A stretch of 64,000 nucleotides of DNA. Source: an alpha proteobacterium U9-1i. Its GTDB lineage: Bacteria; Pseudomonadota; Alphaproteobacteria; Caulobacterales; Aquidulcibacteraceae. Each line of letters opens with the position of its first letter. The stretch's first letter is position 1. The stretch lies in contig BBSY01000002.1 of the NCBI GenBank assembly GCA_000974665.1, positions 744,001 through 808,000 of the forward strand. The letters run 5' to 3'. Both the position numbers and the translations under genes were made by a program. Shown here one piece after another: positions 1-64,000 of this stretch. The notes under the pieces are model-generated. The model worked only from the letters and a program-made list of their open reading frames with translations, was not told the DNA's origin and searched no databases.

Positions 1-372
1 GTTCGCCCGCGCGACGCCGGCGCCGGGCGCGCGCTTGATGGCCCGCACCGTTCCGATTTGCTCGCGCGTCACGCTGGCAAGGATATGCCGGCTGACCAAT
101 GCTCGACCGGCGAGCAGAAGGCGCTGCTGATCGGCCTTTCCTTGGCGCAAGCACGCGCGTTGGCCGACGATCCGGGCGCCGGTCCCGCGCTGATCCTCAT
201 CGACGAAGCCGCCGCGCACCTCGATTCCATCCGCCGCGCGGCGCTCTACGAGGAATTGCTCGCCGGCGCGGGCCAAGCGTGGCTCACCGGCACGGATGAA
301 AACCTGTTCGAAGCGTTCGGCGCACGCGCGCAGCGCTTCGAGGTGCGTGATGGTAAAGTGAGCGCGGCATGA
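1..372 (+). CDS. recF: RecF, DNA replication/repair ATPase (C-terminal part)
   Basis: The reading frame is open from the first base, so the N-terminus lies outside the window. The visible 123 residues carry three RecF hallmarks: a DGPHRSDL block (codons 13-20), the ABC signature region STGEQKA (from codon 35) and a Walker B LILIDEAAAHLD (acidic pair at codons 68-69). RecF is an SMC-like ATPase that helps load RecA at gapped DNA. It normally sits in a dnaN-recF-gyrB string; here gyrB follows only after three other genes. The stop overlaps the next ATG by 4 bp (ATGA), so the following gene is probably translationally coupled. Identification is firm; only the missing 5' part limits it. Confidence 0.93.
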   Translation, partial: VRPRDAGAGRALDGPHRSDLLARHAGKDMPADQCSTGEQKALLIGLSLAQARALADDPGAGPALILIDEAAAHLDSIRRAALYEELLAGAGQAWLTGTDENLFEAFGARAQRFEVRDGKVSAA

Positions 373-1031
373 CCATGGACGGACGCCCGTCTCGTCTTTC
401 GGACATCCGGCTCTTCGCCGGGATGTCCCATAGCTATCTCGAAGGCTTCGAGGAGGTCACGGCGTTTGCCAGAAGGATGGCGTGGTTCCTGAACGGCGAA
501 GAATTCAGCATCGGCGCCCACACGCATATGTACGTGTTCTTTTCACCAACCACGCCGATCGGGACCGCGAGTGTCGTCGAACAGGGTATGGATTGGTGGT
601 TCCGTTACACATATGTCGGGGCGCCGCGCGAATTGGCGCGCTCGCCCGAAACGTCGTTGCTCCTGGAGGAGGGCGTCATCGCCGCGCTAAAGGCAAATCG
701 TCCGGACAAGGCCGAACTTATTGATGCTGCCGCCGCCACCGTTCGCGCTCATGGAGAGCGCATGCGGTTTCTCCTCAAGTTCAAGGAAACGAAGGCTTAT
801 GTGGCCGAGACGGCCTTCACCATCAGCGAACGCGAGCCCGCGAAAGTACGGACGCTTCGCACCGAAAAATCGACGGGTGCAATGTTCGATTCACCTCCGA
901 TCCTCGCCATTGATGCGCGCGTCCATGTGAACGAATCCCTGGGTATCCCGTTTTCTGAGTACGCGCCGTGCTCGGAGCGCCCGCCTATATCCAAGATCGT
1001 CAAATGGCAGGGCGTCGTTTCCCCAGCGTGA
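369..1031 (+). CDS. Conserved-looking protein of unknown function, 220 aa
   Basis: I do not recognise a family. The 220-residue product has no signal peptide or membrane segment and looks cytosolic. It is rich in aromatic residues in the first half (HSYLEGF, MAWFLNG, MDWWFRYTY), followed by a helical, charged middle and a C-terminal part with scattered Pro. Its start codon overlaps the recF stop by 4 bp, implying co-transcription with recF. The next gene is a CYP153-type P450 52 bp downstream. The coding call rests on frame length, coupling to recF and typical codon use. Confidence 0.7.
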   Translation: MTMDGRPSRLSDIRLFAGMSHSYLEGFEEVTAFARRMAWFLNGEEFSIGAHTHMYVFFSPTTPIGTASVVEQGMDWWFRYTYVGAPRELARSPETSLLLEEGVIAALKANRPDKAELIDAAAATVRAHGERMRFLLKFKETKAYVAETAFTISEREPAKVRTLRTEKSTGAMFDSPPILAIDARVHVNESLGIPFSEYAPCSERPPISKIVKWQGVVSPA

Positions 1032-1083
1032 CCAGTGACATCAGGCACGGCTTTGAGGCACGATGTGCGTCAGAGGAAACGCC

Positions 1084-2334
1084 ATGTCGTCGATCTGGGA
1101 TTACGAGTACGACTACGACCCGAACGAAGATGCGTGGTCGGCCGATCTCACAACCATGGACGTCAGCGTCGCCGAGCGCTTCCGCGACGACAACATGTGG
1201 CCGTTCTTCGCGCGTCTGCGGCGCGATGCGCCGGTGCATTTCTGCCCGGAAAGCCGCTTCGGCCCGTATTGGTCGGTGACCAAATTCAACGACATCATGC
1301 ATGTCGAGACCAACCACAGAATCTTCTCGTCAGAGCCGGCGATCACCATCTTCGACCAGATGGAGGATTTTCCATTGCCGATGTTCATCGCGATGGATCC
1401 GCCGAAGCATGACGTGCAACGCAAAACCGTGAGCCCGATCGTCGCGCCCGACAATCTCGCGAAGCTGGAGCCGGTCATCCGCCAGCGCGCGGGCCAGTTG
1501 TTGGATGAAGTTCCGCGCGGCGAGGAATTCAATTGGGTCGATAAAATATCCATCGAGCTGACGACTCAAATGCTCGCGACATTATTCGATTTTCCCTGGG
1601 AAGATCGCCGCAAGCTCACCCGTTGGTCGGACGTCGCGACCGCCGGGCCGGGTTCGGGTATCGTTGAAAGCCAGGATCAGCGCCGCGCAGAATTGTTGGA
1701 GTGCCTGGCGTACTTCACCGAGCTCTGGAACGATCGCGCCAAGAAAGATCCGCAGCCTGACCTGATCTCGATGCTCGTGCACGGCGAGAACACGCGCAAC
1801 ATGGCGCCTCAGGAATATCTCGGAAACCTGATCCTGCTGATCGTCGGCGGCAACGACACGACACGCAATTCCATGACCGGTTCGCTCTATGCGCTCAACA
1901 AATGGCCGGACCAGCAAAAGAAGTTGCGCGAGAACCCAACGCTCATTCCGTCACTCGTCTCTGAAACGATCCGCTGGCAAACGCCGCTCGCCCACATGCG
2001 CCGCACCGCGCTGGAGGACACCGAACTGGGCGGCCAGCGGATCAAGAAGGGCGACAAAGTGGTGATGTGGTACGTTTCAGGCAATCGCGACGAGGACGTC
2101 ATCGTTGATCCGAACAATTTCAATATCGAGCGCGAGAATGTACGCCGGCATCTCTCGTTTGGTTTCGGCATTCACCGCTGCGTCGGGAACCGCCTGGGCG
2201 AGATGCAGTTACGTATCGTATGGGAAGAGATCCTGAAGCGCTTTCCCAAGATCGAAATCGTCGGCGAGCCCCGCCGCGTCTTGTCAGCCTTCGTGAAGGG
2301 TTACGAAAGCCTGCCCGTAATCATCCCAAATTGA
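1084..2334 (+). CDS. CYP153-family cytochrome P450 (alkane/fatty-acid terminal hydroxylase type)
   Basis: This 416-residue soluble P450 has the I-helix motif GGNDTTRN, the K-helix ExxR (ETIRW) and the heme-thiolate loop FGFGIHRCVGNRLG, with the Cys at about residue 364. Strings such as IAMDPPKHDVQRK, ELTTQMLATLFDFPWEDRR, IRWQTPLAHMRRTA and SGNRD are, from memory of the family, typical of CYP153 bacterial alkane terminal hydroxylases. I chose the ATG at 1084, seven codons into the open frame, because AGAGGAAA lies just upstream. Such enzymes need a ferredoxin and ferredoxin reductase; neither is adjacent, although an fdxA-type ferredoxin lies at 31310. A FadD-like acyl-CoA ligase at 42162 could act on oxidised products, but that link is only inference. 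The stop overlaps the likely start of the ExoD gene. Confidence 0.87.
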   Translation: MSSIWDYEYDYDPNEDAWSADLTTMDVSVAERFRDDNMWPFFARLRRDAPVHFCPESRFGPYWSVTKFNDIMHVETNHRIFSSEPAITIFDQMEDFPLPMFIAMDPPKHDVQRKTVSPIVAPDNLAKLEPVIRQRAGQLLDEVPRGEEFNWVDKISIELTTQMLATLFDFPWEDRRKLTRWSDVATAGPGSGIVESQDQRRAELLECLAYFTELWNDRAKKDPQPDLISMLVHGENTRNMAPQEYLGNLILLIVGGNDTTRNSMTGSLYALNKWPDQQKKLRENPTLIPSLVSETIRWQTPLAHMRRTALEDTELGGQRIKKGDKVVMWYVSGNRDEDVIVDPNNFNIERENVRRHLSFGFGIHRCVGNRLGEMQLRIVWEEILKRFPKIEIVGEPRRVLSAFVKGYESLPVIIPN

Positions 2335-2936
2335 CCCAAGCCAGGCGGACGGAAGCCAACAATCTCACCGGCGTGCTTGAGGAGATTGCTGACAAAGTCG
2401 ATCACGACGATTCAGCGGACTCGCTCACGCTTGGCGAAGTGTTTGAGTCGGTCGGCCGCCGCTCCTACGGCCCGCTGCTTTTGGTGATTGGCCTGTTTGC
2501 GATTTCACCCGCGACCGTTTTGCCCGGTATGACCTGGTTTGCAGCCGCGCTCACCTTGCTCGTGGCCGGCCAAATGGCGCTTGGCATGAAGCGCATCTGG
2601 ATGCCGCAAAAAGCGCTCAGCGCCTGTCTGCCGCGCCAAGCCGTGCACAATGGGATGGAGAAGGCGAGGCCATGGGCGCGCCGCGTAGACGCTGTGCTGA
2701 AGCCGCGCCTCACGTTTCTCGCCAAGCCGCCGTTCGTGAACCTCGTGGCGCTGTTCTGCATCGCCGCCGCGCTCATCACCTTTCCGCTCGGCCTCATCCC
2801 GCTTGCCCCGATCGTGCCAGGCTTGGCTGTGGTGTTTTTCGGCCTCGGCATGACCGCGCAAGACGGCCTCTGGTTGAGCCTTGGCATGCTCGTTTTGGGC
2901 GCTGCCTTTTGGCTCGCCGTGCCGCTGGTTTTTTAA
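2331..2936 (+). CDS. ExoD-family membrane protein
   Basis: The 201-residue product is an integral membrane protein of the ExoD family (exopolysaccharide-synthesis associated, exact function unknown). It opens with a charged soluble segment (LTLGEVFESVGRRSYGPLL), then hydrophobic stretches with the family-typical ISPATVLPGMTW loop and a second pair ending in LGLIPLAPIVPG. I place the start at a TTG (2331) that overlaps the P450 stop (TTGA). A GTG at 2373 is the alternative; the longer open frame upstream lies inside the P450 gene and is unlikely to be translated. Close coupling to the P450 suggests one transcript. Confidence 0.82.
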   Translation: MTQARRTEANNLTGVLEEIADKVDHDDSADSLTLGEVFESVGRRSYGPLLLVIGLFAISPATVLPGMTWFAAALTLLVAGQMALGMKRIWMPQKALSACLPRQAVHNGMEKARPWARRVDAVLKPRLTFLAKPPFVNLVALFCIAAALITFPLGLIPLAPIVPGLAVVFFGLGMTAQDGLWLSLGMLVLGAAFWLAVPLVF

Positions 2937-5450
<2,514 letters not shown>

Positions 5451-5474
5451 GGTGCCGTTGAAAAAATAGAGCGC

Positions 5475-6000
5475 CACACCTCCTCCTCGATGGAGGAGGT
5501 GGCCGCGAAGCGGCCGGAGGAGGTGCGCGCGCTACGGTTAAGGACGAGCCTCGTTCGGCTAAGCCCGAAACGTCGCGGGCCTCACCTCCTCAGTCAGTTC
5601 GCTCCGCTCACTGACAGCTCCTCCATCGAGGAGGAGCGGGTGACGTCGTGCGAGGAGCGCGCGCTGGATTCGTGTGTCGATGATGCCGAACGACTAGAGC
5701 ACCACACCTCCTCCTCGATGGAGGAGGTGGCCGCGAAGCAGCCGGAGGAGGTGCGCGTGCTTGCGGCGAAGGGCGAGCCTCTGGAGGCTCATCGTCAACG
5801 ATCGCGGGCCTCACCTCCTCAGTCAGTTCGCTCCGCTCACTGACAGCTCCTCCATCGAGGAGGAGCGGGTGACGCCGTGCGAGGAGCGCGCGCTGGATTC
5901 GTGTGTCGATGATGCCGAACGACTAGAGCGCCACACCTCCTCCTCGATGGAGGAGGTGGCCGCGAAGCGGCCGGAGGAGGTGCGCGTGCTTGCGGCGAAG
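5475..6000. repeat. Tandem array of a 228-bp palindrome-rich repeat (2.3 copies)
   Basis: Two full units (5475-5702 and 5703-5931, periods 228 and 229 bp) and a partial third (5932-6000) are nearly identical. Each unit starts with a hairpin (CACCTCCTCC around TCGAT), then GGCCGCgaaGCGGCC. It ends with a GTCAG/CTGAC hairpin and CTCCTCCATCGAGGAGGAG, which is the reverse complement of a stretch in the unit's opening hairpin. The copies differ mostly in a 50-bp middle section. Open frames across this stretch are translations of the repeat. It lies immediately downstream of gyrB. Confidence 0.9.
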
Positions 6001-6008
6001 TCGAGTCC

Positions 6009-6101
6009 GCGCTGCAGTAGGTCGCTCGTGACGCCGAGATACAGCGTGCCATTGGGCTGGCTCGCAACGAGGTAGACGGCAATCAGATCGTATCGCGCCA
6101 T
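6009..6101 (-). pseudogene. Truncated GIY-YIG endonuclease gene (N-terminal 31 codons)
   Basis: Read on the minus strand from an ATG at 6101, the first 31 codons give MARYDLIAVYLVASQPNGTL followed by YLGVTSDLLQR. This is the start of the small GIY-YIG nuclease domain (the GIY motif as AVYLVA, the YIG motif as LYLGVTSDL). The catalytic Arg helix, the Glu-bearing segment and everything after are missing. The frame runs straight into the third copy of the 228-bp repeat. The gene therefore looks broken by, or fused to, the repeat array. It is too short to be an active nuclease. Confidence 0.72.
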
Positions 6102-6149
6102 TCGCGAAGTTCACCGCAAGGCGCGACGGAGTGCAACGTCTTGCGTTCG

Positions 6150-6200
6150 CCTTGTCGCCCTGGGTTCCGGGTCTCCGCTGCGCTTCGCCCGGAATGACTG
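6150..6200. repeat. Dispersed palindromic repeat fragment
   Basis: The stretch reads CCCTGGGTTCCGGGTCTCCG followed by CTGCGCTTCGCCCGGAATGAC. From memory this resembles a short intergenic repeat common in alphaproteobacterial genomes. It contains self-complementary CCGGG/CCCGG segments. It lies between the GIY-YIG remnant and the terminase gene and has no coding signature. The rest of 6102-6323 shows nothing further that I can identify. Confidence 0.45.
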
Positions 6201-6323
6201 AGGGAAGGTGGCCTCGCGATAGCTCCCAGCGAAAGCGAACGACGTGATTGTGGAGCGTGGAGAAAATAGGGGGATAGGTCCCTGCTAATCCGACCGAGTG
6301 CGTTTGGCCTTAAACTCGTGTGC

Positions 6324-7826
6324 ATGAGCACAGAGAACGAGACACCCAGGCGCGTCATCACCAAGCGCCGGCATCACAGCGAAGAGGTGTGGGCGCAGGC
6401 GCGGCGGGATTATTTGGCTGGTTTTACAGCAACAATCGTCGCGCAGCGTTACGACATGACCGTCGATGCGATCCGCAAGCGCGCATCGAAGCAGGGTTGG
6501 TGCAAGGCCCATCAACTCGCCGATGCGCCGCCGCCGCTGCATCCTTACCCGGGGATAGAGGAGGTCGAATCCCCGGGATTGAACGCGGTCAGCGCGTGGC
6601 GAAAAATCGCCCATCCAGCGCAAGTGCCGCCCGCCGAACCATGGTCGACGTGGCTGTTCCAGGGCGGGCGGGGCGCCGGCAAAACGCGCGCCGGCGCCGA
6701 ATGGCTCGCAGATTTGGCCGAGAAGAAACAAGGCCTGTTCGCGCTGGTTGGGCCAACGCAGCATGACGTACGCGAAGTGATGATCGATGGCCCTTCGGGG
6801 CTGCGCAATCTGCCGGGGCGGGCGCGGCCTTGGTACGAACGTTCGCGGCGACGTTTGCTGTGGCCGAATGGATCGGTCGCCTACGCATTCTCGGCGGAGG
6901 AGCCGGAGCGTTTGCGCGGTCCGCAATTCGAAGCCGCGTGGGCGGATGAGTTTTGCATCTGGCCGAAGCCGAGCGAGACTTTGGCGATCCTGCGCATGGG
7001 CTTGCGGCGCGGCGACAATCCGCTGCTCGTCGTCACCACAACGCCGAAGCCAATTGCCGCTTTGCGCGCGTTGCGCGCGGAGCCGAGCTGCGTCGTCACG
7101 CAGGCAGCGACGGCGACGAACGCCGCGCATCTTGCGCCGTCGTTTCTCGAAGGGCTCGATTTGCTCTATGGCGGCACGCGATTGGCGGCGCAGGAGCTGG
7201 ACGGATTGCTGCTTGAGGGCGATGGGGCGTTGTGGCGCGCGCAGGACGTCGCGGCGGCGCATGGGCCGATGCCCGCGATGCTGGATCGCGTTGTCGTTGG
7301 AGTCGATCCGCCAGCGGGCGCCAATGGCGCGGCTTGCGGAATTGTCGTCGCCGGCCGGCGTGAGGCGCGCGCCTTTGTGCTCGCGGATCGTTCGGCCCTG
7401 GGCTTAAGCCCGCTGGGCTGGGCAAGTCGTGTGGCCGAAGTCGCGCGTGAGTTTGGCGCGGCGGAAATTATCGCTGAGGCCAATCAAGGCGGCGATATGG
7501 TGCGCGCCACATTGGCGGCGGCGGGCGCTCCGTGCGCGGTGCGGCTGGTGCATGCGAGCCGCGGCAAGCGCGCACGGGCGGAGCCGATCGCGGCGCTCTA
7601 CGAACAGGGGCGCGTGACGCATTGCGGCGCGTTCGTCGCGCTTGAAGAGGAGCTGATGGCGATGGGCGCGAGCGAAGCGTCGCTCTTGGATCGCGCGGAT
7701 GCTTTGGTATGGGCGCTGACGGCCTTGATGTCCGGCTCGGTGCGCGAAGGGCCGCGCGTGCGAAGCTTGCACGAGGGCGGCGAAAGGTGGCGCGGTTTGT
7801 CGATGCCGGCGCCCGCGCACGCCTAG
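6324..7826 (+). CDS. Orphan GTA/phage-type large terminase (TerL) with N-terminal HTH
   Basis: Residues from about 100 onward match the TerL of RcGTA-like gene transfer agents. They have a Walker A GGRGAGKTRAGAEW, VGPTQHDVREVM, FSAEEPERLRGPQFEAAW with a Walker B-type WADE, and the ATPase coupling stretch VVTTTPKP. The nuclease half has VVGVDPPAG, a central IAEANQGGD and a late Asp in LLDRADALVWAL, so both activities look intact. Ahead of it, residues 20-60 form a helix-turn-helix (ATIVAQRYDMTVDAIRKRA) like that of a small terminase or DNA-binding regulator. No portal, protease or capsid gene follows; the next gene is convergent. An in-frame GTG at 6318 is an alternative start; neither start has a strong ribosome site. 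Confidence 0.87.
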   Translation: MSTENETPRRVITKRRHHSEEVWAQARRDYLAGFTATIVAQRYDMTVDAIRKRASKQGWCKAHQLADAPPPLHPYPGIEEVESPGLNAVSAWRKIAHPAQVPPAEPWSTWLFQGGRGAGKTRAGAEWLADLAEKKQGLFALVGPTQHDVREVMIDGPSGLRNLPGRARPWYERSRRRLLWPNGSVAYAFSAEEPERLRGPQFEAAWADEFCIWPKPSETLAILRMGLRRGDNPLLVVTTTPKPIAALRALRAEPSCVVTQAATATNAAHLAPSFLEGLDLLYGGTRLAAQELDGLLLEGDGALWRAQDVAAAHGPMPAMLDRVVVGVDPPAGANGAACGIVVAGRREARAFVLADRSALGLSPLGWASRVAEVAREFGAAEIIAEANQGGDMVRATLAAAGAPCAVRLVHASRGKRARAEPIAALYEQGRVTHCGAFVALEEELMAMGASEASLLDRADALVWALTALMSGSVREGPRVRSLHEGGERWRGLSMPAPAHA

Positions 7827-8353
7827 TGCGGGGCGTCCAATGCTGCGCGCGCGCGTGGTTCGGTGATGCGATCGACGCGGAGCGCGTTCAGCACTGTCGA
7901 CTGCCGCGGCCGATCGCCGTCGACGTAAACCACGAACTGATCGCCAACGCCGCCTTGGAGCGCATCAAAAGCCGGCAGCGGCCCGCAGCTCGTCATCTCG
8001 GTGTAGGTCAGCGTAAAGTTGCGGGTGCGGCCTTGCCCTTTCAGCCAGCGCACCGGCCGCAACGTCACGGTCGGCGTCGCGCCTAAACCGTCGCGTTCTT
8101 TCGTCCGCACGCGCTCGATCCGCGCTACGAGCACTGTTCGCGCCTGGTCCCACATCCGCTGCTGCCGGGCGAGATCCCACGCCGCGTCCTGCGCCGCTTG
8201 GTCGGCGTACCATTGCGCCACACGTTGGGCGTGCGCCTCGGCGCTCTCGCCAGTCTCCTGCGGTGGCGGCGGCATCGGCATGCAGGCCAAGGCTTCGCTG
8301 GAAAGAAGGGTTGCGGCGAGCAATGCGCCGATCGCGGTGATGGTTCGCTTCAT
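7823..8353 (-). CDS. Secreted protein of unknown function, 176 aa
   Basis: The protein begins with a cleavable-looking signal peptide (MKRTITAIGALLAATLLSSEALA) and then a Cys/Pro-rich start of the mature chain (CMPMPPPP). A glutamine-rich helical region of about 60 residues follows, and then a beta-rich C-terminal half (VRWLKGQGRTRNFTLTYTEM, VGDQFVVYVDG). I place the start at the ATG at 8353 because upstream codons overlap the TauE-like gene in an unlikely frame. It converges with the terminase gene (4-bp overlap of stops). No family recognised; periplasmic location is inferred. Confidence 0.7.
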   Translation of the reverse strand: MKRTITAIGALLAATLLSSEALACMPMPPPPQETGESAEAHAQRVAQWYADQAAQDAAWDLARQQRMWDQARTVLVARIERVRTKERDGLGATPTVTLRPVRWLKGQGRTRNFTLTYTEMTSCGPLPAFDALQGGVGDQFVVYVDGDRPRQSTVLNALRVDRITEPRARAALDAPH

Positions 8354-8361
8354 GTCCGCGA

Positions 8362-9132
8362 CTATACCGAAGCGCCGAGGCTGCGCCACAGCATGTACGC
8401 CGCGACCGCGAACACGACGATCGCGAACAGGCGCTGCAGCGCGCCCTTCTGTTTCGCGAGCCGGCTTGAGAGCATCGCGCCGAGCGCGCCGCCGATCAGG
8501 CCGCCGCCGATGAACAGCAAGGCGACACGCCAATCGATCAAGCCATCGATGGCGTACGAGGTCGCCGTCGTCGCGCCGAACGCGCCGACCGCGAACAAGG
8601 AGGAGCCAACGGCGTGGATCATCGTCATGCCGCTCGCCGCGATCAGACCTGGCACGATCAAGAAGCCGCCGCCGATGCCGAAGAAGCCCGACAACGCGCC
8701 GACGATCACGCCCGCGAACATCAGCCGCGGTGCGTTGGTGGCGGAGAGCCGCACGTCGGCGTCGCCCTCGTGGCTCTGCGTGCGCAACATACGCACGCCG
8801 ATCACGATCATCAGCACCGCGAACAGCGGCAGCAAGATGCGCGCGTCGGTCAACTTGCCCAGTGCTGCGCCCAACGCCGCGCCGACGACGCCAGCGCCTG
8901 CGAAGATCGCCGCGCAGCGCCACTTCACATTGCCGCGCCGCGCGTGATTGATGAAGTTGGCGAAGGCGTTGACCGAAACCGCCAGCGCGCTGGTGCCGAT
9001 GGCCACATGCGGATTGGCGACGCCGACGATGTAGAGCAGGGCCGGCGTCGCCAGGATCGACCCGCCGCCGCCGATGAGCGCCAGGATCAGCCCCACCGCC
9101 GCGCCGCTCAGTATGGAAAGGATGTCTGTCAC
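8362..9132 (-). CDS. TauE/SafE-family membrane exporter (sulfite/sulfur compound)
   Basis: The 256-residue protein has about eight hydrophobic segments and the paired family motifs LIGGGGSILATPALLYIVG (N-terminal half) and GFFGIGGGFLIVPGLI (C-terminal half). These are typical of the TauE/SafE/YfcA family of anion exporters. The start is taken as the GTG at 9132, which overlaps the TGA of the rhodanese gene (GTGA). In BigR-type operons of other alphaproteobacteria such a gene sits with rhodanese/DUF2892 and BigR genes and is thought to expel sulfite made during H2S oxidation. The same organisation here supports that role. It is the last gene of a three-gene minus-strand operon. Confidence 0.88.
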   Translation of the reverse strand: MTDILSILSGAAVGLILALIGGGGSILATPALLYIVGVANPHVAIGTSALAVSVNAFANFINHARRGNVKWRCAAIFAGAGVVGAALGAALGKLTDARILLPLFAVLMIVIGVRMLRTQSHEGDADVRLSATNAPRLMFAGVIVGALSGFFGIGGGFLIVPGLIAASGMTMIHAVGSSLFAVGAFGATTATSYAIDGLIDWRVALLFIGGGLIGGALGAMLSSRLAKQKGALQRLFAIVVFAVAAYMLWRSLGASV

Positions 9133-9668
9133 GATGCGCGCAACGCGACGCGGTTCCAGGGCATCGTCTTCAGTAGCAGGGCCATGCCGCACCAGCCGGT
9201 GGCGCCCGCGAACAACAAGCCAGCGCCGACGAAACCGGAGAGGAGGAAGAACGCAGGGTTGATGAGTGCGCCAAGACTGACGCCCAGCAAGATCAGCGCG
9301 CCTGCCGCGATCTGCACTTGCCGCATGATCTCAAGCGGCGCCTTGCGGTTGGAGTGGACTGGCAGGCCAGCGGCTTTCCACGCTTCGATTCCGCCATCGA
9401 GAAAATACGCCTCGCGAAAGCCTTTCGCGATCAAGCGCGCCGCATTCGCTTGCGTACGCATCCCCGACTTGCAGTGGAACACCGCGACCTTGCCTTTCTC
9501 TCGATCAAAATCATGCAGATCGATCGCCGAAAGCGGCGCCAAACGCGCACCAAGAATGTGCTCCCGCGCATGCTCATCGGTTTCGCGAACGTCGATCAGG
9601 ATCGCGTTGCCGGAATCGAGCTTTTCCTTCAACGTCGCGGCGTTCAATGGAGGGAGGCTCATTTTCAT
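9129..9668 (-). CDS. Rhodanese-DUF2892 fusion (membrane-anchored sulfurtransferase)
   Basis: Residues 1-105 form a rhodanese domain: ILIDVRETDEHAREHI at the start and an active-site loop HCKSGMRT with the catalytic Cys. Residues 115-179 hold two hydrophobic helices of the DUF2892 type (ALILLGVSLGALINPAFFLL and the following segment), placing it at the inner membrane. The ATG at 9668 overlaps the repressor's TGA by 4 bp and has AGAGGA upstream. The protein probably moves sulfane sulfur from persulfides toward sulfite or thiosulfate beside the exporter encoded next. A much longer frame upstream is the antisense of the repressor and is not real. Confidence 0.9.
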   Translation of the reverse strand: MKMSLPPLNAATLKEKLDSGNAILIDVRETDEHAREHILGARLAPLSAIDLHDFDREKGKVAVFHCKSGMRTQANAARLIAKGFREAYFLDGGIEAWKAAGLPVHSNRKAPLEIMRQVQIAAGALILLGVSLGALINPAFFLLSGFVGAGLLFAGATGWCGMALLLKTMPWNRVALRAS

Positions 9669-9982
9669 TCCTCTGGAGGGCAATAAATCGCCACAAGCGT
9701 CTCGATGACGCGCGCTGCTTTCGGATCGGCTAAACTGTAGAAGATGGTTTGCGCTTCGCGACGCGTAGCGACGAGGCCCTCTTCGCGGAGCTTGGCGAGA
9801 TGTTGCGACAGCGCCGATTGCGACAGGCCGGAGCCGCGCTGCAAAGCGCCGGCCGAGCGTTCGCCCTCGACCAATTGGCAGAGCACCGCCAGCCGGGCCT
9901 GGTGGCCCAGCGTTTTCAGCAAGCGCGCCGCTTCGCCCGTCTGGGCGGCGAACGCGGCCGGGGAGAGGGTGGAAGCGGCCAT
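9665..9982 (-). CDS. bigR: BigR/SqrR-type ArsR-family persulfide-responsive repressor
   Basis: This 105-residue winged-HTH protein has the ArsR recognition helix GLSQSALSQHLAKLREEGLV. It also has the two cysteines that in BigR/SqrR form the sulfide-sensing tri/tetrasulfide bridge: one in AVLCQLVEGE (about residue 35) and one in VAIYCPPEE near the C-terminus. There is no classical metal-binding CxCxxC. It heads an operon with the rhodanese and exporter genes and is divergent from the MBL-fold hydrolase. It probably represses both directions through the palindrome at 10009-10024 and releases DNA when polysulfide accumulates. Its own promoter would put the transcription start almost at the ATG, giving a leaderless message. 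Confidence 0.88.
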   Translation of the reverse strand: MAASTLSPAAFAAQTGEAARLLKTLGHQARLAVLCQLVEGERSAGALQRGSGLSQSALSQHLAKLREEGLVATRREAQTIFYSLADPKAARVIETLVAIYCPPEE

Positions 9983-9988
9983 GCGACA

Positions 9989-10026
9989 TATATATCAGTT
10001 GATACTAAATTAGCAAGACCTAATAT
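9989..10026. promoter_or_regulatory. Divergent promoter region with BigR-type operator
   Basis: A perfect inverted repeat ATTAG-N6-CTAAT spans 10009-10024 between the divergent repressor and hydrolase genes. For the plus-strand gene, TTGATA (9999-10004) and TAATAT (10021-10026) are separated by 16 bp. The operator covers the spacer and the -10 box. On the minus strand TTGCTA (10016-10011) and TATATA (9994-9989) form a second promoter, overlapped at its -35 end. One repressor dimer could thus shut both promoters. The AT-rich character stands out from the surrounding sequence. Confidence 0.7.
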
Positions 10027-10072
10027 GATGCGCAGTAGAGACTTTTCTCTGGTCTTGTGGAGGTCCTGATCA

Positions 10073-10939
10073 ATGTCCGCCCGCCCGATCGTTCGCGCCT
10101 TCTTCGATGAGCCCACGTTTACGGTGAGCTATCTTGTTTCTGATCCGGCGACCAAGCGCGCCGCGATCATCGATAGCGTGCTCGATTTCGACGCCAAGTC
10201 GGGCCGTACCGCGACGATCTCGGCGCAAGCGATCCTCGACGCCGTGCGCGCCGATGAGCTTACGGTCGATTGGATTCTCGAAACCCACGCCCACGCGGAC
10301 CATCTCTCCGCAGCGCCGTTTCTAAAGGCCGCAACTGGCGCGCCGATCGTGATCGGCACGCACATCACCGACGTGCAAGCGGTGTTCAAGAAGGTGTTCA
10401 ACCTTGATGACGTCGTTCCCGACGGCCGCCCGTTTGGAAAACTTGTCGGCGACGGAGAAATGCTGCCGCTTGGTGAGCTTCAGATCGAGGCGATCTACAC
10501 CCCAGGCCATACGCCGGCTTGCATGAGCTACAAAATCGGCGACGCGCTTTTCGTCGGCGATACGTTGTTCATGCCCGACTACGGCACAGCGCGCTGCGAC
10601 TTTCCCGGTGGCGATGCGCGTACGCTCTATCGCTCCATCCGAAGGCTGCTCGCGCTGCCGGATAATACACGCATATTTATGTGCCATGACTATAAGGCTC
10701 CCGGTCGAGATGATTATGTCTGGGAATCTAGCGTTTCCGACCAACGCGCGAAGAATGTGCACATCCGCGATGGCGTCAACGAAGACGATTTCGTTCGGAT
10801 GCGTGAGGCGCGAGACAAGACACTTTCGATGCCTGCACTGATACTGCCGTCCATTCAGATCAACATCCGCGCGGGCGAGTTGCCGCCGGCCGAGGACAAT
10901 GGCGTGCGTTATCTGAAGCTGCCGCTCAACGCGCTCTGA
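10073..10939 (+). CDS. blh: MBL-fold persulfide dioxygenase-like hydrolase (Blh/ETHE1 type)
   Basis: The 288-residue enzyme has the metallo-beta-lactamase signature THAHADHLSA, the second ligand in TPGHTPACM, the Asp in FVGDTLF and a late His in MCHDYKAPGRDDYVWESS. This ligand set and the extended C-terminal part resemble the Blh/ETHE1 group. These are mononuclear iron persulfide dioxygenases that turn glutathione persulfide into sulfite. It is divergent from the BigR-type repressor gene across a shared operator. The rhodanese and exporter genes opposite would complete H2S detoxification: persulfide oxidation, sulfur transfer and sulfite export. The start ATG follows a GGAGG box at the expected distance. 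Confidence 0.88.
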   Translation: MSARPIVRAFFDEPTFTVSYLVSDPATKRAAIIDSVLDFDAKSGRTATISAQAILDAVRADELTVDWILETHAHADHLSAAPFLKAATGAPIVIGTHITDVQAVFKKVFNLDDVVPDGRPFGKLVGDGEMLPLGELQIEAIYTPGHTPACMSYKIGDALFVGDTLFMPDYGTARCDFPGGDARTLYRSIRRLLALPDNTRIFMCHDYKAPGRDDYVWESSVSDQRAKNVHIRDGVNEDDFVRMREARDKTLSMPALILPSIQINIRAGELPPAEDNGVRYLKLPLNAL

Positions 10940-11009
10940 CGGTCACGACAAACCCGCATCCAAATTCCTCGCTTCGCGCATCCCGAATGTAGGAGTGAGG
11001 GAGAAGCTG

Positions 11010-12296
11010 ATGAAATCGATGCTCGCCGTTTTTGCGGCAGTTTGCGCGTTCGCGAGCCCAGCGTTGTCGCAAACACTGCCGACGCCGCCGCCCGCCGGCG
11101 CACAAGGGGCCGCGCCTGAAAGCTTGCTGCCCGCTTTGATCGAACATTCTCGCCATGTCGGCGGCGTTGAGAACGGACGGTTGACGGGCGACGCGGCAAA
11201 CATTCTTCGCGCGCTCGGCGCCGAGGCCCAATTCGTGCTCATCGGCGAGGAGCACGGCAGCGTCGGCGTCGCCCAATTCGTTGACGCCTATTGGCATGAC
11301 CTCAGCGACGCCGGCTATCGCTACGCCGCGATCGAAGTCGATCCGTGGGCGGCGCGCGCGCTCGAGCGCGAGTTGCGCGCCGGCGGAGTTGAAGCATGGC
11401 GTGATTTCGTGGCGCCGCGCGGCGGTGCGGCGGCTGCGGCGTTCTTCACCTGGACCGTGGAAGCAGCGCTCGCGCACACGATCGTGACGACGACCCCGGC
11501 AGGCGATCAGCCGACGCTTTGGGGGCTCGACCAGACTTTCCTCGGCGCGGCGTCCTGGTATCTCAACGACATCGCCGCCAACGCGCGCAATCCCCAAGCC
11601 CGTGCGCTCGCGGCGCGGCTCGCAACCGAAGCGGGCGCGGCTGATCTGAATTGGTTTGCCCGCACCGACGCGCAAGCCCTCGTCGATCTTCGCCAACACC
11701 TGAACGGCCGTCGCGACCAGGACTATGCAGCGCTCGTTGACGCGATGATCCAGTCGCAGCGCATCTATCGCCCTTTCACGGGCGGCGGCGGCGAGAGCTA
11801 CTTCGCCAATTCCGAGCGCGAAGCATTGATGAAGCGGATTTTCCTTACGCACTATCGCGCCGCTGAGCGCGCCGATCAGGCGCCGCCGCGTGTGTTGCTC
11901 AAGTTTGGCAGCTATCACATGTACCGAGGCGCCACGCCAACGCACGTGCAGGGCTTGGGCGGGTTCGTGACCGAGCTTGCGGCTCAGAACGGGACGAGCG
12001 CGCTCGCGGTGCAAGTCAGCTGTGGGCCTGGAAGTTCTGTCGGTTCGTTCAGCGGGTCGAGCACTTCGTGCACCGAGGGCTTCAACCAAACCTGGGGCTT
12101 TCTCGCGTCCTACGTCGATCCGACCCAATTGACTGTGTTCGACCTCCGCGCCTGGCGCCTGCGCCCGCGCCGTTGGGCGCATTTGCCCGCGGATCAGCGC
12201 CAGCTGATCGATTCTTTCGATCTGTTGGTGTTTCCGCCGCAATCTCCGGGCGCGGAATTCCTGCCTGGTCTGACCGCGCCACAAGTTCCGCGATGA
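11010..12296 (+). CDS. Secreted erythromycin esterase-like / TraB-Tiki superfamily-like protein
   Basis: After a signal peptide (MKSMLAVFAAVCAFASPALS) the 428-residue protein has FVLIGEEHGSVGVAQF, YAAIEVDPWAARALE and LWGLDQTFLGA. The pattern GE-x-HG, then a beta-strand ending IEVD, then a short WGLD strand recalls erythromycin esterase and ChaN/Tiki-fold proteins. The overall match is loose and I do not claim esterase activity. The C-terminal half has FGSYHMYRG and VQVSCGPGSS, which may carry further active-site residues. The ATG at 11010 is chosen because AGGGAGAAG precedes it. The likely location is the periplasm. A cytochrome c lipoprotein gene follows after 88 bp. Confidence 0.6.
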   Translation: MKSMLAVFAAVCAFASPALSQTLPTPPPAGAQGAAPESLLPALIEHSRHVGGVENGRLTGDAANILRALGAEAQFVLIGEEHGSVGVAQFVDAYWHDLSDAGYRYAAIEVDPWAARALERELRAGGVEAWRDFVAPRGGAAAAAFFTWTVEAALAHTIVTTTPAGDQPTLWGLDQTFLGAASWYLNDIAANARNPQARALAARLATEAGAADLNWFARTDAQALVDLRQHLNGRRDQDYAALVDAMIQSQRIYRPFTGGGGESYFANSEREALMKRIFLTHYRAAERADQAPPRVLLKFGSYHMYRGATPTHVQGLGGFVTELAAQNGTSALAVQVSCGPGSSVGSFSGSSTSCTEGFNQTWGFLASYVDPTQLTVFDLRAWRLRPRRWAHLPADQRQLIDSFDLLVFPPQSPGAEFLPGLTAPQVPR

Positions 12297-12384
12297 CGCG
12301 CGCGGGGCTGGGTTGAGGAGCGCGCGGCGTCGTCGTATTTTGTCGGCGAGCCGCGCGCCTGCGTGCGGGAGTGAGGGGAAGACG

Positions 12385-12789
12385 ATGCGGATTTTTGCTT
12401 TCGCGGCGTTGGCCGCGGCGCTGGCGGCGTGCGCGCCGCAAACGAGCGAGCCAACCGAAGCCGATCTGGTCGCGCGGGGCGACTATCTCGTGAACGGCGT
12501 GGTGCTGTGCGGCGATTGCCATACGCCGCGTTTGGAGACTGGCGCGCCGGACGAGACGCGCAAGCTACACGGCGCTGATTTGCAAATGCCTCCGCCATTG
12601 GCGACGCTCGCGCCACAGCTCGCCGGTATTCCGTCGAACTACACGCGCGAGCAATTCACGTCGTTCCTGCAAACGGGCGCGCGGCCAGATGGGTCGCAAC
12701 CACGCCCGCCGATGCCGCCCTATCGTCTCAACGCAGATGATGCGCGCGCTGTCACGGCTTACATCGCAAGCCTCCCTGCGGCGCAGTAA
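12385..12789 (+). CDS. Class I cytochrome c lipoprotein
   Basis: The 134-residue protein starts with a lipobox signal (FAALAAALAAC), so it is probably anchored to the membrane on the periplasmic side. One heme-binding CGDCH motif lies at about residue 46, and a Met/Pro-rich segment follows that could supply the axial Met. The C-terminal helix (LNADDARAVTAYIASLP) is typical of small monoheme cytochromes c associated with dehydrogenases. The ATG at 12385 has GAGGGGAAG upstream. No dehydrogenase is next to it, so its redox partner is unknown. Confidence 0.88.
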   Translation: MRIFAFAALAAALAACAPQTSEPTEADLVARGDYLVNGVVLCGDCHTPRLETGAPDETRKLHGADLQMPPPLATLAPQLAGIPSNYTREQFTSFLQTGARPDGSQPRPPMPPYRLNADDARAVTAYIASLPAAQ

Positions 12790-13119
12790 GCGCGCACCTC
12801 AATCGTCAGTGTTAGTGAATCGTGACTTGACGTTCGGGCACGTCGGGTGTTGCATCGTTTTGTCGGAAGATGACGCGCGCAGCTGCTGGTTCCGATCGCA
12901 AGCTGTGCAAGCAGACACCACCTGGACGACAGCGTGCGCAAACGCATCTTCCCGTCCGATGAAAACACCGCGCGGCAATGGGGCCGCATAAAGCGGTAGA
13001 TCCTATCTCGGCCGGCGTCAGTGACGTTTCAGCGCATGGTGATGTAAGCGCGAACAAAGCATAAACGCTTATTTGACGCGGTTTTCGCGAGCTCCGTGTT
13101 CGTGCTCTAACTCCCGTTC
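12790..13119. other. Non-coding stretch, 330 bp
   Basis: No convincing gene is visible on either strand. The short open frames have poor starts and no recognisable product. I see no tRNA, hairpin terminator or repeat that I can defend. It separates the cytochrome gene from thpR and probably contains the thpR promoter at its right end. Confidence 0.5.
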
Positions 13120-13668
13120 ATGTCGCTTCGTCTCTTCGCCGCAATCGCTATTCCCGACGAGGTCGCCGGTCGTCTCGTCGCGCTCCAAAAAGGCGTCGGC
13201 GGTGCGAAATGGCGCCCGCGCGAAAACCTGCACCTCACATTGCGTTTCTTCGGCGATATCGCCGAACCCGTCGCCGACGATCTCGATGCAGCATTGGAAG
13301 AAGCGGCGCGCCCGATTGCGCCGTTTGAAATTTCGCTGAAGGGCGCGGGGACATTTGGAGGCGTCGATCCGCACGCATTGTGGGTGGGCGTCGCGGAGAG
13401 CGCGGCGCTGTCGAAGCTGGCGGCGAATTGTGAAAAGGCGGCTCGGCGGGTCGGGCTCAAACCGGAACCGCACAAGTTCACGCCGCACGTGACGTTGGCC
13501 TATCTCTCAAACGCGGCGCTCGACCGCGTTCAGGCGTTTACGGCGGGCCTTGGCCTGTTCGCGACAGAGCCATTCCGCGTCGATCGCTTCGGCCTCTATT
13601 CAAGCATCACACGCAAATCCGCCCCGAGCCTTTACAGGCTCGAGGCGGAATATCCGTTGTTCGGATAG
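13120..13668 (+). CDS. thpR: RNA 2',3'-cyclic phosphodiesterase (LigT/ThpR)
   Basis: The 182-residue cytosolic protein has the two HxT motifs of the 2H phosphoesterase fold: HLTLRFFGDI at about residue 43 and HVTLAYLS at about residue 124. The family opens RNA 2',3'-cyclic phosphates and can ligate tRNA halves in vitro. The N-terminus (MSLRLFAAIAIPDEVAGRL) is also typical, which supports this start. It stands alone, convergent with a lipoprotein gene 8 bp downstream. Its physiological substrate is not known from sequence. Confidence 0.92.
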   Translation: MSLRLFAAIAIPDEVAGRLVALQKGVGGAKWRPRENLHLTLRFFGDIAEPVADDLDAALEEAARPIAPFEISLKGAGTFGGVDPHALWVGVAESAALSKLAANCEKAARRVGLKPEPHKFTPHVTLAYLSNAALDRVQAFTAGLGLFATEPFRVDRFGLYSSITRKSAPSLYRLEAEYPLFG

Positions 13669-13676
13669 CTTTTGAT

Positions 13677-14192
13677 TTAGGAGGTTGGCGTTGGCGCCGG
13701 CGTCGCCGGTTGCGGCGGTGTCGACACCATCGTGGCTGGCGGGGGATTTGGGCCCATCGCGCAGCAACGCACTTGAACCTCAAGCACTTGCGAATTGTAG
13801 CGGCACTCGGTGTCGCTCACCGACCGCAAGATCGCCATGCCGCCAGCGCGCGTCGTGTAGCGCGTTTGCGTGCAAGCCGTCAGCGTGTAGCCAGGATCGC
13901 ACGAGCCGGCGCGCGTGCGGTTCATGGTGCGCGTGACGCAGACAACGTTGCGCGCCATGGCTTGGTCGGCCGTCGATTGCGCGCGATTGGCGACGCCCAG
14001 CACGCCGGCAATACGCTCGCCCAACGTGGTGCGCACGTTTTCGGTATCTGCGTGTTGTTTACAGATGTCGGTGTCAGCACGGTTTGAGTCCGCGCCGCAC
14101 CATTCGGCGATGGATTGATCGCCTGTGCGGTTGGCGCAACCCGCAGCGAGGAGCGCCAGCGCCGCGGCGGCGACGATTGAAGCAATGCGCAT
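13677..14192 (-). CDS. Cysteine-rich lipoprotein of unknown function
   Basis: The 171-residue product starts with a lipoprotein signal (AALALLAAGCANRTG). The mature part carries about eight further Cys residues spaced through the chain (WCGAD, DICKQ, VVCVT, GSCDPGY, TACTQ, TECRY, VRCCAMG), which suggests disulfides in the periplasm. The last 25 residues are Pro/Thr-rich (PPATMVSTPPQPATPAPTP). I do not recognise a family. It converges with thpR and is divergent from the sirtuin gene. Confidence 0.72.
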   Translation of the reverse strand: MRIASIVAAAALALLAAGCANRTGDQSIAEWCGADSNRADTDICKQHADTENVRTTLGERIAGVLGVANRAQSTADQAMARNVVCVTRTMNRTRAGSCDPGYTLTACTQTRYTTRAGGMAILRSVSDTECRYNSQVLEVQVRCCAMGPNPPPATMVSTPPQPATPAPTPTS

Positions 14193-14312
14193 TCTTGCGC
14201 CTTTCCTTGGTTAGGCCCCGCTACCGCAAAAGCTCACATACGCGCGCGGGTCAAGCACTCTTTGAAGCTCTATAAATGCATAAAGCTCGCGTTTTCGCCT
14301 ATAAGGAGAGCG

Positions 14313-15023
14313 ATGATTTATGATCGGATTTTCATCCTGACCGGCGCAGGAATTTCTGCGGAGTCGGGTCTCGGCACATTTCGCGACAAGGGCGGTCTGT
14401 GGAGCGAGTTCAAGATTGAAGAGGTCGCGACAATCGAGGGCTATCGCCGCGATCCAAAGAAAGTATTGGATTTCTACAATTTTCGCCGCGCCAAGCATCG
14501 CGATGTCGCGCCAAACGCGGCGCACGCGGCGCTCGCGAAACTGCAGCAAGGCGCGGCCAAACGCGGACGGGCGATCACGCTCTGCACGCAGAATATCGAC
14601 AATCTCCATGAGCGCGCGGGATCGACCGACGTGATCCATATGCACGGCGAGATCGGAAAATCGCGCTGCGGCGACTGCGGCGATGTGCGCGCCTCCGATG
14701 GCGAATTGTTGCTCGATCTGGGCTGTCCTGCCTGCGGACGCATCGGCGGGTTGCGGCCGCACGTGGTGTGGTTTGGCGAAATGCCGCTTGAAATGGACCG
14801 CATCTACGAAGAGCTGGCGCTGGCCGATTTGTTCGTCTCAATCGGTACATCGGGCGCGGTCTATCCGGCAGCGGGTTTCGTGGCGGCGGCGCGCCGCGCG
14901 GGCATCGCGACATTGGAGCTGAACCTCGAACCCTCCGAGAACGCCGAGATGTTCGATGGTGCACATTACGGGCCGGCAAGCGAGGTCGTGCCCGCATGGG
15001 TGCGTGATGTCCTCAATGACTAG
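14313..15023 (+). CDS. cobB: Sir2-family NAD-dependent protein deacylase (class III-like)
   Basis: The 236-residue sirtuin has the NAD-binding GAGISAESGLGTFRDKGGLW, catalytic-loop TQNIDNLHERAG with the general-base His in MHGEIGK, a zinc site (two CxxC pairs, RCGDCG and GCPACG) and VSIGTSGAVYPAAGF. The YNFR within DFYNFRR matches the Tyr-x-x-Arg of class III (SIRT5/CobB) sirtuins, which bind succinyl or malonyl lysine. Desuccinylase activity is therefore plausible besides deacetylation. I chose the ATG at 14313 because AAGGAGAG sits 5 bp upstream; an earlier in-frame ATG lacks a ribosome site. Confidence 0.92.
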   Translation: MIYDRIFILTGAGISAESGLGTFRDKGGLWSEFKIEEVATIEGYRRDPKKVLDFYNFRRAKHRDVAPNAAHAALAKLQQGAAKRGRAITLCTQNIDNLHERAGSTDVIHMHGEIGKSRCGDCGDVRASDGELLLDLGCPACGRIGGLRPHVVWFGEMPLEMDRIYEELALADLFVSIGTSGAVYPAAGFVAAARRAGIATLELNLEPSENAEMFDGAHYGPASEVVPAWVRDVLND

Positions 15024-15077
15024 GCGGCGCGCGCGTTCGCAACTATGTGTGGGGCAGGGGAAGCCGGAGAATTGCCG

Positions 15078-15653
15078 ATGAAGATGCGCGCGCTCGCGGG
15101 CCTCGCTGTACTTGTCCTTGCAACCGCGTGCGCTGGCGTGACGCCGGCTGGCCGGAATTCAGGTCGCGCGCCTAGCGCCGACGCACCGCCGGCGATGAGC
15201 ACGCCGGCGCCGGTGCCGGCGCAGCAGGTGCAACCGGCGCCGCGCACGGTTCAGCAACCCGCGCCGCTGCCGCCGCAGCAAGTGCAGCCGGCGCCGCAAA
15301 CGGTTCAGCAATCCGCACCTTTGCCGCCGCCGCCGGTGGAGCGCGCCCCGCCGGTCGCATCCGAAGCCACCGTCGCGCCCGCGCCGCGCCCAGCGCCGCG
15401 CGACGCCGAGGATGATGAAGTCGTCGTTGAAAGCACGCGCGAAGGCCAAGTGCCGCCGCCTGAAGGCGATCCGCGCTCGAATCTGGAGCGGATGCGTGAT
15501 GTGCGCGCCTGGGATCAGTGCGTGTCGCGGGCTCAAGCGCGCGGTGAAAGCGACCCGATGCGCCCCGCCCTCGATACGCCGGAAGAACTCTGCGCACGCT
15601 CTCTTGGCATGTCGGATCGCTTTGCAGTGCCGGTTAGCCGGCGTCAGCGTTAG
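15078..15653 (+). CDS. Proline/glutamine-rich lipoprotein of unknown function
   Basis: The 191-residue product begins with a lipobox signal (LAVLVLATACAGV). Residues 45-95 hold a short tandem repeat of the type QPAPxTVQQxAPLPPQQV, a flexible linker likely to span the periplasm or peptidoglycan. An acidic patch (DAEDDEVVVE) leads into a small C-terminal domain with two Cys (WDQCVSRAQ, ELCARSLG). No family recognised. It is convergent with the zincin gene, overlapping it by 4 bp. Confidence 0.7.
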   Translation: MKMRALAGLAVLVLATACAGVTPAGRNSGRAPSADAPPAMSTPAPVPAQQVQPAPRTVQQPAPLPPQQVQPAPQTVQQSAPLPPPPVERAPPVASEATVAPAPRPAPRDAEDDEVVVESTREGQVPPPEGDPRSNLERMRDVRAWDQCVSRAQARGESDPMRPALDTPEELCARSLGMSDRFAVPVSRRQR

Positions 15654-16060
15654 TCTGCTTCTTCCAGCAGCGCGTCCATCTGTTCGTCGCTGAGGCCGAA
15701 ATGGTGGCCGACCTCGTGCACCAGCACGTGGAAGACGAGGTCGGCGAGGGTGACGTCGCCGCGCTCGATCCACTCGTCGAGCAGCGGGCGACGGTAGAGA
15801 AACACCATTGGCTGAATTGGCGAGGGATCGCTCACGCTCTGCCGCGTGAGATCGACGCCTTGATAGAGGCCCGTCAGCTCGAACGGATCCTCGATGTCCA
15901 TCTCCGCAAGCACGTCGTCGCTGGCAAAGTCCTCGATCCGGATCAGTACGTCGCCGGCCATAGCGCGGAAGCCAGCGGGCACATCCTCCCAGGCGATGCG
16001 GGCAAGGGCGTCCAATTCGTCGAGCGAGGGGGGGAGGGTTTGAGTCACGCCGCCGGTCAT
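15650..16060 (-). CDS. Small zincin-like metallopeptidase-family protein (DUF1025 type)
   Basis: This 136-residue protein carries HVLVHEVGHHFGLSDEQMD near the C-terminus, the HExGHxxGLxD zinc signature of the minimal zincin family PF06262. The body is acidic, as is usual for the family, and no signal peptide is present, so it is cytosolic. The family is widespread in alphaproteobacteria; proteolytic activity is not established. It is monocistronic and divergent from the diiron protein gene. Confidence 0.88.
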   Translation of the reverse strand: MTGGVTQTLPPSLDELDALARIAWEDVPAGFRAMAGDVLIRIEDFASDDVLAEMDIEDPFELTGLYQGVDLTRQSVSDPSPIQPMVFLYRRPLLDEWIERGDVTLADLVFHVLVHEVGHHFGLSDEQMDALLEEAD

Positions 16061-16214
16061 GGCCCAAAGCGCGGCCCTGGTAACCTGAAATTAAGTTGAC
16101 GCTGGCGTCATTTTTACTTGAACCGAGCCCCCAATACGGGTAATTTCCACGCTCCCAAGAGGGGGAAACCGAGCACGCGCCTAAGGCGCGGCCAATTTAC
16201 CGGAGACCGCGACG

Positions 16215-17378
16215 ATGGCCGATTCCGCCGCTCCCATCCGCCAGATCACAAAGGACGAGGTCTACGACGCCGTCGCGCCGACCGATTTCGGTGCGATGCT
16301 CGATATCGACCGTCACCTCAACCGATCGACGGCGTTCGATAAGATTATCTCCGCGACCCACGACCACTTCTGGGATCCGCTCGACAAGAAATACATCGAC
16401 TTCAACGACGACTTCGATCCTGACACGACCGACTTCGTGCCCGATCACCTCGTGCCGGCGCTGTTGACGGATTACGTGTCGAACCATTTCGCCGATAAGC
16501 CGGCCGATCGCATCCGCTTCAAAAGCCAAGTCGCGCGTTGGACAATGAGCTCGATCCTGCATGGTGAGCAGGGCGCCCTGAACCTCTCAGCTTCCCTCTG
16601 CCACGTGCTGCGCGATCCCGGCGCGCAAGAATACGCCGCCAACCAAACCCGCGAAGAGGGCCGCCACGTCACGGCGTTCGCGAAATACATCATCGCCCGC
16701 TGGGGCACGCCGCTTCCGTGCGGCACTGTGCTCGCAAACCTTTTGCAGGAAATCGTCCACGCGCCGGAGGTCTATAAAAAGATCATCGGCATGCAGATGC
16801 TGGTCGAGGGCCTGGCCATGGGCGCGTTCGCGACCATCTTCCGCGAGTGGGAAGACCCGTTGGCGAAGAAGCTGACGCAACTCGTCATGACCGACGAAGC
16901 CTTCCACCATAAGTTCGGGAAAATCTGGGCTGACCGCACCATTCCGAAGCTCAGCCCGGAAGAGCACGAGATTGTCGAGAACTGGGCCGCGCATTGCTTC
17001 CAGACGCTTCTGTTCAATCTGGTCGCGCCGCACCAGATGAATGCGATCTACGGCCAATTCGGTCTTGATCCCGACAAGGTGATGCAAGGCTTCCAAGAAG
17101 TCGCAACCGACGAAGCGCGCCGCGAGCACATGAAAGAAGGCACCAACATCTTCCGTGTGCTGGTAAAGACCCTCTGGAACGCCGGCATCATCACCGAGAG
17201 AACCAAGAGCTTCTACGCCACCTATATCGACCTCGACGAGTTCAAGGCCGAAGGTGATGAGATGGTCGGCGACGCGATCGCCGATGAAGGCATCCAATAT
17301 TTGAAGACGATCAATTTCGGCATCAACACCGGCGCCTTGGGCGAAATCAAAGCGGCGTCTGCGATCGCTGCTGAGTAA
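16215..17378 (+). CDS. Ferritin-like diiron protein (oxygenase/RNR-R2-like fold)
   Basis: The 387-residue cytosolic protein has a four-helix diiron ligand pattern. A first Glu lies in LHGEQGALN, an ExxH in NQTREEGRHVTAF, a third Glu in MQMLVEGLAMGAF and a last D/ExxHH in MTDEAFHHKFG. This is the arrangement of ferritin-like oxidases such as AurF-type oxygenases and RNR R2 homologues. The substrate cannot be told from sequence. It is a stand-alone gene with a clear terminator after it and about 150 bp of upstream sequence, so it is probably expressed independently. Confidence 0.75.
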   Translation: MADSAAPIRQITKDEVYDAVAPTDFGAMLDIDRHLNRSTAFDKIISATHDHFWDPLDKKYIDFNDDFDPDTTDFVPDHLVPALLTDYVSNHFADKPADRIRFKSQVARWTMSSILHGEQGALNLSASLCHVLRDPGAQEYAANQTREEGRHVTAFAKYIIARWGTPLPCGTVLANLLQEIVHAPEVYKKIIGMQMLVEGLAMGAFATIFREWEDPLAKKLTQLVMTDEAFHHKFGKIWADRTIPKLSPEEHEIVENWAAHCFQTLLFNLVAPHQMNAIYGQFGLDPDKVMQGFQEVATDEARREHMKEGTNIFRVLVKTLWNAGIITERTKSFYATYIDLDEFKAEGDEMVGDAIADEGIQYLKTINFGINTGALGEIKAASAIAAE

Positions 17379-17398
17379 ACAGAAGATCCAGAGATTCA

Positions 17399-17431
17399 GC
17401 GCCCCGCCGAAAAGCGGGGCGCTTTTCTTTT
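17399..17431 (+). terminator. Rho-independent terminator
   Basis: A 9-bp perfect GC-rich stem (GCGCCCCGC / GCGGGGCGC) with a 6-nt loop is followed by TTTTCTTTT. It lies 21 bp after the stop of the diiron protein gene and would end that transcript. Confidence 0.92.
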
Positions 17432-17506
17432 GATCAGAAGCTGGCGAACTGCAAGCCTCAGTTGTAGCCTGAGCCTGCGAGGCTGCGGCTTCGCGGGGAG
17501 AGGCAC

Positions 17507-18622
17507 ATGATGGACGCGCGGAGTGGTTTGCTCGCGTTGATATTTGCGGCGTGCGGTGTCGCGCATGCACAAGAGCTCACGCCGACGGCGGTCACGGTGC
17601 GCGGCGATGACGTGTTCACAATCAAGAAGCCGGCCAAGCCCGCTGGAGACCTAAGCGGTATCGCTTGCCGTGCGCCGGCGAGCACCAGCGACTTCAACTG
17701 CTTTGTGATCGATGATGAGGTGCCCATCATTCAGCGGGCGCGCCTTGATGGCGCCGGCATCTATCCAGGCGCCGACGTTATCCTGCCGTCGCTGCGCGCC
17801 GATTTCGGGCAGCCGCCGCGCGGCGCCGAGCAACCCAATCCGACGCTTGCTTGCGTGACCAAAGATGAGGTCGGCGAGTTTGATCGCGAGGCGATCGCGT
17901 ATGCAGACGGGTTTTTCTACGTCGTGGGCTCGCATGGCTGCGGCCGCAAGAACAACACGTTCGACCATTTTGGGTTCGTCGTGACTCGCTTTCGCGTTGA
18001 TGCGAGCGGCGCGCCCGTGGACGTCCAATATTCCTATCGTTTGAGCGAGGTGCTGCGCGCTGCGCCCGTCGCGGGCGAGTATTTTGGTCAGGCCCTGGTG
18101 GGGCAGCGTGGGCTCAACATTGAAGGCGCGTTGGTTGCTGGTGATGTGCTGCACGTTGGATTGCGCGCACCCTCGATCGACGGCGATGCGCTGGTGATCG
18201 GCTCGCGCATCGACCAATTGTTTTCCGCGGGCGCTCTCGATGCACCAATGTTGCGCCGCATTGCCATTGATGAAGTGAAGTCCACGGCGAGCGGCGTTGT
18301 CGCGTACCATGAAATCGGCGTCCGTGATCTAGCGCTGCTTGCCAACGGTGATTGGTTGGTGTTGGGCGGACCAACCGAAGAGCAGCAAGATGTACGGTTT
18401 TCGCTGTATCGCGTGAACGCAGCGAATGAGGTGAGCCTGTTGGGGCGCCTCCCGGACATCAGCTTCTCGGATGGGTCGAAGACCGAACGCGCGAAGGCAG
18501 AGGCGCTGTTGGTGCTATCGGAGGATGCGAACGCGATCGAAGCGCTGATCATGTACGACGGCCCGCACGATGGTGCGCCGCGCCGTGTTTATATTCCAGT
18601 GTCGCCGAGCGCAGCCCATTGA
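17507..18622 (+). CDS. DUF3616-family secreted protein
   Basis: A signal peptide (SGLLALIFAACGVAHA) precedes a beta-rich mature protein of about 345 residues. Motifs such as DLSGIACR, FDREAIAYADGFFYVVGSHG, GLNIEGALVAGDVLHVGLRAPSIDG and RDLALLANGDWLVLGGP match, from memory, the beta-propeller-like DUF3616 family. The repeated short strands fit a periplasmic propeller. Function is unknown. Monocistronic, convergent with a lipoprotein gene 27 bp away. Confidence 0.75.
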   Translation: MMDARSGLLALIFAACGVAHAQELTPTAVTVRGDDVFTIKKPAKPAGDLSGIACRAPASTSDFNCFVIDDEVPIIQRARLDGAGIYPGADVILPSLRADFGQPPRGAEQPNPTLACVTKDEVGEFDREAIAYADGFFYVVGSHGCGRKNNTFDHFGFVVTRFRVDASGAPVDVQYSYRLSEVLRAAPVAGEYFGQALVGQRGLNIEGALVAGDVLHVGLRAPSIDGDALVIGSRIDQLFSAGALDAPMLRRIAIDEVKSTASGVVAYHEIGVRDLALLANGDWLVLGGPTEEQQDVRFSLYRVNAANEVSLLGRLPDISFSDGSKTERAKAEALLVLSEDANAIEALIMYDGPHDGAPRRVYIPVSPSAAH

Positions 18623-18649
18623 AGCGGCTACGCTCGGCGGGTGGCTAGA

Positions 18650-19483
18650 TCAGTTCGTACGCGGCGCCGGCGCTGGCGCCGCCGGTGTTTGCGGCGCGCC
18701 GGTGACGCTGTCGAGTTGCTCCATCTGTTCACCGACAGCCTCGGCAGTGGCTTGCGGATCGATGACTTGGTAGCCAGCCGGCAGGCCGAACAGCGCTGCG
18801 TCTTGCTCACCGCGCTGCAGCGACGTTGCTTCCCAGAGCACGCGCTCGTTCTCGCGCACACGAAGAACGATTCCGTCTTCGGTGATGCAGGCGGTGCGCT
18901 CAATGCCGGCTGCTTCTGGCTCCCGGGGCGTCCATTCATGGCCGTTCTCGCCAGCCACTTCACACTTGCCGACGCTGCGCGCGTTGTCCGCGCCGAGTGA
19001 CGCCCAGGCTGCCTCAAGCGGTTGTGGCGCGTCGGCGTCGTCGATCCGGACAGCGACGCCAATCACTTGCGGCGCGGCCGCCGGCGCCGCTGGCGCCGCG
19101 CCTGCGGGCGTTGTGCCGCTTGGCGCCGCCGTTGTTGGCGTTGTCGCTGCCGTAGTCGCTGGCGGCGTAACGCCAGAAGCGTGGGCCGCGACCGGGGCAG
19201 GCGCGGTTGCGGCAACGCCGGTGGGGTTGAGCACGTAAGCGGCGTTGTTGGATTCGTCGAACACGATGGTTGCCGCGCCAATTGTCGGCAGCGTCGTTTC
19301 AAAACGCATGTTCGGGCCGTTGCGATAAATGACCGTGCGCGTGGAGGCGCCGCCGTCTGCGGCGGCCGCCATGCCCTCTACACGATAAGATGTCTCGCCG
19401 AAGCTTGGATAGGACGGGGCGCCTAGTCCGCAACCGGCGAGAAGCGCCGCCGCAGCAGCCACGGCGAGATATGAAGTGCGCAT
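18650..19483 (-). CDS. Lipoprotein with Ala/Pro/Thr-rich linker, unknown function
   Basis: The 277-residue product starts with a lipobox signal (YLAVAAAAALLAGCGLG). An N-terminal beta-rich part (SYRVEGMAAAADGG, TVIYRNGPNMRFET, ATIVFDESNNAAYVL) looks like the membrane-surface DUF4412-type fold, but I cannot confirm that. A low-complexity Ala/Pro/Thr linker of about 55 residues leads to a second part with two Cys (GKCEVAGENG and ERTACITEDG) and a Pro-rich tail. The start at 19483 fits the signal; an upstream extension would translate the 12-bp repeat at 19495. Confidence 0.72.
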   Translation of the reverse strand: MRTSYLAVAAAAALLAGCGLGAPSYPSFGETSYRVEGMAAAADGGASTRTVIYRNGPNMRFETTLPTIGAATIVFDESNNAAYVLNPTGVAATAPAPVAAHASGVTPPATTAATTPTTAAPSGTTPAGAAPAAPAAAPQVIGVAVRIDDADAPQPLEAAWASLGADNARSVGKCEVAGENGHEWTPREPEAAGIERTACITEDGIVLRVRENERVLWEATSLQRGEQDAALFGLPAGYQVIDPQATAEAVGEQMEQLDSVTGAPQTPAAPAPAPRTN

Positions 19484-19494
19484 TTGATAATCCT

Positions 19495-19532
19495 TGACAC
19501 CAGAGTCGACACCAGAGTCGACACCAGAGCTC
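19495..19532. repeat. 12-bp direct repeat, three copies
   Basis: The unit GACACCAGAGTC occurs three times in tandem (the last copy diverging after GACACCAGAG) just upstream of the lipoprotein start at 19483. It could expand or contract by slippage and so alter the spacing of that gene's promoter. Confidence 0.7.
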
Positions 19533-19635
19533 GGCGAACGCGTGGTGTGAAAGACAGGTTCCACGTTTCTCGGGTAACATGACGCCGTCTTAACGCGCGG
19601 ATTGCCGCCGCGCAGCGCGAGTGAGAGAACGGCGC

Positions 19636-20076
19636 ATGGCGGACGAGGTCCATTCAAGGCCGGAGATTACGGCCTCGCTTGCAAGGGGCGTCACGCGCAT
19701 GTTGTGGGATCACGGCTTGGCGTCGGTGCTCGAAGTGCCCCTTGCCAACGGACGACGCGCGGATGTCATGGCGCTCGCCGGCAACGGTGAAATCTGGATC
19801 GTCGAGACGAAGTCTTGCCTTGAAGATTTCGCCGTCGATTCCAAATGGCCGGATTATCTCGAATATTGCGATCGCTTCTTCTTCGGAGTGACCGAGGATT
19901 TTCCGCGCGAACTTATCCCAGGGAATGTTGGCCTCATCGTCGCAGACGGCTTCGGCGGCGCCGTGCTCCGGGCAAGTCCGCTGGCGCCATTGTCGGGCGC
20001 GCGGCGCAAGATGGTGACGCTCGCCTTTGCGCGTATCGCTGCGCAACGTTTGGCATTCATCGCTCAGGACGTATGA
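19636..20076 (+). CDS. mmcB: MmcB-family DNA repair protein
   Basis: The 146-residue protein matches MmcB, a Caulobacter SOS-linked protein implicated in mitomycin C resistance. ADVMALAGNGEIWIVETKS contains a PD-(D/E)xK-type core (Asp ... Glu-x-Lys), and the family strings DYLEYCDRFFFGV and GLIVADGFGG follow. I use the ATG at 19636, preceded by GAGAG, rather than the upstream GTG at 19621. The 3' end overlaps the convergent DUF1254 gene by 13 bp. No clear LexA box was picked out by eye. Confidence 0.88.
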   Translation: MADEVHSRPEITASLARGVTRMLWDHGLASVLEVPLANGRRADVMALAGNGEIWIVETKSCLEDFAVDSKWPDYLEYCDRFFFGVTEDFPRELIPGNVGLIVADGFGGAVLRASPLAPLSGARRKMVTLAFARIAAQRLAFIAQDV

Positions 20077-20597
20077 CGCAAACTTTCGGCGCTCGCGCAC
20101 ACATCCTCGCGCGCGACGGCGGCGGCGGCGGCGAAATCCTCAACGCGCGGCGCAAGCCGACGCATTAGGGCGATGCCGCGCTGACTCGGGCTTTCCACCA
20201 CCATTGATGCGCCTTCGGGATGCGCGCTGCCAGCGCGCACCAACGTGACCTCGCCGCCGAAGCGCGCCTCGCGATCGTTGAGCGTGAAAAAGTTGTCGCT
20301 GTTGTCGGCATAGAGAGAGAGCGACCAGTATTGGTCCCACGGCGCCACTTGGATCAGCACGGGTCCGTCGCGCAGATCGTAGGGGCAGGCGGCGTACGCG
20401 AAATCAGGCGAAGGGCGAACGATAGTGCGGCTCGTCGGCGTAACGCGTTCGCCGAAACGCCAGAAATTCACACGTCCGTCGCCGATGCGGTCAATGGCGA
20501 TGCTCATCATTACGCGCGGCGTAAGATGAACGAACGTAAGATGCGCAAACACCGCGATGATCAATGCGGCCCAAACGTGTGTGCCGGAGAATTTCAT
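20064..20597 (-). CDS. DUF1254-family membrane-anchored protein
   Basis: An N-terminal membrane helix (HVWAALIIAVFAHLTFVHL) is followed by a periplasmic domain. It has SPDFAYAACPYDLRDGPVLIQV and QYWSLSLYADNSDNFFTLND, typical of the short DUF1254 proteins found beside DUF1214 genes in alphaproteobacteria. The ATG overlaps the TGA of the upstream DUF1214 gene (ATGA), so the pair is translationally coupled. The biochemical function of both families is unknown. Confidence 0.8.
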   Translation of the reverse strand: MKFSGTHVWAALIIAVFAHLTFVHLTPRVMMSIAIDRIGDGRVNFWRFGERVTPTSRTIVRPSPDFAYAACPYDLRDGPVLIQVAPWDQYWSLSLYADNSDNFFTLNDREARFGGEVTLVRAGSAHPEGASMVVESPSQRGIALMRRLAPRVEDFAAAAAVAREDVCASAESLRHTS

Positions 20598-21184
20598 GGC
20601 GCGTCGCCGGCGCACGAAACGGTGGCGAGCCGCGGCAACTCGCTGTCAGTGGGGCGCCAGCCGTCGTCGGCGTTGTAGACGCGCAGCATCAACACAAAGC
20701 CGCGCGCTGCCGCACGCGAAGATAGCCAATACGCCGCCTCGCCACGCACTGGCGCCACGCGCACGCGCCACGGGCCTTGCAAGCGCGTGGAATCCACCGC
20801 TTCAGCGTGGTCGCCGTTCTGCGCGAGAAAATTGTCCGACGCATAGAGCGTCACCGACCACCAGCGCGCGGCGAGATCGTCGCCGGCCAGCTCGTAAATG
20901 CAGCTCTCGCGCAAGGGCGCGCCGCTGGCGTCGCGCGTCAGCGAAAAATACTGCGCTTCGCGCGCATTGAGGGCGAGCAGCCCTTCGCGGGCGACAATGG
21001 CGCGGGTGTAGGGGTCGGCGGTGCGCGAACCGGCGGCGCGACTATAGCTCCATTGCCCCACGCTGTCGGCGAAGCTCGCACGGCCAAACTCTAGCGCACC
21101 CCATGCGGAGGCGACGCCAAACGCTAGCCCGATGACGATTGCCGCGACCCAGGCCGCCACGCCGCCGATGTCCACCGCTCGCAT
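20594..21184 (-). CDS. DUF1214-family membrane-anchored protein
   Basis: The 196-residue product has one N-terminal membrane helix (AAWVAAIVIGLAFGVASAWGA), then a domain with DPYTRAIVAREGLLALNARE and YFSLTRDASGAPL. WWSVTLYASDNFLAQNG follows. These match the DUF1214 pattern that normally forms the partner or C-terminal half of DUF1254 proteins. It is the first gene of a two-gene operon. The two products probably act together on the periplasmic face of the membrane. Confidence 0.82.
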   Translation of the reverse strand: MRAVDIGGVAAWVAAIVIGLAFGVASAWGALEFGRASFADSVGQWSYSRAAGSRTADPYTRAIVAREGLLALNAREAQYFSLTRDASGAPLRESCIYELAGDDLAARWWSVTLYASDNFLAQNGDHAEAVDSTRLQGPWRVRVAPVRGEAAYWLSSRAAARGFVLMLRVYNADDGWRPTDSELPRLATVSCAGDAP

Positions 21185-21215
21185 GGGCCCATTGTCGCCA
21201 CCAGGCGCGGCGCGC

Positions 21216-21539
21216 TCAAGCCTCTTCGGGTGATTTTAGTTCGAGTGAGAGCGCATGAAGGCCGCTGGCGAATTCGCCTGCCAAGGCCTCATTGACCAGG
21301 CGTTGCCGCGCCACCCGTGAAAGACCGTCAAACACCGTCGACACAACCCGTAACCGGTAATGCGTCTCGCCGCCTGGCCGAGCGCCAGCGTGGCCGGCAT
21401 GTTTGGCCGATTCATCGATCAGCAACATTTCGTGAGGCGCGAAGCCCGCCTCAACGGCAGCCTCAATTCGCGAAGCGCGCGTCTGCAATTTCGTGTCTGT
21501 CAATTCCTTGTCCGCATTGTCATTGGCGCCCATACTCAT
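21216..21539 (-). CDS. bolA: BolA-family protein
   Basis: The 107-residue protein has the BolA core: LLIDESAKHAGHAGARPGGE, THYRLRVVSTVFDG, SRVARQRLVNEAL and GLHALSLELK. BolA proteins partner monothiol glutaredoxins in iron-sulfur handling and bind DNA. The His pair in KHAGHAG and the later GLHAL His are the usual cluster ligands. The gene is divergent from the J-domain gene, with only 11 bp between start codons, so each promoter must lie in the other's coding region. An ATG at 21533 is a possible alternative start. Confidence 0.93.
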   Translation of the reverse strand: MSMGANDNADKELTDTKLQTRASRIEAAVEAGFAPHEMLLIDESAKHAGHAGARPGGETHYRLRVVSTVFDGLSRVARQRLVNEALAGEFASGLHALSLELKSPEEA

Positions 21540-21550
21540 CGACCCAGGAT

Positions 21551-22186
21551 ATGTCAGAGACCTTCGCCTATCGCCCCAAGTTCGTAGACATCCGCGTCAA
21601 GAAGCCCGCGGAAGGCGAAGCCGTGAAGGCCGCGCCGAAGGATAAGGACCGTCCTTGCGATCACATAGGGTGCGCCAAGCCCGGCGCCCATCGCGCGCCG
21701 AAAAGCCGCGAACGGGTGAACGAGTATTGGCATTTCTGCATGGAACACGTCACCGACTATAACCGCCGGTGGAACTATTTCGCCGGCATGACCGACGATG
21801 AATTTGCCGCCTACCAGTCACGCGAAGAGGTGGGGCACCGGCCCACCTGGACGCTCCGCTCCGGCAAGGGCGACCGCCTCTCCGCCGCCGCCAGAGGCTT
21901 TCAAGCTGGCCGCCGCAGCGATCCGTTCGGCATGTTTCACAGTTCCGGGCCGGACGCTGGCGCGCCCGTGCAGAAGCCCAGCCGCCGCCTCACACGGCTC
22001 CAGACCCTGGCTTTGGAGGCGCTGTCGCTCGACGAGAGCGCTGATGCCGCCCAGATCCGGGCCCGCTACGCCGAGCAGGTCAAACGCTGGCACCCGGACT
22101 CCAACGGCGGCGACCGGGGCGCCGAGGTCCATCTCCAGCGCGTTGTTCAGGCCTATCAGACGCTCAAAGCCGGCGGTCTGGTTTAG
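21551..22186 (+). CDS. J-domain co-chaperone-like protein
   Basis: The 211-residue protein has a C-terminal J domain (about residues 150-208) with the essential HPD in VKRWHPDSNGG. The N-terminal half has a Cys/His cluster (RPCDHIGCAKPGAH ... WHFCMEHV) that may bind zinc. The family is found next to bolA and upstream of cobST in many alphaproteobacteria, an arrangement repeated here. It presumably stimulates DnaK for a specific client, but the client is unknown. It is followed by cobS after 108 bp. Confidence 0.9.
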   Translation: MSETFAYRPKFVDIRVKKPAEGEAVKAAPKDKDRPCDHIGCAKPGAHRAPKSRERVNEYWHFCMEHVTDYNRRWNYFAGMTDDEFAAYQSREEVGHRPTWTLRSGKGDRLSAAARGFQAGRRSDPFGMFHSSGPDAGAPVQKPSRRLTRLQTLALEALSLDESADAAQIRARYAEQVKRWHPDSNGGDRGAEVHLQRVVQAYQTLKAGGLV

Positions 22187-22294
22187 TTTCCCTAACGCGC
22201 GCGGGGTCTCTTCGCTATTTCGCCGCCTTTCGCGCGATGCTGCGGCGCGGTAGGTTGTGGCGTCGCCACGTCCGAAAAGGCATCTGAGCATTCG

Positions 22295-23278
22295 ATGAGC
22301 ACCGCCGACGATCTCCTTTCCATGAAGCCCGACCGCCAAGTCTCGGCCCGCGAGTTCGGCGTTCAGAGTGATATGAAAGTCCCCGCCTTCTCCAAGCGCA
22401 CCGAATACGTGCCCGAGATCGACGACGCCTATAAATTCGACCCGCAGACGACGTTCGCGATCCTCGCCGGCTTTGCGCACAACCGCCGCGTCATGGTGCA
22501 GGGCTATCACGGCACCGGCAAATCCACGCACGTGGAGCAAGTGGCCGCGCGGCTCAATTGGCCGCTCGTGCGCATCAACCTCGACAGCCACGTCTCGCGC
22601 ATCGATCTCGTCGGCAAGGACGCGATCGTTCTGAAGGACGGCAAGCAGATCACCGAGTTTCGCGAAGGCATGCTGCCCTGGGCGCTGCAGCGTCCGGTGG
22701 CGATCTGTTTTGACGAATACGACGCCGGGCGGCCGGACGTGATGTTCGTGATCCAGCGCGTGCTGGAATCGAGCGGCAAGCTCACGCTTCTCGATCAGAA
22801 CCGCGTCATCACCGCCAACCCGTTCTTCCGTTTGTTCGCGACCACGAACACGATCGGCCTAGGCGACACGACCGGCCTCTATCACGGCACCCAGCAGATC
22901 AACCAAGCGCAGATGGACCGCTGGTCCGTCGTCACCGTGCTCAATTATCTGGAGCACGACGTCGAAGCCGAAATCGTGCTGGCGAAGTCGCCGAGCTACA
23001 ACAATGCCGAAGGCAAGCGCACGATCATGGCCATGGTGCGCGTCGCCGACATGACGCGCAATGCCTTTATGAACGGCGACGTTTCCACCGTGATGAGCCC
23101 GCGGACGGTGATCACCTGGGCGCAAAACGCCGAAATCTTCGGCGACATCGGCCTCGCGTTCCGAATGACGTTCTTGAACAAATGCGATGAGCTAGAGCGG
23201 CCTACGGTGGCGGAGTTCTACCAGCGTGCGTTCGGCGCAGACCTGCCGGAAGCGGCGACGCGCGTGAAGGTGGCTTAG
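22295..23278 (+). CDS. cobS: Aerobic cobaltochelatase subunit CobS
   Basis: The 327-residue AAA+ ATPase has the Walker [14 protein letters not shown] and a Walker B-like [11 protein letters not shown]. Family-wide strings such as [20 protein letters not shown] and [20 protein letters not shown] are also present. CobS hexamers drive insertion of Co2+ into hydrogenobyrinate diamide together with CobT and CobN in the aerobic cobalamin pathway. Length is normal. cobT follows after 14 bp in the same operon. cobN is not in the window, as is common. Confidence 0.96.
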
Positions 23279-23292
23279 CGTCTCAAGGCGAG

Positions 23293-25173
23293 ATGTCCCA
23301 GAAGGAAACCCCGTCTGAAACCTTCAAGCGCGCGCTGTCGCAATCGACGCGGGCGTTGGCGGGGCGCGAGGAGGATTTGGAGATCGCGTTTGGCGCGGAG
23401 GGGCCGCGGCTCGCGCCCGGCAAGATCGTGCTGCCGCACCCGCCGCGCGTGATCACCGATCCAGAAGCTGAGCGCTTGCGCGGCCAGGCGGACGGTTTGG
23501 CGCTGAAGCTTGCGTATCACGACGACGCCGAACATACCCGACAGAGACCGCAAGGCGCCGAAGCGCGGGCGCTGTTCGACGCCGCCGAAGAGATGCGTGT
23601 GCAGGCGCTTGGCGCCAACGCGATGAAGGGCGTTTCGAACAACCTCACCGCGGCTTTGACGGATACGTACGAGCGGCGCGGCTTTGCGCGCATGAACGAT
23701 CGCCAGAGCGCGCCGATGGCTGATGCTTTGGCGTTGATCGTGCGGGAACGTCTCACCGGGCTGAAGCCGCCAACCAATGCGCAAGGTGTCGTGACGGCGT
23801 GGCGTGCGTTCATCGAGCAAAAGGCTGGCAAGACGCTCGACAGGCTCTCCGGCGAATCCGCCGCCGATCAGCGCCTCTTTGGTCAACTCGCGCGCGATCT
23901 CATCCGCGACCTCGACATGGCCGATGAGCTTGGCGATGAGCCCGCCAACGAAGATCCAAACGAAGCGCCGAACGAGCAACCGCCGCCGCCTGAGGGCGAT
24001 AGCCCTGACGGTGAGGATCAGGACGACCAGGACAGCCCCGCCGACATCGAGATGCTCGACAGTGATATCGACAGCGATTCCGAACAGAGCATGAGCGTCG
24101 ACATCGATTCAGAGAATCAGCCTGAGGAAAGCGAGGACGACGAGCCCGGCGAAAAGCCGATGCGTCCGAAAGAGCGCAACGCGCCAGACGATCCGAACGC
24201 AAACTATAAGGTGTTCACCCACGCTCACGACGAGGAAATTTCGGCCGAAGAATTGTGCGACGGCGAGGAATTGGCGCGGCTGCGTTCCTATCTCGATCAA
24301 CAGCTGAAGCCGCTGCAAAGCGTTGTGGGGCGTTTGGCCAACCGCTTACAGCGCCGGTTGATGGCTAAGCAAAACCGTTCGTGGTCGTTCGATCTGGAGG
24401 AGGGCGTGCTCGATACCGCGCGGCTGACGCGTGTGATCATCGATCCGATGTCGGCGCTGTCGTTCAAGCAAGAAGAGGATATGCCGTTCAAGGATACGGT
24501 CGTCACTTTGCTGCTCGACAATTCCGGCTCGATGCGCGGGCGGCCGATTATGGTGGCGGCGTTGTGCGCCGACATCCTCGCCCGTACGCTCGAACGCTGC
24601 GGCGTGAAGGTGGAGATTTTGGGTTTCACCACGCGCGCCTGGAAGGGCGGCAAGGCCAAGGAAGATTGGCTCGCCGCGGGCCGTCCGCCGCAGCCGGGCC
24701 GGCTGAACGATCTGCGTCATGTCACTTACAAAAGCGCTGACGCGCCCTGGCGGCGCGCGCGGCGCAATCTTGGGCTGATGATGCGCGAGGGGTTGCTCAA
24801 GGAAAACATCGACGGCGAGGCTTTGATGTGGGCGCACGAACGCCTGCTTGGCCGCGCGGAGCAGCGCCGCATCTTGATGGTGATCTCCGACGGTGCGCCA
24901 GTGGATGATTCAACGCTCTCGGCCAATCCCGGAAATTATCTCGAACGACATTTGCGCGGTGTGATCCATTGGATTGAGACGAAGTCTCCGGTGGAGTTGA
25001 TCGCCATCGGCATCGGCCACGACGTCACGCGCTATTATCGCCGCGCCGTCACGATAACGGACGCAGAGCAGCTTGGCGGCGCAATGACGGAGAAGCTTGC
25101 GGAATTGTTCGACGAGGAGCCGGCTGCGCAACCGGCGCGCCCGGTGCGCAAGCGCGAACGCGTGCCGGCGTGA
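23293..25173 (+). CDS. cobT: Aerobic cobaltochelatase subunit CobT
   Basis: The 626-residue protein has a helical N-terminal half, a highly acidic linker (about residues 210-290, runs of Asp, Glu and Ser) and a C-terminal von Willebrand A domain. Its MIDAS motif is [11 protein letters not shown] and it has [12 protein letters not shown] downstream. CobT scaffolds the CobS AAA+ ring and couples it to CobN. The stop overlaps the GTG of the next gene (GTGA), which suggests the downstream esterase-like gene is co-translated. Confidence 0.96.
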
Positions 25174-26174
25174 AGGCGGCGCGCTTCGTCGCCGCCGCTT
25201 TGGCGCTGGCTGTCGCGTCGTGCACGCCGACAACGAGTGCGATCAACGAGCAATGGAGCAACATCGCGGTCACTGCCGCGCCCGCGACGCTCGGCGTGGA
25301 GCAGGTTGGCGTGCTGCGTTTCCGCGGCGGTCTGGCGTTGAGCGCCGCAGCGGAGAGCGGCTTCGGCGGCTGGTCCGATCTTGAAGTACTGGACGATGGC
25401 CGCCTGATCGCGATCAGTGACGACGGCAAATGGCTTTCCGCGCGCCTGGTGCTGGACGAAAGCGGTTCGCTGACGGGCCTTACCGATACACGCATCGCGC
25501 TGATGCGCGACGAGAACGGGGCGCCGTTCCCGGACAAGGATTCCGCCGACGCCGAAGATCTCGCGCAACTCCCGGACGGACGTTTCGCCGTAAGCTTCGA
25601 GCAAACGCACGAGATTCGTATCTACGACTTCAACCGCGACGGTCCGTTCGGCGCGGCGACGCGCGGGCCAGCGCTCGCAGGCGTTGCGGCGCTTCCATCG
25701 AATTCCAGTTTGGAGGCGATGGCGACGACCAGCAACGGCACGCTGATCGTTGGCGCAGAAGATGCGGGCCATTTGTGGCGTGTACGCTTGGGTCAGAACG
25801 GCATTCCGAGCCCAGTCGCGCGCTATCCGTTGGCGACGGGTTATTCGCTCACCAGCCTCGACCGGCTCCCCAACGGAGATTTCGTCGCCCTGGAGCGCTT
25901 CTATGCGCCTGCCGTCGGCTCAAGAGCGCGGCTCACGACAATCCACGCTCGCGATATTCGTTCGAACCAGCAAACCGCAAAAACCGAGCTCGCGCTTTTC
26001 ACGGAACCGCTTGCGCTTGACAATTTTGAAGGCGTTGCGGCGGTGCGGCTGCCCAGTGGCGGCGTGCGGCTCTACATCTTGTCGGACGACAATTTCAGCA
26101 CGCGCCAGCGCACGCTGCTTTACGCGTTCGATGTGGTTGAGGGCGGCTCCTGGGGGCCGGCGCGCGAGCGCTGA
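25170..26174 (+). CDS. Esterase-like/phytase-family lipoprotein (PF13449 type)
   Basis: The protein begins with a lipobox signal ([15 protein letters not shown]). The body has repeated short strands with [51 protein letters not shown] and [15 protein letters not shown]. Late on comes [25 protein letters not shown] (shown in two parts: [12 protein letters not shown] and [10 protein letters not shown]). This is typical of the PF13449 esterase-like beta-propeller group. It begins with a GTG overlapping the cobT stop and converges with the site-2 protease gene, overlapping by 55 bp at the 3' end. Substrate unknown. Confidence 0.82.
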
Positions 26175-26827
26175 ATTTCGGCCCACGCGGCGAGGCCGAG
26201 CAAAACGCCCACCAGCATCGTCCACCACATCTGCGCCCACAGCGCGTAGAGGGTGATGAGCGCGGCGAGCACAAGACCGATGCAAGCGGTGATGAAGCTC
26301 GCCGTCCGCCGTGGCATCGCATAGCTCAAGAGCGCGCGCAGGATGTGGCCGCCGTCCAACGGGAAGCCTGGCAACAGATTCAGCACGCCGAGGATTAGGC
26401 TCACCCACAATAAGCTCGAGAGGAACAGACCGAAGCCGTTGCTTTCGATCGCGACGAAGGACAGGAGCGCCCAGGTCGCCAGGTTCGCTAGCGGCCCCGC
26501 GGCGGAGACGGCGATCTCGTGCCAGCGCGTTCGTGGTTGATGCGCGAATTGCACATAGCCGCCGAAGAAGGTGAGCACGATGCGGGTCGACGGGATGCGC
26601 AGAAGGGCGGCGATTCCAGCGTGGCCGATCTCGTGCACCAATACCGCCACCACCAGGGCGCCGAGATAGATTGCGGCAGGACGCAGCGCGCTGATGCCGT
26701 CGTCAAGCACGGCGGACCCGAGCACGTACGCGCCCAGAAACAGAAATGTCGGTTCAATGATAATCGGTGCGCCGGCGAACGTGCCTATGCGCAGCCCGCT
26801 CTCTTCACGCGGGCCGGACTGGCTCAA
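26120..26827 (-). CDS. Site-2 protease-family membrane metalloprotease
   Basis: The 235-residue integral membrane protein has the zinc-binding HEIGHAGIA in its second membrane helix and [13 protein letters not shown] with the third ligand Asp, the two S2P signatures. About five to six hydrophobic segments are visible and there is no PDZ or CBS domain, so it is a minimal member. It starts at an ATG overlapping the rpmB stop (ATGA), an unusual coupling with a ribosomal protein gene. Its substrate, probably a membrane-bound regulator or signal-peptide remnant, is unknown. Confidence 0.9.
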
Positions 26828-27123
26828 GCGGCGGCCGGAGCTTCCGCGAGCTTCTTCTTCAGGTCACGGCGGATCTTCGCCGCGCGCACTGAGAGCTTCT
26901 CTTCGCCAGCCTTCAGCAGGAAAGCGTCGAGGCCGCCGATATGGTCCACCGAGCGGAGCGCTGCAGCGGTGATGCGGAGGCGGAAGCTGCGGGCCAATGC
27001 ATCGCTCGCCAACGTCACGTCGACGAGATTCGGCTTGAACTCGCGCTTGGTCTTGATGTTGGAGTGGCTGACCTTGTGGCCGATTTGGCGGTTGGTTCCG
27101 GTCAGCTCGCAACGGCGGGACAT
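26824..27123 (-). CDS. rpmB: 50S ribosomal protein L28
   Basis: The 99-residue basic protein begins [20 protein letters not shown] and continues with [13 protein letters not shown], diagnostic for bL28, with the longer C-terminal extension seen in alphaproteobacteria. It is a component of the large ribosomal subunit near the tRNA exit region. It is first in a two-gene unit with the site-2 protease. Upstream, 200 bp separate it from a divergent DUF3108 gene; this presumably holds both promoters. Confidence 0.97.
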
Positions 27124-27326
27124 TTGAGGACTCGTACTCGGGAAAATTGGAAGCGCGGACGCTTACGCGAACGGGCCGCCACGGTCAAGTTTCGGCCCCG
27201 GATTTAGCCGTGTCTTGGCCTGGATGGGTAGGTAAACCAAGGGATCGAATTTGCGCCGCATTCGGTTCATGTCTCGATCAGCGTCACGCCTTTAGGACAA
27301 ACCCTAGGTTCCGGAGCTTCGTTCGA

Positions 27327-28118
27327 ATGAAATCCCCCTTCGCCGCCCTTGGTTTGAGCCTTGGCCTTATCGCCTTGGCCGGCCCAGCTTCGGCGCAGTC
27401 CGCCCAAGCGGCGACGGCGGGCCCTCGGGTCGAGGCGGTCTATTCCGCCCATGCGCGTGGCATGAACGTGGGCGATTTTACCTATAATTTCAGCCAAACC
27501 GGCCAGACCTATGAGGTGAGTGCGGCGCGCCGCACCACCGGGATCGCCCGCAGCCTGCTCGGCAGCCAACAGGATTATTCCTATTCGGTGCGGGGTGCGG
27601 TGGCCGGCAACGGCGCGTTGCGGCCGCAGGCTTACACACACCGCGGCGGCCGGCGCGACCGTGTCGTGCGCTCTACCTTCTCGGCTGACGATATCACCAC
27701 CACGTCCGAACCGCGCATGGGCATGGGCAACCCGGCGGCCACCCAGGCCCAAAAGCGCGGCGCCGTGGATCAGCTCACCGCCATCGCGACGATGATCACC
27801 GCCAGCAGCGATCCCTGCTCGGGCACGGTGAAAGTGTATATGGATGGCCGTTCGCGCTTCGATTTTGTGCTGACGCCGAACGGGCGCGTGAACGTCAATA
27901 CCGCCGCGTTTCAGGGCGAGGCGCTCCGCTGCAGCGTCCAATTCCGCCCGATCGCCGGCTTCTCGGACCCGCAGGAGGCGGCGACCTTGACCTTCCTCTT
28001 TGCGCCAACATCGAGCGGCCTCTACGCGCCCGTCCGCATTGAAATGCCGAGCGATGATGTCGGTGTTATCCGCCTCGAAGCGCGCCGGCTGACCGTGAAC
28101 GGGACGCGGCTGCGCTAG
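27327..28118 (+). CDS. DUF3108-family secreted protein
   Basis: A clear signal peptide (ALGLSLGLIALAGPASAQS) is followed by a beta-rich protein of the DUF3108 family. Typical features are VEAVYSAHARGMNVGDFTYN, YEVSAARRTTGIARSLLG and the late GLYAPVRIEMPS. Family members are periplasmic and of unknown function, sometimes linked to lipid transfer-like folds. The ATG at 27327 fits the signal peptide and is preceded by a GGAG box. An upstream open frame from 27147 lacks a convincing start. Confidence 0.8.
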   Translation: MKSPFAALGLSLGLIALAGPASAQSAQAATAGPRVEAVYSAHARGMNVGDFTYNFSQTGQTYEVSAARRTTGIARSLLGSQQDYSYSVRGAVAGNGALRPQAYTHRGGRRDRVVRSTFSADDITTTSEPRMGMGNPAATQAQKRGAVDQLTAIATMITASSDPCSGTVKVYMDGRSRFDFVLTPNGRVNVNTAAFQGEALRCSVQFRPIAGFSDPQEAATLTFLFAPTSSGLYAPVRIEMPSDDVGVIRLEARRLTVNGTRLR

Positions 28119-28153
28119 GCCTGGCGCCTGGACCCAGAATGAGCGCTATAGGT

Positions 28154-28187
28154 GGGGTCTCGATCGAAAGACGAGGCCCCTTCCCTT
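28154..28187 (+). terminator. Stem-loop, probable terminator
   Basis: GGGGTCTCG (28154-28162) and CGAGGCCCC (28172-28180) form a 9-bp stem with one G-T pair and a 9-nt loop, followed by TTCCCTT. The tail is only moderately T-rich. It lies 35 bp after the DUF3108 stop. Confidence 0.55.
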
Positions 28188-28416
28188 GAGGTCTTGTGTG
28201 TTACTTAGGTGTTAACCCCAAGATATAGGCGTGAACGCCCAAGCAACGAATCAAAAGCGCTGATTCGCAATTGATTCGTTCTCCAACGGTTCTCCTCCGT
28301 TCGCTCACCGGCCTATCCTCTGATTACTCACCGGCGACGCCCTCGAAAGCGGCGGCCGGTGGCCGTTCACCGCGCGTTTCTTGAATTCGCCGCAACGTCC
28401 GCCCATCCTCAAAGTG

Positions 28417-30945
28417 ATGTCCGCGCGCGCGCCTGCTTCGTCTCCGCCGATCGTGCGCGCCGTCTTGGGTCCCACCAACACGGGCAAAACCCATCTCGCG
28501 ATTGAACGGATGCTGGGGCACGCGTCGGGCATGATCGGCCTGCCGCTGCGGCTGCTCGCGCGCGAGGTCTATGATCGCGTGGTCAAGGCCAAGGGGCCAG
28601 CGCTCGCCGCGCTGATCACCGGCGAAGAGAAGATCGTGCCGGAAGGCGCGCGGTATTTCATCGGCACGGTCGAGGCTATGCCGCTCGATCGGCGCACGGA
28701 ATTTCTCGCCGTGGATGAAGTGCAGGTCTCCGCAGATCCCGATCGCGGACACGTGTTCACGGACCGCATTCTCCATGCGCGCGGTTTCGGCGAAACCATG
28801 CTGCTCGGCTCCGACACGATGCGGCCGATGATCCGCCGCCTGCTGCCGCACGCCGAGATCGTCCGCCGTGAACGCATGTCGACGCTTGCCTATGTCGGCC
28901 ACAAGAAGATCACCAAGCTTCCGAAGCGCTCGGCCGTCGTCGCCTTCTCGGCGGAGGAGGTGTACGCGATCGCCGAACTGTTGCGCCGGCATCGCGGCGG
29001 TGCGGCCGTGGTGATGGGTGCGCTCAGTCCGCGCACGCGCAACGCGCAGGTCGAGTTGTATCAAAGCGGCGAGGTGGATTTCCTCGTCGCCACAGATGCG
29101 ATTGGCATGGGCCTCAACATGGACGTTGATCACGTCGCGTTCGCGTCGCGTCGGAAATTCGATGGCCATCGCTGGCGCGAGTTGCGTCCCGACGAGATCG
29201 CGCAGATCGCAGGCCGTGCCGGCCGGTTCACCCGCGATGGCGATTTCGGTGAGACCGGCGAATGCCCGCCATTCGAGGAAGAGATTATCGAGCGCGTGGA
29301 GGCGCACGAGTTTGAAGCGGTGGACGCGATTCAATGGCGCAACGCTGAGCTGAACTTCGCCAGCGTGCCGGCTCTGATCGCTTCTCTCGAAACGCCGCCA
29401 GATCGTGCAGGTCTGACGCGCGTGCGCGGCGCTGAAGACGAAGAAGTGCTCAAGCGTTTGTTCGGCGACGGCCATCTCGATCCGCTGGTAAACACCAAAT
29501 ACGACGTGCGTCGGTTATGGGAAGCGTGCCAGCTCCCGGATTTCCGCAAGACCACGCCCGACGAACACGCCAAGCTCGTCGGCCGGATCGCCGGCTATAT
29601 CCTCAAGCCCAAAGGCCGCATTCCGCCGGAATGGGCGATGGCCGAGGTGGAAAAGCTCGACCGCGCCGAAGGCGATCTCGACGCTTTGCAATCGCGCCTC
29701 GCGCACGTGCGTACCTGGAGCTACATCGCCCACCGCGCCGATTGGCTGGCGGACCTCGAAACCTTCCGCGCCCGCACCCGTGAGGTGGAAGACAAGCTCT
29801 CCGACGCGCTCCACGCAGCGCTCACGCAACGCTTCATCGATCGCCGCACCTCGGCGCTGTTGAAGAGCCTGAAGCGCGAAGATGCGCTGCTCGCCGGTGT
29901 CACGGCGGAGGGCGAGGTGAGCGTCGAGGGCCATTTCGTCGGTCAGCTTGACGGCTTGGAGTTCAAGCCCGACCCGCGCGCGCTTGGGCTCGAAGGCCGC
30001 GCCGTGCGCAACGCCGCCTGGCGGGCGCTGCGGCCGGAGGTGTCGCGGCGTTTGGCGGAGATCGCTTCAGCAGCTGATGCGGGTGTGGAGCTTGATCGCG
30101 ATGGGCGGTTGCGCTTTGCGGGGAGCGCTGTCGCAAGGTTGACGCCGGGCAGCAATGTGATGGCGCCGCGGGTAGAACTGATCGGCGGTGAGGCGGCGTC
30201 GGAGGCCGAACGCCATCCGGCGCTGGCGCGGCTCAATGCTTGGGTCGAGGGGCGCATCTCGGCTGACCTTCGCCCGCTGTTGGCGCTTGAAGCCGCATGG
30301 CGCGAGGGACGTTTGCCGATTGACGCGCGGGGTCTTGCGTTTCGTTTGCTCGAGAGCGCCGGCGCCCGCGACCGCGCCGATGAACCACTGCACGAACTGG
30401 GCGAGCAAGCGCGCGCCGCCTTGTGGAAGTACGGCGTACGCATCGGCCGGCACTCGATCTTCATGCCTGCTCTGGTGCGCCCGCACGCGGCGCGCACCTT
30501 GGCGATCCTGCATCACGTGCGCGCGCCGAACGCGCCGTTGTTTCTGCCAAAGCCGGGCGCCTTGTCTGTTACCTTGGAGCGTCCACTGAGTTGGAGCGAG
30601 GCTGCCGCCGCTGGCTATCGCGTCTGTGGGCGCACCGCCGTGCGCTTCGACATGGCGGAGCGCTTGGGTGATGCGGTGTGTGCGGCGGCGGCGCGCGGAC
30701 CGACACAATTGACGCCGGAATTCTCGCGGCTCATCCATCGGCCCACGCGGGACGTCGCCGATGTGTTGCGGTCGCTTGGCTATCGTTCGGTTGAGGCAAG
30801 CGCCGAGCGGCCTGCCGGGTGGGCGCCGCCTGAGGAACGCGTCCAACGCCGCCGCCAGCGCCAGGGTGAGGGGCCGTTCGCGGCCTTGGCCGAACTCATG
30901 CCGGCGGGTGATCGGCCGCCACGCCGGCGCCGGCGCCGCGCATGA
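28417..30945 (+). CDS. SUV3-like DEAD/DExH-box RNA helicase
   Basis: The 842-residue protein has the SUV3-type helicase core in its first half. Motif I is VLGPTNTGKTHLA, motif II the variant AVDEVQVSADPDRGH, and FIGTVEAMP and TMLLGSDTM lie close by. Motif V is VATDAIGMGLNMDVDHVAF and motif VI is IAQIAGRAGRFTRDGDFGE. The C-terminal half is an Ala/Arg-rich extension ending in a basic tail (RPPRRRRRRA), probably for RNA binding. Alphaproteobacterial SUV3 homologues are presumed to work in RNA decay with PNPase or RNase-type exonucleases, but this is inference. An ATG at 28417 is preferred over the TTG at 28381. The stop overlaps the S4 gene by 4 bp. Confidence 0.88.
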   Translation: MSARAPASSPPIVRAVLGPTNTGKTHLAIERMLGHASGMIGLPLRLLAREVYDRVVKAKGPALAALITGEEKIVPEGARYFIGTVEAMPLDRRTEFLAVDEVQVSADPDRGHVFTDRILHARGFGETMLLGSDTMRPMIRRLLPHAEIVRRERMSTLAYVGHKKITKLPKRSAVVAFSAEEVYAIAELLRRHRGGAAVVMGALSPRTRNAQVELYQSGEVDFLVATDAIGMGLNMDVDHVAFASRRKFDGHRWRELRPDEIAQIAGRAGRFTRDGDFGETGECPPFEEEIIERVEAHEFEAVDAIQWRNAELNFASVPALIASLETPPDRAGLTRVRGAEDEEVLKRLFGDGHLDPLVNTKYDVRRLWEACQLPDFRKTTPDEHAKLVGRIAGYILKPKGRIPPEWAMAEVEKLDRAEGDLDALQSRLAHVRTWSYIAHRADWLADLETFRARTREVEDKLSDALHAALTQRFIDRRTSALLKSLKREDALLAGVTAEGEVSVEGHFVGQLDGLEFKPDPRALGLEGRAVRNAAWRALRPEVSRRLAEIASAADAGVELDRDGRLRFAGSAVARLTPGSNVMAPRVELIGGEAASEAERHPALARLNAWVEGRISADLRPLLALEAAWREGRLPIDARGLAFRLLESAGARDRADEPLHELGEQARAALWKYGVRIGRHSIFMPALVRPHAARTLAILHHVRAPNAPLFLPKPGALSVTLERPLSWSEAAAAGYRVCGRTAVRFDMAERLGDAVCAAAARGPTQLTPEFSRLIHRPTRDVADVLRSLGYRSVEASAERPAGWAPPEERVQRRRQRQGEGPFAALAELMPAGDRPPRRRRRRA

Positions 30946-31256
30946 CCTCAGAGGCCGATCGCATCCGCGTTGATGTTTGGCTCTGGCGCGCGCGCTTCGC
31001 GAAGACCCGCGCGGTTGCGACCGACTTGATCAGCGCCGGGGGTGTCCGGCTTATGCGCGATGGGCAGACCCGGCGGCTTGAAAAGTCCTCCGCCACCGTG
31101 ATTGCCGGCGACGTGCTCGTGTTTTCGCAACCGAACGGCCTAAGAACGGTCGAGGTGCTCGCTTTGGGCGCCCGTCGCGGTCCGCCGGCTGAGGCGCGCA
31201 CGCTCTACCGCGACCTGGGCGCACACTTGCATGTCGAACCAGACCCGCTTGCTTGA
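30942..31256 (+). CDS. S4-domain RNA-binding protein (HslR-like)
   Basis: The 104-residue protein has an N-terminal S4 domain (RVDVWLWRARFAKTRAVATD then LISAGGVRLM), the fold used by HslR/Hsp15 to bind stalled 50S subunits with nascent chain. The rest is a short basic beta segment. It is translationally coupled to the SUV3-like helicase gene (ATGA overlap), suggesting both act on structured or ribosomal RNA. The fdxA gene follows after 53 bp. Confidence 0.88.
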   Translation: MTSEADRIRVDVWLWRARFAKTRAVATDLISAGGVRLMRDGQTRRLEKSSATVIAGDVLVFSQPNGLRTVEVLALGARRGPPAEARTLYRDLGAHLHVEPDPLA

Positions 31257-31309
31257 CGGTTGGGTCGCTGGCGGTCATTTGAGCGCGAGAAGGGCGAGTT
31301 GCTAGACCA

Positions 31310-31651
31310 ATGACCTACGTCGTCACCGACGCATGCGTGCGTTGCAAATACATGGACTGCGTCGAGGTCTGCCCCGTCGACTGCTTCTATGAGGGCGAGA
31401 ACTTCCTCGTTATTCACCCGGACGAATGCATCGATTGCGGGGTTTGCGAGCCGGAATGCCCCGTCGACGCGATCAAGCCTGACAGTCAGGATGAGCCGGA
31501 CGGGAAATGGTTGAAGATAAACACTGAGTTCGCCAAGGTTTGGCCGAATATCACCGTAAAGGGCACGCCGCCGAGCGATGCCGACGACTTCAAAGACAAA
31601 CAGGGTAAATTCGAGCAATACTTTAGCTCTGACCCCGGCAAAGGCGAGTAA
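31310..31651 (+). CDS. fdxA: Ferredoxin FdxA (7Fe-8S type)
   Basis: The 113-residue ferredoxin has [20 protein letters not shown] then [10 protein letters not shown]. This is the AvFdI/FdxA pattern in which a modified first motif binds a 3Fe-4S cluster. [16 protein letters not shown] binds the 4Fe-4S cluster. The long C-terminal extension with [10 protein letters not shown] matches the family. It transfers electrons in the cytosol; no dedicated reductase is nearby. It could in principle serve the CYP153 enzyme, but no evidence links them. Confidence 0.95.
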
Positions 31652-31708
31652 ATTGGGGCAAGTGATTGCCGCAGTTGCAGCGCTTCCGAAACCCTGGAAA
31701 CTGTGATA

Positions 31709-31714
31709 TATAAT
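31709..31714 (+). promoter_or_regulatory. Candidate -10 box upstream of carD
   Basis: A consensus TATAAT sits in an AT-rich patch 178 bp before the carD start. No good -35 box is seen at 16-18 bp, so this is only a candidate. The rest of 31652-31891 shows no gene. Confidence 0.3.
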
Positions 31715-31891
31715 TGCCATGCAATGAGGCGTGCGGGCGGCAGGACCCCTCGCGCGCTTGGACAGCCAGGAATTCCATCGCGCACGAAGGCGCACTGCAC
31801 CGTGAATGGTCAATTCCCGGTCAGAACGCCTTCGGCTCTTTTTGTGCGGTAACGGAAGCCCGGTTGGCCGATAACAAGAACGGAGACCAGA

Positions 31892-32428
31892 ATGACGACT
31901 GCAACCGCGACTACGCCGACCTCTTTCCGCCCGGGCGACCACATCGTTTACCCGGCGCACGGCGTTGGGCGGGTCATGGGCGTCGAAAAGCAATCGGTGG
32001 CGGGTCTCGATCTCGACGTGTTCGTTATCTCGTTCGAGCAGGACAAGATGACCCTGCGCGTCCCGACCGCGAAGGCGCGCTCGTGCGGCATGCGTCCGCT
32101 CGCCTCGGGCGAAGTGGTCGACCAAGCCATGAAGACGCTGCAAGGCCGCGCCCGCATCAAGCGGACGATGTGGAGCCGCCGCGCCCAAGAATACGAAGCG
32201 AAGATCAATTCTGGCGACCTCGTGTCGATCGCAGAAGTGGTCCGCGACCTTCACCGCGCTGGCGACCAGCCCGAGCAATCCTATTCCGAGCGCCAACTCT
32301 ATGAGAGCGCGCTTGACCGGATGGCCCGCGAACTCGCCGCCGTGGAGAAGCTCGATCGCGAAGCAGCACTGGAGAAGCTCTCGGCTTCGCTGGCGCTGAA
32401 GAAGCAAGCGTCGCAGGCCGCCGCCTAA
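31892..32428 (+). CDS. carD: CarD/CdnL-family transcriptional regulator
   Basis: The 178-residue protein has the N-terminal RNA-polymerase-binding Tudor-like domain (FRPGDHIVYPAHGVGRVMGV, FVISFEQDKMTLRVP) followed by a helical DNA-binding C-terminal domain (AQEYEAKINSGDLVSIAEVV). CdnL/CarD proteins bind the RNAP beta subunit and stabilise open complexes at rRNA and other growth promoters. The gene has a GGAGA ribosome site and ends at a strong terminator, so it forms its own unit. Confidence 0.95.
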   Translation: MTTATATTPTSFRPGDHIVYPAHGVGRVMGVEKQSVAGLDLDVFVISFEQDKMTLRVPTAKARSCGMRPLASGEVVDQAMKTLQGRARIKRTMWSRRAQEYEAKINSGDLVSIAEVVRDLHRAGDQPEQSYSERQLYESALDRMARELAAVEKLDREAALEKLSASLALKKQASQAAA

Positions 32429-32451
32429 CAGCGGAAGGACTGGACGAACGG

Positions 32452-32481
32452 AAAGGCCGGGCCATGCGCCCGGCCTTTTTG
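32452..32481 (+). terminator. Rho-independent terminator of carD
   Basis: GGCCGGGC and GCCCGGCC form a perfect 8-bp GC stem (extendable by AAA/TTT) around a 5-nt loop, followed by a T run. It lies 23 bp after the carD stop and overlaps the 3' end of the convergent nuclease gene region. Confidence 0.93.
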
Positions 32482-33471
32482 TTATTCGGTGATGACGTCG
32501 AGCTGGCTTGAATGATCAAGGCAGAGCTGCGGTTGGCCCCGGAACATACCGAGCGGCCCGCGTGCGCGGATCTTGGCGCCGTTGAGCGCGGCCAGCGAAG
32601 GTCCATCCCAAGCGGCGAAACTGTCGCCGAACACGACCACCGTGAATGGCGTCGCCTCCGCCCCGCCTTCGAGCGTCAGCGCGGCGCGCGAGGCGCCGGA
32701 ATAGGCGTCGCTCACTTCCGCCTCGATCACACGCCAAGGGGCGGCCCCATTGAAGCAATTGACGTCGGCCGCAAGTGCCTGATCGGAAGCGGCTGACGTG
32801 TTCAGCACACGGTATTCACGCCGAGCCCATAAGCCTCGTTCGCCAGCGCGCGCGGCGTCTTCCAAGGCGACGAGTTCTTCGGCGCGTTGGTGATTGTCGC
32901 GGCGCGGGCGCACGAATGCCGCGCCGCGCGAGACGAGTTCGTGCTGAAGCCAAAACCATCGTCCGCCTTCGCTCTGCACGAAGACGTGGGCGATCGCCGT
33001 TTCGCGGGGCGTCTCAGTCTCGCCGGGGCGCGGGCGCGGCGTCCATCGGCGTTGACCGCCATAGGCGAGCTGCACCGGACGATGCAGCGCGAGCGCTTCA
33101 AGTTCACCTTGCGACTGGCCCGCATACGCGGCCTCGCCGCGCGGCGCATCGATCTCGGCGAGAAACACACGCAGGCCGGACTCAAGTTCGAGCGTGTCAC
33201 CATTACTGACGCGCACGACGCGCCCCGTTTCACCTTTCTCTAAATCGCCAATCTGCGGCCCACAGGCGGCGAGGAGCAGAGCGAGCCACGCGACGAACCC
33301 CCTCCCCCACCCGATCGCACAGCGATCGGGACTCCTGAATGGCGGGATCGCAACGCGATCCCGAGGGGGAGGGGGCAGGGGGCGGGGTGAAGCGCTACTT
33401 CTGCGGTCGTTCGCCGGCGACCTCACCCCGTCATCGAAAGTAGAAACGTCGCGTGTCACCCCACCCCCCAA
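32482..33471 (-). CDS. Thermonuclease-family (SNase-like) lipoprotein; start uncertain
   Basis: The recognisable protein begins with a lipobox signal (FVAWLALLLAACGPQIGDLE), then an SNase-like OB fold (GRVVRVSNGDTLELESGLRV, LAEIDAPRGE, ALHRPVQLAYGG, HELVSRGAAFVRPR). Next come AARAGERGLW and a C-terminal beta domain of about 95 residues with no assigned family. No ATG, GTG or TTG lies in frame near the signal peptide. The first start codons are at 33426, 33459 and 33471, inside or beyond the palindromic element at 33298-33375. The coordinates given use the furthest ATG and include about 55 codons of translated repeat, which is probably not native. The repeat may have replaced the original start. 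Confidence 0.72.
   Translation of the reverse strand: MGGGVTRDVSTFDDGVRSPANDRRSSASPRPLPPPPRDRVAIPPFRSPDRCAIGWGRGFVAWLALLLAACGPQIGDLEKGETGRVVRVSNGDTLELESGLRVFLAEIDAPRGEAAYAGQSQGELEALALHRPVQLAYGGQRRWTPRPRPGETETPRETAIAHVFVQSEGGRWFWLQHELVSRGAAFVRPRRDNHQRAEELVALEDAARAGERGLWARREYRVLNTSAASDQALAADVNCFNGAAPWRVIEAEVSDAYSGASRAALTLEGGAEATPFTVVVFGDSFAAWDGPSLAALNGAKIRARGPLGMFRGQPQLCLDHSSQLDVITE
33298..33375. repeat. 78-bp cloverleaf-like palindromic element
   Basis: Outer arms CCCCCTCCCCC (33298-33308) and GGGGGAGGGGG (33365-33375) enclose two perfect hairpins. These are CCCGATCGC-aca-GCGATCGGG (33310-33330) and GGGATCGC-aac-GCGATCCC (33344-33362). It resembles a dispersed REP-type element and overlaps the 5' end of the nuclease lipoprotein frame. 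Confidence 0.85.
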
Positions 33472-33495
33472 CCCCCTCCTCTCGAGAGGAGGGGG
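33472..33495. repeat. Perfect 24-bp palindrome
   Basis: CCCCCTCCTCTC followed by its exact reverse complement, with no loop, lies between the nuclease frame and the gamma-glutamyltransferase stop. The CTCCTC/GAGGAG theme is shared with the 228-bp repeats downstream of gyrB. It could act as a weak terminator for the upstream gene. Confidence 0.75.
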
Positions 33496-33504
33496 AGCAG
33501 TTCA

Positions 33505-35349
33505 CTAATACCCGCCCGCGGTCCCGTCCTTGCGCATCTCTGTGGCCGCCTCGTACGTGCCGTCAGCGTTGCGCATGATTGCTTGATAGCCGCCGAACGA
33601 GCCGTCCGCAGGCCTGATGCGATGGCCGCGACGTTCCAGTTCCGCGCGCGCATCTGGCGGGACGCCATTTTCCATCGCGACGAAGCCAACGCCGTCGGCC
33701 GCTTCGCCGGTGGGCTCGGCGCCGCCATAGAAGCGATAGCGCGCGGCGTCGCCGGCGGCCTGCAAGTCCATGTCGTAATCGACCAGGTTGACGATGATCT
33801 GCACGTGGCCTTGCGGCTGCATGTCTCCGCCCATCACGCCGAACGCGAGCCAGGGGCGGCCATTCTTCATCGCGAAAGCAGGGATGATGGTTTGGAACGG
33901 GCGACGGCCGGGCGCGTAGAGATTGCCGTGCCCGCGCGTGAGCGCAAACAACTCACCGCGATTTTGCAGCATGAAGCCCAACCCATCTGGCACGAGGCCG
34001 GAGCCCATGCCGCGATAGTTCGATTGGATCAGCGACACCATCATGCCATTCGCATCGGCGGTGGTGAGGTAGGTTGTGTCGCCGTCGATGCGCAACTCCG
34101 CATGCGGCGGTGGCGGCATCGCACGATCATTGCTGATCAAGGCGCGGCGTTGCGTGGTGTATTCATTGGCCAGCAGCTTGCGCGTGTCGAAATTGGTGAA
34201 CGCCGGATCGCCGTAGAAGCGGGCGCGGTCCGCGAAGGCAAGCCGCGTCGCTTCGATCTGTGTGTGCAGCGAGTCCGCCGAGAGGAAGCCCATCTCTCGC
34301 AGATTGAAGCCCTCAAGAATGCGCAACGTTTGCAGTGCGACGACGCCTTGGCTGTTGGGCGGCAATTCGCACACTTCGACACCGCGATAGGGTGCGCAGA
34401 TTGGATCGACCCATTCGCCTTGGTGCGCCGCGAGATCCTCGTAGCGCAGCCAGCCTCCGATGCGGCGCATGTAAGCGTCGATCGTGCGTGCGATCGGTCC
34501 GCGATAGTAAGCGTCGCGTCCATCTCGGGCGAGGAGTTCCAAGGTGTCGGCGAGGTCGGGGTTAGCGAACAGGCCGTGCCCGTCAGGCATCCGACCCGCC
34601 ACGACGCGGGGCGGTGCGTTCGGGTCAACTCGCCGTGCAGGCGCCTGCGCTTCGCAGGCGGCGTCGCACCAATAGGTGCTTCGCGCGTTGGCGATTTCTT
34701 CAAGCCGTCCCGCCTCGAACTCCGCTTCCAACCGCGTCCGATTGAGCTGCCAATACATCGCGATCGTTTGCGGAATCGGCGCGCCTTCGCGAGCGTACTG
34801 GATTGCCGGCGCGAGCAATTCGGCCATCGGTCTGCGTCCGAAGCGCTCATGCAGCGCGAACCAGCCGTCGACCGTTCCGGGTACGCTAACACTGGCCGCA
34901 CCGAAGCTTGGCACGGCGTTGGGGTTGCCGCGTTGTCGCGCGACGCGCCGCAAGGTCGAGAGCGAAAGTCCGCGCGGCGAATGGCCTGAGCCATTGTACC
35001 CGTGCAGGCGCTGCGTAGCGGGATCCCAGACGATGACGAAAATGTCGCCGCCGATGCCGTTGCCCGTTGGCTCCACAAGGCCAAGCATGGCGTTCGCGGC
35101 GATCGCCGCATCGATGGCGCTGCCGCCGGCGCGCAGCACGTCGATCGCGGTTTGCGTGGCGAGGGGGTGTGCGGTCGCCGCCGCGCCATGTGGCGCGACG
35201 ACCGGCGACCGCGTCGCGAAGCTATGCCCGGACACGCGCTCGCCACGTCCGAAATTTGGATCGCGTTCTGGCGCCTGCGCATCCGCGCCGCTTGCCATTA
35301 GCGCAAGCGCGGCAAGCGCGCCCGTAAGCGCGCGTTGAAGTCGACGCAT
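33505..35349 (-). CDS. ggt: Gamma-glutamyltransferase (periplasmic)
   Basis: The 614-residue precursor has a signal peptide (MRRLQRALTGALAALALMAS) and the GGT large-subunit motifs ATQTAIDVLRAGGSAIDAAI and EPTGNGIGGDIF. The autoprocessing site is at about residue 423: DTTYLTTADANGMMVSL. The nucleophile Thr is present, but the usual TTH is TTY. RGMGSGLVPDGLGFMLQNRG and VMGGDMQPQGHVQI of the small subunit follow. It cleaves gamma-glutamyl bonds, for example in glutathione. The ATG at 35349 has GGAGGG upstream. The promoter region is shared with the divergent ArsR gene. Confidence 0.92.
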   Translation of the reverse strand: MRRLQRALTGALAALALMASGADAQAPERDPNFGRGERVSGHSFATRSPVVAPHGAAATAHPLATQTAIDVLRAGGSAIDAAIAANAMLGLVEPTGNGIGGDIFVIVWDPATQRLHGYNGSGHSPRGLSLSTLRRVARQRGNPNAVPSFGAASVSVPGTVDGWFALHERFGRRPMAELLAPAIQYAREGAPIPQTIAMYWQLNRTRLEAEFEAGRLEEIANARSTYWCDAACEAQAPARRVDPNAPPRVVAGRMPDGHGLFANPDLADTLELLARDGRDAYYRGPIARTIDAYMRRIGGWLRYEDLAAHQGEWVDPICAPYRGVEVCELPPNSQGVVALQTLRILEGFNLREMGFLSADSLHTQIEATRLAFADRARFYGDPAFTNFDTRKLLANEYTTQRRALISNDRAMPPPPHAELRIDGDTTYLTTADANGMMVSLIQSNYRGMGSGLVPDGLGFMLQNRGELFALTRGHGNLYAPGRRPFQTIIPAFAMKNGRPWLAFGVMGGDMQPQGHVQIIVNLVDYDMDLQAAGDAARYRFYGGAEPTGEAADGVGFVAMENGVPPDARAELERRGHRIRPADGSFGGYQAIMRNADGTYEAATEMRKDGTAGGY

Positions 35350-35428
35350 CCCGATCCCTCCAGCATCCATGTGTCCCGGCTTTCCGCCATCAAGCCGAAA
35401 CCCACGCGCCCCGGCAACACAAACCCGG

Positions 35429-35457
35429 TTGACAGCTCGCATTCGTTCTCGTATTAA
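35429..35457 (+). promoter_or_regulatory. Sigma-70-type promoter of the ArsR/SRPBCC cluster
   Basis: TTGACA (35429-35434) and TATTAA (35452-35457) are separated by exactly 17 bp, close to the vegetative consensus. The operator palindrome starts at the next base, where transcription would begin. Confidence 0.8.
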
Positions 35458-35483
35458 ACCAAAACGTTAATTAACCGAACGGT
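35458..35483. promoter_or_regulatory. ArsR-type operator palindrome
   Basis: A 26-bp dyad: ACC-N5-GTTAA then TTAAC-N5-GGT, with a perfect 10-bp core GTTAATTAAC at 35466-35475. It directly follows the -10 box and precedes the ArsR start by 11 bp, so bound repressor would cover the transcription start. Autoregulation is inferred from this position. Confidence 0.75.
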
Positions 35484-35494
35484 GAATTACGGGC

Positions 35495-35845
35495 ATGACG
35501 GACCAGCTCAGCCTGACATTCTCAGCTCTCGCCGACCCGACCCGCCGCGCGATCCTCGCTCGGCTGGCGCTAGGGGAGGCGTCAGTGAACGAGATCGCCG
35601 AGCCCTTCGAGATGAGCCTGCCGGCGGTGTCCAAGCACCTGAAGGTGCTCGAAGGCGCTGGGCTCATCTCGCGATCGCGCGAGGCGCAATGGCGCCCGTG
35701 CAAGCTCGAGCCCGCGGCGCTCAAGCCCGTGGATGAATGGCTCGATGAATACCGCCGACTCTGGGAGGAGCGCTTCGATCGCCTCGACGCTTACCTCCGC
35801 GACCTGCAATCGAAAGGGAAGAAACGTGGCCGGAAGAAAAAATGA
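35495..35845 (+). CDS. ArsR-family winged-HTH repressor (SdpR-like, no metal site)
   Basis: The 116-residue protein has the DNA-binding core FSALADPTRRAILARLALGE, VNEIAEPFEMSLPAVSKHLK and a C-terminal helical segment ending in a basic tail (KGKKRGRKKK). No Cys-based metal motif is present. ArsR genes of this kind commonly sit directly ahead of AHSA1/SRPBCC genes and repress them; here the next frame (GTG at 35826) overlaps the repressor by 20 bp. A strong promoter and palindromic operator lie immediately upstream. The inducer is unknown. Confidence 0.9.
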   Translation: MTDQLSLTFSALADPTRRAILARLALGEASVNEIAEPFEMSLPAVSKHLKVLEGAGLISRSREAQWRPCKLEPAALKPVDEWLDEYRRLWEERFDRLDAYLRDLQSKGKKRGRKKK

Positions 35846-36314
35846 AACCGAGCGCAAAGTCGCGCACGAGACCGTGACGCTCACGCGCACGATGCCCGCG
35901 CCGCCCGACGTCGTGTTTGAAGCTTGGCGCAGTGTTGAAGCGCGCGAGATTTGGTCCGTGCCGGCGCCCGGGCTGGCGATCAAGTTCGACCAGATCGATT
36001 TCCGTGAAGGCGGACTCGAACTGAGCCGCTGCGGGCCCAAGGACGACATGCGCTTCCACGCATCCGTGCGCTATTCCGAGATCGTGCCGGACGTCCGCCT
36101 CATCATGGTGGAGGAAGTAAGCGTCGAGGGCGTTCGCCTCTCTGTGGCGCTTGTAACAGTGACCTTCGCGCCGTCCGACGCGGAAACCCGCATGGACTTT
36201 ACCGCGCAAGTAGTCGCGCTCGATGGCTCGAACATGGTTCAGGGTTATCTCGACGGTTGGTCGGGCGCGTTCGCCAATCTTGAAGCGTATCTGAAACGTG
36301 GGGACGTCGCGTGA
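35826..36314 (+). CDS. SRPBCC/AHSA1-domain protein (single domain)
   Basis: The 162-residue protein has the AHSA1 START-like fold: TVTLTRTMPAPPDVVFEAW, the strand IKFDQIDFREGGLEL, a middle VRYSEIVPDVRLIMVEEV and the terminal helix NMVQGYLDGWSGAFANLEAY. The start is a GTG inside the ArsR gene, preceded by an AAGGGAAG ribosome site. Such domains bind hydrophobic ligands or act as Hsp90-activator-like folds; the ligand is unknown. It overlaps the next gene by 4 bp. Confidence 0.85.
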   Translation: MAGRKNETERKVAHETVTLTRTMPAPPDVVFEAWRSVEAREIWSVPAPGLAIKFDQIDFREGGLELSRCGPKDDMRFHASVRYSEIVPDVRLIMVEEVSVEGVRLSVALVTVTFAPSDAETRMDFTAQVVALDGSNMVQGYLDGWSGAFANLEAYLKRGDVA

Positions 36315-36994
36315 AGAGCAGAACTTTCAACGCCGCCATCCTATCAGTGTGCTGCTTGGCCGCCGCCGTTCATCCGGGCCGCGCATTCGGCGCAGAAATG
36401 GCGCCTGTGGGCGCGTATCTGGCCACAACGCCAGAAGCTGAAATCATCCTTGCGCGCAGCGCCGCGCCCGCTTCAATCTCCTCGGAAGCGACGGTGCTCG
36501 TGCTTTCAACGCGCGGCTATGAAGTCGCCGTGCGCGGCGACAACGGCTTTGTGTGCCTGGTTGAACGCTCCTGGGGTAACGACTTCGAACACGCCGAGTT
36601 CTGGAACACGCGCGTGCGCTCACCGGCGTGCTACAACGAAGCAGCGGCGCGTTCGGTTCTGCCGCGCTATCTCACCCGCACGACTTGGGTGATGGCGGGC
36701 GTGTCGCCTGTCGAGATGGCGCGCCGAACCCAAGAGGCGCTCGCGCGCGGTGACATCCCGCCGCCGGACGATGGCGCGATGTGCTACATGATGTCGGTTC
36801 ACGGCTATCTCGGCGACGAGGCTGGCGGTCACTGGCATCCCCACCTCATGTTCTACGTGCCGCGCATGGAAGCATCGGCGTGGGGCGCGAACCTTCCGGG
36901 TTCGCCCATCATCGGCGGCCCGAGCGGCGCCGATCCAACGACGGTGTTTCTGGTTCCCTTGGCGCGTTGGTCTGACGGCGCCCCGGCGCACTGA
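36311..36994 (+). CDS. Secreted protein of unknown function, 227 aa
   Basis: A signal peptide (AAILSVCCLAAAVHPGRAFG) precedes a mature protein with a conserved-looking core: VLSTRGYEVAVRGDNGFVCL, VERSWGNDFEHAEFWN, AMCYMMSVHGYLGDEAGGHW and HPHLMFYVPRME. The His cluster (GGHWHPH) and paired Cys suggest a metal or disulfide role in the periplasm. No family is recognised. It begins at a GTG overlapping the upstream TGA and is part of the ArsR-headed cluster. Confidence 0.72.
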   Translation: MKSRTFNAAILSVCCLAAAVHPGRAFGAEMAPVGAYLATTPEAEIILARSAAPASISSEATVLVLSTRGYEVAVRGDNGFVCLVERSWGNDFEHAEFWNTRVRSPACYNEAAARSVLPRYLTRTTWVMAGVSPVEMARRTQEALARGDIPPPDDGAMCYMMSVHGYLGDEAGGHWHPHLMFYVPRMEASAWGANLPGSPIIGGPSGADPTTVFLVPLARWSDGAPAH

Positions 36995-37025
36995 TCCTCG
37001 AAATTCTTGAGCGCGGAGTTTGCGC

Positions 37026-38384
37026 ATGACGAGCAACAATACCCTGGTCGTGAAGCGTCGCTTCGCTTACCCGGTCGAGTCCGTGTTTGACGCATGGCTG
37101 GACGCGAAGGCCCTCGGCGCCTGGCTATTCAAGACGCCCGACGGAAAGATGGAGAAGGTCGAAGTCGATGCGCGCGTTGGCGGCGGCTTTAAGATCAATG
37201 AGCGCCGGGGCGAAGTGCTGGCTGAACATTGGGGACGCTACATCGAGATCGATCGGCCGCGGCGCCTCGCGTTCGATTTTGGCGTGGGCGGCGATTCCGA
37301 GCCCACCACGCGCGTGACCGTCGATTTCGCGCCGCTAGAGGCTGGGTGCGAGCTAACGCTGACGCACGAGGGCGTCTGGGCGGGTTACGAAGAACGCACG
37401 GCGCAAGGCTGGGTAATGATCCTCGACAATCTCTCGCGCAGCGTTGGCGATGAGGCCGAGCGCGAGATCGTCATCAGCCGCAGCTTCGCCGCACCGCGCG
37501 CACTCGTGTGGGAGGCGTGGACGACGCCCGAACATTTCGCCCAATGGATGGGCCCGCGTGGCTTCACCACAACGAAGCCCGTCGGCCAGTTGAAGATCGA
37601 AGGCTCGTGGCGCTACGACATGGTGGATGCCGACGGAACGGTTTACCCGAACCGGTTGGTGTTCCGCGAGATCACGCCAAATTCGCGCCTCGCGTATGAT
37701 CACGGCGGCGGTGACGAAACGACCGCGCATGATTTTGAAGTCATCGTGACGTTCGCAGATGACGGCGACGGCACGAAAGTCACGCTGCGTTCTTTGTTTC
37801 CGAACAAGGCCGCGCGGGATTTCGTTGTCGAGAACATTGGAGCGATCGAAGGCGGCAGACAGACGCTGGAGCGCCTCGGCGAGAAAATTGCCCACATACA
37901 GCAAGAACCAGTGGTCATTACACGCGACTTCACGGCGCCGCGCGCGCTTGTATTTGACGCATTCACCAAGCCTGAGCATCTCGCGCACTGGTGGGGCCCC
38001 AAGGGTTGCAAGATCATCAACCCCCGCAACGACCTCAAGCGTGGCGGCGAATTCCGCTACGGGATGGAGTTCGGCGGAGCGATGATGCACGGCAAGCAAA
38101 TCTACCGCGAGGTGACGCCGCCGAACCGCCTTGTCTTCGAGAACATGTTCACAGACGAGGCGGGAAATCCGATCCCGCATCCTGGCGCAGCGGACTGGCC
38201 GGTGAAAATGCTCACAACAATTTTGTTCGAGGATGTCGGGAAGGGTACCCGCGTCACCGTCCTATGGACGCCACTCGACGCCAATGCCGCTGAACGCGCC
38301 ACGTTCGACGCAAATCGCGCGGGAATGAACCAGGGCTGGAGCGGATCGTTTGAAGTGCTCGAAGCGTACCTCGCTTCGATCTGA
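37026..38384 (+). CDS. Triple SRPBCC/AHSA1-domain fusion protein
   Basis: The 452-residue protein is built from three consecutive AHSA1-type domains. They cover about residues 5-140 (VKRRFAYPVESVFDAWLDAK ... WVMILDNLSRSV), 147-292 (VISRSFAAPRALVWEAWTTP ... GGRQTLERLGEKI) and 297-452 (VITRDFTAPRALVFDAFTKP ... MNQGWSGSFEVLEAYLAS). Domains two and three share the APRALVxxAxTxPEHxAxW signature, so at least one internal duplication is evident; domain one is more diverged. Single-domain AHSA1 proteins are the rule. The upstream ArsR gene is the probable regulator. Ligand unknown. Confidence 0.88.
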   Translation: MTSNNTLVVKRRFAYPVESVFDAWLDAKALGAWLFKTPDGKMEKVEVDARVGGGFKINERRGEVLAEHWGRYIEIDRPRRLAFDFGVGGDSEPTTRVTVDFAPLEAGCELTLTHEGVWAGYEERTAQGWVMILDNLSRSVGDEAEREIVISRSFAAPRALVWEAWTTPEHFAQWMGPRGFTTTKPVGQLKIEGSWRYDMVDADGTVYPNRLVFREITPNSRLAYDHGGGDETTAHDFEVIVTFADDGDGTKVTLRSLFPNKAARDFVVENIGAIEGGRQTLERLGEKIAHIQQEPVVITRDFTAPRALVFDAFTKPEHLAHWWGPKGCKIINPRNDLKRGGEFRYGMEFGGAMMHGKQIYREVTPPNRLVFENMFTDEAGNPIPHPGAADWPVKMLTTILFEDVGKGTRVTVLWTPLDANAAERATFDANRAGMNQGWSGSFEVLEAYLASI

Positions 38385-38398
38385 TTGAGGGACCAAAC

Positions 38399-39088
38399 AT
38401 GAGGACTGCTTTGATCGCCTTGTTAGGCGTAACGCTCGCGGCTTGCCAACAGCCCGCCGAAACAACCAATGCCGCGCCGGCGCCGCCCGCGCCAGTGACC
38501 GTTGATGTGCCGGCGGGCGCCTATCGCATCGATCCCATGCACTCGACGATTCATTTCCGCGTGAACCATATCGGCATGTCCAATTACACGGCGGCGTTCG
38601 AGCGCTTCAATGTCGAGCTTACGCTCGACCCTGCGAATCCGGCCGCCGCACAGGTCAACGCCACGATTGACGTGCGTTCGCTCGCGCTACCTGCGCCGCC
38701 GGCTGGCTTTCTGGAAGATATGCTCGGCGCATCCTGGTTCGACACCGCACGGTTTCCAGAAATCACTTTCCGCTCGACGGCGATTGAGATGACGAGCGCC
38801 AACACGGCGCACGTCACGGGCGATCTCACGTTGCACGGCGTCACCAAACCCGTCACGCTCGACGCCACCTTTAATGGCGGCTACGCCGGCCATCCGATGG
38901 ACCCCAATGCGCGCATCGGCTTCTCCGCGCACGGCACGTTCAATCGATCGGAGTTTGGCATGGGTTACGGCGTGCCGCCCGAAGGCTCGACGATGGGCGT
39001 CAGCGACGCAGTCGAGGTGATCATTGAAACCGAGTTCAACGGTCCGGCTTGGGCAGGCGCGGCGCCGGTGGAAGGGGCGGCGCCATGA
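38399..39088 (+). CDS. YceI-family lipoprotein
   Basis: After a lipobox signal (LIALLGVTLAACQQP) and a short Ala/Pro linker, the protein has the YceI beta-barrel motifs YRIDPMHSTIHFRVNHIGMS, FNVELTLDP, FRSTAIEMTSANTAHVTGDL and TLHGVTKPVTLDATFNGG. YceI barrels bind long isoprenoid-like lipids in the periplasm. The stop overlaps the following SRPBCC start (ATGA). It belongs to the ArsR-headed cluster; a shared role with the SRPBCC proteins in hydrophobic ligand binding is inference. Confidence 0.92.
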   Translation: MRTALIALLGVTLAACQQPAETTNAAPAPPAPVTVDVPAGAYRIDPMHSTIHFRVNHIGMSNYTAAFERFNVELTLDPANPAAAQVNATIDVRSLALPAPPAGFLEDMLGASWFDTARFPEITFRSTAIEMTSANTAHVTGDLTLHGVTKPVTLDATFNGGYAGHPMDPNARIGFSAHGTFNRSEFGMGYGVPPEGSTMGVSDAVEVIIETEFNGPAWAGAAPVEGAAP

Positions 39089-39543
39089 GCAAACGTAGTG
39101 TCCAACACGCCACCTTCGTGATCGAGCGCGAGTTCGAGTTCCCGTTGGCGGTGGTCTATGCGGCTTGGGCCGACAAGAACGCGAAATCGCGCTGGTTCGC
39201 TTCCGGCGAAAACTGGACCACGCTCGCGCACGATTTCGATTACCGCGTCGGTGGACGAGAGGTGCTGAAGGGCAGGTTTGCCAGCGGCCCGCGCAGCGAT
39301 TTTGACGGCGCGTATCATGACATCGCCGAGGACGCGCGCATCATCTATGCGTACGACATGGAGATAGATGGCGCACGTATCTCCGTATCGCTGGCGACGG
39401 TCGAGTTCGAAGCAATCGGCAAGCGCACCAAGATAAAGCTCACCGAGCAAGGTGCGTTCCTCGATGGACTTGACGACGCCGGAAAGCGCGAGGCCGGCAT
39501 GCGCGAGTTGCTCGACGCATTGGACGCCTCGCTGCGCCACTAG
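39085..39543 (+). CDS. SRPBCC/AHSA1-domain protein
   Basis: The 152-residue protein is a single AHSA1-type domain: FVIEREFEFPLAVVYAAWAD, the aromatic-rich RWFASGENW, YRVGGREVLKGRF, and a terminal helix GKREAGMRELLDALDASL. Its ATG overlaps the YceI stop by 4 bp. It is the fifth SRPBCC domain within 4 kb. Ligand unknown. Confidence 0.87.
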   Translation: MSKRSVQHATFVIEREFEFPLAVVYAAWADKNAKSRWFASGENWTTLAHDFDYRVGGREVLKGRFASGPRSDFDGAYHDIAEDARIIYAYDMEIDGARISVSLATVEFEAIGKRTKIKLTEQGAFLDGLDDAGKREAGMRELLDALDASLRH

Positions 39544-39628
39544 ATGTTGCGCGAACGGCGCTTGACTCGCGCGAGCGACCTCTTCTTTCTTTTCCGCGCA
39601 ACGCGCGCGAGATGCGACGGAGGTTCAC

Positions 39629-40261
39629 ATGGCGGATGAGCTCGTTTTCTACACAAATCCGATGTCGCGTGGTCGCATCATTCGCTGGATGCTGGAAGAG
39701 GTGGGCCGGCCTTACCGCACCGAGGTGCTGCAATACGGCACGACGATGAAGGCGCCGGACTATCTTGCGATCAATCCGATGGGCAAGGTGCCGGCGATCA
39801 AACACGGCGACACGGTCGTCACGGAAGGCGCGGCGATCTGCGCGTACCTGGCTGACGCATTTCCGCACGTTGGCCTCGCGCCGCCGCACGGCAGCAAGGA
39901 GCGCGGCGCCTATTATCGGTGGCTGTTTTTCGCCGCTGGTTGCGTTGAGCCTGCGGTCACAAACAAGTCTCTCGGGTTCGAGGCCCCGCCAGAGAAGCGC
40001 TCAACCATTGGCTATGGGTCCATGGCGGACGTGCTGAGCGGCCTGGAAATGGCGTTGTCGAAGGGCCCCTACATCACCGGCGAAAACTTCTCGGCGGCGG
40101 ATGTCTATGTGGGTTCGCAGATCGGCTGGGGAACGCGGTTCGGCACGCTAGAAAATCGGCCGGCGTTCGGTCCGTACTTGCAACGCATTTTCGCGCGTCC
40201 GGCCGCAATCCGCGCGAACGAGATCGATGACAAACTGATCGCCGAGGCGCAGCAACAATAG
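39629..40261 (+). CDS. Glutathione S-transferase-family protein
   Basis: The 210-residue cytosolic protein has a thioredoxin-fold N-terminus (LVFYTNPMSRGRIIRWMLEE, INPMGKVPAIKHGD, VVTEGAAICAYLADAF) with the cis-Pro and Glu-x-Ala/Ser glutathione contacts. A helical C-terminal domain contains ENFSAADVYVGSQIGWG. A Ser in NPMSRGR probably takes the catalytic position. GGAGG precedes the start. It ends the ArsR-headed cluster, 85 bp after the last SRPBCC gene, and may be on the same transcript. Confidence 0.9.
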   Translation: MADELVFYTNPMSRGRIIRWMLEEVGRPYRTEVLQYGTTMKAPDYLAINPMGKVPAIKHGDTVVTEGAAICAYLADAFPHVGLAPPHGSKERGAYYRWLFFAAGCVEPAVTNKSLGFEAPPEKRSTIGYGSMADVLSGLEMALSKGPYITGENFSAADVYVGSQIGWGTRFGTLENRPAFGPYLQRIFARPAAIRANEIDDKLIAEAQQQ

Positions 40262-40265
40262 AGCG

Positions 40266-40646
40266 CTAGCGCGAAGGCGCTGCGCCAGGTTCAACGCTCA
40301 CGCGGACGCGCGCGATCGCGGCATCCGGCAACGGCACGTAGAAGCGCGCCGCAGCGCTATCGCGCATCGCCAGGGCGCCGTTCCAACGCGCTTCAGTAAC
40401 GCTGATGCGCTCGCCGGTCGCGTCGAACGCCTCGACTCGCAGGTGCGCCAAAATGAGACCTGGGCGACCAGGCGTGCGCCGGGCCCAGCCGCGCAGTTCC
40501 GTGCTCTCGCCAGCGCCAACGACCGCCATATCCACCAATGAAACGCGATATCCGCTTACGGCTTCTATCATTACGCGCTCCGGCGCAGCTCGCGCCGCCT
40601 CCGCGCCAGCCGTCATCGCTGCAGCAAGTAGAAAGGGTTTGAACAC
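40266..40646 (-). CDS. Small secreted protein of unknown function
   Basis: From a GTG at 40646 the frame encodes a signal peptide (VFKPFLLAAAMTAGAEAARA) and a mature domain of about 105 residues, with beta strands such as SGYRVSLVDMAVVGAGE, LRGWARRTPG and IARVRVSVEPGA. No family recognised. Extending to 40694 would add an unlikely Arg-rich leader before the signal. It converges with the GST gene 4 bp away. Confidence 0.6.
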   Translation of the reverse strand: MFKPFLLAAAMTAGAEAARAAPERVMIEAVSGYRVSLVDMAVVGAGESTELRGWARRTPGRPGLILAHLRVEAFDATGERISVTEARWNGALAMRDSAAARFYVPLPDAAIARVRVSVEPGAAPSR

Positions 40647-40778
40647 GAACTGTCCCGTTAAGCATCGCGCAATCGCGCGCGCTCGAACGTGCAAGCACCG
40701 TTCCTTGCGCGGGGACTTGGCAAGGGGCGCGTGCGTGGTGGACGACGACGATCGCGCGTCGCCATGGCCGCTGCGTTG

Positions 40779-41207
40779 CTAGAAGCGAACAACGACCGAG
40801 CGCGCGGAGAATTCGGCTGGCCCGTGATAGACCGCTTCGATGTTGTTCTGGTCTGGGTCTAGGACAAACCCTGCATAATAGCCCGGGTGATAGTGGCGTT
40901 CGCCGGGCGCCCCATTGTCCTGTCCACCATGCGCGAGCGCGGCCTTGTGGAACGCGTCGACCATGCCACGATCTTTGGCCTGAAACGCAAGGTGATAACG
41001 CCCAGTCAGACGGCCTTGAGCGGCGTCGCTGGCAGCGTTCGAGATGAACAATTCGTCGGCCCAAATATAATCATCGGCCTCGCCGCCGATGGGGATTCCA
41101 AGAACGTCAAAGACGGCCCTGTAGAAGCGTTTGCTCGCGGTCACGTCCGCGACGACGAGTTGAATATGATCGATCAACCGTCCTCGATGAAGCTCTTGGC
41201 TTGCCAT
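40779..41207 (-). CDS. VOC-family (glyoxalase/bleomycin resistance-like) protein
   Basis: The 142-residue protein has the two beta-alpha-beta modules of the vicinal oxygen chelate fold. LIDHIQLVVADVTASKRFYR opens the first with a ligand His. RYHLAFQAKDRGMVDAFHKA and YYAGFVLDPDQNNIEAVYHG follow, with a second His and a terminal Glu. This metal triad fits a VOC enzyme, but the reaction is unknown. The ATG at 41207 has AGGCGAG upstream; a longer frame to 41381 is not supported. Confidence 0.88.
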   Translation of the reverse strand: MASQELHRGRLIDHIQLVVADVTASKRFYRAVFDVLGIPIGGEADDYIWADELFISNAASDAAQGRLTGRYHLAFQAKDRGMVDAFHKAALAHGGQDNGAPGERHYHPGYYAGFVLDPDQNNIEAVYHGPAEFSARSVVVRF

Positions 41208-41414
41208 GATCTCGCCTCCATTTCGCGTGCGTGCGAAACGCGCCACGGATGCACACCGTTCCGATACGCAGGCACTCCATACCGCCAGGGGTGCGGCCTG
41301 CGTCGAGCTCGATGTCGCGGGCGCCTTTTTGTGATCGCCCCAGGTGAGCCACGCGCTTGTGTTCGGACGACCCCCAAGCAAGCGTCTCGCATATAAAGGC
41401 TCAGGGAAGATTTT

Positions 41415-42131
41415 ATGTTTCGAACTATCGCAAGGGGCGTCTGCGCGCTCTCACTCGTTTTTGTCGCGACGATCCTCGCCGCCTGTGGCGCGAACGAGAC
41501 CATGCTGGCCGTGCATGCCAGCGCCACCACGCGCACGACGCCCGATCTCGCGGTGGTTACGCTGGGCGTACTTGCGCGGGGGGCGAATGCGGGCGCGGCG
41601 CAACAAGCACAAAGTACACGCATGCAAGCGGTGGTGCAGGCGGCCCAGAGCGCTGGGGCAGAGGATGCCGATATTCAAACGGTCGGGTATTCGCTTGAGC
41701 CTCAATATGCTTACGCACGTGGACAAGCGCCGCGCATAACCGGCTATATCAGCCGCAACACCGTTTCGATCCGACTCCGTGATCTCAACGCCGTCAGCAG
41801 CTTGATTGACGCCACCGTGGCAGAGGGCGCAAACGAGCTTCACGGTATTCAGTTCACGTTTCAGGACGAAGAAAGTTCTCGTGAGGAAGCTCGAGCGCAA
41901 GCGCTCGCGACGGCGCGGCAACGCGCCACCACTTACGCCGAAGCGGCCGGCCTTGAAGTCGTTGGTATCCAAGCGATCATCGAACCTGGCAGCGTACTTC
42001 CGCCCATGGGCGGCCGGCGAGACGGCTTTGGCGGTGCGGTTCTCGCGGAAGCGGCTGCGCCGCAAGCGGTGATAAACCCCGGCCAGCTCGACAACCAGGC
42101 CAGCGTCACGGTGGTGTTTGTGCTGCGATGA
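41415..42131 (+). CDS. SIMPL-domain lipoprotein (DUF541)
   Basis: A lipobox signal (LSLVFVATILAACGANE) is followed by a SIMPL domain. Its features are ASATTRTTPDLAVVTLGVLA, IQTVGYSLEPQYAY, ITGYISRNTVSIRLRDLNAV and a middle FQDEESSREEARAQALATAR. The last stretch is the family's conserved Lys/Arg-Ala-rich helix. SIMPL proteins are periplasmic or outer-membrane-associated and form oligomers; function is poorly defined. It stands alone with a 200-bp upstream region containing a TTTCGC-N6-GCGAAA hairpin (41221-41238) of unknown role. Confidence 0.88.
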   Translation: MFRTIARGVCALSLVFVATILAACGANETMLAVHASATTRTTPDLAVVTLGVLARGANAGAAQQAQSTRMQAVVQAAQSAGAEDADIQTVGYSLEPQYAYARGQAPRITGYISRNTVSIRLRDLNAVSSLIDATVAEGANELHGIQFTFQDEESSREEARAQALATARQRATTYAEAAGLEVVGIQAIIEPGSVLPPMGGRRDGFGGAVLAEAAAPQAVINPGQLDNQASVTVVFVLR

Positions 42132-42161
42132 GTGCGCGGCGCCTCGTCGGCGCTCAGTCGC

Positions 42162-43829
<1,668 letters not shown>

Positions 43830-43894
43830 GCCTCGCGCTAGCCGATTTCCAGGTCATCCTACAGCCGTTGAAACTCAAGCGCGTAAGAACGCAC

Positions 43895-43911
43895 TGGCGA
43901 CCCCGGAGAGA
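43895..43911. repeat. attL: copy of the tRNA-Arg 3' end
   Basis: The 17 bases TGGCGACCCCGGAGAGA repeat exactly at 54350-54366, where they form the 3' end (minus strand) of an intact tRNA-Arg. No other tRNA sequence surrounds this copy, so it marks the distal junction left by site-specific integration. Confidence 0.9.
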
Positions 43912-43941
43912 ACATCACTACCAAGCGCAATCAAACGCTTA

Positions 43942-43953
43942 GGGTGACTAACC
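43942..43953 (+). repeat. Arm-type repeat 1 (left end)
   Basis: GGGTGACTAACC recurs in identical form at 43994-44005; its core GTGACTAACC also occurs near the right end. Position just inside attL fits an integrase or excisionase arm-binding site. Confidence 0.65.
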
Positions 43954-43993
43954 TGTGTCCGTACTCCCATCGGTTTTCAAGGCATTCCAAGCG

Positions 43994-44005
43994 GGGTGAC
44001 TAACC
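43994..44005 (+). repeat. Arm-type repeat 2 (left end), inside an inverted repeat
   Basis: Identical to the copy at 43942. It is flanked by perfect inverted arms GGCATTCC (43981-43988) and GGAATGCC (44007-44014), and by AGCGGGG/CCCCGCT. The site could therefore also be presented on a hairpin or serve as an operator for the left-end genes. Confidence 0.65.
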
Positions 44006-44047
44006 GGGAATGCCCCGCTCGTTCGCGACTCACGGTAGGTTGGCTTC

Positions 44048-44287
44048 ATGAGCATTGAACAGATTGTGGCCCACGTGAAAGCAGGCGACGACGAGGCGCG
44101 GTCCCTTGAGGATCGGCTCGCCAGTTACGAGTCTGCTCAAGCCGTGGCGAAGGAAGCTGGCGTGATAACCGTCGTCGAATTTTTTCCAGAATCCCAGCCG
44201 CCGCTGAAGTTCGATTTCCTCCAAGAGCGTATCGACAAGCTAAAACTGCTGATTGACCTCGCCAATTGGGGGAAAGAGCGGCCCTAA
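44048..44287 (+). CDS. Small unknown protein of the element, 79 aa
   Basis: A 79-residue, mostly helical, acidic protein (IVAHVKAGDDEARSLEDRLA, VITVVEFFPESQPP). No signal peptide, membrane segment or known motif. It is the first gene inside the left end and is followed after 31 bp by another unknown gene in the same direction, so it probably opens the left-end operon. Confidence 0.6.
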   Translation: MSIEQIVAHVKAGDDEARSLEDRLASYESAQAVAKEAGVITVVEFFPESQPPLKFDFLQERIDKLKLLIDLANWGKERP

Positions 44288-44318
44288 AAACGGCAAGTAA
44301 ATTGCTTAGCGTTGGTCC

Positions 44319-44885
44319 ATGACCGAAACGCCGGCCAAACAACTCGCGCGGCTACAGCGAAGCCTGTTGCGCCACCCAAGTCTCGAAGCGGTGCTAGGCG
44401 GCTCGCCGCTTGAGGTGGTGGCCGCGCGCAATGTCATTCCAGCACTTGTATTCCATCTAAGTCCGGCTGCCGGGGGCGGGGCACCATGCGAGCCGGAGAC
44501 CACAACGTTTTACAAAGCCGCTGCGCTTTATGTCCGCTCCGATGGCGGCGTGAGCGATATCGATTTGCTTCGCGCCGCTAACGACACGTTGCCGGACAAA
44601 GCCTCCAAAAAACCAGCCAAGCTTCGTGAGCGCTTCAAGCGCGGCAAAGATGCTACCGAGCAGGAATCAGCGTTCGCGTGGATCGTCAGCCAGCAAGCGG
44701 CGAAAGAATACCTCGGGTCGTTGCTAAGGACCGTATCAGACATCGAAACGCGCGAACGTGACGTGACGAAACGCGAGATGGTCGTAGCCGAAAAGGATGC
44801 TGACGCTACGCGCAAGCTGGAGAGGGCCCGCGAGATATTCAGCGAAACAGTGTTGCGGCGAAGCGCGCCCCCAACCACCCCCTAA
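44319..44885 (+). CDS. Unknown helical protein of the element, 188 aa
   Basis: The N-terminal half is mixed alpha/beta (KQLARLQRSLLRHPSLEAVL, IPALVFHLSPAAGGG). The C-terminal 70 residues are strongly charged and helical (RTVSDIETRERDVTKREMVV onward), a probable coiled coil. No family is recognised. It lies in the left-end operon upstream of the RepA-like ATPase; a role in replication or regulation of the element is only a guess. Confidence 0.62.
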   Translation: MTETPAKQLARLQRSLLRHPSLEAVLGGSPLEVVAARNVIPALVFHLSPAAGGGAPCEPETTTFYKAAALYVRSDGGVSDIDLLRAANDTLPDKASKKPAKLRERFKRGKDATEQESAFAWIVSQQAAKEYLGSLLRTVSDIETRERDVTKREMVVAEKDADATRKLERAREIFSETVLRRSAPPTTP

Positions 44886-44946
44886 CTCTCGCTTCGTTCG
44901 GCATTGATCTGTAAGCCAAACAGCCCGGCGTTGTTATTGTCGGTGC

Positions 44947-45147
44947 ATGTCGAACCCGCTCGCGCCATACTTCGAACGCACACCAACGTCCGGCGACCTT
45001 GAGGCTGTGGCAAACGACGAATTGGAACGCATCATCGCTTCCGCTCGCGATGTGGAGGCGTTGGGTGACGCGGACCTGACCGAAACGCGGACTTGGGCAA
45101 CGGCGGTGCGTGTTGCGGCGGAAGCAGCATTGGCCGCGCGAACATGA
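44947..45147 (+). CDS. Small unknown protein of the element, 66 aa
   Basis: A 66-residue acidic helical protein (DLEAVANDELERIIASARDV). Its stop overlaps the following ATG (ATGA), so the two are probably co-translated. No motif recognised. Confidence 0.55.
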   Translation: MSNPLAPYFERTPTSGDLEAVANDELERIIASARDVEALGDADLTETRTWATAVRVAAEAALAART

Positions 45148-45356
45148 GGCGCTTCCAAGTAACGTACGCCGACAGTCGTGTTGAGGTGATTGAAGCGGAC
45201 GGTTGTTGGCCCAACGATTGGGGCGCGGCGTTCGTGTACGAAACGCAACGCCAGTCAAAGTCACCTACCGCGAAGCCCGGTGATATCAAGTCCACGTTTC
45301 ACACGTTCCGTTTCATCGCCGGCCGGTTGATAGCCGAAGTGCGCGAGATCGCGTGA
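45144..45356 (+). CDS. Small unknown protein of the element, 70 aa
   Basis: A 70-residue beta-rich protein (MRRFQVTYADSRVEVIEADG, THTFRF-like TFHTFRFIAGRLIAEV). It starts by a 4-bp overlap with the upstream gene and its stop overlaps the GTG of the RepA-like ATPase. It thus sits in a tightly coupled set of three. No family recognised. Confidence 0.6.
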   Translation: MRRFQVTYADSRVEVIEADGCWPNDWGAAFVYETQRQSKSPTAKPGDIKSTFHTFRFIAGRLIAEVREIA

Positions 45357-46375
45357 CTGTCCCGTCACTGCCGACGTTCGCCACAGCCGAGGAAATGGCG
45401 ACGCAAGTTCGTAAGGCCGACTATCTGATTGGGTCAGTGCTTGAGCGTGGCGTCTTTGCGATGCTGTTCGGTGAGCCCGGAACGGGCAAGAGCTTCTTGG
45501 CGCTCGATTGGTCATGCTCAATTGCGAGCGGTCGCGATTGGCTCGGGCGGCCGACACAGCAAGGGACGGTGATCTATATCGCGGGTGAAGGTCTCGCCGG
45601 CCTTGGCCGCCGTGTGAAGGCTTGGGCTCAACACCACAGTGTGCCGGTCGGCCACATTCGATTGTACGTTTCCAAGTACGGCGAGAACTTTCTAGACGCC
45701 GAAGAAATGGAGGCGTTGCGCGAGACAATGCGGCAGGCGCCACGACCCATATTGCTTGTTGTGGTCGATACGATGGCGCGTGCAACGCCCAACATGAATG
45801 AGGATCGGGCGAACGAAGTCGGCGTGTTCGTGGCCGCCTGTGACGAACTTCGCGACGAGTTCGGTTGCGCGGTGCTCGTGATCCACCACAGCCCCCACAA
45901 GGACAAAGGCCGGGCAAAAGGCAGCATCGCGCTCAAAGGCGCGGTCGATTTTGAGGCGGGGCTAAAGCACACGTCCAAACCCGGCGTAATCCGGTTCGCA
46001 TGTAGCAAGATGAAGGATGGAGAGCCGTTTGCGCCAATGCACCTACGCCTTGAGTCCGTGGAAATGTCGGCCGGCGGCGCGACCGTCTCAAGCGCCGTTC
46101 TGACAGAATGCGACGCACCGGCCGAGACGGCCCGTCAGGAACGCGCGTTCAAACCCACGGCCAATGACAAGCTGTTGATGCTGGCGCTTGGGCTTGAGCG
46201 ACAGGCAGAGACGGCCGTGCGGGCGGCGTTCATGGCGGGTCATCCCACAGGCCAAGGCGACGCTGCCAAAAACTACCTGAGAGCGCGAAACCGCGCGTTA
46301 CGGCGCGGGTGGTTCGTTGTGCAGGGCGACGCGCTGCTACCCGCCACAGAGGCGATAATGCGCGACCGAGAATAA
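45353..46375 (+). CDS. RepA-like hexameric helicase/AAA ATPase
   Basis: The 340-residue protein is a RecA-fold ATPase of the RepA/KaiC-like type. Walker A is MLFGEPGTGKSFLALDW, a beta strand leads to IYIAGEGLAGLGRRV, Walker B is ILLVVVDTMARATPNMNE, and VLVIHHSPHKDKGRAKGS carries the sensor-like His-His pair. A C-terminal winged-helix-like segment (DKLLMLALGLERQAETAVRA) follows. Such proteins are plasmid and satellite replicative helicases. It starts at a GTG coupled to the upstream gene. No separate primase was recognised, so replication would rely on host or helper primase. Confidence 0.8.
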   Translation: MTVPSLPTFATAEEMATQVRKADYLIGSVLERGVFAMLFGEPGTGKSFLALDWSCSIASGRDWLGRPTQQGTVIYIAGEGLAGLGRRVKAWAQHHSVPVGHIRLYVSKYGENFLDAEEMEALRETMRQAPRPILLVVVDTMARATPNMNEDRANEVGVFVAACDELRDEFGCAVLVIHHSPHKDKGRAKGSIALKGAVDFEAGLKHTSKPGVIRFACSKMKDGEPFAPMHLRLESVEMSAGGATVSSAVLTECDAPAETARQERAFKPTANDKLLMLALGLERQAETAVRAAFMAGHPTGQGDAAKNYLRARNRALRRGWFVVQGDALLPATEAIMRDRE

Positions 46376-46452
46376 GGACATTGGGCGATTGTCCGTCATG
46401 TTTCACGGGCTCTTTCAGCTAACCCGGCAAACTCCCCGGTCCGGACAGACAG

Positions 46453-46485
46453 GACACGACCCCCACGTAGTGGGGGCGTAGTGTC
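46453..46485. repeat. Long hairpin downstream of repA-like gene
   Basis: CCCCCAC (46460-46466), loop GTA, GTGGGGG (46470-46476), extended by GACAC (46453-46457) and GTGTC (46481-46485) across small bulges. There is no T run. It lies between the 3' ends of two convergent operons, so it could terminate both. Alternatively it could be a replication-origin or packaging signal. A second small dyad GGACA/TGTCC is at 46376-46394. Confidence 0.7.
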
Positions 46486-46527
46486 ATGTCGCGTACGGCC
46501 TAGCCCGAGATTGAATGTGTTGTGGTT

Positions 46528-47205
46528 CTAATTCGGCGGCGTGTCCGGCGTCGCCCCGGCCGTGCCCGCGCTTTGGCTACACAGCGCGGCCAAGTAGGTC
46601 GGGTTGGAGAGGCCGGCGTTCACACCATAAACGAACAGGCCGACCGACACTGTTGCCAGTGCCACGGCGAGGGCTTGTAAGGCGCTGGCTTGCGCATACT
46701 TCGTCTCGTTCACTGCAAACCGCTGCTCGATGTGGGCTAGCTTTTTGTCCATCTCATCGGATTCAGCGTCTACGCTATCCAATTCCGTCATGAAGCGGGT
46801 AACCTGCGAGATGTCGTTTGCAGCCGTGGCGCTGTGAACTTCAGCCTTCAATTCGGCAAATCGCCGCCGATGCGGTTCGACGCGCTCTCTTATCTCTGCC
46901 GCTTGGCGTTGATTGTGGGCATCCTCGCGAAGTGCTCCGGCGGTCACATCGGCCGCTACCATCCCCACAACGTGCGCTCCAAATGCCAGCGCGACCCCCA
47001 AAGAGAACGTCCAAACGAGCGGGCGGAATGCTTCCCAACCGCAGATTTTGCCATCAATGACACCGTTCAAGCAAAAGAGAACGGCAGCGGCGTTCGCCAC
47101 CAAAATCCAAACGGTCAGCCGTGTGCCCGCTTGATTAGCCAACGAGCGAAACTCGCTGGCCTCGCGCTCTGAGTGATCTGACTTCTGTTGGAGCGTATTC
47201 GCCAT
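46528..47205 (-). CDS. Membrane/coiled-coil protein of the TIR cargo operon
   Basis: The 225-residue protein has two N-terminal membrane helices (LTVWILVANAAAVLFCLNGV and LVWTFSLGVALAFGAHVVGM). A long charged helical region of about 90 residues (RERVEPHRRRFAELKAEVHS onward) is probably a coiled coil. A third membrane helix (LQALAVALATVSVGLFVYGV) and a short tail follow. No family recognised. It is the last gene of the minus-strand operon headed by the TIR gene and 21 bp after the zinc-finger gene. The topology would suit a membrane effector or sensor, which is inference. Confidence 0.7.
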   Translation of the reverse strand: MANTLQQKSDHSEREASEFRSLANQAGTRLTVWILVANAAAVLFCLNGVIDGKICGWEAFRPLVWTFSLGVALAFGAHVVGMVAADVTAGALREDAHNQRQAAEIRERVEPHRRRFAELKAEVHSATAANDISQVTRFMTELDSVDAESDEMDKKLAHIEQRFAVNETKYAQASALQALAVALATVSVGLFVYGVNAGLSNPTYLAALCSQSAGTAGATPDTPPN

Positions 47206-47226
47206 TGCTGAGCGCTTCCCGTCGAT

Positions 47227-47457
47227 CTAGTACACCTTCTTCTTCCCCAATCCGCCGCAAGAGCTGCAAGTAATATTTCGGACGCGGCTTTCAGAGCCGG
47301 TACCGTGGCAGTGATTGCACTGGACAAGGGCGAATGGCCGCGCAGATTCCGGCGCCGTTCGCATTGGGTGGCCGCAATGCGGGCACGCAAAGGCTTCTGA
47401 GCTAACCTTTCCAGTACAGACGGGGCATTTAAGCAGGAACGCCAACCACACCTCCAT
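47227..47457 (-). CDS. Zinc-ribbon plus DnaJ-type zinc-finger mini-protein
   Basis: The 76-residue product has eight cysteines in four CxxC pairs. CPVC ... CPHC (residues 11-28) forms a zinc ribbon, and CNHCHGTG ... CSSCGGLG forms a DnaJ-type CxxCxGxG zinc module. It has no J domain. It lies 14 bp after the four-helix membrane protein gene in the TIR operon. A role in binding a protein or nucleic acid partner of the cassette is plausible but unproven. Confidence 0.7.
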   Translation of the reverse strand: MEVWLAFLLKCPVCTGKVSSEAFACPHCGHPMRTAPESARPFALVQCNHCHGTGSESRVRNITCSSCGGLGKKKVY

Positions 47458-47471
47458 CGCATCGAACGCTT

Positions 47472-48077
47472 CTAGGCACGCTGCTTACGCTTCTTGCGCA
47501 AGTGAATCATGTCCACGTAGCGAAGTGTCGTCCACACAAACAGGGCATACACTCCGATATCGATTGCGAGGGAGATTGACAGCGCGCTTCGCTGAAACTC
47601 CAGCGCGATCCGGATCGTCGGAAGCAGAAACAACAGGAACGGCACTGCCGTTTGATAGAGGAAGGCAAGCCATGACTGAAATTTGGGATAATCTGCGAGA
47701 TACGCTTTGCCTTCGCGCGTCACGAACTCCCGCCCCAAAACTTCGTTCAATCGTGCCTCCACATCGTGAAGGTACGGGTACAGGCGCTCCACGTAAGCGG
47801 CGGCCTGGAAGTAGCGCACCGTGAACAGAAGCAGCGCAATCCAAATAACATTGCCTATCAATCCGAGATCGATCGGATCATCAACGCCGATTTGGCGTGC
47901 AAGAATTGAACTGAATAGCTGCTCTGCTGGAGTCGGAAAGAAAATTTCAAACGCAAAAAGCGCCAGCACACCAAGCGCCCACAGCATCAATCGATCACGC
48001 CGACGAGACACGTCGCCGATTAAAGCGCACGTATCTTTGTAGTGGTCGTAAAGCGTTGGAAGAACGTCCACTGTCAC
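47472..48077 (-). CDS. Four-helix membrane protein coupled to TIR protein (candidate effector)
   Basis: The 201-residue protein has two N-terminal membrane helices (RLMLWALGVLALFAFEIFF; LIGNVIWIALLLFTVRYFQ). A soluble segment of about 40 residues (YLHDVEARLNEVLGREFVTR) comes next, then two more helices (LYQTAVPFLLFLLPTIRIAL; LAIDIGVYALFVWTTLRYV) and a very basic tail (RKKRKQRA). Its ATG overlaps the TIR gene's TGA (ATGA), so the two are made together. Known type II Thoeris effectors pair membrane helices with a macro domain; no room for one exists here. A membrane-disrupting effector role is inferred. Confidence 0.75.
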   Translation of the reverse strand: MTVDVLPTLYDHYKDTCALIGDVSRRRDRLMLWALGVLALFAFEIFFPTPAEQLFSSILARQIGVDDPIDLGLIGNVIWIALLLFTVRYFQAAAYVERLYPYLHDVEARLNEVLGREFVTREGKAYLADYPKFQSWLAFLYQTAVPFLLFLLPTIRIALEFQRSALSISLAIDIGVYALFVWTTLRYVDMIHLRKKRKQRA

Positions 48078-48511
48078 CGGCGAATAGCGGGGCGCGCCAA
48101 GCCCAATCCGCTGATGATTCCCATTTCGGTAAATCCGTTCACTGGAGTGTAGTTCGCATGTCGCAATTCTTCGGGCAGTTCGTATGAGCGATCCAAGATG
48201 ACAGCCACAATACGGTTACCGTCATCAATGCTGCGCGCGACTTCGAAATTGATCCAGTTCTTGTAACCAATGAGCGACGCGTTTCGGTGTCGCTCGTTTG
48301 CGTGCCGTCCCACGACGACCAGCGTGTGTGTCGCGGCCTGAACCTTCATTGTCAGAGCGGCTTTGATGCGCCCGACATTGTAGCTGTCGATCTCATCCGG
48401 TGTGCCGTCATCAAACGTGAAATCAAAGCTCGTGTTCGCGTCCCACGCTTCGAGCAAATGCTTGTATCGGCGGTCGTGATGCCAATCGAAGCTAACAAAT
48501 ACGGTTGCCAT
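48074..48511 (-). CDS. ThsB-like TIR-domain protein (PF08937 type)
   Basis: The 145-residue protein is a stand-alone TIR-like domain resembling ThsB of Thoeris. It has strand A VFVSFDWHHDRR, helix NVGRIKAALTMKVQAATHT, strand LVVVGRHA and the key WINFEVARSIDDGNRIVAVI. The Glu at residue 90 occupies the position of the ThsB catalytic Glu (WVRYEIMKSI in Bacillus cereus ThsB, from memory). In Thoeris, ThsB senses phage and makes an ADP-ribose-derived signal from NAD. It is first in a four-gene operon. No SIR2/SLOG or macro-domain ThsA is present in the element, so signal receiver and effector remain open. Confidence 0.82.
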   Translation of the reverse strand: MATVFVSFDWHHDRRYKHLLEAWDANTSFDFTFDDGTPDEIDSYNVGRIKAALTMKVQAATHTLVVVGRHANERHRNASLIGYKNWINFEVARSIDDGNRIVAVILDRSYELPEELRHANYTPVNGFTEMGIISGLGLARPAIRR

Positions 48512-48696
48512 CGGTCTTACACCTCGCTGTCAGTGAGCGCGGCGTAACATGATTCGGTCCGACAACTACACGCACGCGGTGGTCAAGAATCCATGGCGCG
48601 AGCGTTGTCGTTTTCGCCGTAAGTGTGGCCGCGCGGACTCGCGAAAGTTCAGGGGGTCGAAACTCCGAAACCGCCGCCCCAGCCCAAAAATCCCAC
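48512..48696. other. Divergent intergenic region, TIR operon / capsid module
   Basis: These 185 bp separate the minus-strand TIR operon from the plus-strand zinc-finger/capsid genes and should hold both promoters. I see no strong -35/-10 pair or palindrome that I would defend. A short open frame across it has no recognisable product. Confidence 0.4.
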
Positions 48697-49059
48697 ATGC
48701 AGAACATTACCAGAACAAAATTTGGCAGCTATGCCTTATTTGGGAGGTCGCAGGTATTGGGCTACGTCGCGCGCGTCCCCGACAAGTTCGGTCAGTTGGC
48801 CCTAAATCATGCCCTGTTCTTCGGGTGCGAGGCGTGCTCGCGCGGCGTGTTGATGGAACGGCCCGAGTGCATCCGGCGCTGGGGTGAGGAAGGCTCTGTG
48901 GCGGCCGTAGCGCGTCGCTTCAAGTGTTCCAACTGTTCGGCGAAGCGTCGTGGCCGCAAGCCCGCCGTGACCGTTGAAGTCGTCCGCCAGTATCGCACCG
49001 CATCGGAACTGGCGCGCGGTGAAATCGGCAATCCGAACGCGCCGGCCAATGACCCCTAA
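48697..49059 (+). CDS. Small zinc-finger protein upstream of the capsid gene
   Basis: The 120-residue product has two CxxC pairs separated by about 33 residues: FGCEACSRGV and FKCSNCSAKRRGRKP, with a helical segment between (CIRRWGEEGSVAAVARR). The C-terminal part is basic then charged. Similar short Cys4 proteins are common in alphaproteobacterial phage regions, but no function is assigned. I start at the ATG at 48697; an upstream ATG at 48625 is possible. It probably shares a transcript with the capsid gene. Confidence 0.62.
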   Translation: MQNITRTKFGSYALFGRSQVLGYVARVPDKFGQLALNHALFFGCEACSRGVLMERPECIRRWGEEGSVAAVARRFKCSNCSAKRRGRKPAVTVEVVRQYRTASELARGEIGNPNAPANDP

Positions 49060-49176
49060 CCACCCCCGAACCCCACTGCCGACTTGCGGCTAGTTGCTGA
49101 CGCCGCCGACTGCCTGTGAATATTGGGAACCCTGCACGCCGCTCAATTCCGAGCGGCGCCAACCCAGGGCAACCCA

Positions 49177-50355
49177 GTGAACAAGTCTCAAATCATCGCG
49201 GCGATGGAAGCCATCGTCACCCGCGCCGAAAACGAAAACCGCGACATGACCGATGCGGAGATCGCCGAGTTCGACAAACTCAAGGCGCAACTCGCCACCG
49301 CCGACGCAAACGAATCGAGACGGGCCGGACTGGCCGCGCTTCGCCAAGCGTCCGGCGTTTCCGAACGTCTCGACCGGTTCGCTCTCAACTCGACGGACCG
49401 TCTCGCCGCGCTCGCGCAGTTCGCCCGCCCGAACGGCAACACCACACGTGCGGGCGACTTGATCCGCGCGAACCTCGGCATGGGCGCTTACGATATTGGC
49501 GCGTCGCAGTCCCGTGGCTCCGGTCCCGGCGGCGGCTTCACCGTGCCGTCGTTTCTGTCCGCCGAGATCATCGACGCGGCGCGCGCCAAATCCCGCGTGA
49601 TTACGGCGGGCGCGCGAACCATTCCGGTGAGCGGCGATACGTCCTTTGCGACGATTGACGACGACCCGACGTTTGCCAACCACGCCGAGAACGCGACCAT
49701 TGACGAAAGTGAGATCGTTTTCGGCTCGCGCAACTTCGCACCACAAACCAAAGTCTGTTTGATCCGAGCCAGCGTTGAGCTTGTGGAAGATTCGCCGACG
49801 TTCAATGACACCGTGGACGCTGTGCTTGCCGCCGCGTTCGCTGTGGAAATGGACCGACTCGCGCTGAATGGCTCGGGCATCGGCGAACAACTCGGCGTGC
49901 TCGCAACCGACGGCGTCCATGAAATCAGTGGCGCCGGACTGAACACTTGGGCGCCGTTCGCTCGCGCGTATCAAGCCGTGCGTTCGTCCAACCACACGCC
50001 GGGCGCGTTCATCCTCTCGCCGGGCGCCATGGGCGCAATCGACAATCTAGTTGAAGGGGGAGGCAGCAACAATCCGTTGCGACGTCCGCCGTCGCTGGAA
50101 GCCACGCAATTTCTCGACACCACGTCGATTGAGGATGAAGGCTCGCCAATCGGAACGCAGGCAGTGACCGGCGAGTGGCAATTGCTTTTTTTAGCGATTC
50201 GCAGTGGCTTGACCATCGAAGCATCGCGCGTTGGCGGTGACGCCTTTAACAAGCTGAGCGTGCTCATTCGCGCCTACGCGCGTCTCGACTCGTTCGTCGT
50301 GCGCAAAGCGGCATTCGCCAAAGTCACCGGCATTCCGGTTCCGGCCATCGGCTAA
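49177..50355 (+). CDS. HK97-type phage major capsid protein
   Basis: The 392-residue protein begins with a helical scaffold-like delta region (about residues 1-85: AAMEAIVTRAENENRDMTDA and so on). The HK97 core follows: GGGFTVPSFLSAEIIDAARA, PVSGDTSFATIDDDPTFANH, a long P-domain helix EMDRLALNGSG and GIPVPAIG at the end. It assembles icosahedral shells. No prohead protease gene was found, so maturation would need another protease or none. The GTG start at 49177 lacks a strong ribosome site; a later ATG at 49204 is possible. The capsid gene precedes the portal gene, the reverse of the usual order. Confidence 0.88.
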   Translation: MNKSQIIAAMEAIVTRAENENRDMTDAEIAEFDKLKAQLATADANESRRAGLAALRQASGVSERLDRFALNSTDRLAALAQFARPNGNTTRAGDLIRANLGMGAYDIGASQSRGSGPGGGFTVPSFLSAEIIDAARAKSRVITAGARTIPVSGDTSFATIDDDPTFANHAENATIDESEIVFGSRNFAPQTKVCLIRASVELVEDSPTFNDTVDAVLAAAFAVEMDRLALNGSGIGEQLGVLATDGVHEISGAGLNTWAPFARAYQAVRSSNHTPGAFILSPGAMGAIDNLVEGGGSNNPLRRPPSLEATQFLDTTSIEDEGSPIGTQAVTGEWQLLFLAIRSGLTIEASRVGGDAFNKLSVLIRAYARLDSFVVRKAAFAKVTGIPVPAIG

Positions 50356-50369
50356 TCGGAGCGCCAGCT

Positions 50370-51626
50370 ATGTCAACGAGCCGCCGGCTTCCCTGGGGCC
50401 AGCGCTTGCGGGCCGCCGCGTCCATCCTCACGGGTGGCGCGGTAGCCGCCGGGCGCTTCGGTCCGTTCGTTTCAAGCCGCGATTGGAACAACCGCTTCAC
50501 GGCGGCCGACGATCCGGCGGTTACATCCGACACCGCGTTGCAGGTTTCGACCGTGTACGCGTGCGTGAACATCTTGTCCGACACCGTCGCACAATTGCCC
50601 GTCGGCGTGTTCAAGAAAGAAGGCGAGCGGCGCGTACCGCAACCCGACCACCCGGTGTCTCGATTGCTCGCGGGCAACGTCAACGACTACACGGGACGGC
50701 GCGGCTTGGTCCGCACCGGCGAAACCAGCCGGCAATTGCGCGGTAATGGATACGTACAGATTGAACGCGACAACGGCGCGCCCGTTGGGCTGTGGCCGCT
50801 CAACGCCGACGCCACCGCGCCACGACGCACCGAAGGCGGTCGGCTGATTTATCAAACGAGCGTTGCCGGTGAGACACAGACACTTGAGCCCACCGACATT
50901 CTGCACGTGCGAGGCCTGAGTCTCGACGGCCTTGTGGGCGTGTCGCCTATTGATGCTGCGCGCCACGCAATCGCGCTCGCGATGTACACGGAAAGTTTCG
51001 GCTCGAAATTCTTCAAGAATGATGGCCGCTCGGGCGGCTACATTCTGCAATCGGCCGAGACGAACGCGCGGTCGAAAAAAGAACGGCAAGATAGCCTGTC
51101 TAGCGGCGGGAGCGAGGGTCAGGGCGGTCACGCAAACGCGCACAAGCCGAAGATTCTCGATCCGGGGGCCAAGTACATTCCGGTGACCATCGCGCCGGAA
51201 GAAGCGCAATTCTTGCAAACGCGCGGCTTTCAAGTCGAAGAAGTGGCGCGCCTCTATCGCGTTCCCTTGGTCCTTATCGGCCACCTTGAGAAAACGAGTT
51301 CGTGGGGTACGGGCGTTGAGCAACTCATGATCGGGTTTGCTCAGTGGACTATCGCGCCACTTGCGATGGATTGGGAGCAAGAGCTAACCGCAAAGCTTCT
51401 GAGCGAGGAAGAACGCGCGCAAGGCTACTATTGTAGAATGGACATGCGAGGCATCATGCGTGGTGCGAGCGCCGACCGCGCCGCATTCTACGCATCGGCC
51501 ATTCAAAACAATTGGATGCTGCCAGCAGAGGTGCGCGCGAGAGAAGAGCTTGACCCTCTGCCCGATGGCGACGCGCCTGTGAGACCACAGACGGCACAGC
51601 CAACAAATGACAACGGTGTGTCATGA
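50370..51626 (+). CDS. HK97-type phage portal protein
   Basis: The 418-residue protein shows the HK97 portal family pattern: LQVSTVYACVNILSDTVAQL, PVGVFKKEG, LRGNGYVQIERDNGAPVGLW, SPIDAARHAIALAMYTESFG and the late VARLYRVPLVLIGHLEKTSS then FAQWTIAPLAMDWEQEL. Portals form the dodecameric DNA gate at one capsid vertex and dock the terminase. No terminase is encoded in the element. It lies 14 bp after the capsid gene and overlaps the next gene by 4 bp. Confidence 0.92.
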   Translation: MSTSRRLPWGQRLRAAASILTGGAVAAGRFGPFVSSRDWNNRFTAADDPAVTSDTALQVSTVYACVNILSDTVAQLPVGVFKKEGERRVPQPDHPVSRLLAGNVNDYTGRRGLVRTGETSRQLRGNGYVQIERDNGAPVGLWPLNADATAPRRTEGGRLIYQTSVAGETQTLEPTDILHVRGLSLDGLVGVSPIDAARHAIALAMYTESFGSKFFKNDGRSGGYILQSAETNARSKKERQDSLSSGGSEGQGGHANAHKPKILDPGAKYIPVTIAPEEAQFLQTRGFQVEEVARLYRVPLVLIGHLEKTSSWGTGVEQLMIGFAQWTIAPLAMDWEQELTAKLLSEEERAQGYYCRMDMRGIMRGASADRAAFYASAIQNNWMLPAEVRAREELDPLPDGDAPVRPQTAQPTNDNGVS

Positions 51627-51859
51627 CCGCGCGTCTTGCTCACTTCGCCGTCCGCCTGTTCGTCGCGCGACAACGGCGTGCCATAAGTGTCCGGCTCACG
51701 CGCTTGGCGCTGTGGTCGTACCTCGCGCTCGGTAAGTACATCTCGCGCCGTATCGAGCACATACCGCTGAGCGACCTCGGATGGCTGCACCGCGAGGGTC
51801 GCTTGATGCGACGCGAAGCGGATGAAGCCCACAGATCACGACGCGCGGGTGACGCATGA
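51623..51859 (+). CDS. Small unknown basic protein of the element, 78 aa
   Basis: A 78-residue Arg-rich protein with a possible amphipathic or membrane-associated helix (LTRLALWSYLALGKYISRRI). ATGA overlaps couple it to the portal gene upstream and the next gene downstream. No family recognised; position suggests a head-completion or packaging accessory role, which is a guess. Confidence 0.55.
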   Translation: MTARLAHFAVRLFVARQRRAISVRLTRLALWSYLALGKYISRRIEHIPLSDLGWLHREGRLMRREADEAHRSRRAGDA

Positions 51860-52077
51860 CCGATGCGATGCCCTTACCCACGCTCGCGCAATTGGATGAC
51901 GACACGCAAACGAAGCTTGTCATGTCAGGCGCACGCGCGTTGTCGCGACTTGCTGCCGGCGAAGCAATCGAAACGCTGAGCGACCAAGAAATGGTTGGCT
52001 TGGTCGCGCTTCGCGAGGCGGAGATGACAGCGTTCGTCACCGAGCTACAGCGACGGCGATTGCGCATGAACAATTGA
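51856..52077 (+). CDS. Small unknown acidic protein of the element, 73 aa
   Basis: A 73-residue helical protein (LDDDTQTKLVMSGARALSRL, LREAEMTAFVTELQRRRLRM). ATGA overlap with the previous gene and TTGA overlap with the next. No motif recognised. Confidence 0.55.
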   Translation: MTDAMPLPTLAQLDDDTQTKLVMSGARALSRLAAGEAIETLSDQEMVGLVALREAEMTAFVTELQRRRLRMNN

Positions 52078-52418
52078 GGATTCCGCCGAGCGGGCCTTTG
52101 CGTCAGCGGGCGTGCGAGCAACCGGACGATACACAAGGCGGCGCTGCCTTACCCGCGCTCGGCGGGGTACGCATTACGCGGGCGAAGCGTCGTCAACTCG
52201 CGCAACTCAATCACGACGGCATGAGCAGCAATCGGATACACTATGAGAACGGAAAGCCGACGGGTGACGAAGCACAAGCGCGCACACGCCCGTGTCTCAC
52301 CTGTGGCGTTTCGTTCGACTCCGCACACTTCGGCAACCGACTCTGCGACGCGTGCCGTGCGGTGAATCTCGGGATGGTTGAGGCGGGTAGCCCCGGCGGA
52401 AGAAAGGAACGGAGGTGA
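52074..52418 (+). CDS. Small Cys4 zinc-finger protein of the element
   Basis: The product has RPCLTCGVSFDSAHFGNRLC followed by DACR, a compact four-Cys zinc knuckle common in phage-associated small proteins. The frame begins at a TTG overlapping the upstream stop; an ATG at 52221 would retain the whole finger and may be the true start. Its stop overlaps the GTG of the excisionase-like gene. It may bind DNA near the integration module. Confidence 0.6.
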   Translation: MRIPPSGPLRQRACEQPDDTQGGAALPALGGVRITRAKRRQLAQLNHDGMSSNRIHYENGKPTGDEAQARTRPCLTCGVSFDSAHFGNRLCDACRAVNLGMVEAGSPGGRKERR

Positions 52419-52642
52419 GCCGGCAGCTTCCTTTTGATTGCCCGCGCGGGCTCAATCGCGTCGAGGCGGCGCGCTACGTCGGTGTGAGTCCAAACACGCT
52501 CGATAAGCTCATTCTGGAAGGCCGGATGCCCCGCGCCAAGCGCATAGGGACGCGGCGCATTTTCGACCGTCAGGCGTTAGACGTTGCGTTTTCCGCGCTA
52601 GGGGAGGATGGCCACGAAGCAAACGACTTTGACGGGGCCTAA
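52415..52642 (+). CDS. Excisionase/AlpA-like MerR-type HTH protein
   Basis: The 75-residue protein has a winged-helix DNA-binding motif typical of excisionase-family proteins: LNRVEAARYVGVSPNTLDKL, ILEGRMPRAKRIGTRRIFDR, QALDVAF. Such proteins act as recombination directionality factors or as AlpA-type activators of integrase genes. It begins at a GTG overlapping the previous stop and directly precedes the integrase gene, as expected for a paired int/xis module. Confidence 0.85.
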   Translation: MSRQLPFDCPRGLNRVEAARYVGVSPNTLDKLILEGRMPRAKRIGTRRIFDRQALDVAFSALGEDGHEANDFDGA

Positions 52643-52643
52643 T

Positions 52644-53756
52644 ATGGCGACGGTTCGCCTAGCCTATGTTCTGGCGTACAGAGATCGGCACGGAAAGCAA
52701 CGGCACTACTATCGCCGCGCAGGCCGTCGCATTCCGCTTCCCGGCCGTCCAGGCGAGGCGGAGTTTATGAGCGCGTACGAAACGGCCGCCGCGATGTTTT
52801 CAGGAATCGAGCCGTTGCGCTCGCCTGATCCCTCGCCCGGCACATTCGACGCGCTGGCGGTGACCTACTATCGATCACCAAACTTCCTCGGTTTGAAACC
52901 GAGCACGCAAACGACTTATCGCCGCGAGATTGACCGGTGGCGCGAGGATCACGGCGCCAAGCGTGTCGTACATCTCCAAAGGCAGCACATTCGGGAGCAG
53001 ATGGCCGCGCGCTACTACGGCTTGTCACTCGCCGACTACAAAGACCTAGTGGCGAAACGACAAACTCCGAAGTTCGATCCCGAGAACGAGACAGGCGGGC
53101 CAGAGGCGGCGAACAATCTTCTAAAAGTGGTTCGCGTGTTGTGCGCCTTCGCTGTGGACGATGACCCAGCATGGCGTCGAGACAATCCGGCCCTGGGCAT
53201 CAAGAAGTTTAAGACCAGCGGCGATGGTTTCGTGCCGTGGTCTGAAAACGACATTGCGAAGTATCTGAAACGATGGGGGGCGGGAACGCGGCAGCGCCTC
53301 GCCTTGCTTCTGTTGTTGTACACCGGGCAGCGGCGAAGCGACGTAATTCAAATGGGCCGCCAGCATCGCAGCGGCGCCACGTTGCGCGTCAAACAATCGA
53401 AGACTAGCGCGCAGTTGGTCATTCCGTTGCACCCCGACCTTAAGGCAGTGCTGGGCACGCTTCCCAAAGATGGCCTTGCGTACCTGACCACGCAGTACGG
53501 CAAGCCGTTCAAGGATGGCGCGTCATTCGGCAATCAATTCTCAGAATGGTGCAGAACGGCTGGCTTGCAAGACCGAAGCGCTCACGGTCTGCGAAAGTCG
53601 GCCACGATCCGCTTGGTTGAAGCGGGCTGCACGACGAAGCAAGTCGCCGCGATCACAGGTCACGCTTCGTTGCGCGAAATCGAGCGATACGCGAAAGCCG
53701 CCGAGCAGGAGAAGTTGGCGCGGCAGGCTATCGCGAGGCTCATTCGCAACGGCTGA
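52644..53756 (+). CDS. int: Tyrosine-type site-specific integrase
   Basis: The 370-residue recombinase has an N-terminal arm-binding and SAM-like core-binding region (LKPSTQTTYRREIDRWREDH). The catalytic domain carries Arg in YTGQRRSDVIQM, HxxR in AHGLRKSATIRL, His in AITGHASLREIE and the Tyr nucleophile in EIERYAKAAEQ. All catalytic residues are present. I start at the ATG at 52644, one base after the HTH gene's stop; an ATG at 52608 is possible but has its ribosome site too close. It lies about 600 bp from the tRNA-Arg target and is the probable enzyme for the 17-bp crossover. Confidence 0.93.
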   Translation: MATVRLAYVLAYRDRHGKQRHYYRRAGRRIPLPGRPGEAEFMSAYETAAAMFSGIEPLRSPDPSPGTFDALAVTYYRSPNFLGLKPSTQTTYRREIDRWREDHGAKRVVHLQRQHIREQMAARYYGLSLADYKDLVAKRQTPKFDPENETGGPEAANNLLKVVRVLCAFAVDDDPAWRRDNPALGIKKFKTSGDGFVPWSENDIAKYLKRWGAGTRQRLALLLLLYTGQRRSDVIQMGRQHRSGATLRVKQSKTSAQLVIPLHPDLKAVLGTLPKDGLAYLTTQYGKPFKDGASFGNQFSEWCRTAGLQDRSAHGLRKSATIRLVEAGCTTKQVAAITGHASLREIERYAKAAEQEKLARQAIARLIRNG

Positions 53757-53793
53757 GGTCGTGCTATGTGTCACCGATGAATAGGGGGAGCGC

Positions 53794-54267
53794 ATGGCGC
53801 AACGATGGAGTGTATGGAAGGCCGCGCTGTTTGGGTGCATTCCCGCCGGCTATCTAGTGTTTCGGCATTTCACAGGTGATGTGGCTCGTTCGTATGAGCC
53901 GCAGACGCTCGGCGGTGAGGTCGGTTATTGGCTTGGCTACGCTGGCATATGGCCGCTGGCGTTCGTCGTGGTCGCGCTGATACGAAACGCATTCGTGCCT
54001 AAGCGCGACACGCCGGAGCGAAAGCCAACCGCACTTCGCAACTTCATTTGGCCGGTGAGCTTGAAAGCAGAGCCGAGCGGCGTTGCGCGTTTTGGCCGTG
54101 TTCTTCACTGGCTGTTCGCGTTGATGGCACTCGCGTTTGTGGTTGGTGGTGCGTACACGTTGCTTGTTGCCAGTGACGCCGGCCTTGGTTTGGGGCTAAT
54201 CGCGTTCGGCGGTGGCGGCTGTCTTTTGATCGGACGCGGCCTTCGATACATATTTTCGGGTGAGTAG
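53794..54267 (+). CDS. Membrane protein of unknown function at the right end of the element
   Basis: The 157-residue product has three or four hydrophobic stretches (VWKAALFGCIPAGYLVF, YWLGYAGIWPLAFVVVALI, WLFALMALAFVVGGAYTLLV, LGLGLIAFGGGGCLLIG). No family recognised. It lies between the integrase and attR. Terminal genes of such elements often carry cargo such as superinfection exclusion, but nothing in the sequence shows that here. Confidence 0.68.
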   Translation: MAQRWSVWKAALFGCIPAGYLVFRHFTGDVARSYEPQTLGGEVGYWLGYAGIWPLAFVVVALIRNAFVPKRDTPERKPTALRNFIWPVSLKAEPSGVARFGRVLHWLFALMALAFVVGGAYTLLVASDAGLGLGLIAFGGGGCLLIGRGLRYIFSGE

Positions 54268-54286
54268 CACGGTTCGCGAACAGGCA

Positions 54287-54296
54287 GTGACTAACC
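54287..54296 (+). repeat. Arm-type repeat 3 (right end)
   Basis: GTGACTAACC, the core of the two left-end repeats, in the same orientation. TTCGCGAA occurs on both sides (54273-54280 and 54297 onward), hinting at an organised recombination site. Confidence 0.65.
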
Positions 54297-54308
54297 TTCG
54301 CGAACCGA

Positions 54309-54318
54309 GTGACTACCC
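54309..54318 (+). repeat. Arm-type repeat 4 (right end, one mismatch)
   Basis: GTGACTACCC differs at one base from GTGACTAACC and lies 22 bp after repeat 3, 31 bp before attR. The spacing of repeats fits binding sites for the integrase N-terminal domain. Confidence 0.5.
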
Positions 54319-54349
54319 TCGTTGAAACCAAAGCAGTTTCTAGTAGCAG

Positions 54350-54366
54350 TGGCGACCCCGGAGAGA
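54350..54366. repeat. attR: 3' end of tRNA-Arg
   Basis: Same 17 bases as at 43895-43911. Here they complete a full tRNA gene, so the element restores the tRNA 3' end on integration. Confidence 0.9.
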
Positions 54367-54426
54367 TTCGAACTCCCGACCCGCTGCTTAGGACGCAGCC
54401 GCTCTATCCAGCTGAGCTACGGGGCC
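54350..54426 (-). tRNA. tRNA-Arg (anticodon CCU)
   Basis: On the minus strand the sequence begins GGCCCCGTAGCTCAGCTGGA and folds into a standard cloverleaf. The acceptor stem is GGCCCCG/CGGGGTC with one G-U pair, the anticodon stem is CTGCG..., the anticodon is CCT and the T-arm contains GTTCGAATC. CCA is encoded at the 3' end. It reads rare AGG codons and is the integration target of the element. Confidence 0.95.
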
Positions 54427-54582
54427 AACCAGCGCGAGTGCTAGGGCCTCGTCGCCGCGCGGACAAGCGTTCGCGCGCTGTTCCGGCGTTCCGGCCGCGC
54501 GGAAAACATGCCAGATTGCATTCTGCGGACCGACGACGCCGGGCAGAACGCCGCCGCCCCGGCCAGAGAACCTGGAGGGGAC

Positions 54583-56406
54583 ATGGCGCGCGCCTATGCC
54601 AATGTTTGGTCGCAAGCAGCGTCCGGCCTCACCGCCATGGCGCACACGCGCGCGGCGGTGTTCCGCTGGGGCTTCGTGATTCTGCTCACGATCGTTTGGA
54701 TCGGCGGCGGGCTCTATTACTGGCGCAATGAAGGCCCGCTTGAAGCATTCTACCTGACGGTTTCGGCCGTCGGCATGTACGACAATTATTTCAATGCCCG
54801 CGACGATCTGATGCTGCAGGTGATTCGGTTCTCGGCGCTGGCGGCGCCCATTGTCGGACTGTTGTTTGCGTTTTCCGGTCAGCTCGGCCGGTCGCTGGCG
54901 CGCTTGTTCAATCTGGGCGCGGCCAAGCACGTGGTGATTGCCGGCGATAGTCCGGCGGCCTTGTCGCTCTCGCTCGATTGCCGCAATCGCTACAAGGATT
55001 CGGTGATCCTAATTGGTCAGGCGTTGGGTGAGGACACCACGCTCGACCTTCGGCGCAAGGGCGTCATTGTACTGCTCGGCGACGCCGCCAATCCAGAAAC
55101 CCTGAAAGCCGCGCGCGCACACCACGCCGCGCACGTCGTCGCGTTTGAGCCGGACGACACCGCCAATCTCCAGGTCGAGGCCGCCGTGCGTCGTCTGATA
55201 GGCAATGGCAGACGCAAGCCGCCGATCAGCGTTCACGTTGCAACGCGCTCTTCGATGCTGCTGAAGGAATCGCGCGAAATGCGTTCGGTGAAGGCGCGGA
55301 AGCACGGCGGCAAGCTTGCCGACCCGATCGATCCGAAACCGTTTTCGCTCGATGAAATGTCCGCGCGTGCGCTCCTGCAGAAGGAGGCGCCGACGATTCT
55401 GCACGTCGCCGATCAACTTGAGCAGGAGCGCGTCCATATCGTCATGTTTGGGTTCGACGCCGCCGCCGAATCGCTCGCGAGCGCGATTTTGAAGAGCTTG
55501 TGGTCTGTGCACTTTGAGGCGCCGCGCATCACCGTCCTCGCGCCTAACCCGGAAGCGGCCGAGGGTGGCTTCCGTGCGCGGCACCGCGATGCGTTCGCGC
55601 ACCCTGATCTCTGGGTCGCCGACATTGCGTTTATGCGCTTTGACTGGGACACCGCCAGTATTGGCAGCGAAGTGCTGGACATGGTTGAGCACCGCGGCAA
55701 GCCCACTGCGGCCATCGTGTCGACGGGCGCCGATCCAGGCAACATTCACCTCGCGATCGCGCTCAAGCGTGCTGGGAACAATGGCGCGCGCTGGCCGATT
55801 CCGATCTATATGAAAGAATCGAGTGAGTCAGAGTTCTCCAAAGAATATGCGCGTGGCGACGACACGCCTGAGCTTGACGCCTATCTGCAAGCGTTCGGCG
55901 CGCACCAAATAACGGCGACGCGCACGCGAATTCTCGACGGCACGCTCGACGCCGGCGCCGCCATTGCGCATGAGCATTACAGCAAGAATCTCAGCGAGCG
56001 CGATATGAGCATGCGCGAACTGCAGGCGGCGATGCGTGATTGGTCGGATGTGCTGGAGACCTATCGCGCGGCCAACCGCGCCGTGGCCGATAGCGCCATG
56101 GTGAAAGTTTGGGATGCGGGCTGGACGCCGGCGGCGAAAGGGGAGCGCGGCGACACCTCACCCTCGATCCCGCCCGATCTGCTCGATCGTATGGCGAAGC
56201 GCGAACACGACCGCTGGATGGCGGAGCGGCTGATGTCGGGTTGGCGCCCGTCAGAAACGCGCAACAACGATCTTATGGCGCATGACAAGCTCGTTCCATG
56301 GGAAGCGTTGAACGACGACGACCGAGCGCGCGACGCCGTGCAGGTGCGCGCCGCGATCGATATCGCCCGCGTCACCCATCCACATGGCTTCTTGCCGATT
56401 GACTAA
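54583..56406 (+). CDS. TrkA-N (RCK-like) NAD-binding membrane protein with C-terminal RyR domain
   Basis: The 607-residue protein has two N-terminal membrane helices (VFRWGFVILLTIVWIGGGLY and a second around FSALAAPIVGLLFAF). A Rossmann RCK-like region follows (HVVIAGDSPAALSLSLDCRN, VIVLLGDAANPETLKAARAH), then a second such module (RVHIVMFGFDAAAESLASAI). A C-terminal RyR-type domain (AKREHDRWMAERLMSGWRPS, PWEALNDDDRARD) ends the protein. It looks like a potassium-channel or transporter regulator, although no selectivity-filter motif is evident between the helices. The ATG at 54583 follows GGAGGGG. The gene is divergent from tRNA-Arg and converges with phoX. Confidence 0.8.
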   Translation: MARAYANVWSQAASGLTAMAHTRAAVFRWGFVILLTIVWIGGGLYYWRNEGPLEAFYLTVSAVGMYDNYFNARDDLMLQVIRFSALAAPIVGLLFAFSGQLGRSLARLFNLGAAKHVVIAGDSPAALSLSLDCRNRYKDSVILIGQALGEDTTLDLRRKGVIVLLGDAANPETLKAARAHHAAHVVAFEPDDTANLQVEAAVRRLIGNGRRKPPISVHVATRSSMLLKESREMRSVKARKHGGKLADPIDPKPFSLDEMSARALLQKEAPTILHVADQLEQERVHIVMFGFDAAAESLASAILKSLWSVHFEAPRITVLAPNPEAAEGGFRARHRDAFAHPDLWVADIAFMRFDWDTASIGSEVLDMVEHRGKPTAAIVSTGADPGNIHLAIALKRAGNNGARWPIPIYMKESSESEFSKEYARGDDTPELDAYLQAFGAHQITATRTRILDGTLDAGAAIAHEHYSKNLSERDMSMRELQAAMRDWSDVLETYRAANRAVADSAMVKVWDAGWTPAAKGERGDTSPSIPPDLLDRMAKREHDRWMAERLMSGWRPSETRNNDLMAHDKLVPWEALNDDDRARDAVQVRAAIDIARVTHPHGFLPID

Positions 56407-58493
56407 TCGTTGATCTTGCCGCCGTCGTCGCGCGTCACGATCACGACCGCGGCCCGTGGCCAGCTGTCGCCGCCGTCCGGCCAAGTCGATGGCGGGCGTT
56501 GATGCTGAATCCAGCGCAGATCGTTGATGTGCGCTCCCGCGGCGTCGTTCTCACCCGGGTGTTGGATCGCGCACATAAAGGCGCGTTCGTCAGGCAAGAT
56601 GGCGGGGCCGCAAATCTCGGCGCCGAGCGGCCCGACCAGAAAGCGCTTAACCGGCTTGGCGCCCGTTGCCGCTGCTTGGGTCACGAGCACGGAATCGTTG
56701 CAATCGGCGAAGACGTCATCGGAACCGTCAGTCGAAATCCAGACATTGTATTTGCTGTCGATGCAGATGTTGTCCGGGCAGGCGAAACGATCGCCGCTGA
56801 AGGTCGGCGCACCGCCGAGTGCGGTCGATATATGCACCGGTCGGCCACTGCGTTGCGGGATGGTCAGCGTGTCCGCGTTCGGATCGCCCCCCAGCATGAA
56901 GATGTTCCAGGCAAATTGCGTCGCGCCGCAATCGTTGCCGGCTTCGTCGATGCGCAGAATGTGACCACCAACATTTGATTGCGCGCGACTAGGAGTTTCG
57001 CTCTCGCGCCGGGGATTGCCCGGATGGGCGAAGCCTTGGTTTGTGTTCTTGGTGCATACGACAAGCACCGAACCGAGCCCGACCCAGTTCGCGTCCAACA
57101 GCGCTTCCACATCCTCGGGCCGATCCATGGGCGTGCCGCCAAGGAGGCGCGCTGCTTCGCGCACGCGCACCATCAGATCGGCGTCGTCGGTGAACAATGC
57201 CGTGTAGCCTTGCTCACGCGCAGCGGTGTTCGCCGCATCGACATTGATCGCCAGCCAGCGTCCGGTTCCGTCTTCCTCGAAGCGTGCAACATGCAATTGG
57301 CCGCGATCCAACAGCTCGCGGCTGGCCGTGCGGTCATTGGGATTCACGCGAGCATGGCTCACAAATTTGTAGACGTATTCGTCCACCTGATCGTCGCCCA
57401 TGTACACCGCGACACGGCCGTCACGCGCGAGCGCGGTGGTGGCGCACTCGCCCTTCTTGCGCCCAAGCGCGGTGCGCTTGCGCGGCGCCCAGTTTGGATC
57501 GTACGGATCGATTTCCACCACCCAGCCATAAAGCGCCGGGCCGTGCGGGTTCTGCGACAGGTCAAATTGTGCGGGCGCCACGCGACTATAGGGATGAGAG
57601 CGCGGCACGCCGAAGTTCTCGGAATCGAGCACGTACGCGGCATTCTCGCGCGCCGCGTTCAGCGCCGCTGCGGCGCGATCCGAAGCCGTGAACAGATAGT
57701 CGAAATTTTCTTCCGATGTGAGATACGTCCCCCACGGCGTTTGACCTCCCGCGCAATTGGCGGAGGTTCCACATCGTATGGCGCCTGCGGGGTTTGGCTC
57801 ATGCGCAACGCCTGGCTCCAGGGCGTTCACTTTGGCGCCAGCGTCCAGGATCCAGGGGTGTCCAGCGGCCGGGCCAGAAAACACCATCGGTGTAAACGGC
57901 GTTATACGGCGATTGAGGCCGGCGCCTTGACGTGCGTCCCGCACAACGCGCCATTGGCCGCGCTCGCGCTCGATCACCACAACGCTAACGCCCGTTGAGG
58001 CCAGCCCTGCCTCGAATTGGGCGCGTGTCAAATCTCCGGGCGCCGCGACACTCGGAAACATCAGCGCAGGCTCAGCGTACTCGTTGTTGGCGCACAGGAT
58101 GAGGCGGTCGCCGTCGTGCAGCTCTGCGCGCGGAGGCGGAAACGCGTGCTGAACAGGAAACAACGCCAACATGTCGTTGTTCTGGCCCCAGCGCCGCTCT
58201 TGCTCTGCGCGCGTCAGCCGGTCGGGGTCGAATGGCGGCGCGCCGTCAACCAGCGCATCTCCCCAGCGGACGAGCGTTTGGCTTCGAAAACCGGGCGGCA
58301 CGCTGATCGTGTCGGCGTTCGTCGCCGCGACCGAGGCGAAGGTTGGCGCCGCGGCAAGTGTCAATGAGGCGTCTCCGCCGGTGGCGGTGGCGCAGGACGC
58401 TAGGTTGAGCAGCGGCAGCCCCGCCATACCGCCCAACAGCGCGCGCCGTGACGCGATCAAATCGTTCATGTGTCGTGCGCGCGGTAGGCCCAT
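56403..58493 (-). CDS. PhoX-family phosphatase/DUF839 protein
   Basis: The 696-residue protein starts with a twin-arginine-like signal (ASRRALLGGMAGLPLLNLAS), as for Tat-exported PhoX. The body contains PhoX-family strings: TPWGTYLTSEENFDYLF, YGWVVEIDPYDPNWAPRKRT, ALGRKKGECATTALARDGRV, AVYMGDDQVDEYVYKFVS and DNICIDSKYNVWISTDG. PhoX is a periplasmic calcium/iron-dependent alkaline phosphatase; some family members may do other hydrolyses. The start at 58493 has GGGGA upstream; an ATG at 58469 is close to the signal and possible. It converges with the TrkA-N gene, overlapping its stop. Confidence 0.87.
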   Translation of the reverse strand: MGLPRARHMNDLIASRRALLGGMAGLPLLNLASCATATGGDASLTLAAAPTFASVAATNADTISVPPGFRSQTLVRWGDALVDGAPPFDPDRLTRAEQERRWGQNNDMLALFPVQHAFPPPRAELHDGDRLILCANNEYAEPALMFPSVAAPGDLTRAQFEAGLASTGVSVVVIERERGQWRVVRDARQGAGLNRRITPFTPMVFSGPAAGHPWILDAGAKVNALEPGVAHEPNPAGAIRCGTSANCAGGQTPWGTYLTSEENFDYLFTASDRAAAALNAARENAAYVLDSENFGVPRSHPYSRVAPAQFDLSQNPHGPALYGWVVEIDPYDPNWAPRKRTALGRKKGECATTALARDGRVAVYMGDDQVDEYVYKFVSHARVNPNDRTASRELLDRGQLHVARFEEDGTGRWLAINVDAANTAAREQGYTALFTDDADLMVRVREAARLLGGTPMDRPEDVEALLDANWVGLGSVLVVCTKNTNQGFAHPGNPRRESETPSRAQSNVGGHILRIDEAGNDCGATQFAWNIFMLGGDPNADTLTIPQRSGRPVHISTALGGAPTFSGDRFACPDNICIDSKYNVWISTDGSDDVFADCNDSVLVTQAAATGAKPVKRFLVGPLGAEICGPAILPDERAFMCAIQHPGENDAAGAHINDLRWIQHQRPPSTWPDGGDSWPRAAVVIVTRDDGGKIND

Positions 58494-58528
58494 TCGAATC
58501 CCCTTGGTTTCTCTGCGCCTTAGTTGGG

Positions 58529-59968
58529 CTAGGCGACAGGTCCGTGACAGGCGTTCCCAAGCGCCTGTTTAAGCGTTTCTATGTCGGCAAGCTTGGCCTC
58601 GAATCCAGTCCAATCGTCTCGTTCCGCGATCGGGGCCCACAGCGCTTCCACCTCGTCGATCACCATCGTGACTGGCGTAGGTCGAGCCCAATAGGGATCG
58701 CGAAGAAACTCGTCCATCCCCGATGCAGTTCGACGCGCGAACCCGTCGCGGAGAGGGGCGAAATCGTCGCGCAGGTAGAACTTGGCGGCTGGGCTTTGCG
58801 CAGCGCGATCAGCGCTGGCGGCGCCGCAGAACCAATCATGGAAGAATTGGTCCCAGCCGACTTGGCTTTCGCTCATCCAGTTGAAGACATTCTGCAAAAA
58901 CGCGAGATCGCCCTCCCAATCGCCTTCAATCAAATTCAAACGGTCGAACATGCTGGCGCGCAGGCCATGCTGATATGCCGGCGCAAAGCGCGCGAGCTCT
59001 GCCTCCAATAGCGAAGCTGGGCAAACGAGGGATAAAGCGCCGCCGAGCTGGGCGAGCGCCCAAGACACTGCTTCGGGTTGCCGCCCGAAAGCGTAGAGAC
59101 CGGATTCGTCGAAATAGGCGGCCGTGAAGCCGGGCTGGCTGGTCGGCAGGAAACGCCAAGGCCCGTAGTCGAAGCTCTCGCCGCAGATTGTGAGATTGTC
59201 CGTATTGAGCACCCCATGGACAAACCCCGCCGCCATCCAGCTCGCCGCCAAGCGGGCGGCGGCCTCCACGACTTCGCCCAGAAACGCCGCGACTCTCGCT
59301 TCGCCTTCGAGGTGTGTGTGGCGCGGATAGTAGACAGCGATACAATGGTCGATCAGAACCTGGATCAGGTCCGGGCGCTCGAAAAACGCCAGCCGTTGGA
59401 ACGTCCCGAAGCGGATATGGCTGTGCGATAGTCGCACCAACACCGATGATCTCGCAGGCGAGGGTTCGTCGCCCCGCGTAAGCGCTTCGCCGGTCTCGAA
59501 GAGCGAGAACGCTTTGGACGTGTTGACGCCCAGCGCCTCCAGCATTTCCGCCGCGAGCACCTCGCGTGCGCCGCCTTTCAGCGTCAGCCGCCCGTCGCCG
59601 AACCGCGAATAGGGGGTTTGCCCTGAGCCCTTGGTGGCGAGATCGAGCAAGCGACCCTCTGCATCGCGCAGCTGCGCGTAAAGAAAGCCGCGGCCATCGC
59701 CGATGTCCGGGTTGTAGTTCCTGAACTGATGCCCGTGGTAGCGCATCGCTAGCGGTGGGTTCATGTTGTCGGGCAGTGGCTCAAATCGTGCGAAATGAGC
59801 TTCCCATTCGGAAGCACTGAGCGCGCCGAGGCCTATGCGCTGAGCCCAAGCCTGATTGCGGCGCCGCAGCACGTGCTGTGGAAATCGCGCCGCCGCCACG
59901 GGATCGGCGAAGTCTGGCCCGAGTTTGGCGAACAACGGATCGGGCCGGTATGAGGCGGTCACAGGCAT
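58529..59968 (-). CDS. selO: SelO-family protein AMPylase
   Basis: The 479-residue pseudokinase-fold protein has the SelO motifs MRYHGHQFRNYNPDIGDGRG, LDLATKGSGQTPYSRFGDGR, LTLKGGAREVLAAEML, GEALTRGD and WMAAGFVHGVLNTDNLTICG. DYGPWRFLP follows. SelO transfers AMP to Ser/Thr/Tyr of target proteins in redox responses. No C-terminal selenocysteine/Cys tail of the eukaryotic type is evident beyond NACHGPVA, which has one Cys near the end. It is probably co-directional with, but separately read from, phoX (35 bp apart). Confidence 0.95.
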   Translation of the reverse strand: MPVTASYRPDPLFAKLGPDFADPVAAARFPQHVLRRRNQAWAQRIGLGALSASEWEAHFARFEPLPDNMNPPLAMRYHGHQFRNYNPDIGDGRGFLYAQLRDAEGRLLDLATKGSGQTPYSRFGDGRLTLKGGAREVLAAEMLEALGVNTSKAFSLFETGEALTRGDEPSPARSSVLVRLSHSHIRFGTFQRLAFFERPDLIQVLIDHCIAVYYPRHTHLEGEARVAAFLGEVVEAAARLAASWMAAGFVHGVLNTDNLTICGESFDYGPWRFLPTSQPGFTAAYFDESGLYAFGRQPEAVSWALAQLGGALSLVCPASLLEAELARFAPAYQHGLRASMFDRLNLIEGDWEGDLAFLQNVFNWMSESQVGWDQFFHDWFCGAASADRAAQSPAAKFYLRDDFAPLRDGFARRTASGMDEFLRDPYWARPTPVTMVIDEVEALWAPIAERDDWTGFEAKLADIETLKQALGNACHGPVA

Positions 59969-60080
59969 GGGCCTATCTAAGCGCGCGAGGCCGCGCCGTC
60001 ATCGGCCCGATTGACGCGATGACCCGTGACGGGGCGGTGCTTCTATGGCACATCCCGGAGGGGGTCCGACGAGGACAAGG

Positions 60081-61160
60081 ATGAGCCAGACGCGCGCCAT
60101 TTTCGCGATCAGTGCAGCTTGCGCCACCCTGCTGGCGTTGAGCGGGTGCGATCGCGCGAACGAAGGCGGGAAGACGGAGGCGACGTCGCAAGAACGGATT
60201 GCCGCCGCGCTTGATCCGTGCGCTGAAGGCCGTGGCGCGTTTGCGCAGTCGGTTTGCCAAAACCAATCGCTTGCTTCGATCGACGGTGAAATTCGTCAGA
60301 CCTTGGTGGCGGAGGCGGCGAGCGTTTCTGACGCTGGCGCACGCATGCTCGTGCAGAACCAGCAGCGTTGGCTCGAGGCGCAGCGCATTGGCTGCGGCGT
60401 TATCGATCCCGCCGGTGAGCCAACGCCGGAACAACAGCAATGCCTCGAAGGCGAACTGCGCGCGCGCGCGGCCGAGGTGCAAAACGCTGTGCAAGAAGTC
60501 GGCGGCTACACATTTCAGCGCATGGAATTGGTGGACGCGACGCCCATCACCGCCGAGATCGCGAGCGCCAGTGGGCTCGGCGAGGCCGCGCCGCCGGCGG
60601 TGACGCGCGACATTCGCTTTCCCCGCATCGACGGCGAACAAACGCCGGAGATACAACGTTTCAACGAGCTCGTGGCACAGCAGCCGCAATTCCGGCTGGA
60701 AGACGCGACGGAAGAGATCGTTGATTATCGCATCTCCTATGCCGGCCCCGAACTCATCTCTGTGCGCTTCGATATGAGCGACATGACGTTGGGCGCGGCG
60801 CACGGCAACAACTCGTCCAAGGCCGTCACCGTTCTGATGACCACAGGCGAGCCGCTCGCGGAAGCCAACGTGTTCCGCGCCAACTCCGGCTGGCAGCGCT
60901 TTCTGACACAGCGCGCCTTGGCCGAGATCACCCGCCAATACACGGATTACGGCTTCACCCCGCCGGAGCGCGACGTGCGTGAAAGCGTGACCAAGCCGCA
61001 CCTCTGGCTGATCACCGAGCAGGGGCTGACAATTCTGTTTCCGCCATACTCGTTCGGCGGCCCGTATGCGCTTGGCGGCACGGAGGTCTCCATTCCGTGG
61101 GCCGATCTGCGCCCCTATCTGTCGCCCAGCGCGCCGGCGCCAATCCGGCCCAGCGCTTAA
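60081..61160 (+). CDS. Lipoprotein with LprI-like and DUF3298-like regions
   Basis: A lipobox signal (AACATLLALSGCDRAN) leads to a first domain resembling the LprI/DUF1311 type (SFAxxxC pattern here AFAQSVCQNQSLASIDGEIR, then MLVQNQQRWLEAQRIGCG with paired Cys). The C-terminal half resembles DUF3298 (YRISYAGPELISVRFDMSDM, PHLWLITEQGLTILFPPYSF, GGTEVSIPWADLRPYL), as in RsiV-type extracytoplasmic domains. Lysozyme-inhibitor-like or envelope-stress roles are known for relatives; here function is open. The ATG at 60081 is chosen because it starts the signal peptide. Confidence 0.78.
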   Translation: MSQTRAIFAISAACATLLALSGCDRANEGGKTEATSQERIAAALDPCAEGRGAFAQSVCQNQSLASIDGEIRQTLVAEAASVSDAGARMLVQNQQRWLEAQRIGCGVIDPAGEPTPEQQQCLEGELRARAAEVQNAVQEVGGYTFQRMELVDATPITAEIASASGLGEAAPPAVTRDIRFPRIDGEQTPEIQRFNELVAQQPQFRLEDATEEIVDYRISYAGPELISVRFDMSDMTLGAAHGNNSSKAVTVLMTTGEPLAEANVFRANSGWQRFLTQRALAEITRQYTDYGFTPPERDVRESVTKPHLWLITEQGLTILFPPYSFGGPYALGGTEVSIPWADLRPYLSPSAPAPIRPSA

Positions 61161-61167
61161 ACTCAGA

Positions 61168-61301
61168 ACCCATTCCCGGGGCGCGGCAAAGCCGCGAGCC
61201 CGGGACCCATAAACACATCATTTCATGCGAAGCGCTCGCACGTGAACTTGTCGTGGCTATGGGTCCCGGACTTGTCGCTGCGCGCCAATCCGGGAATGGG
61301 T
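61168..61301. repeat. MITE-like 134-bp inverted repeat
   Basis: The ends are exact inverted copies (ACCCATTCCCGG at 61168-61179; CCGGGAATGGGT at 61290-61301). A second inverted pair CGGGACCCAT (61201-61210) and ATGGGTCCCG (61259-61268) makes imperfect arms of about 43 bp around a 48-bp centre. The left arm also has its own hairpin GCGCGGCaaaGCCGCG. No coding capacity. It lies between the DUF3298-like and MFS genes. Confidence 0.85.
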
Positions 61302-61348
61302 GGTCATGCCACGCTTCCGCATGCGCTGAATTGCGCTAAGCCGCTTCC

Positions 61349-62533
61349 ATGAAATCCACCGGATCGCTCGTGGCGCTGGTCGCGGTCGTGCTTGTCGGCA
61401 TGACCGGGTTCGGCGTGTTCCTGCCGATCTTTCCATTTCTGGCGCTCGATCTCGGCGCGACGCCGACCGCGACCACCATCGCCATGGGCGCGTACTCGCT
61501 CGGCCAATTGATCGCTTCGCCATTCTGGGGACGCCTGAGCGATCGTATTGGCCGCAAGCCGATTCTAATTATCGGACTTATCGGTGGCGCGATTTCGTAC
61601 CTGCTGCTGTCACGCGCCGAGAGCGTGGAGACACTCGGCGCCGCACGCCTGTTCGGGGGTCTGATGGCTGGCAATGTTGGCGCCGCGTTTGCCGCCGCCG
61701 CCGATCTGGCCGACGACCGCACGCGCGCGCGCAATATGGGTCTGCTCGGCGCCGCTGTTGGTTTGGCATTCATCGCAGGCCCAGCGCTCGGAGCGTTGCT
61801 GATCGGGGGTGAACCCGATCGCGCCGGCTTCGAACGTATCTGCGTGATTTCCGCTGGCTTCGCCGCGGCCGCGGCATTGCTTGCGCTGCTGTTCTTCCGA
61901 GAGACGCGGAACGCGGCGGCGCTCGATTCCGCGCCACGCGCGCGCCGGATCGCCATGCTGATGTCGCGCCCCGCGCTGACGCGCTTCGTCGCGGTGATGC
62001 TCTTGGTGATCGCCGCGCAGGCATTGATGGAAACCACGTTCGGCTTGTGGGCCGATGTTGAGCTGAATTGGGGGCCACGCGAAGTCGGCTGGACGCTCGC
62101 AGCACTCGGCTTCGGCGCGGTGCTGCTGCAAGGCGGTGGCGCCGGCCGTGCGGCGCGCGTGTTGGGCGAGCGTTTGATGTTGCTGATCGGCTTGGTGCTC
62201 TGCGCAGCTGGCTTCGGCGGCCTCGCAGTGACGCATGAGCTAGGGACACTGATCGCGGCAATGGCCGCACTCACGCTCGGCCTCGGCCTGGCTACGCCTG
62301 CGCTTAACGCGCTCATCGCCGAGCAAGCGGGCGAAACAGAACGCGGCGCCGTGATGGGCCTCTCTCAATCTGCCAGTGCGCTGGGCCGCGTCGCCGGTCC
62401 ACTCGGCGCCGGCGCGATCTTCGATGTGTGGGGCTCAGCCGCGCCTTTCGTGGCGGGCGCAATCGTGGTGCTGGCGGCGTTGTTTGTGGCGCTCGGCGAA
62501 CCGATCGCGCGTCAGGCGCCGTCGCGCGGGTAG
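61349..62533 (+). CDS. MFS transporter (drug-proton antiporter type)
   Basis: The 394-residue protein has 12 predicted membrane helices and the MFS motif A in the loop after helix 2 (FWGRLSDRIGRKPILIIG). The sequence AARLFGGLMAGNVGAAFAAA resembles TetA-like motif B regions, and a duplicate half with ALGRVAGPLGAGAIFDVWG follows. It is probably an inner-membrane efflux pump; the substrate is unknown. It starts just after the MITE-like repeat and its 3' end overlaps the convergent radical SAM gene by 22 bp. Confidence 0.9.
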   Translation: MKSTGSLVALVAVVLVGMTGFGVFLPIFPFLALDLGATPTATTIAMGAYSLGQLIASPFWGRLSDRIGRKPILIIGLIGGAISYLLLSRAESVETLGAARLFGGLMAGNVGAAFAAAADLADDRTRARNMGLLGAAVGLAFIAGPALGALLIGGEPDRAGFERICVISAGFAAAAALLALLFFRETRNAAALDSAPRARRIAMLMSRPALTRFVAVMLLVIAAQALMETTFGLWADVELNWGPREVGWTLAALGFGAVLLQGGGAGRAARVLGERLMLLIGLVLCAAGFGGLAVTHELGTLIAAMAALTLGLGLATPALNALIAEQAGETERGAVMGLSQSASALGRVAGPLGAGAIFDVWGSAAPFVAGAIVVLAALFVALGEPIARQAPSRG

Positions 62534-63516
62534 GGCCGCCACGCGCCGTTCTTGTCGCGCACCTCATAGCCTTCATCGGTTTCGCGCACGCTCGGCGAAG
62601 CCAGCGGCGCTTTGCCGTGACCGCCTGGAATATCCAGCACATATTGCGGCTGCGCGACGCCAGAAGCGCGCTGGTGCAAGCGCTGCACAAGCTCTTGCCC
62701 GCGCTCCACGCTGCAGCGGAAATGCGAGGTGCCCGGCGCCTTGTCGAGATGATGCAGATAATAGGGCTTCACCCGCGCTTCCACCAAAGCCCGCATCAAC
62801 GCTTCAAGCGTGTCGACATCATCGTTCACGCCCTTCAGCAACACGCTTTGGCTCAACATCGGAACGCCTGCATCCACGAGCCGCGCAATCGCCGCGCGCG
62901 CTTCACGCGTGAGTTCACGCGGATGGTTGGCGTGCAACACGACATAGGTCGCGACGCCCTCGGCGCGGATCGCCTCCACCAAATCCGGCGTCACCCGCAG
63001 CGGATCGACAGCCGGAATGCGCGTATGCCACCGCAACACCTTCACGTGCGGGATCGCCGCCAAACGCCGCGTGATCTCCCGCGCGCGCCGCGCCGAAAGC
63101 AGGAACGGATCGCCGCCGGTGAAGATGACTTCCCAAATTTCCGGATGCGCCTCGATGTAGGCGATCGCCGTGTCCAGCTCCGCGCTCGTAAGCGTGCCAT
63201 CGCCTTGCGGGCCGACCATCTCGCGCCGAAAGCAGAAGCGGCAATAGACCGGGCAGACATGCACCAGCTTCAGCAGCACGCGGTCCGGATAGCGGTGCAC
63301 GACGCCCTTCAGCACGGTGTGCGGATCGTCGCCGATCGGATCGCTCAGTTCATCGGCAAGCGTCGTCAGCTCGCGCGCATCCGGCGAAAATTGCGCGGCG
63401 ATCGGATCGAGCGGGTCTGTCGGATCGATCAGCGCGTCCATCGCCGGCGTGATCGCCACGGCGTAACGCGCAGCCACCTGCGCCAGCGGATCGTTTTCTG
63501 CCTTCGCGGGCTGCAT
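62512..63516 (-). CDS. KamA-family radical SAM aminomutase (short, EpmB-like)
   Basis: The 334-residue enzyme has the radical SAM cluster motif CPVYCRFCFRRE, the following GGDPFLLS, VLRWHTRIPAVDPLRVT and YLHHLDKAPGTSHFRC of lysine 2,3-aminomutase-type enzymes. Its length is closer to EpmB, which converts lysine to beta-lysine for EF-P modification, than to catabolic KamA of over 400 residues. The EF-P and epmA genes are not in the window, so the choice stays open. I use the ATG at 63516 with GGAG upstream; a GTG at 63522 overlapping the GNAT stop is an alternative. Confidence 0.88.
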   Translation of the reverse strand: MQPAKAENDPLAQVAARYAVAITPAMDALIDPTDPLDPIAAQFSPDARELTTLADELSDPIGDDPHTVLKGVVHRYPDRVLLKLVHVCPVYCRFCFRREMVGPQGDGTLTSAELDTAIAYIEAHPEIWEVIFTGGDPFLLSARRAREITRRLAAIPHVKVLRWHTRIPAVDPLRVTPDLVEAIRAEGVATYVVLHANHPRELTREARAAIARLVDAGVPMLSQSVLLKGVNDDVDTLEALMRALVEARVKPYYLHHLDKAPGTSHFRCSVERGQELVQRLHQRASGVAQPQYVLDIPGGHGKAPLASPSVRETDEGYEVRDKNGAWRPYPRDGA

Positions 63517-63518
63517 GC

Positions 63519-64000
63519 TCACACTCCGAAAGCCTTCGCGTAACGGACGCGGCCGCCGGCTTTCAGCGCATCGGGCCAAAGCTCTAGCGCCATAAAGGCC
63601 GGACCCGAGAACGGAGCTTCCAGCGATTCGGTTAAGTCCGGCGAGAAGCCGAACTGCGGATAATAGTCCGGATGCCCCAGCACAATGATCGCTGGCAGGC
63701 CCAAATCAGCGCAGGCGGCATTGCCGGCGCGGATCAAGGCCTTGCCAATGCCGGCTCGTTGAAACGCCGGAAGGACGGAAACCGGGGCGAGCGCCGCTGC
63801 GTCCATCGTTTCGCCGTCGCGTTCGATTTTCAGCGGCGAGTAGAGAATGTGCCCCTGTAGCGCGATGTCGCTCGCCGCGACCAACTCCACCAGCACATCG
63901 CCATCGGCGCGCAATTGCTCCACCAAGTTCGCCTCGTCGTCCTGTCCGAAGGCGTTGCGGAGGATGGCGCGGATGGCGGGAAGGTCGCCGGAGGTGGCAG
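63519..64000 (-). CDS. GNAT-family N-acetyltransferase (5' end outside window)
   Basis: The frame stays open to the right edge of the window. Visible are the GNAT start region (AIRAILRNAFGQDDEANLVE), strand LQGHILYSPLKIERDGE, the acetyl-CoA loop VLPAFQRAGIGKALIRAG (Q/RxxGxG/A motif) and the YQF-type YYPQFGFSP. It matches the small YhbS-like predicted acetyltransferases. The substrate is unknown. It is coupled to the downstream radical SAM gene (3 bp between stop and ATG); a link to EF-P lysine modification is speculative. Confidence 0.9.
   Translation of the reverse strand, partial: ATSGDLPAIRAILRNAFGQDDEANLVEQLRADGDVLVELVAASDIALQGHILYSPLKIERDGETMDAAALAPVSVLPAFQRAGIGKALIRAGNAACADLGLPAIIVLGHPDYYPQFGFSPDLTESLEAPFSGPAFMALELWPDALKAGGRVRYAKAFGV

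Follow-up and report, generated by a model that had tools for sequence, protein, structure and literature searches.

The window, the whole 64,000-nucleotide stretch analysed (positions 744001–808000 of one contig of a 4.05-Mb genome), carries on its plus strand an open reading frame of 500 codons from its ATG (6324–7826). By open reading frame calling, Pfam searches, AlphaFold2 modelling and fold matching, it was assigned as a large terminase (TerL) of the gene transfer agent (GTA) type with a helix-turn-helix (HTH) fused to its N-terminus. We call this solitary gene the orphan. It lies between gyrB, upstream, and a convergent tauE-rhodanese-arsR-MBL block, downstream. The initial annotation had seen no portal or capsid genes after it, and indeed no portal, capsid or other structural phage gene adjoins it at this locus. 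Between gyrB and the orphan, positions 5490–6101 contain repeated segments rich in GAGGAGG/CCTCCTC and a minus-strand ORF fragment whose translation resembles the beginning of a GIY-YIG-type protein.

Domains and catalytic residues

The TerL body matched Terminase_6N (2e-28) and Terminase_6C (6e-24) in Pfam. The ATPase domain (6642–7247, plus strand; Terminase_6N at residues 112–308 plus a lead-in) contains a Walker A motif, GGRGAGKT, at residues 114–121 and a Walker B motif at D208-E209, and it is followed by the RNase H-like nuclease domain (residues 325–466; 7296–7721, plus strand), which corresponds to Terminase_6C. Both parts expected of a large terminase, an ASCE ATPase with Walker A and B and an RNase H-like nuclease, were thus found. 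Among 49 homologues, D208 and E209, T240, D328, E385 and D456/D459 were invariant, as were the Walker A residues except A118 and T121, which were nearly so. These catalytic positions were invariant or nearly invariant in orphan and GTA TerLs alike, in agreement with the GTA-type body with ATPase and nuclease residues that had been read from the letters.

The AlphaFold2 model, built with 49 aligned homologues, had a mean pLDDT of 87.7, with 83–91 in the HTH block. Its nearest solved folds were the large terminases of D6E, Sf6, T4 and HK97; a search of the PDB by sequence gave no match for the orphan. The HTH, annotated at first at residues 20–60, was modelled as three helices (residues 20–31, 36–42 and 47–56), identical when the N-terminus was modelled alone, and we place it at residues 20–56 (6381–6491, plus strand). 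Residues 16–64 had weak PHROG matches to a terminase small subunit (E = 0.013) and to a DNA-binding family (E = 0.02); the HTH had no match in Pfam and, taken alone, no significant fold match in the PDB. Residues 57–90 form a linker with one short helix, with low confidence at 62–67.

An N-terminal HTH, as found here, is typical of phage-type small terminases (TerS) such as those of Sf6 and T4-like phages, where it also stands at the N-terminus of the packaging enzyme. In contrast to these, the orphan carries its HTH on the TerL chain, and in the model neither a TerS coiled-coil oligomerisation core nor a C-terminal TerL-binding segment was evident in its short linker. The role that we propose for the orphan N-terminus, bringing DNA to TerL, is similar to that of RcGTA g1 (Sherlock et al. 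2019, PMC6854486), but g1 lacks an HTH whereas the orphan has one, fused to TerL. The lack of an HTH in the RcGTA small terminase has been put forward as one explanation for packaging at random (PMC6854486; PMC7947584).

Relation to GTA terminases and persistence of the orphan

A search of the rest of the genome for GTA genes and another TerL, suggested at the outset, found a complete RcGTA-like cluster. It contains g1, TerL, portal, protease, capsid and tail genes to g15, with g1 and g2 intact, and its TerL (C3:99460) is the only other Terminase_6 gene of the genome. The orphan is about 50% identical to this TerL and about 45–66% identical to GTA TerLs (RcGTA-like g2), and on sequence grounds it is a predicted second motor of this genome, in addition to the small and large terminase that the cluster encodes. 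It is like RcGTA-like g2 (Caulobacter gtaT, CCNA_02880) in its Terminase_6N/6C domains, its catalytic residues and, in the window genus, a GTA-type promoter; it is unlike g2 in lying off-cluster, with no portal downstream, in its extra N-terminal HTH and in belonging to a clade apart from its own genome's g2. By family, we would therefore classify it as a TerL of the RcGTA-like group whose location and architecture depart from the usual definition of g2, a gene in a GTA structural cluster with the portal next. The off-cluster position makes it less probable that the orphan is g2, not that it works like g2.

Our main phylogeny (IQ-TREE) comprised 78 TerLs, 28 of them solitary. All 28 formed one clade (support 99/94), which was present in all bootstrap trees. 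Its members, mostly HTH-bearing, came from the window genus, a sister genus, a second family and Brevundimonas, that is, from three families of Caulobacterales. The clade was sister to the GTA-cluster TerLs of Caulobacter and Brevundimonas (Caulobacteraceae), so that the orphan branches with GTA-cluster TerLs and not with phages. The TerL of its own genome's cluster fell on the opposite side of the tree; the orphan is therefore not a copy of it. A larger quick tree (138 rows) again separated orphans from cluster TerLs but did not settle how the orphan subclades branch at depth, so the single origin of the orphans rests on the 78-TerL tree. A class-wide sample of 385 genomes gave no match of comparable level outside the order. 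The initial annotation had suggested a displaced GTA packaging motor, to be abandoned if the genome had, elsewhere, an entire GTA cluster including a terminase and this gene carried inactivating changes. Such a cluster exists but the orphan has no inactivating changes. "Displaced" does not hold literally for this genome, whose cluster is complete with an intact terminase from a different TerL branch; the packaging-motor part of the suggestion gained from the promoter, the replacement of cluster TerLs (both below) and the intact catalytic residues.

The orphan was present in 14 of 60 family genomes, in two genera. In eight species, including that of the window, it lies downstream of gyrB and, where the flank was available, the tauE block is next in most; it likewise follows gyrB in the sister genus. 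In one subclade (G008, apparently also G016 and G002, judging from common neighbours), it stands beside housekeeping genes such as rpoH or ggt. These distributions bear on the possibility that the gene is the TerL of a defective, recent and unrelated prophage at the gyrB locus. TerL genes are phage-derived by origin and the presence of this one is patchy, as that explanation would expect. We nevertheless regard it as highly improbable: the locus has no other phage genes, the position by gyrB is vertical in two genera, and the clade holds only solitary chromosomal genes. Viral contigs added to the tree were placed with cluster-type TerLs, and no phage with portal and capsid was found whose TerL branches inside the orphan clade.

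Another possibility is that the orphan is a second terminase of little functional importance, left over recently in the evolution of GTAs and on its way to slow loss. Relics of it were seen in four genomes, as an HTH in G019 and G007, as the last 50 amino acids in G027, and in G009; the gyrB-tauE interval lacks it in G013 and G014, and it was not found in G006. On the other hand, its core had a median dN/dS of about 0.17, compared with 0.42 for the HTH plus linker (NG86, 55 pairs, with dS near saturation for some), the catalytic residues are invariant, and promoter and locus are conserved across about ten species. Elsewhere, an orphan is the sole TerL beside otherwise complete GTA clusters. 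Slow loss thus appears quite unlikely, and the core dN/dS together with the kept gyrB-tauE locus does not support the housekeeping relic that had been raised initially.

The GTA promoter and clusters without their own terminase

Comparison of upstream regions identified three plus-strand elements before the orphan: GGGGATAG (6270–6277), which is likewise kept ahead of GTA operons in the genus; AATCCGACCG (6287–6296), common to the GTA operon; and, 14 nt after the latter, a -10-like box, TAAACT (6311–6316), 8 nt before the ATG. The arrangement suggests a leaderless transcript. GTA operons of the genus have GGATAG...AATCCGACCG-14 nt-TANNNT upstream of g1, and an equal element with equal spacing was found just before the orphan in the window (6287–6316) and in G025, G011, G020, G003, G022 and G008. 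It has one mismatch in G002 and lies further upstream in G004 and G029. The strict pattern ATCCGACCG-N13-16-TANNNT had 27 matches on both strands (1.73 Mb summed) of about 0.86 Mb of family DNA, in stretches chosen around GTA operons and orphans, and 26 of the 27 stand in front of a GTA operon, an orphan TerL or an orphan relic. With a background taken from 495 kb of the window genome, a chance match is expected in about 1.5e-4 of 60-bp upstream stretches. In the window genus and the sister genus, the orphan carries the promoter element of the GTA operon and would be expressed together with that operon.

Four promoter sites were found in the 495 kb: those of the orphan and the GTA operon, and two that precede genes without known function. 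The GTA-type promoter is not exclusive, which counts against the GTA role proposed below. One of the two sites (L399:14902–15593) is before a 72-aa hydrophobic protein with a lipoprotein-like gene next, the other (L407:2112–2864, minus strand) before a 250-aa protein, both without family matches; they are possible further GTA genes.

In three other genomes, the orphan and a portal operon lacking TerL have a lineage-specific upstream stretch in common: CGCCGCAATCCGACCGGGTC in G157 (20 bp), AATCTATCCGACCGGTA in G209 (17 bp) and CGTGCAAGTTATCC in G241 (14 bp). Each exceeds the match with any of 25 other GTA promoters. Most Brevundimonas genomes, by contrast, had no visible promoter sharing, which is a further point against that role: upstream stretches were shared in few, mainly G102 (45 bp, 91%) and G851 (19 bp), a pattern derived from Brevundimonas portals stood before only 1 of 41 Brevundimonas orphans, and enriched k-mers in the upstream DNA were mostly at start codons.

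We mapped TerL and the GTA portal in 121 Brevundimonas genomes, setting aside portals near a contig start. A TerL was present elsewhere in all 21 GTA-portal genomes without a cluster TerL and in 17 of 66 with one (Fisher p 4e-10); in this survey, cluster TerL was lost only where another TerL exists. Only some of these "elsewhere" TerLs were placed in the tree, and those among them that came from TerL-less genomes do not group in the cluster-TerL clade. Of 14 TerL-less clusters inspected, 12 have retained portal, protease, capsid, connectors and tail genes over the length of sequence available; the remaining two (G346, G841) are decayed. On the portal tree, the cluster-TerL state changed about 8 times by parsimony, with at least 4 changes forced by well-supported branches. 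Because the losses are recurrent, shared ancestry alone is insufficient to explain the association. Orphan presence against portal presence in Brevundimonas had the expected direction (p 0.12).

Portals without a cluster TerL were also found in Hyphomonadaceae, in G002 of the window genus, G157 and G209 of the sister genus, and G241, G258, G363, G313 and G372 of another family, with the capsid kept in all except G372, a partial contig; these eight genomes had been picked for having an orphan and are not an unbiased sample. In a 61-genome sample not selected for orphans, an orphan accompanied 3 of 3 TerL-less clusters (G002, G042, G058) compared with 5 of 37 others (p 0.006). Short gaps before the portal suggest that g1 was lost together with TerL; our g1 query, from one Brevundimonas, was too divergent for tracing g1 in other genomes. 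In relatives whose cluster terminase genes are gone, the orphan would be the obvious supplier of the motor.

In the window genus, GTA clusters have decayed repeatedly by internal deletions that fuse an early gene, whether TerL, portal, protease or capsid, to the g15 end, at L077/L393 (G029), L082 (G020), L052 (G001), L073 (G010), L392 (G008) and L387 (G016). G022 has a second, divergent portal/protease/capsid cluster (L391, G022:C12), 26–31% identical to GTA proteins.

Exchange of the HTH head and proposed role

The orphans of G029 and G003 are 95% identical in the TerL core but 41% in the HTH. For the G029 HTH, the closest matches are the HTH of G241, from another family (59%), and the G009 relic. 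Some 2 kb upstream in G029, the old HTH persists with a frameshift, 91% like that of G003 over a short readable stretch. Tandem near-identical 73-bp units lie between this old HTH relic and the new HTH-TerL (contig C9 of G029, L041 about 7350–7930). Brevundimonas and other genera have one or two low-similarity HTHs ahead of the TerL body; in G042, a single HTH + TerS-like gene stands apart from TerL and stops immediately ahead of it, an arrangement seen only in some Brevundimonas. As the head has been swapped, its relic kept and the number of HTHs varies, the HTH behaves like an interchangeable part of an otherwise conserved motor.

Taken together, we consider it probable that the orphan is a second, trans-acting DNA-packaging motor for GTAs, encoded off-cluster, with a fused HTH head, and that it probably loads DNA into GTA particles from a distance. 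The promoter, the replacement of cluster terminases and the conserved catalytic residues give strong support to a motor of this kind with recognition and cutting on one chain, as first proposed, as far as genome comparison can tell. The GTA regulator would switch on the GTA operon and the orphan through their common promoter; the HTH, standing in for the DNA-binding domain of the small terminase, would bring the motor to DNA and may choose it; and the motor would dock on the portal that the GTA cluster supplies, where the TerL body, as ATP-driven translocase and headful nuclease, would fill the head and cut. In the window species, two motors would coexist, possibly with different DNA preference. 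Enteric PICI likewise redirect helper packaging (PMC6739421), using an apparatus that the element does not wholly encode; unlike them, the orphan is a chromosomal single gene, with no island, and a catalytic large subunit.

Several observations count against this role. Since the GTA cluster of this genome has intact g1 and g2, a second motor is not needed there. The orphan linker has no evident TerS oligomerisation domain. Across the window genus, having the orphan does not go together with having an intact GTA. Intact orphans occur with the portal missing or broken in G004, G008, G029 and Brevundimonas G254 and G299, where a search for the Pfam portal family gave no intact member, which argues against an exclusive GTA role. 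Gaps in MAGs could hide genes, although some of the key genomes consist of one contig or are almost complete. Orphans without an intact portal may have a further role, or the GTA loss may be recent.

The same persistence without a portal would fit a domesticated terminase whose targets are not GTAs but other mobile elements, such as phages and satellites, which it would counter or exploit. Its HTH would recognise foreign packaging sites, and its nuclease would cut them, or the motor would divert foreign heads to host DNA. Complete replacement of the G029 head on a nearly unchanged core, the higher dN/dS of HTH and linker than of the core, and the patchy loss with relics are also in line with this, as is a capsid+portal satellite without a terminase in the same genome. 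We find it rather unlikely, however. PADLOC models gave no match for the orphan, which lies among housekeeping genes and not in defence islands, has the GTA promoter and replaced the GTA terminase in many genomes, and the satellite's capsid is absent from all 60 relatives.

This satellite, missed in the initial annotation and unrelated to the orphan, is an integrated element of about 10.4 kb (43891–54366), about 43 kb downstream of the orphan. It is bounded by 21-bp near-identical direct repeats (43891–43911 and 54346–54366), the second at the 3′ end of a tRNA-Arg. It contains genes for a Thoeris ThsB-like TIR protein (48074–48511), an HK97 capsid (49177–50355), a portal (50370–51626), a tyrosine integrase (52608–53756) and a primase/helicase-like AAA protein, with small ORFs of head-tail size; no terminase was found within it. 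It looks like a capsid-forming phage satellite carrying a defence gene. Its capsid had one weak phage match and none in the 60 relatives. Owing to this absence from relatives, we rejected its capsid and portal as the general partner of the orphan motor.

If the orphan is a GTA motor, a wider generalisation can be put forward tentatively, with more doubt than confidence: GTAs of Caulobacterales would use interchangeable, HTH-headed, off-cluster motors for directed packaging, exchange of the HTH would alter what is transferred, and two motors would mean two cargoes. As RcGTA g1 has no HTH, a motor with an HTH head is predicted to make a non-random, or at least a different, choice of DNA, and these GTA-type motors provide a natural system in which to see whether packaging is random or directed. 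A GTA cluster without TerL may be functional, which changes how GTA clusters are judged. The family also points to terminase specificity evolving by head swapping. What is new here is a group of GTA-type motors with a built-in HTH, encoded off-cluster, with the GTA promoter in one family, that replace the cluster terminase in many genomes; in a limited literature collection, where absence is not proof of novelty, we found no paper describing such motors.

HTHs of the orphan type also occur in free-standing proteins (open frames of about 190–380 aa), several per Brevundimonas genome, and some of these carry repeated alpha-helical, TerS-like stretches (loci L085, L086, L090–L094).
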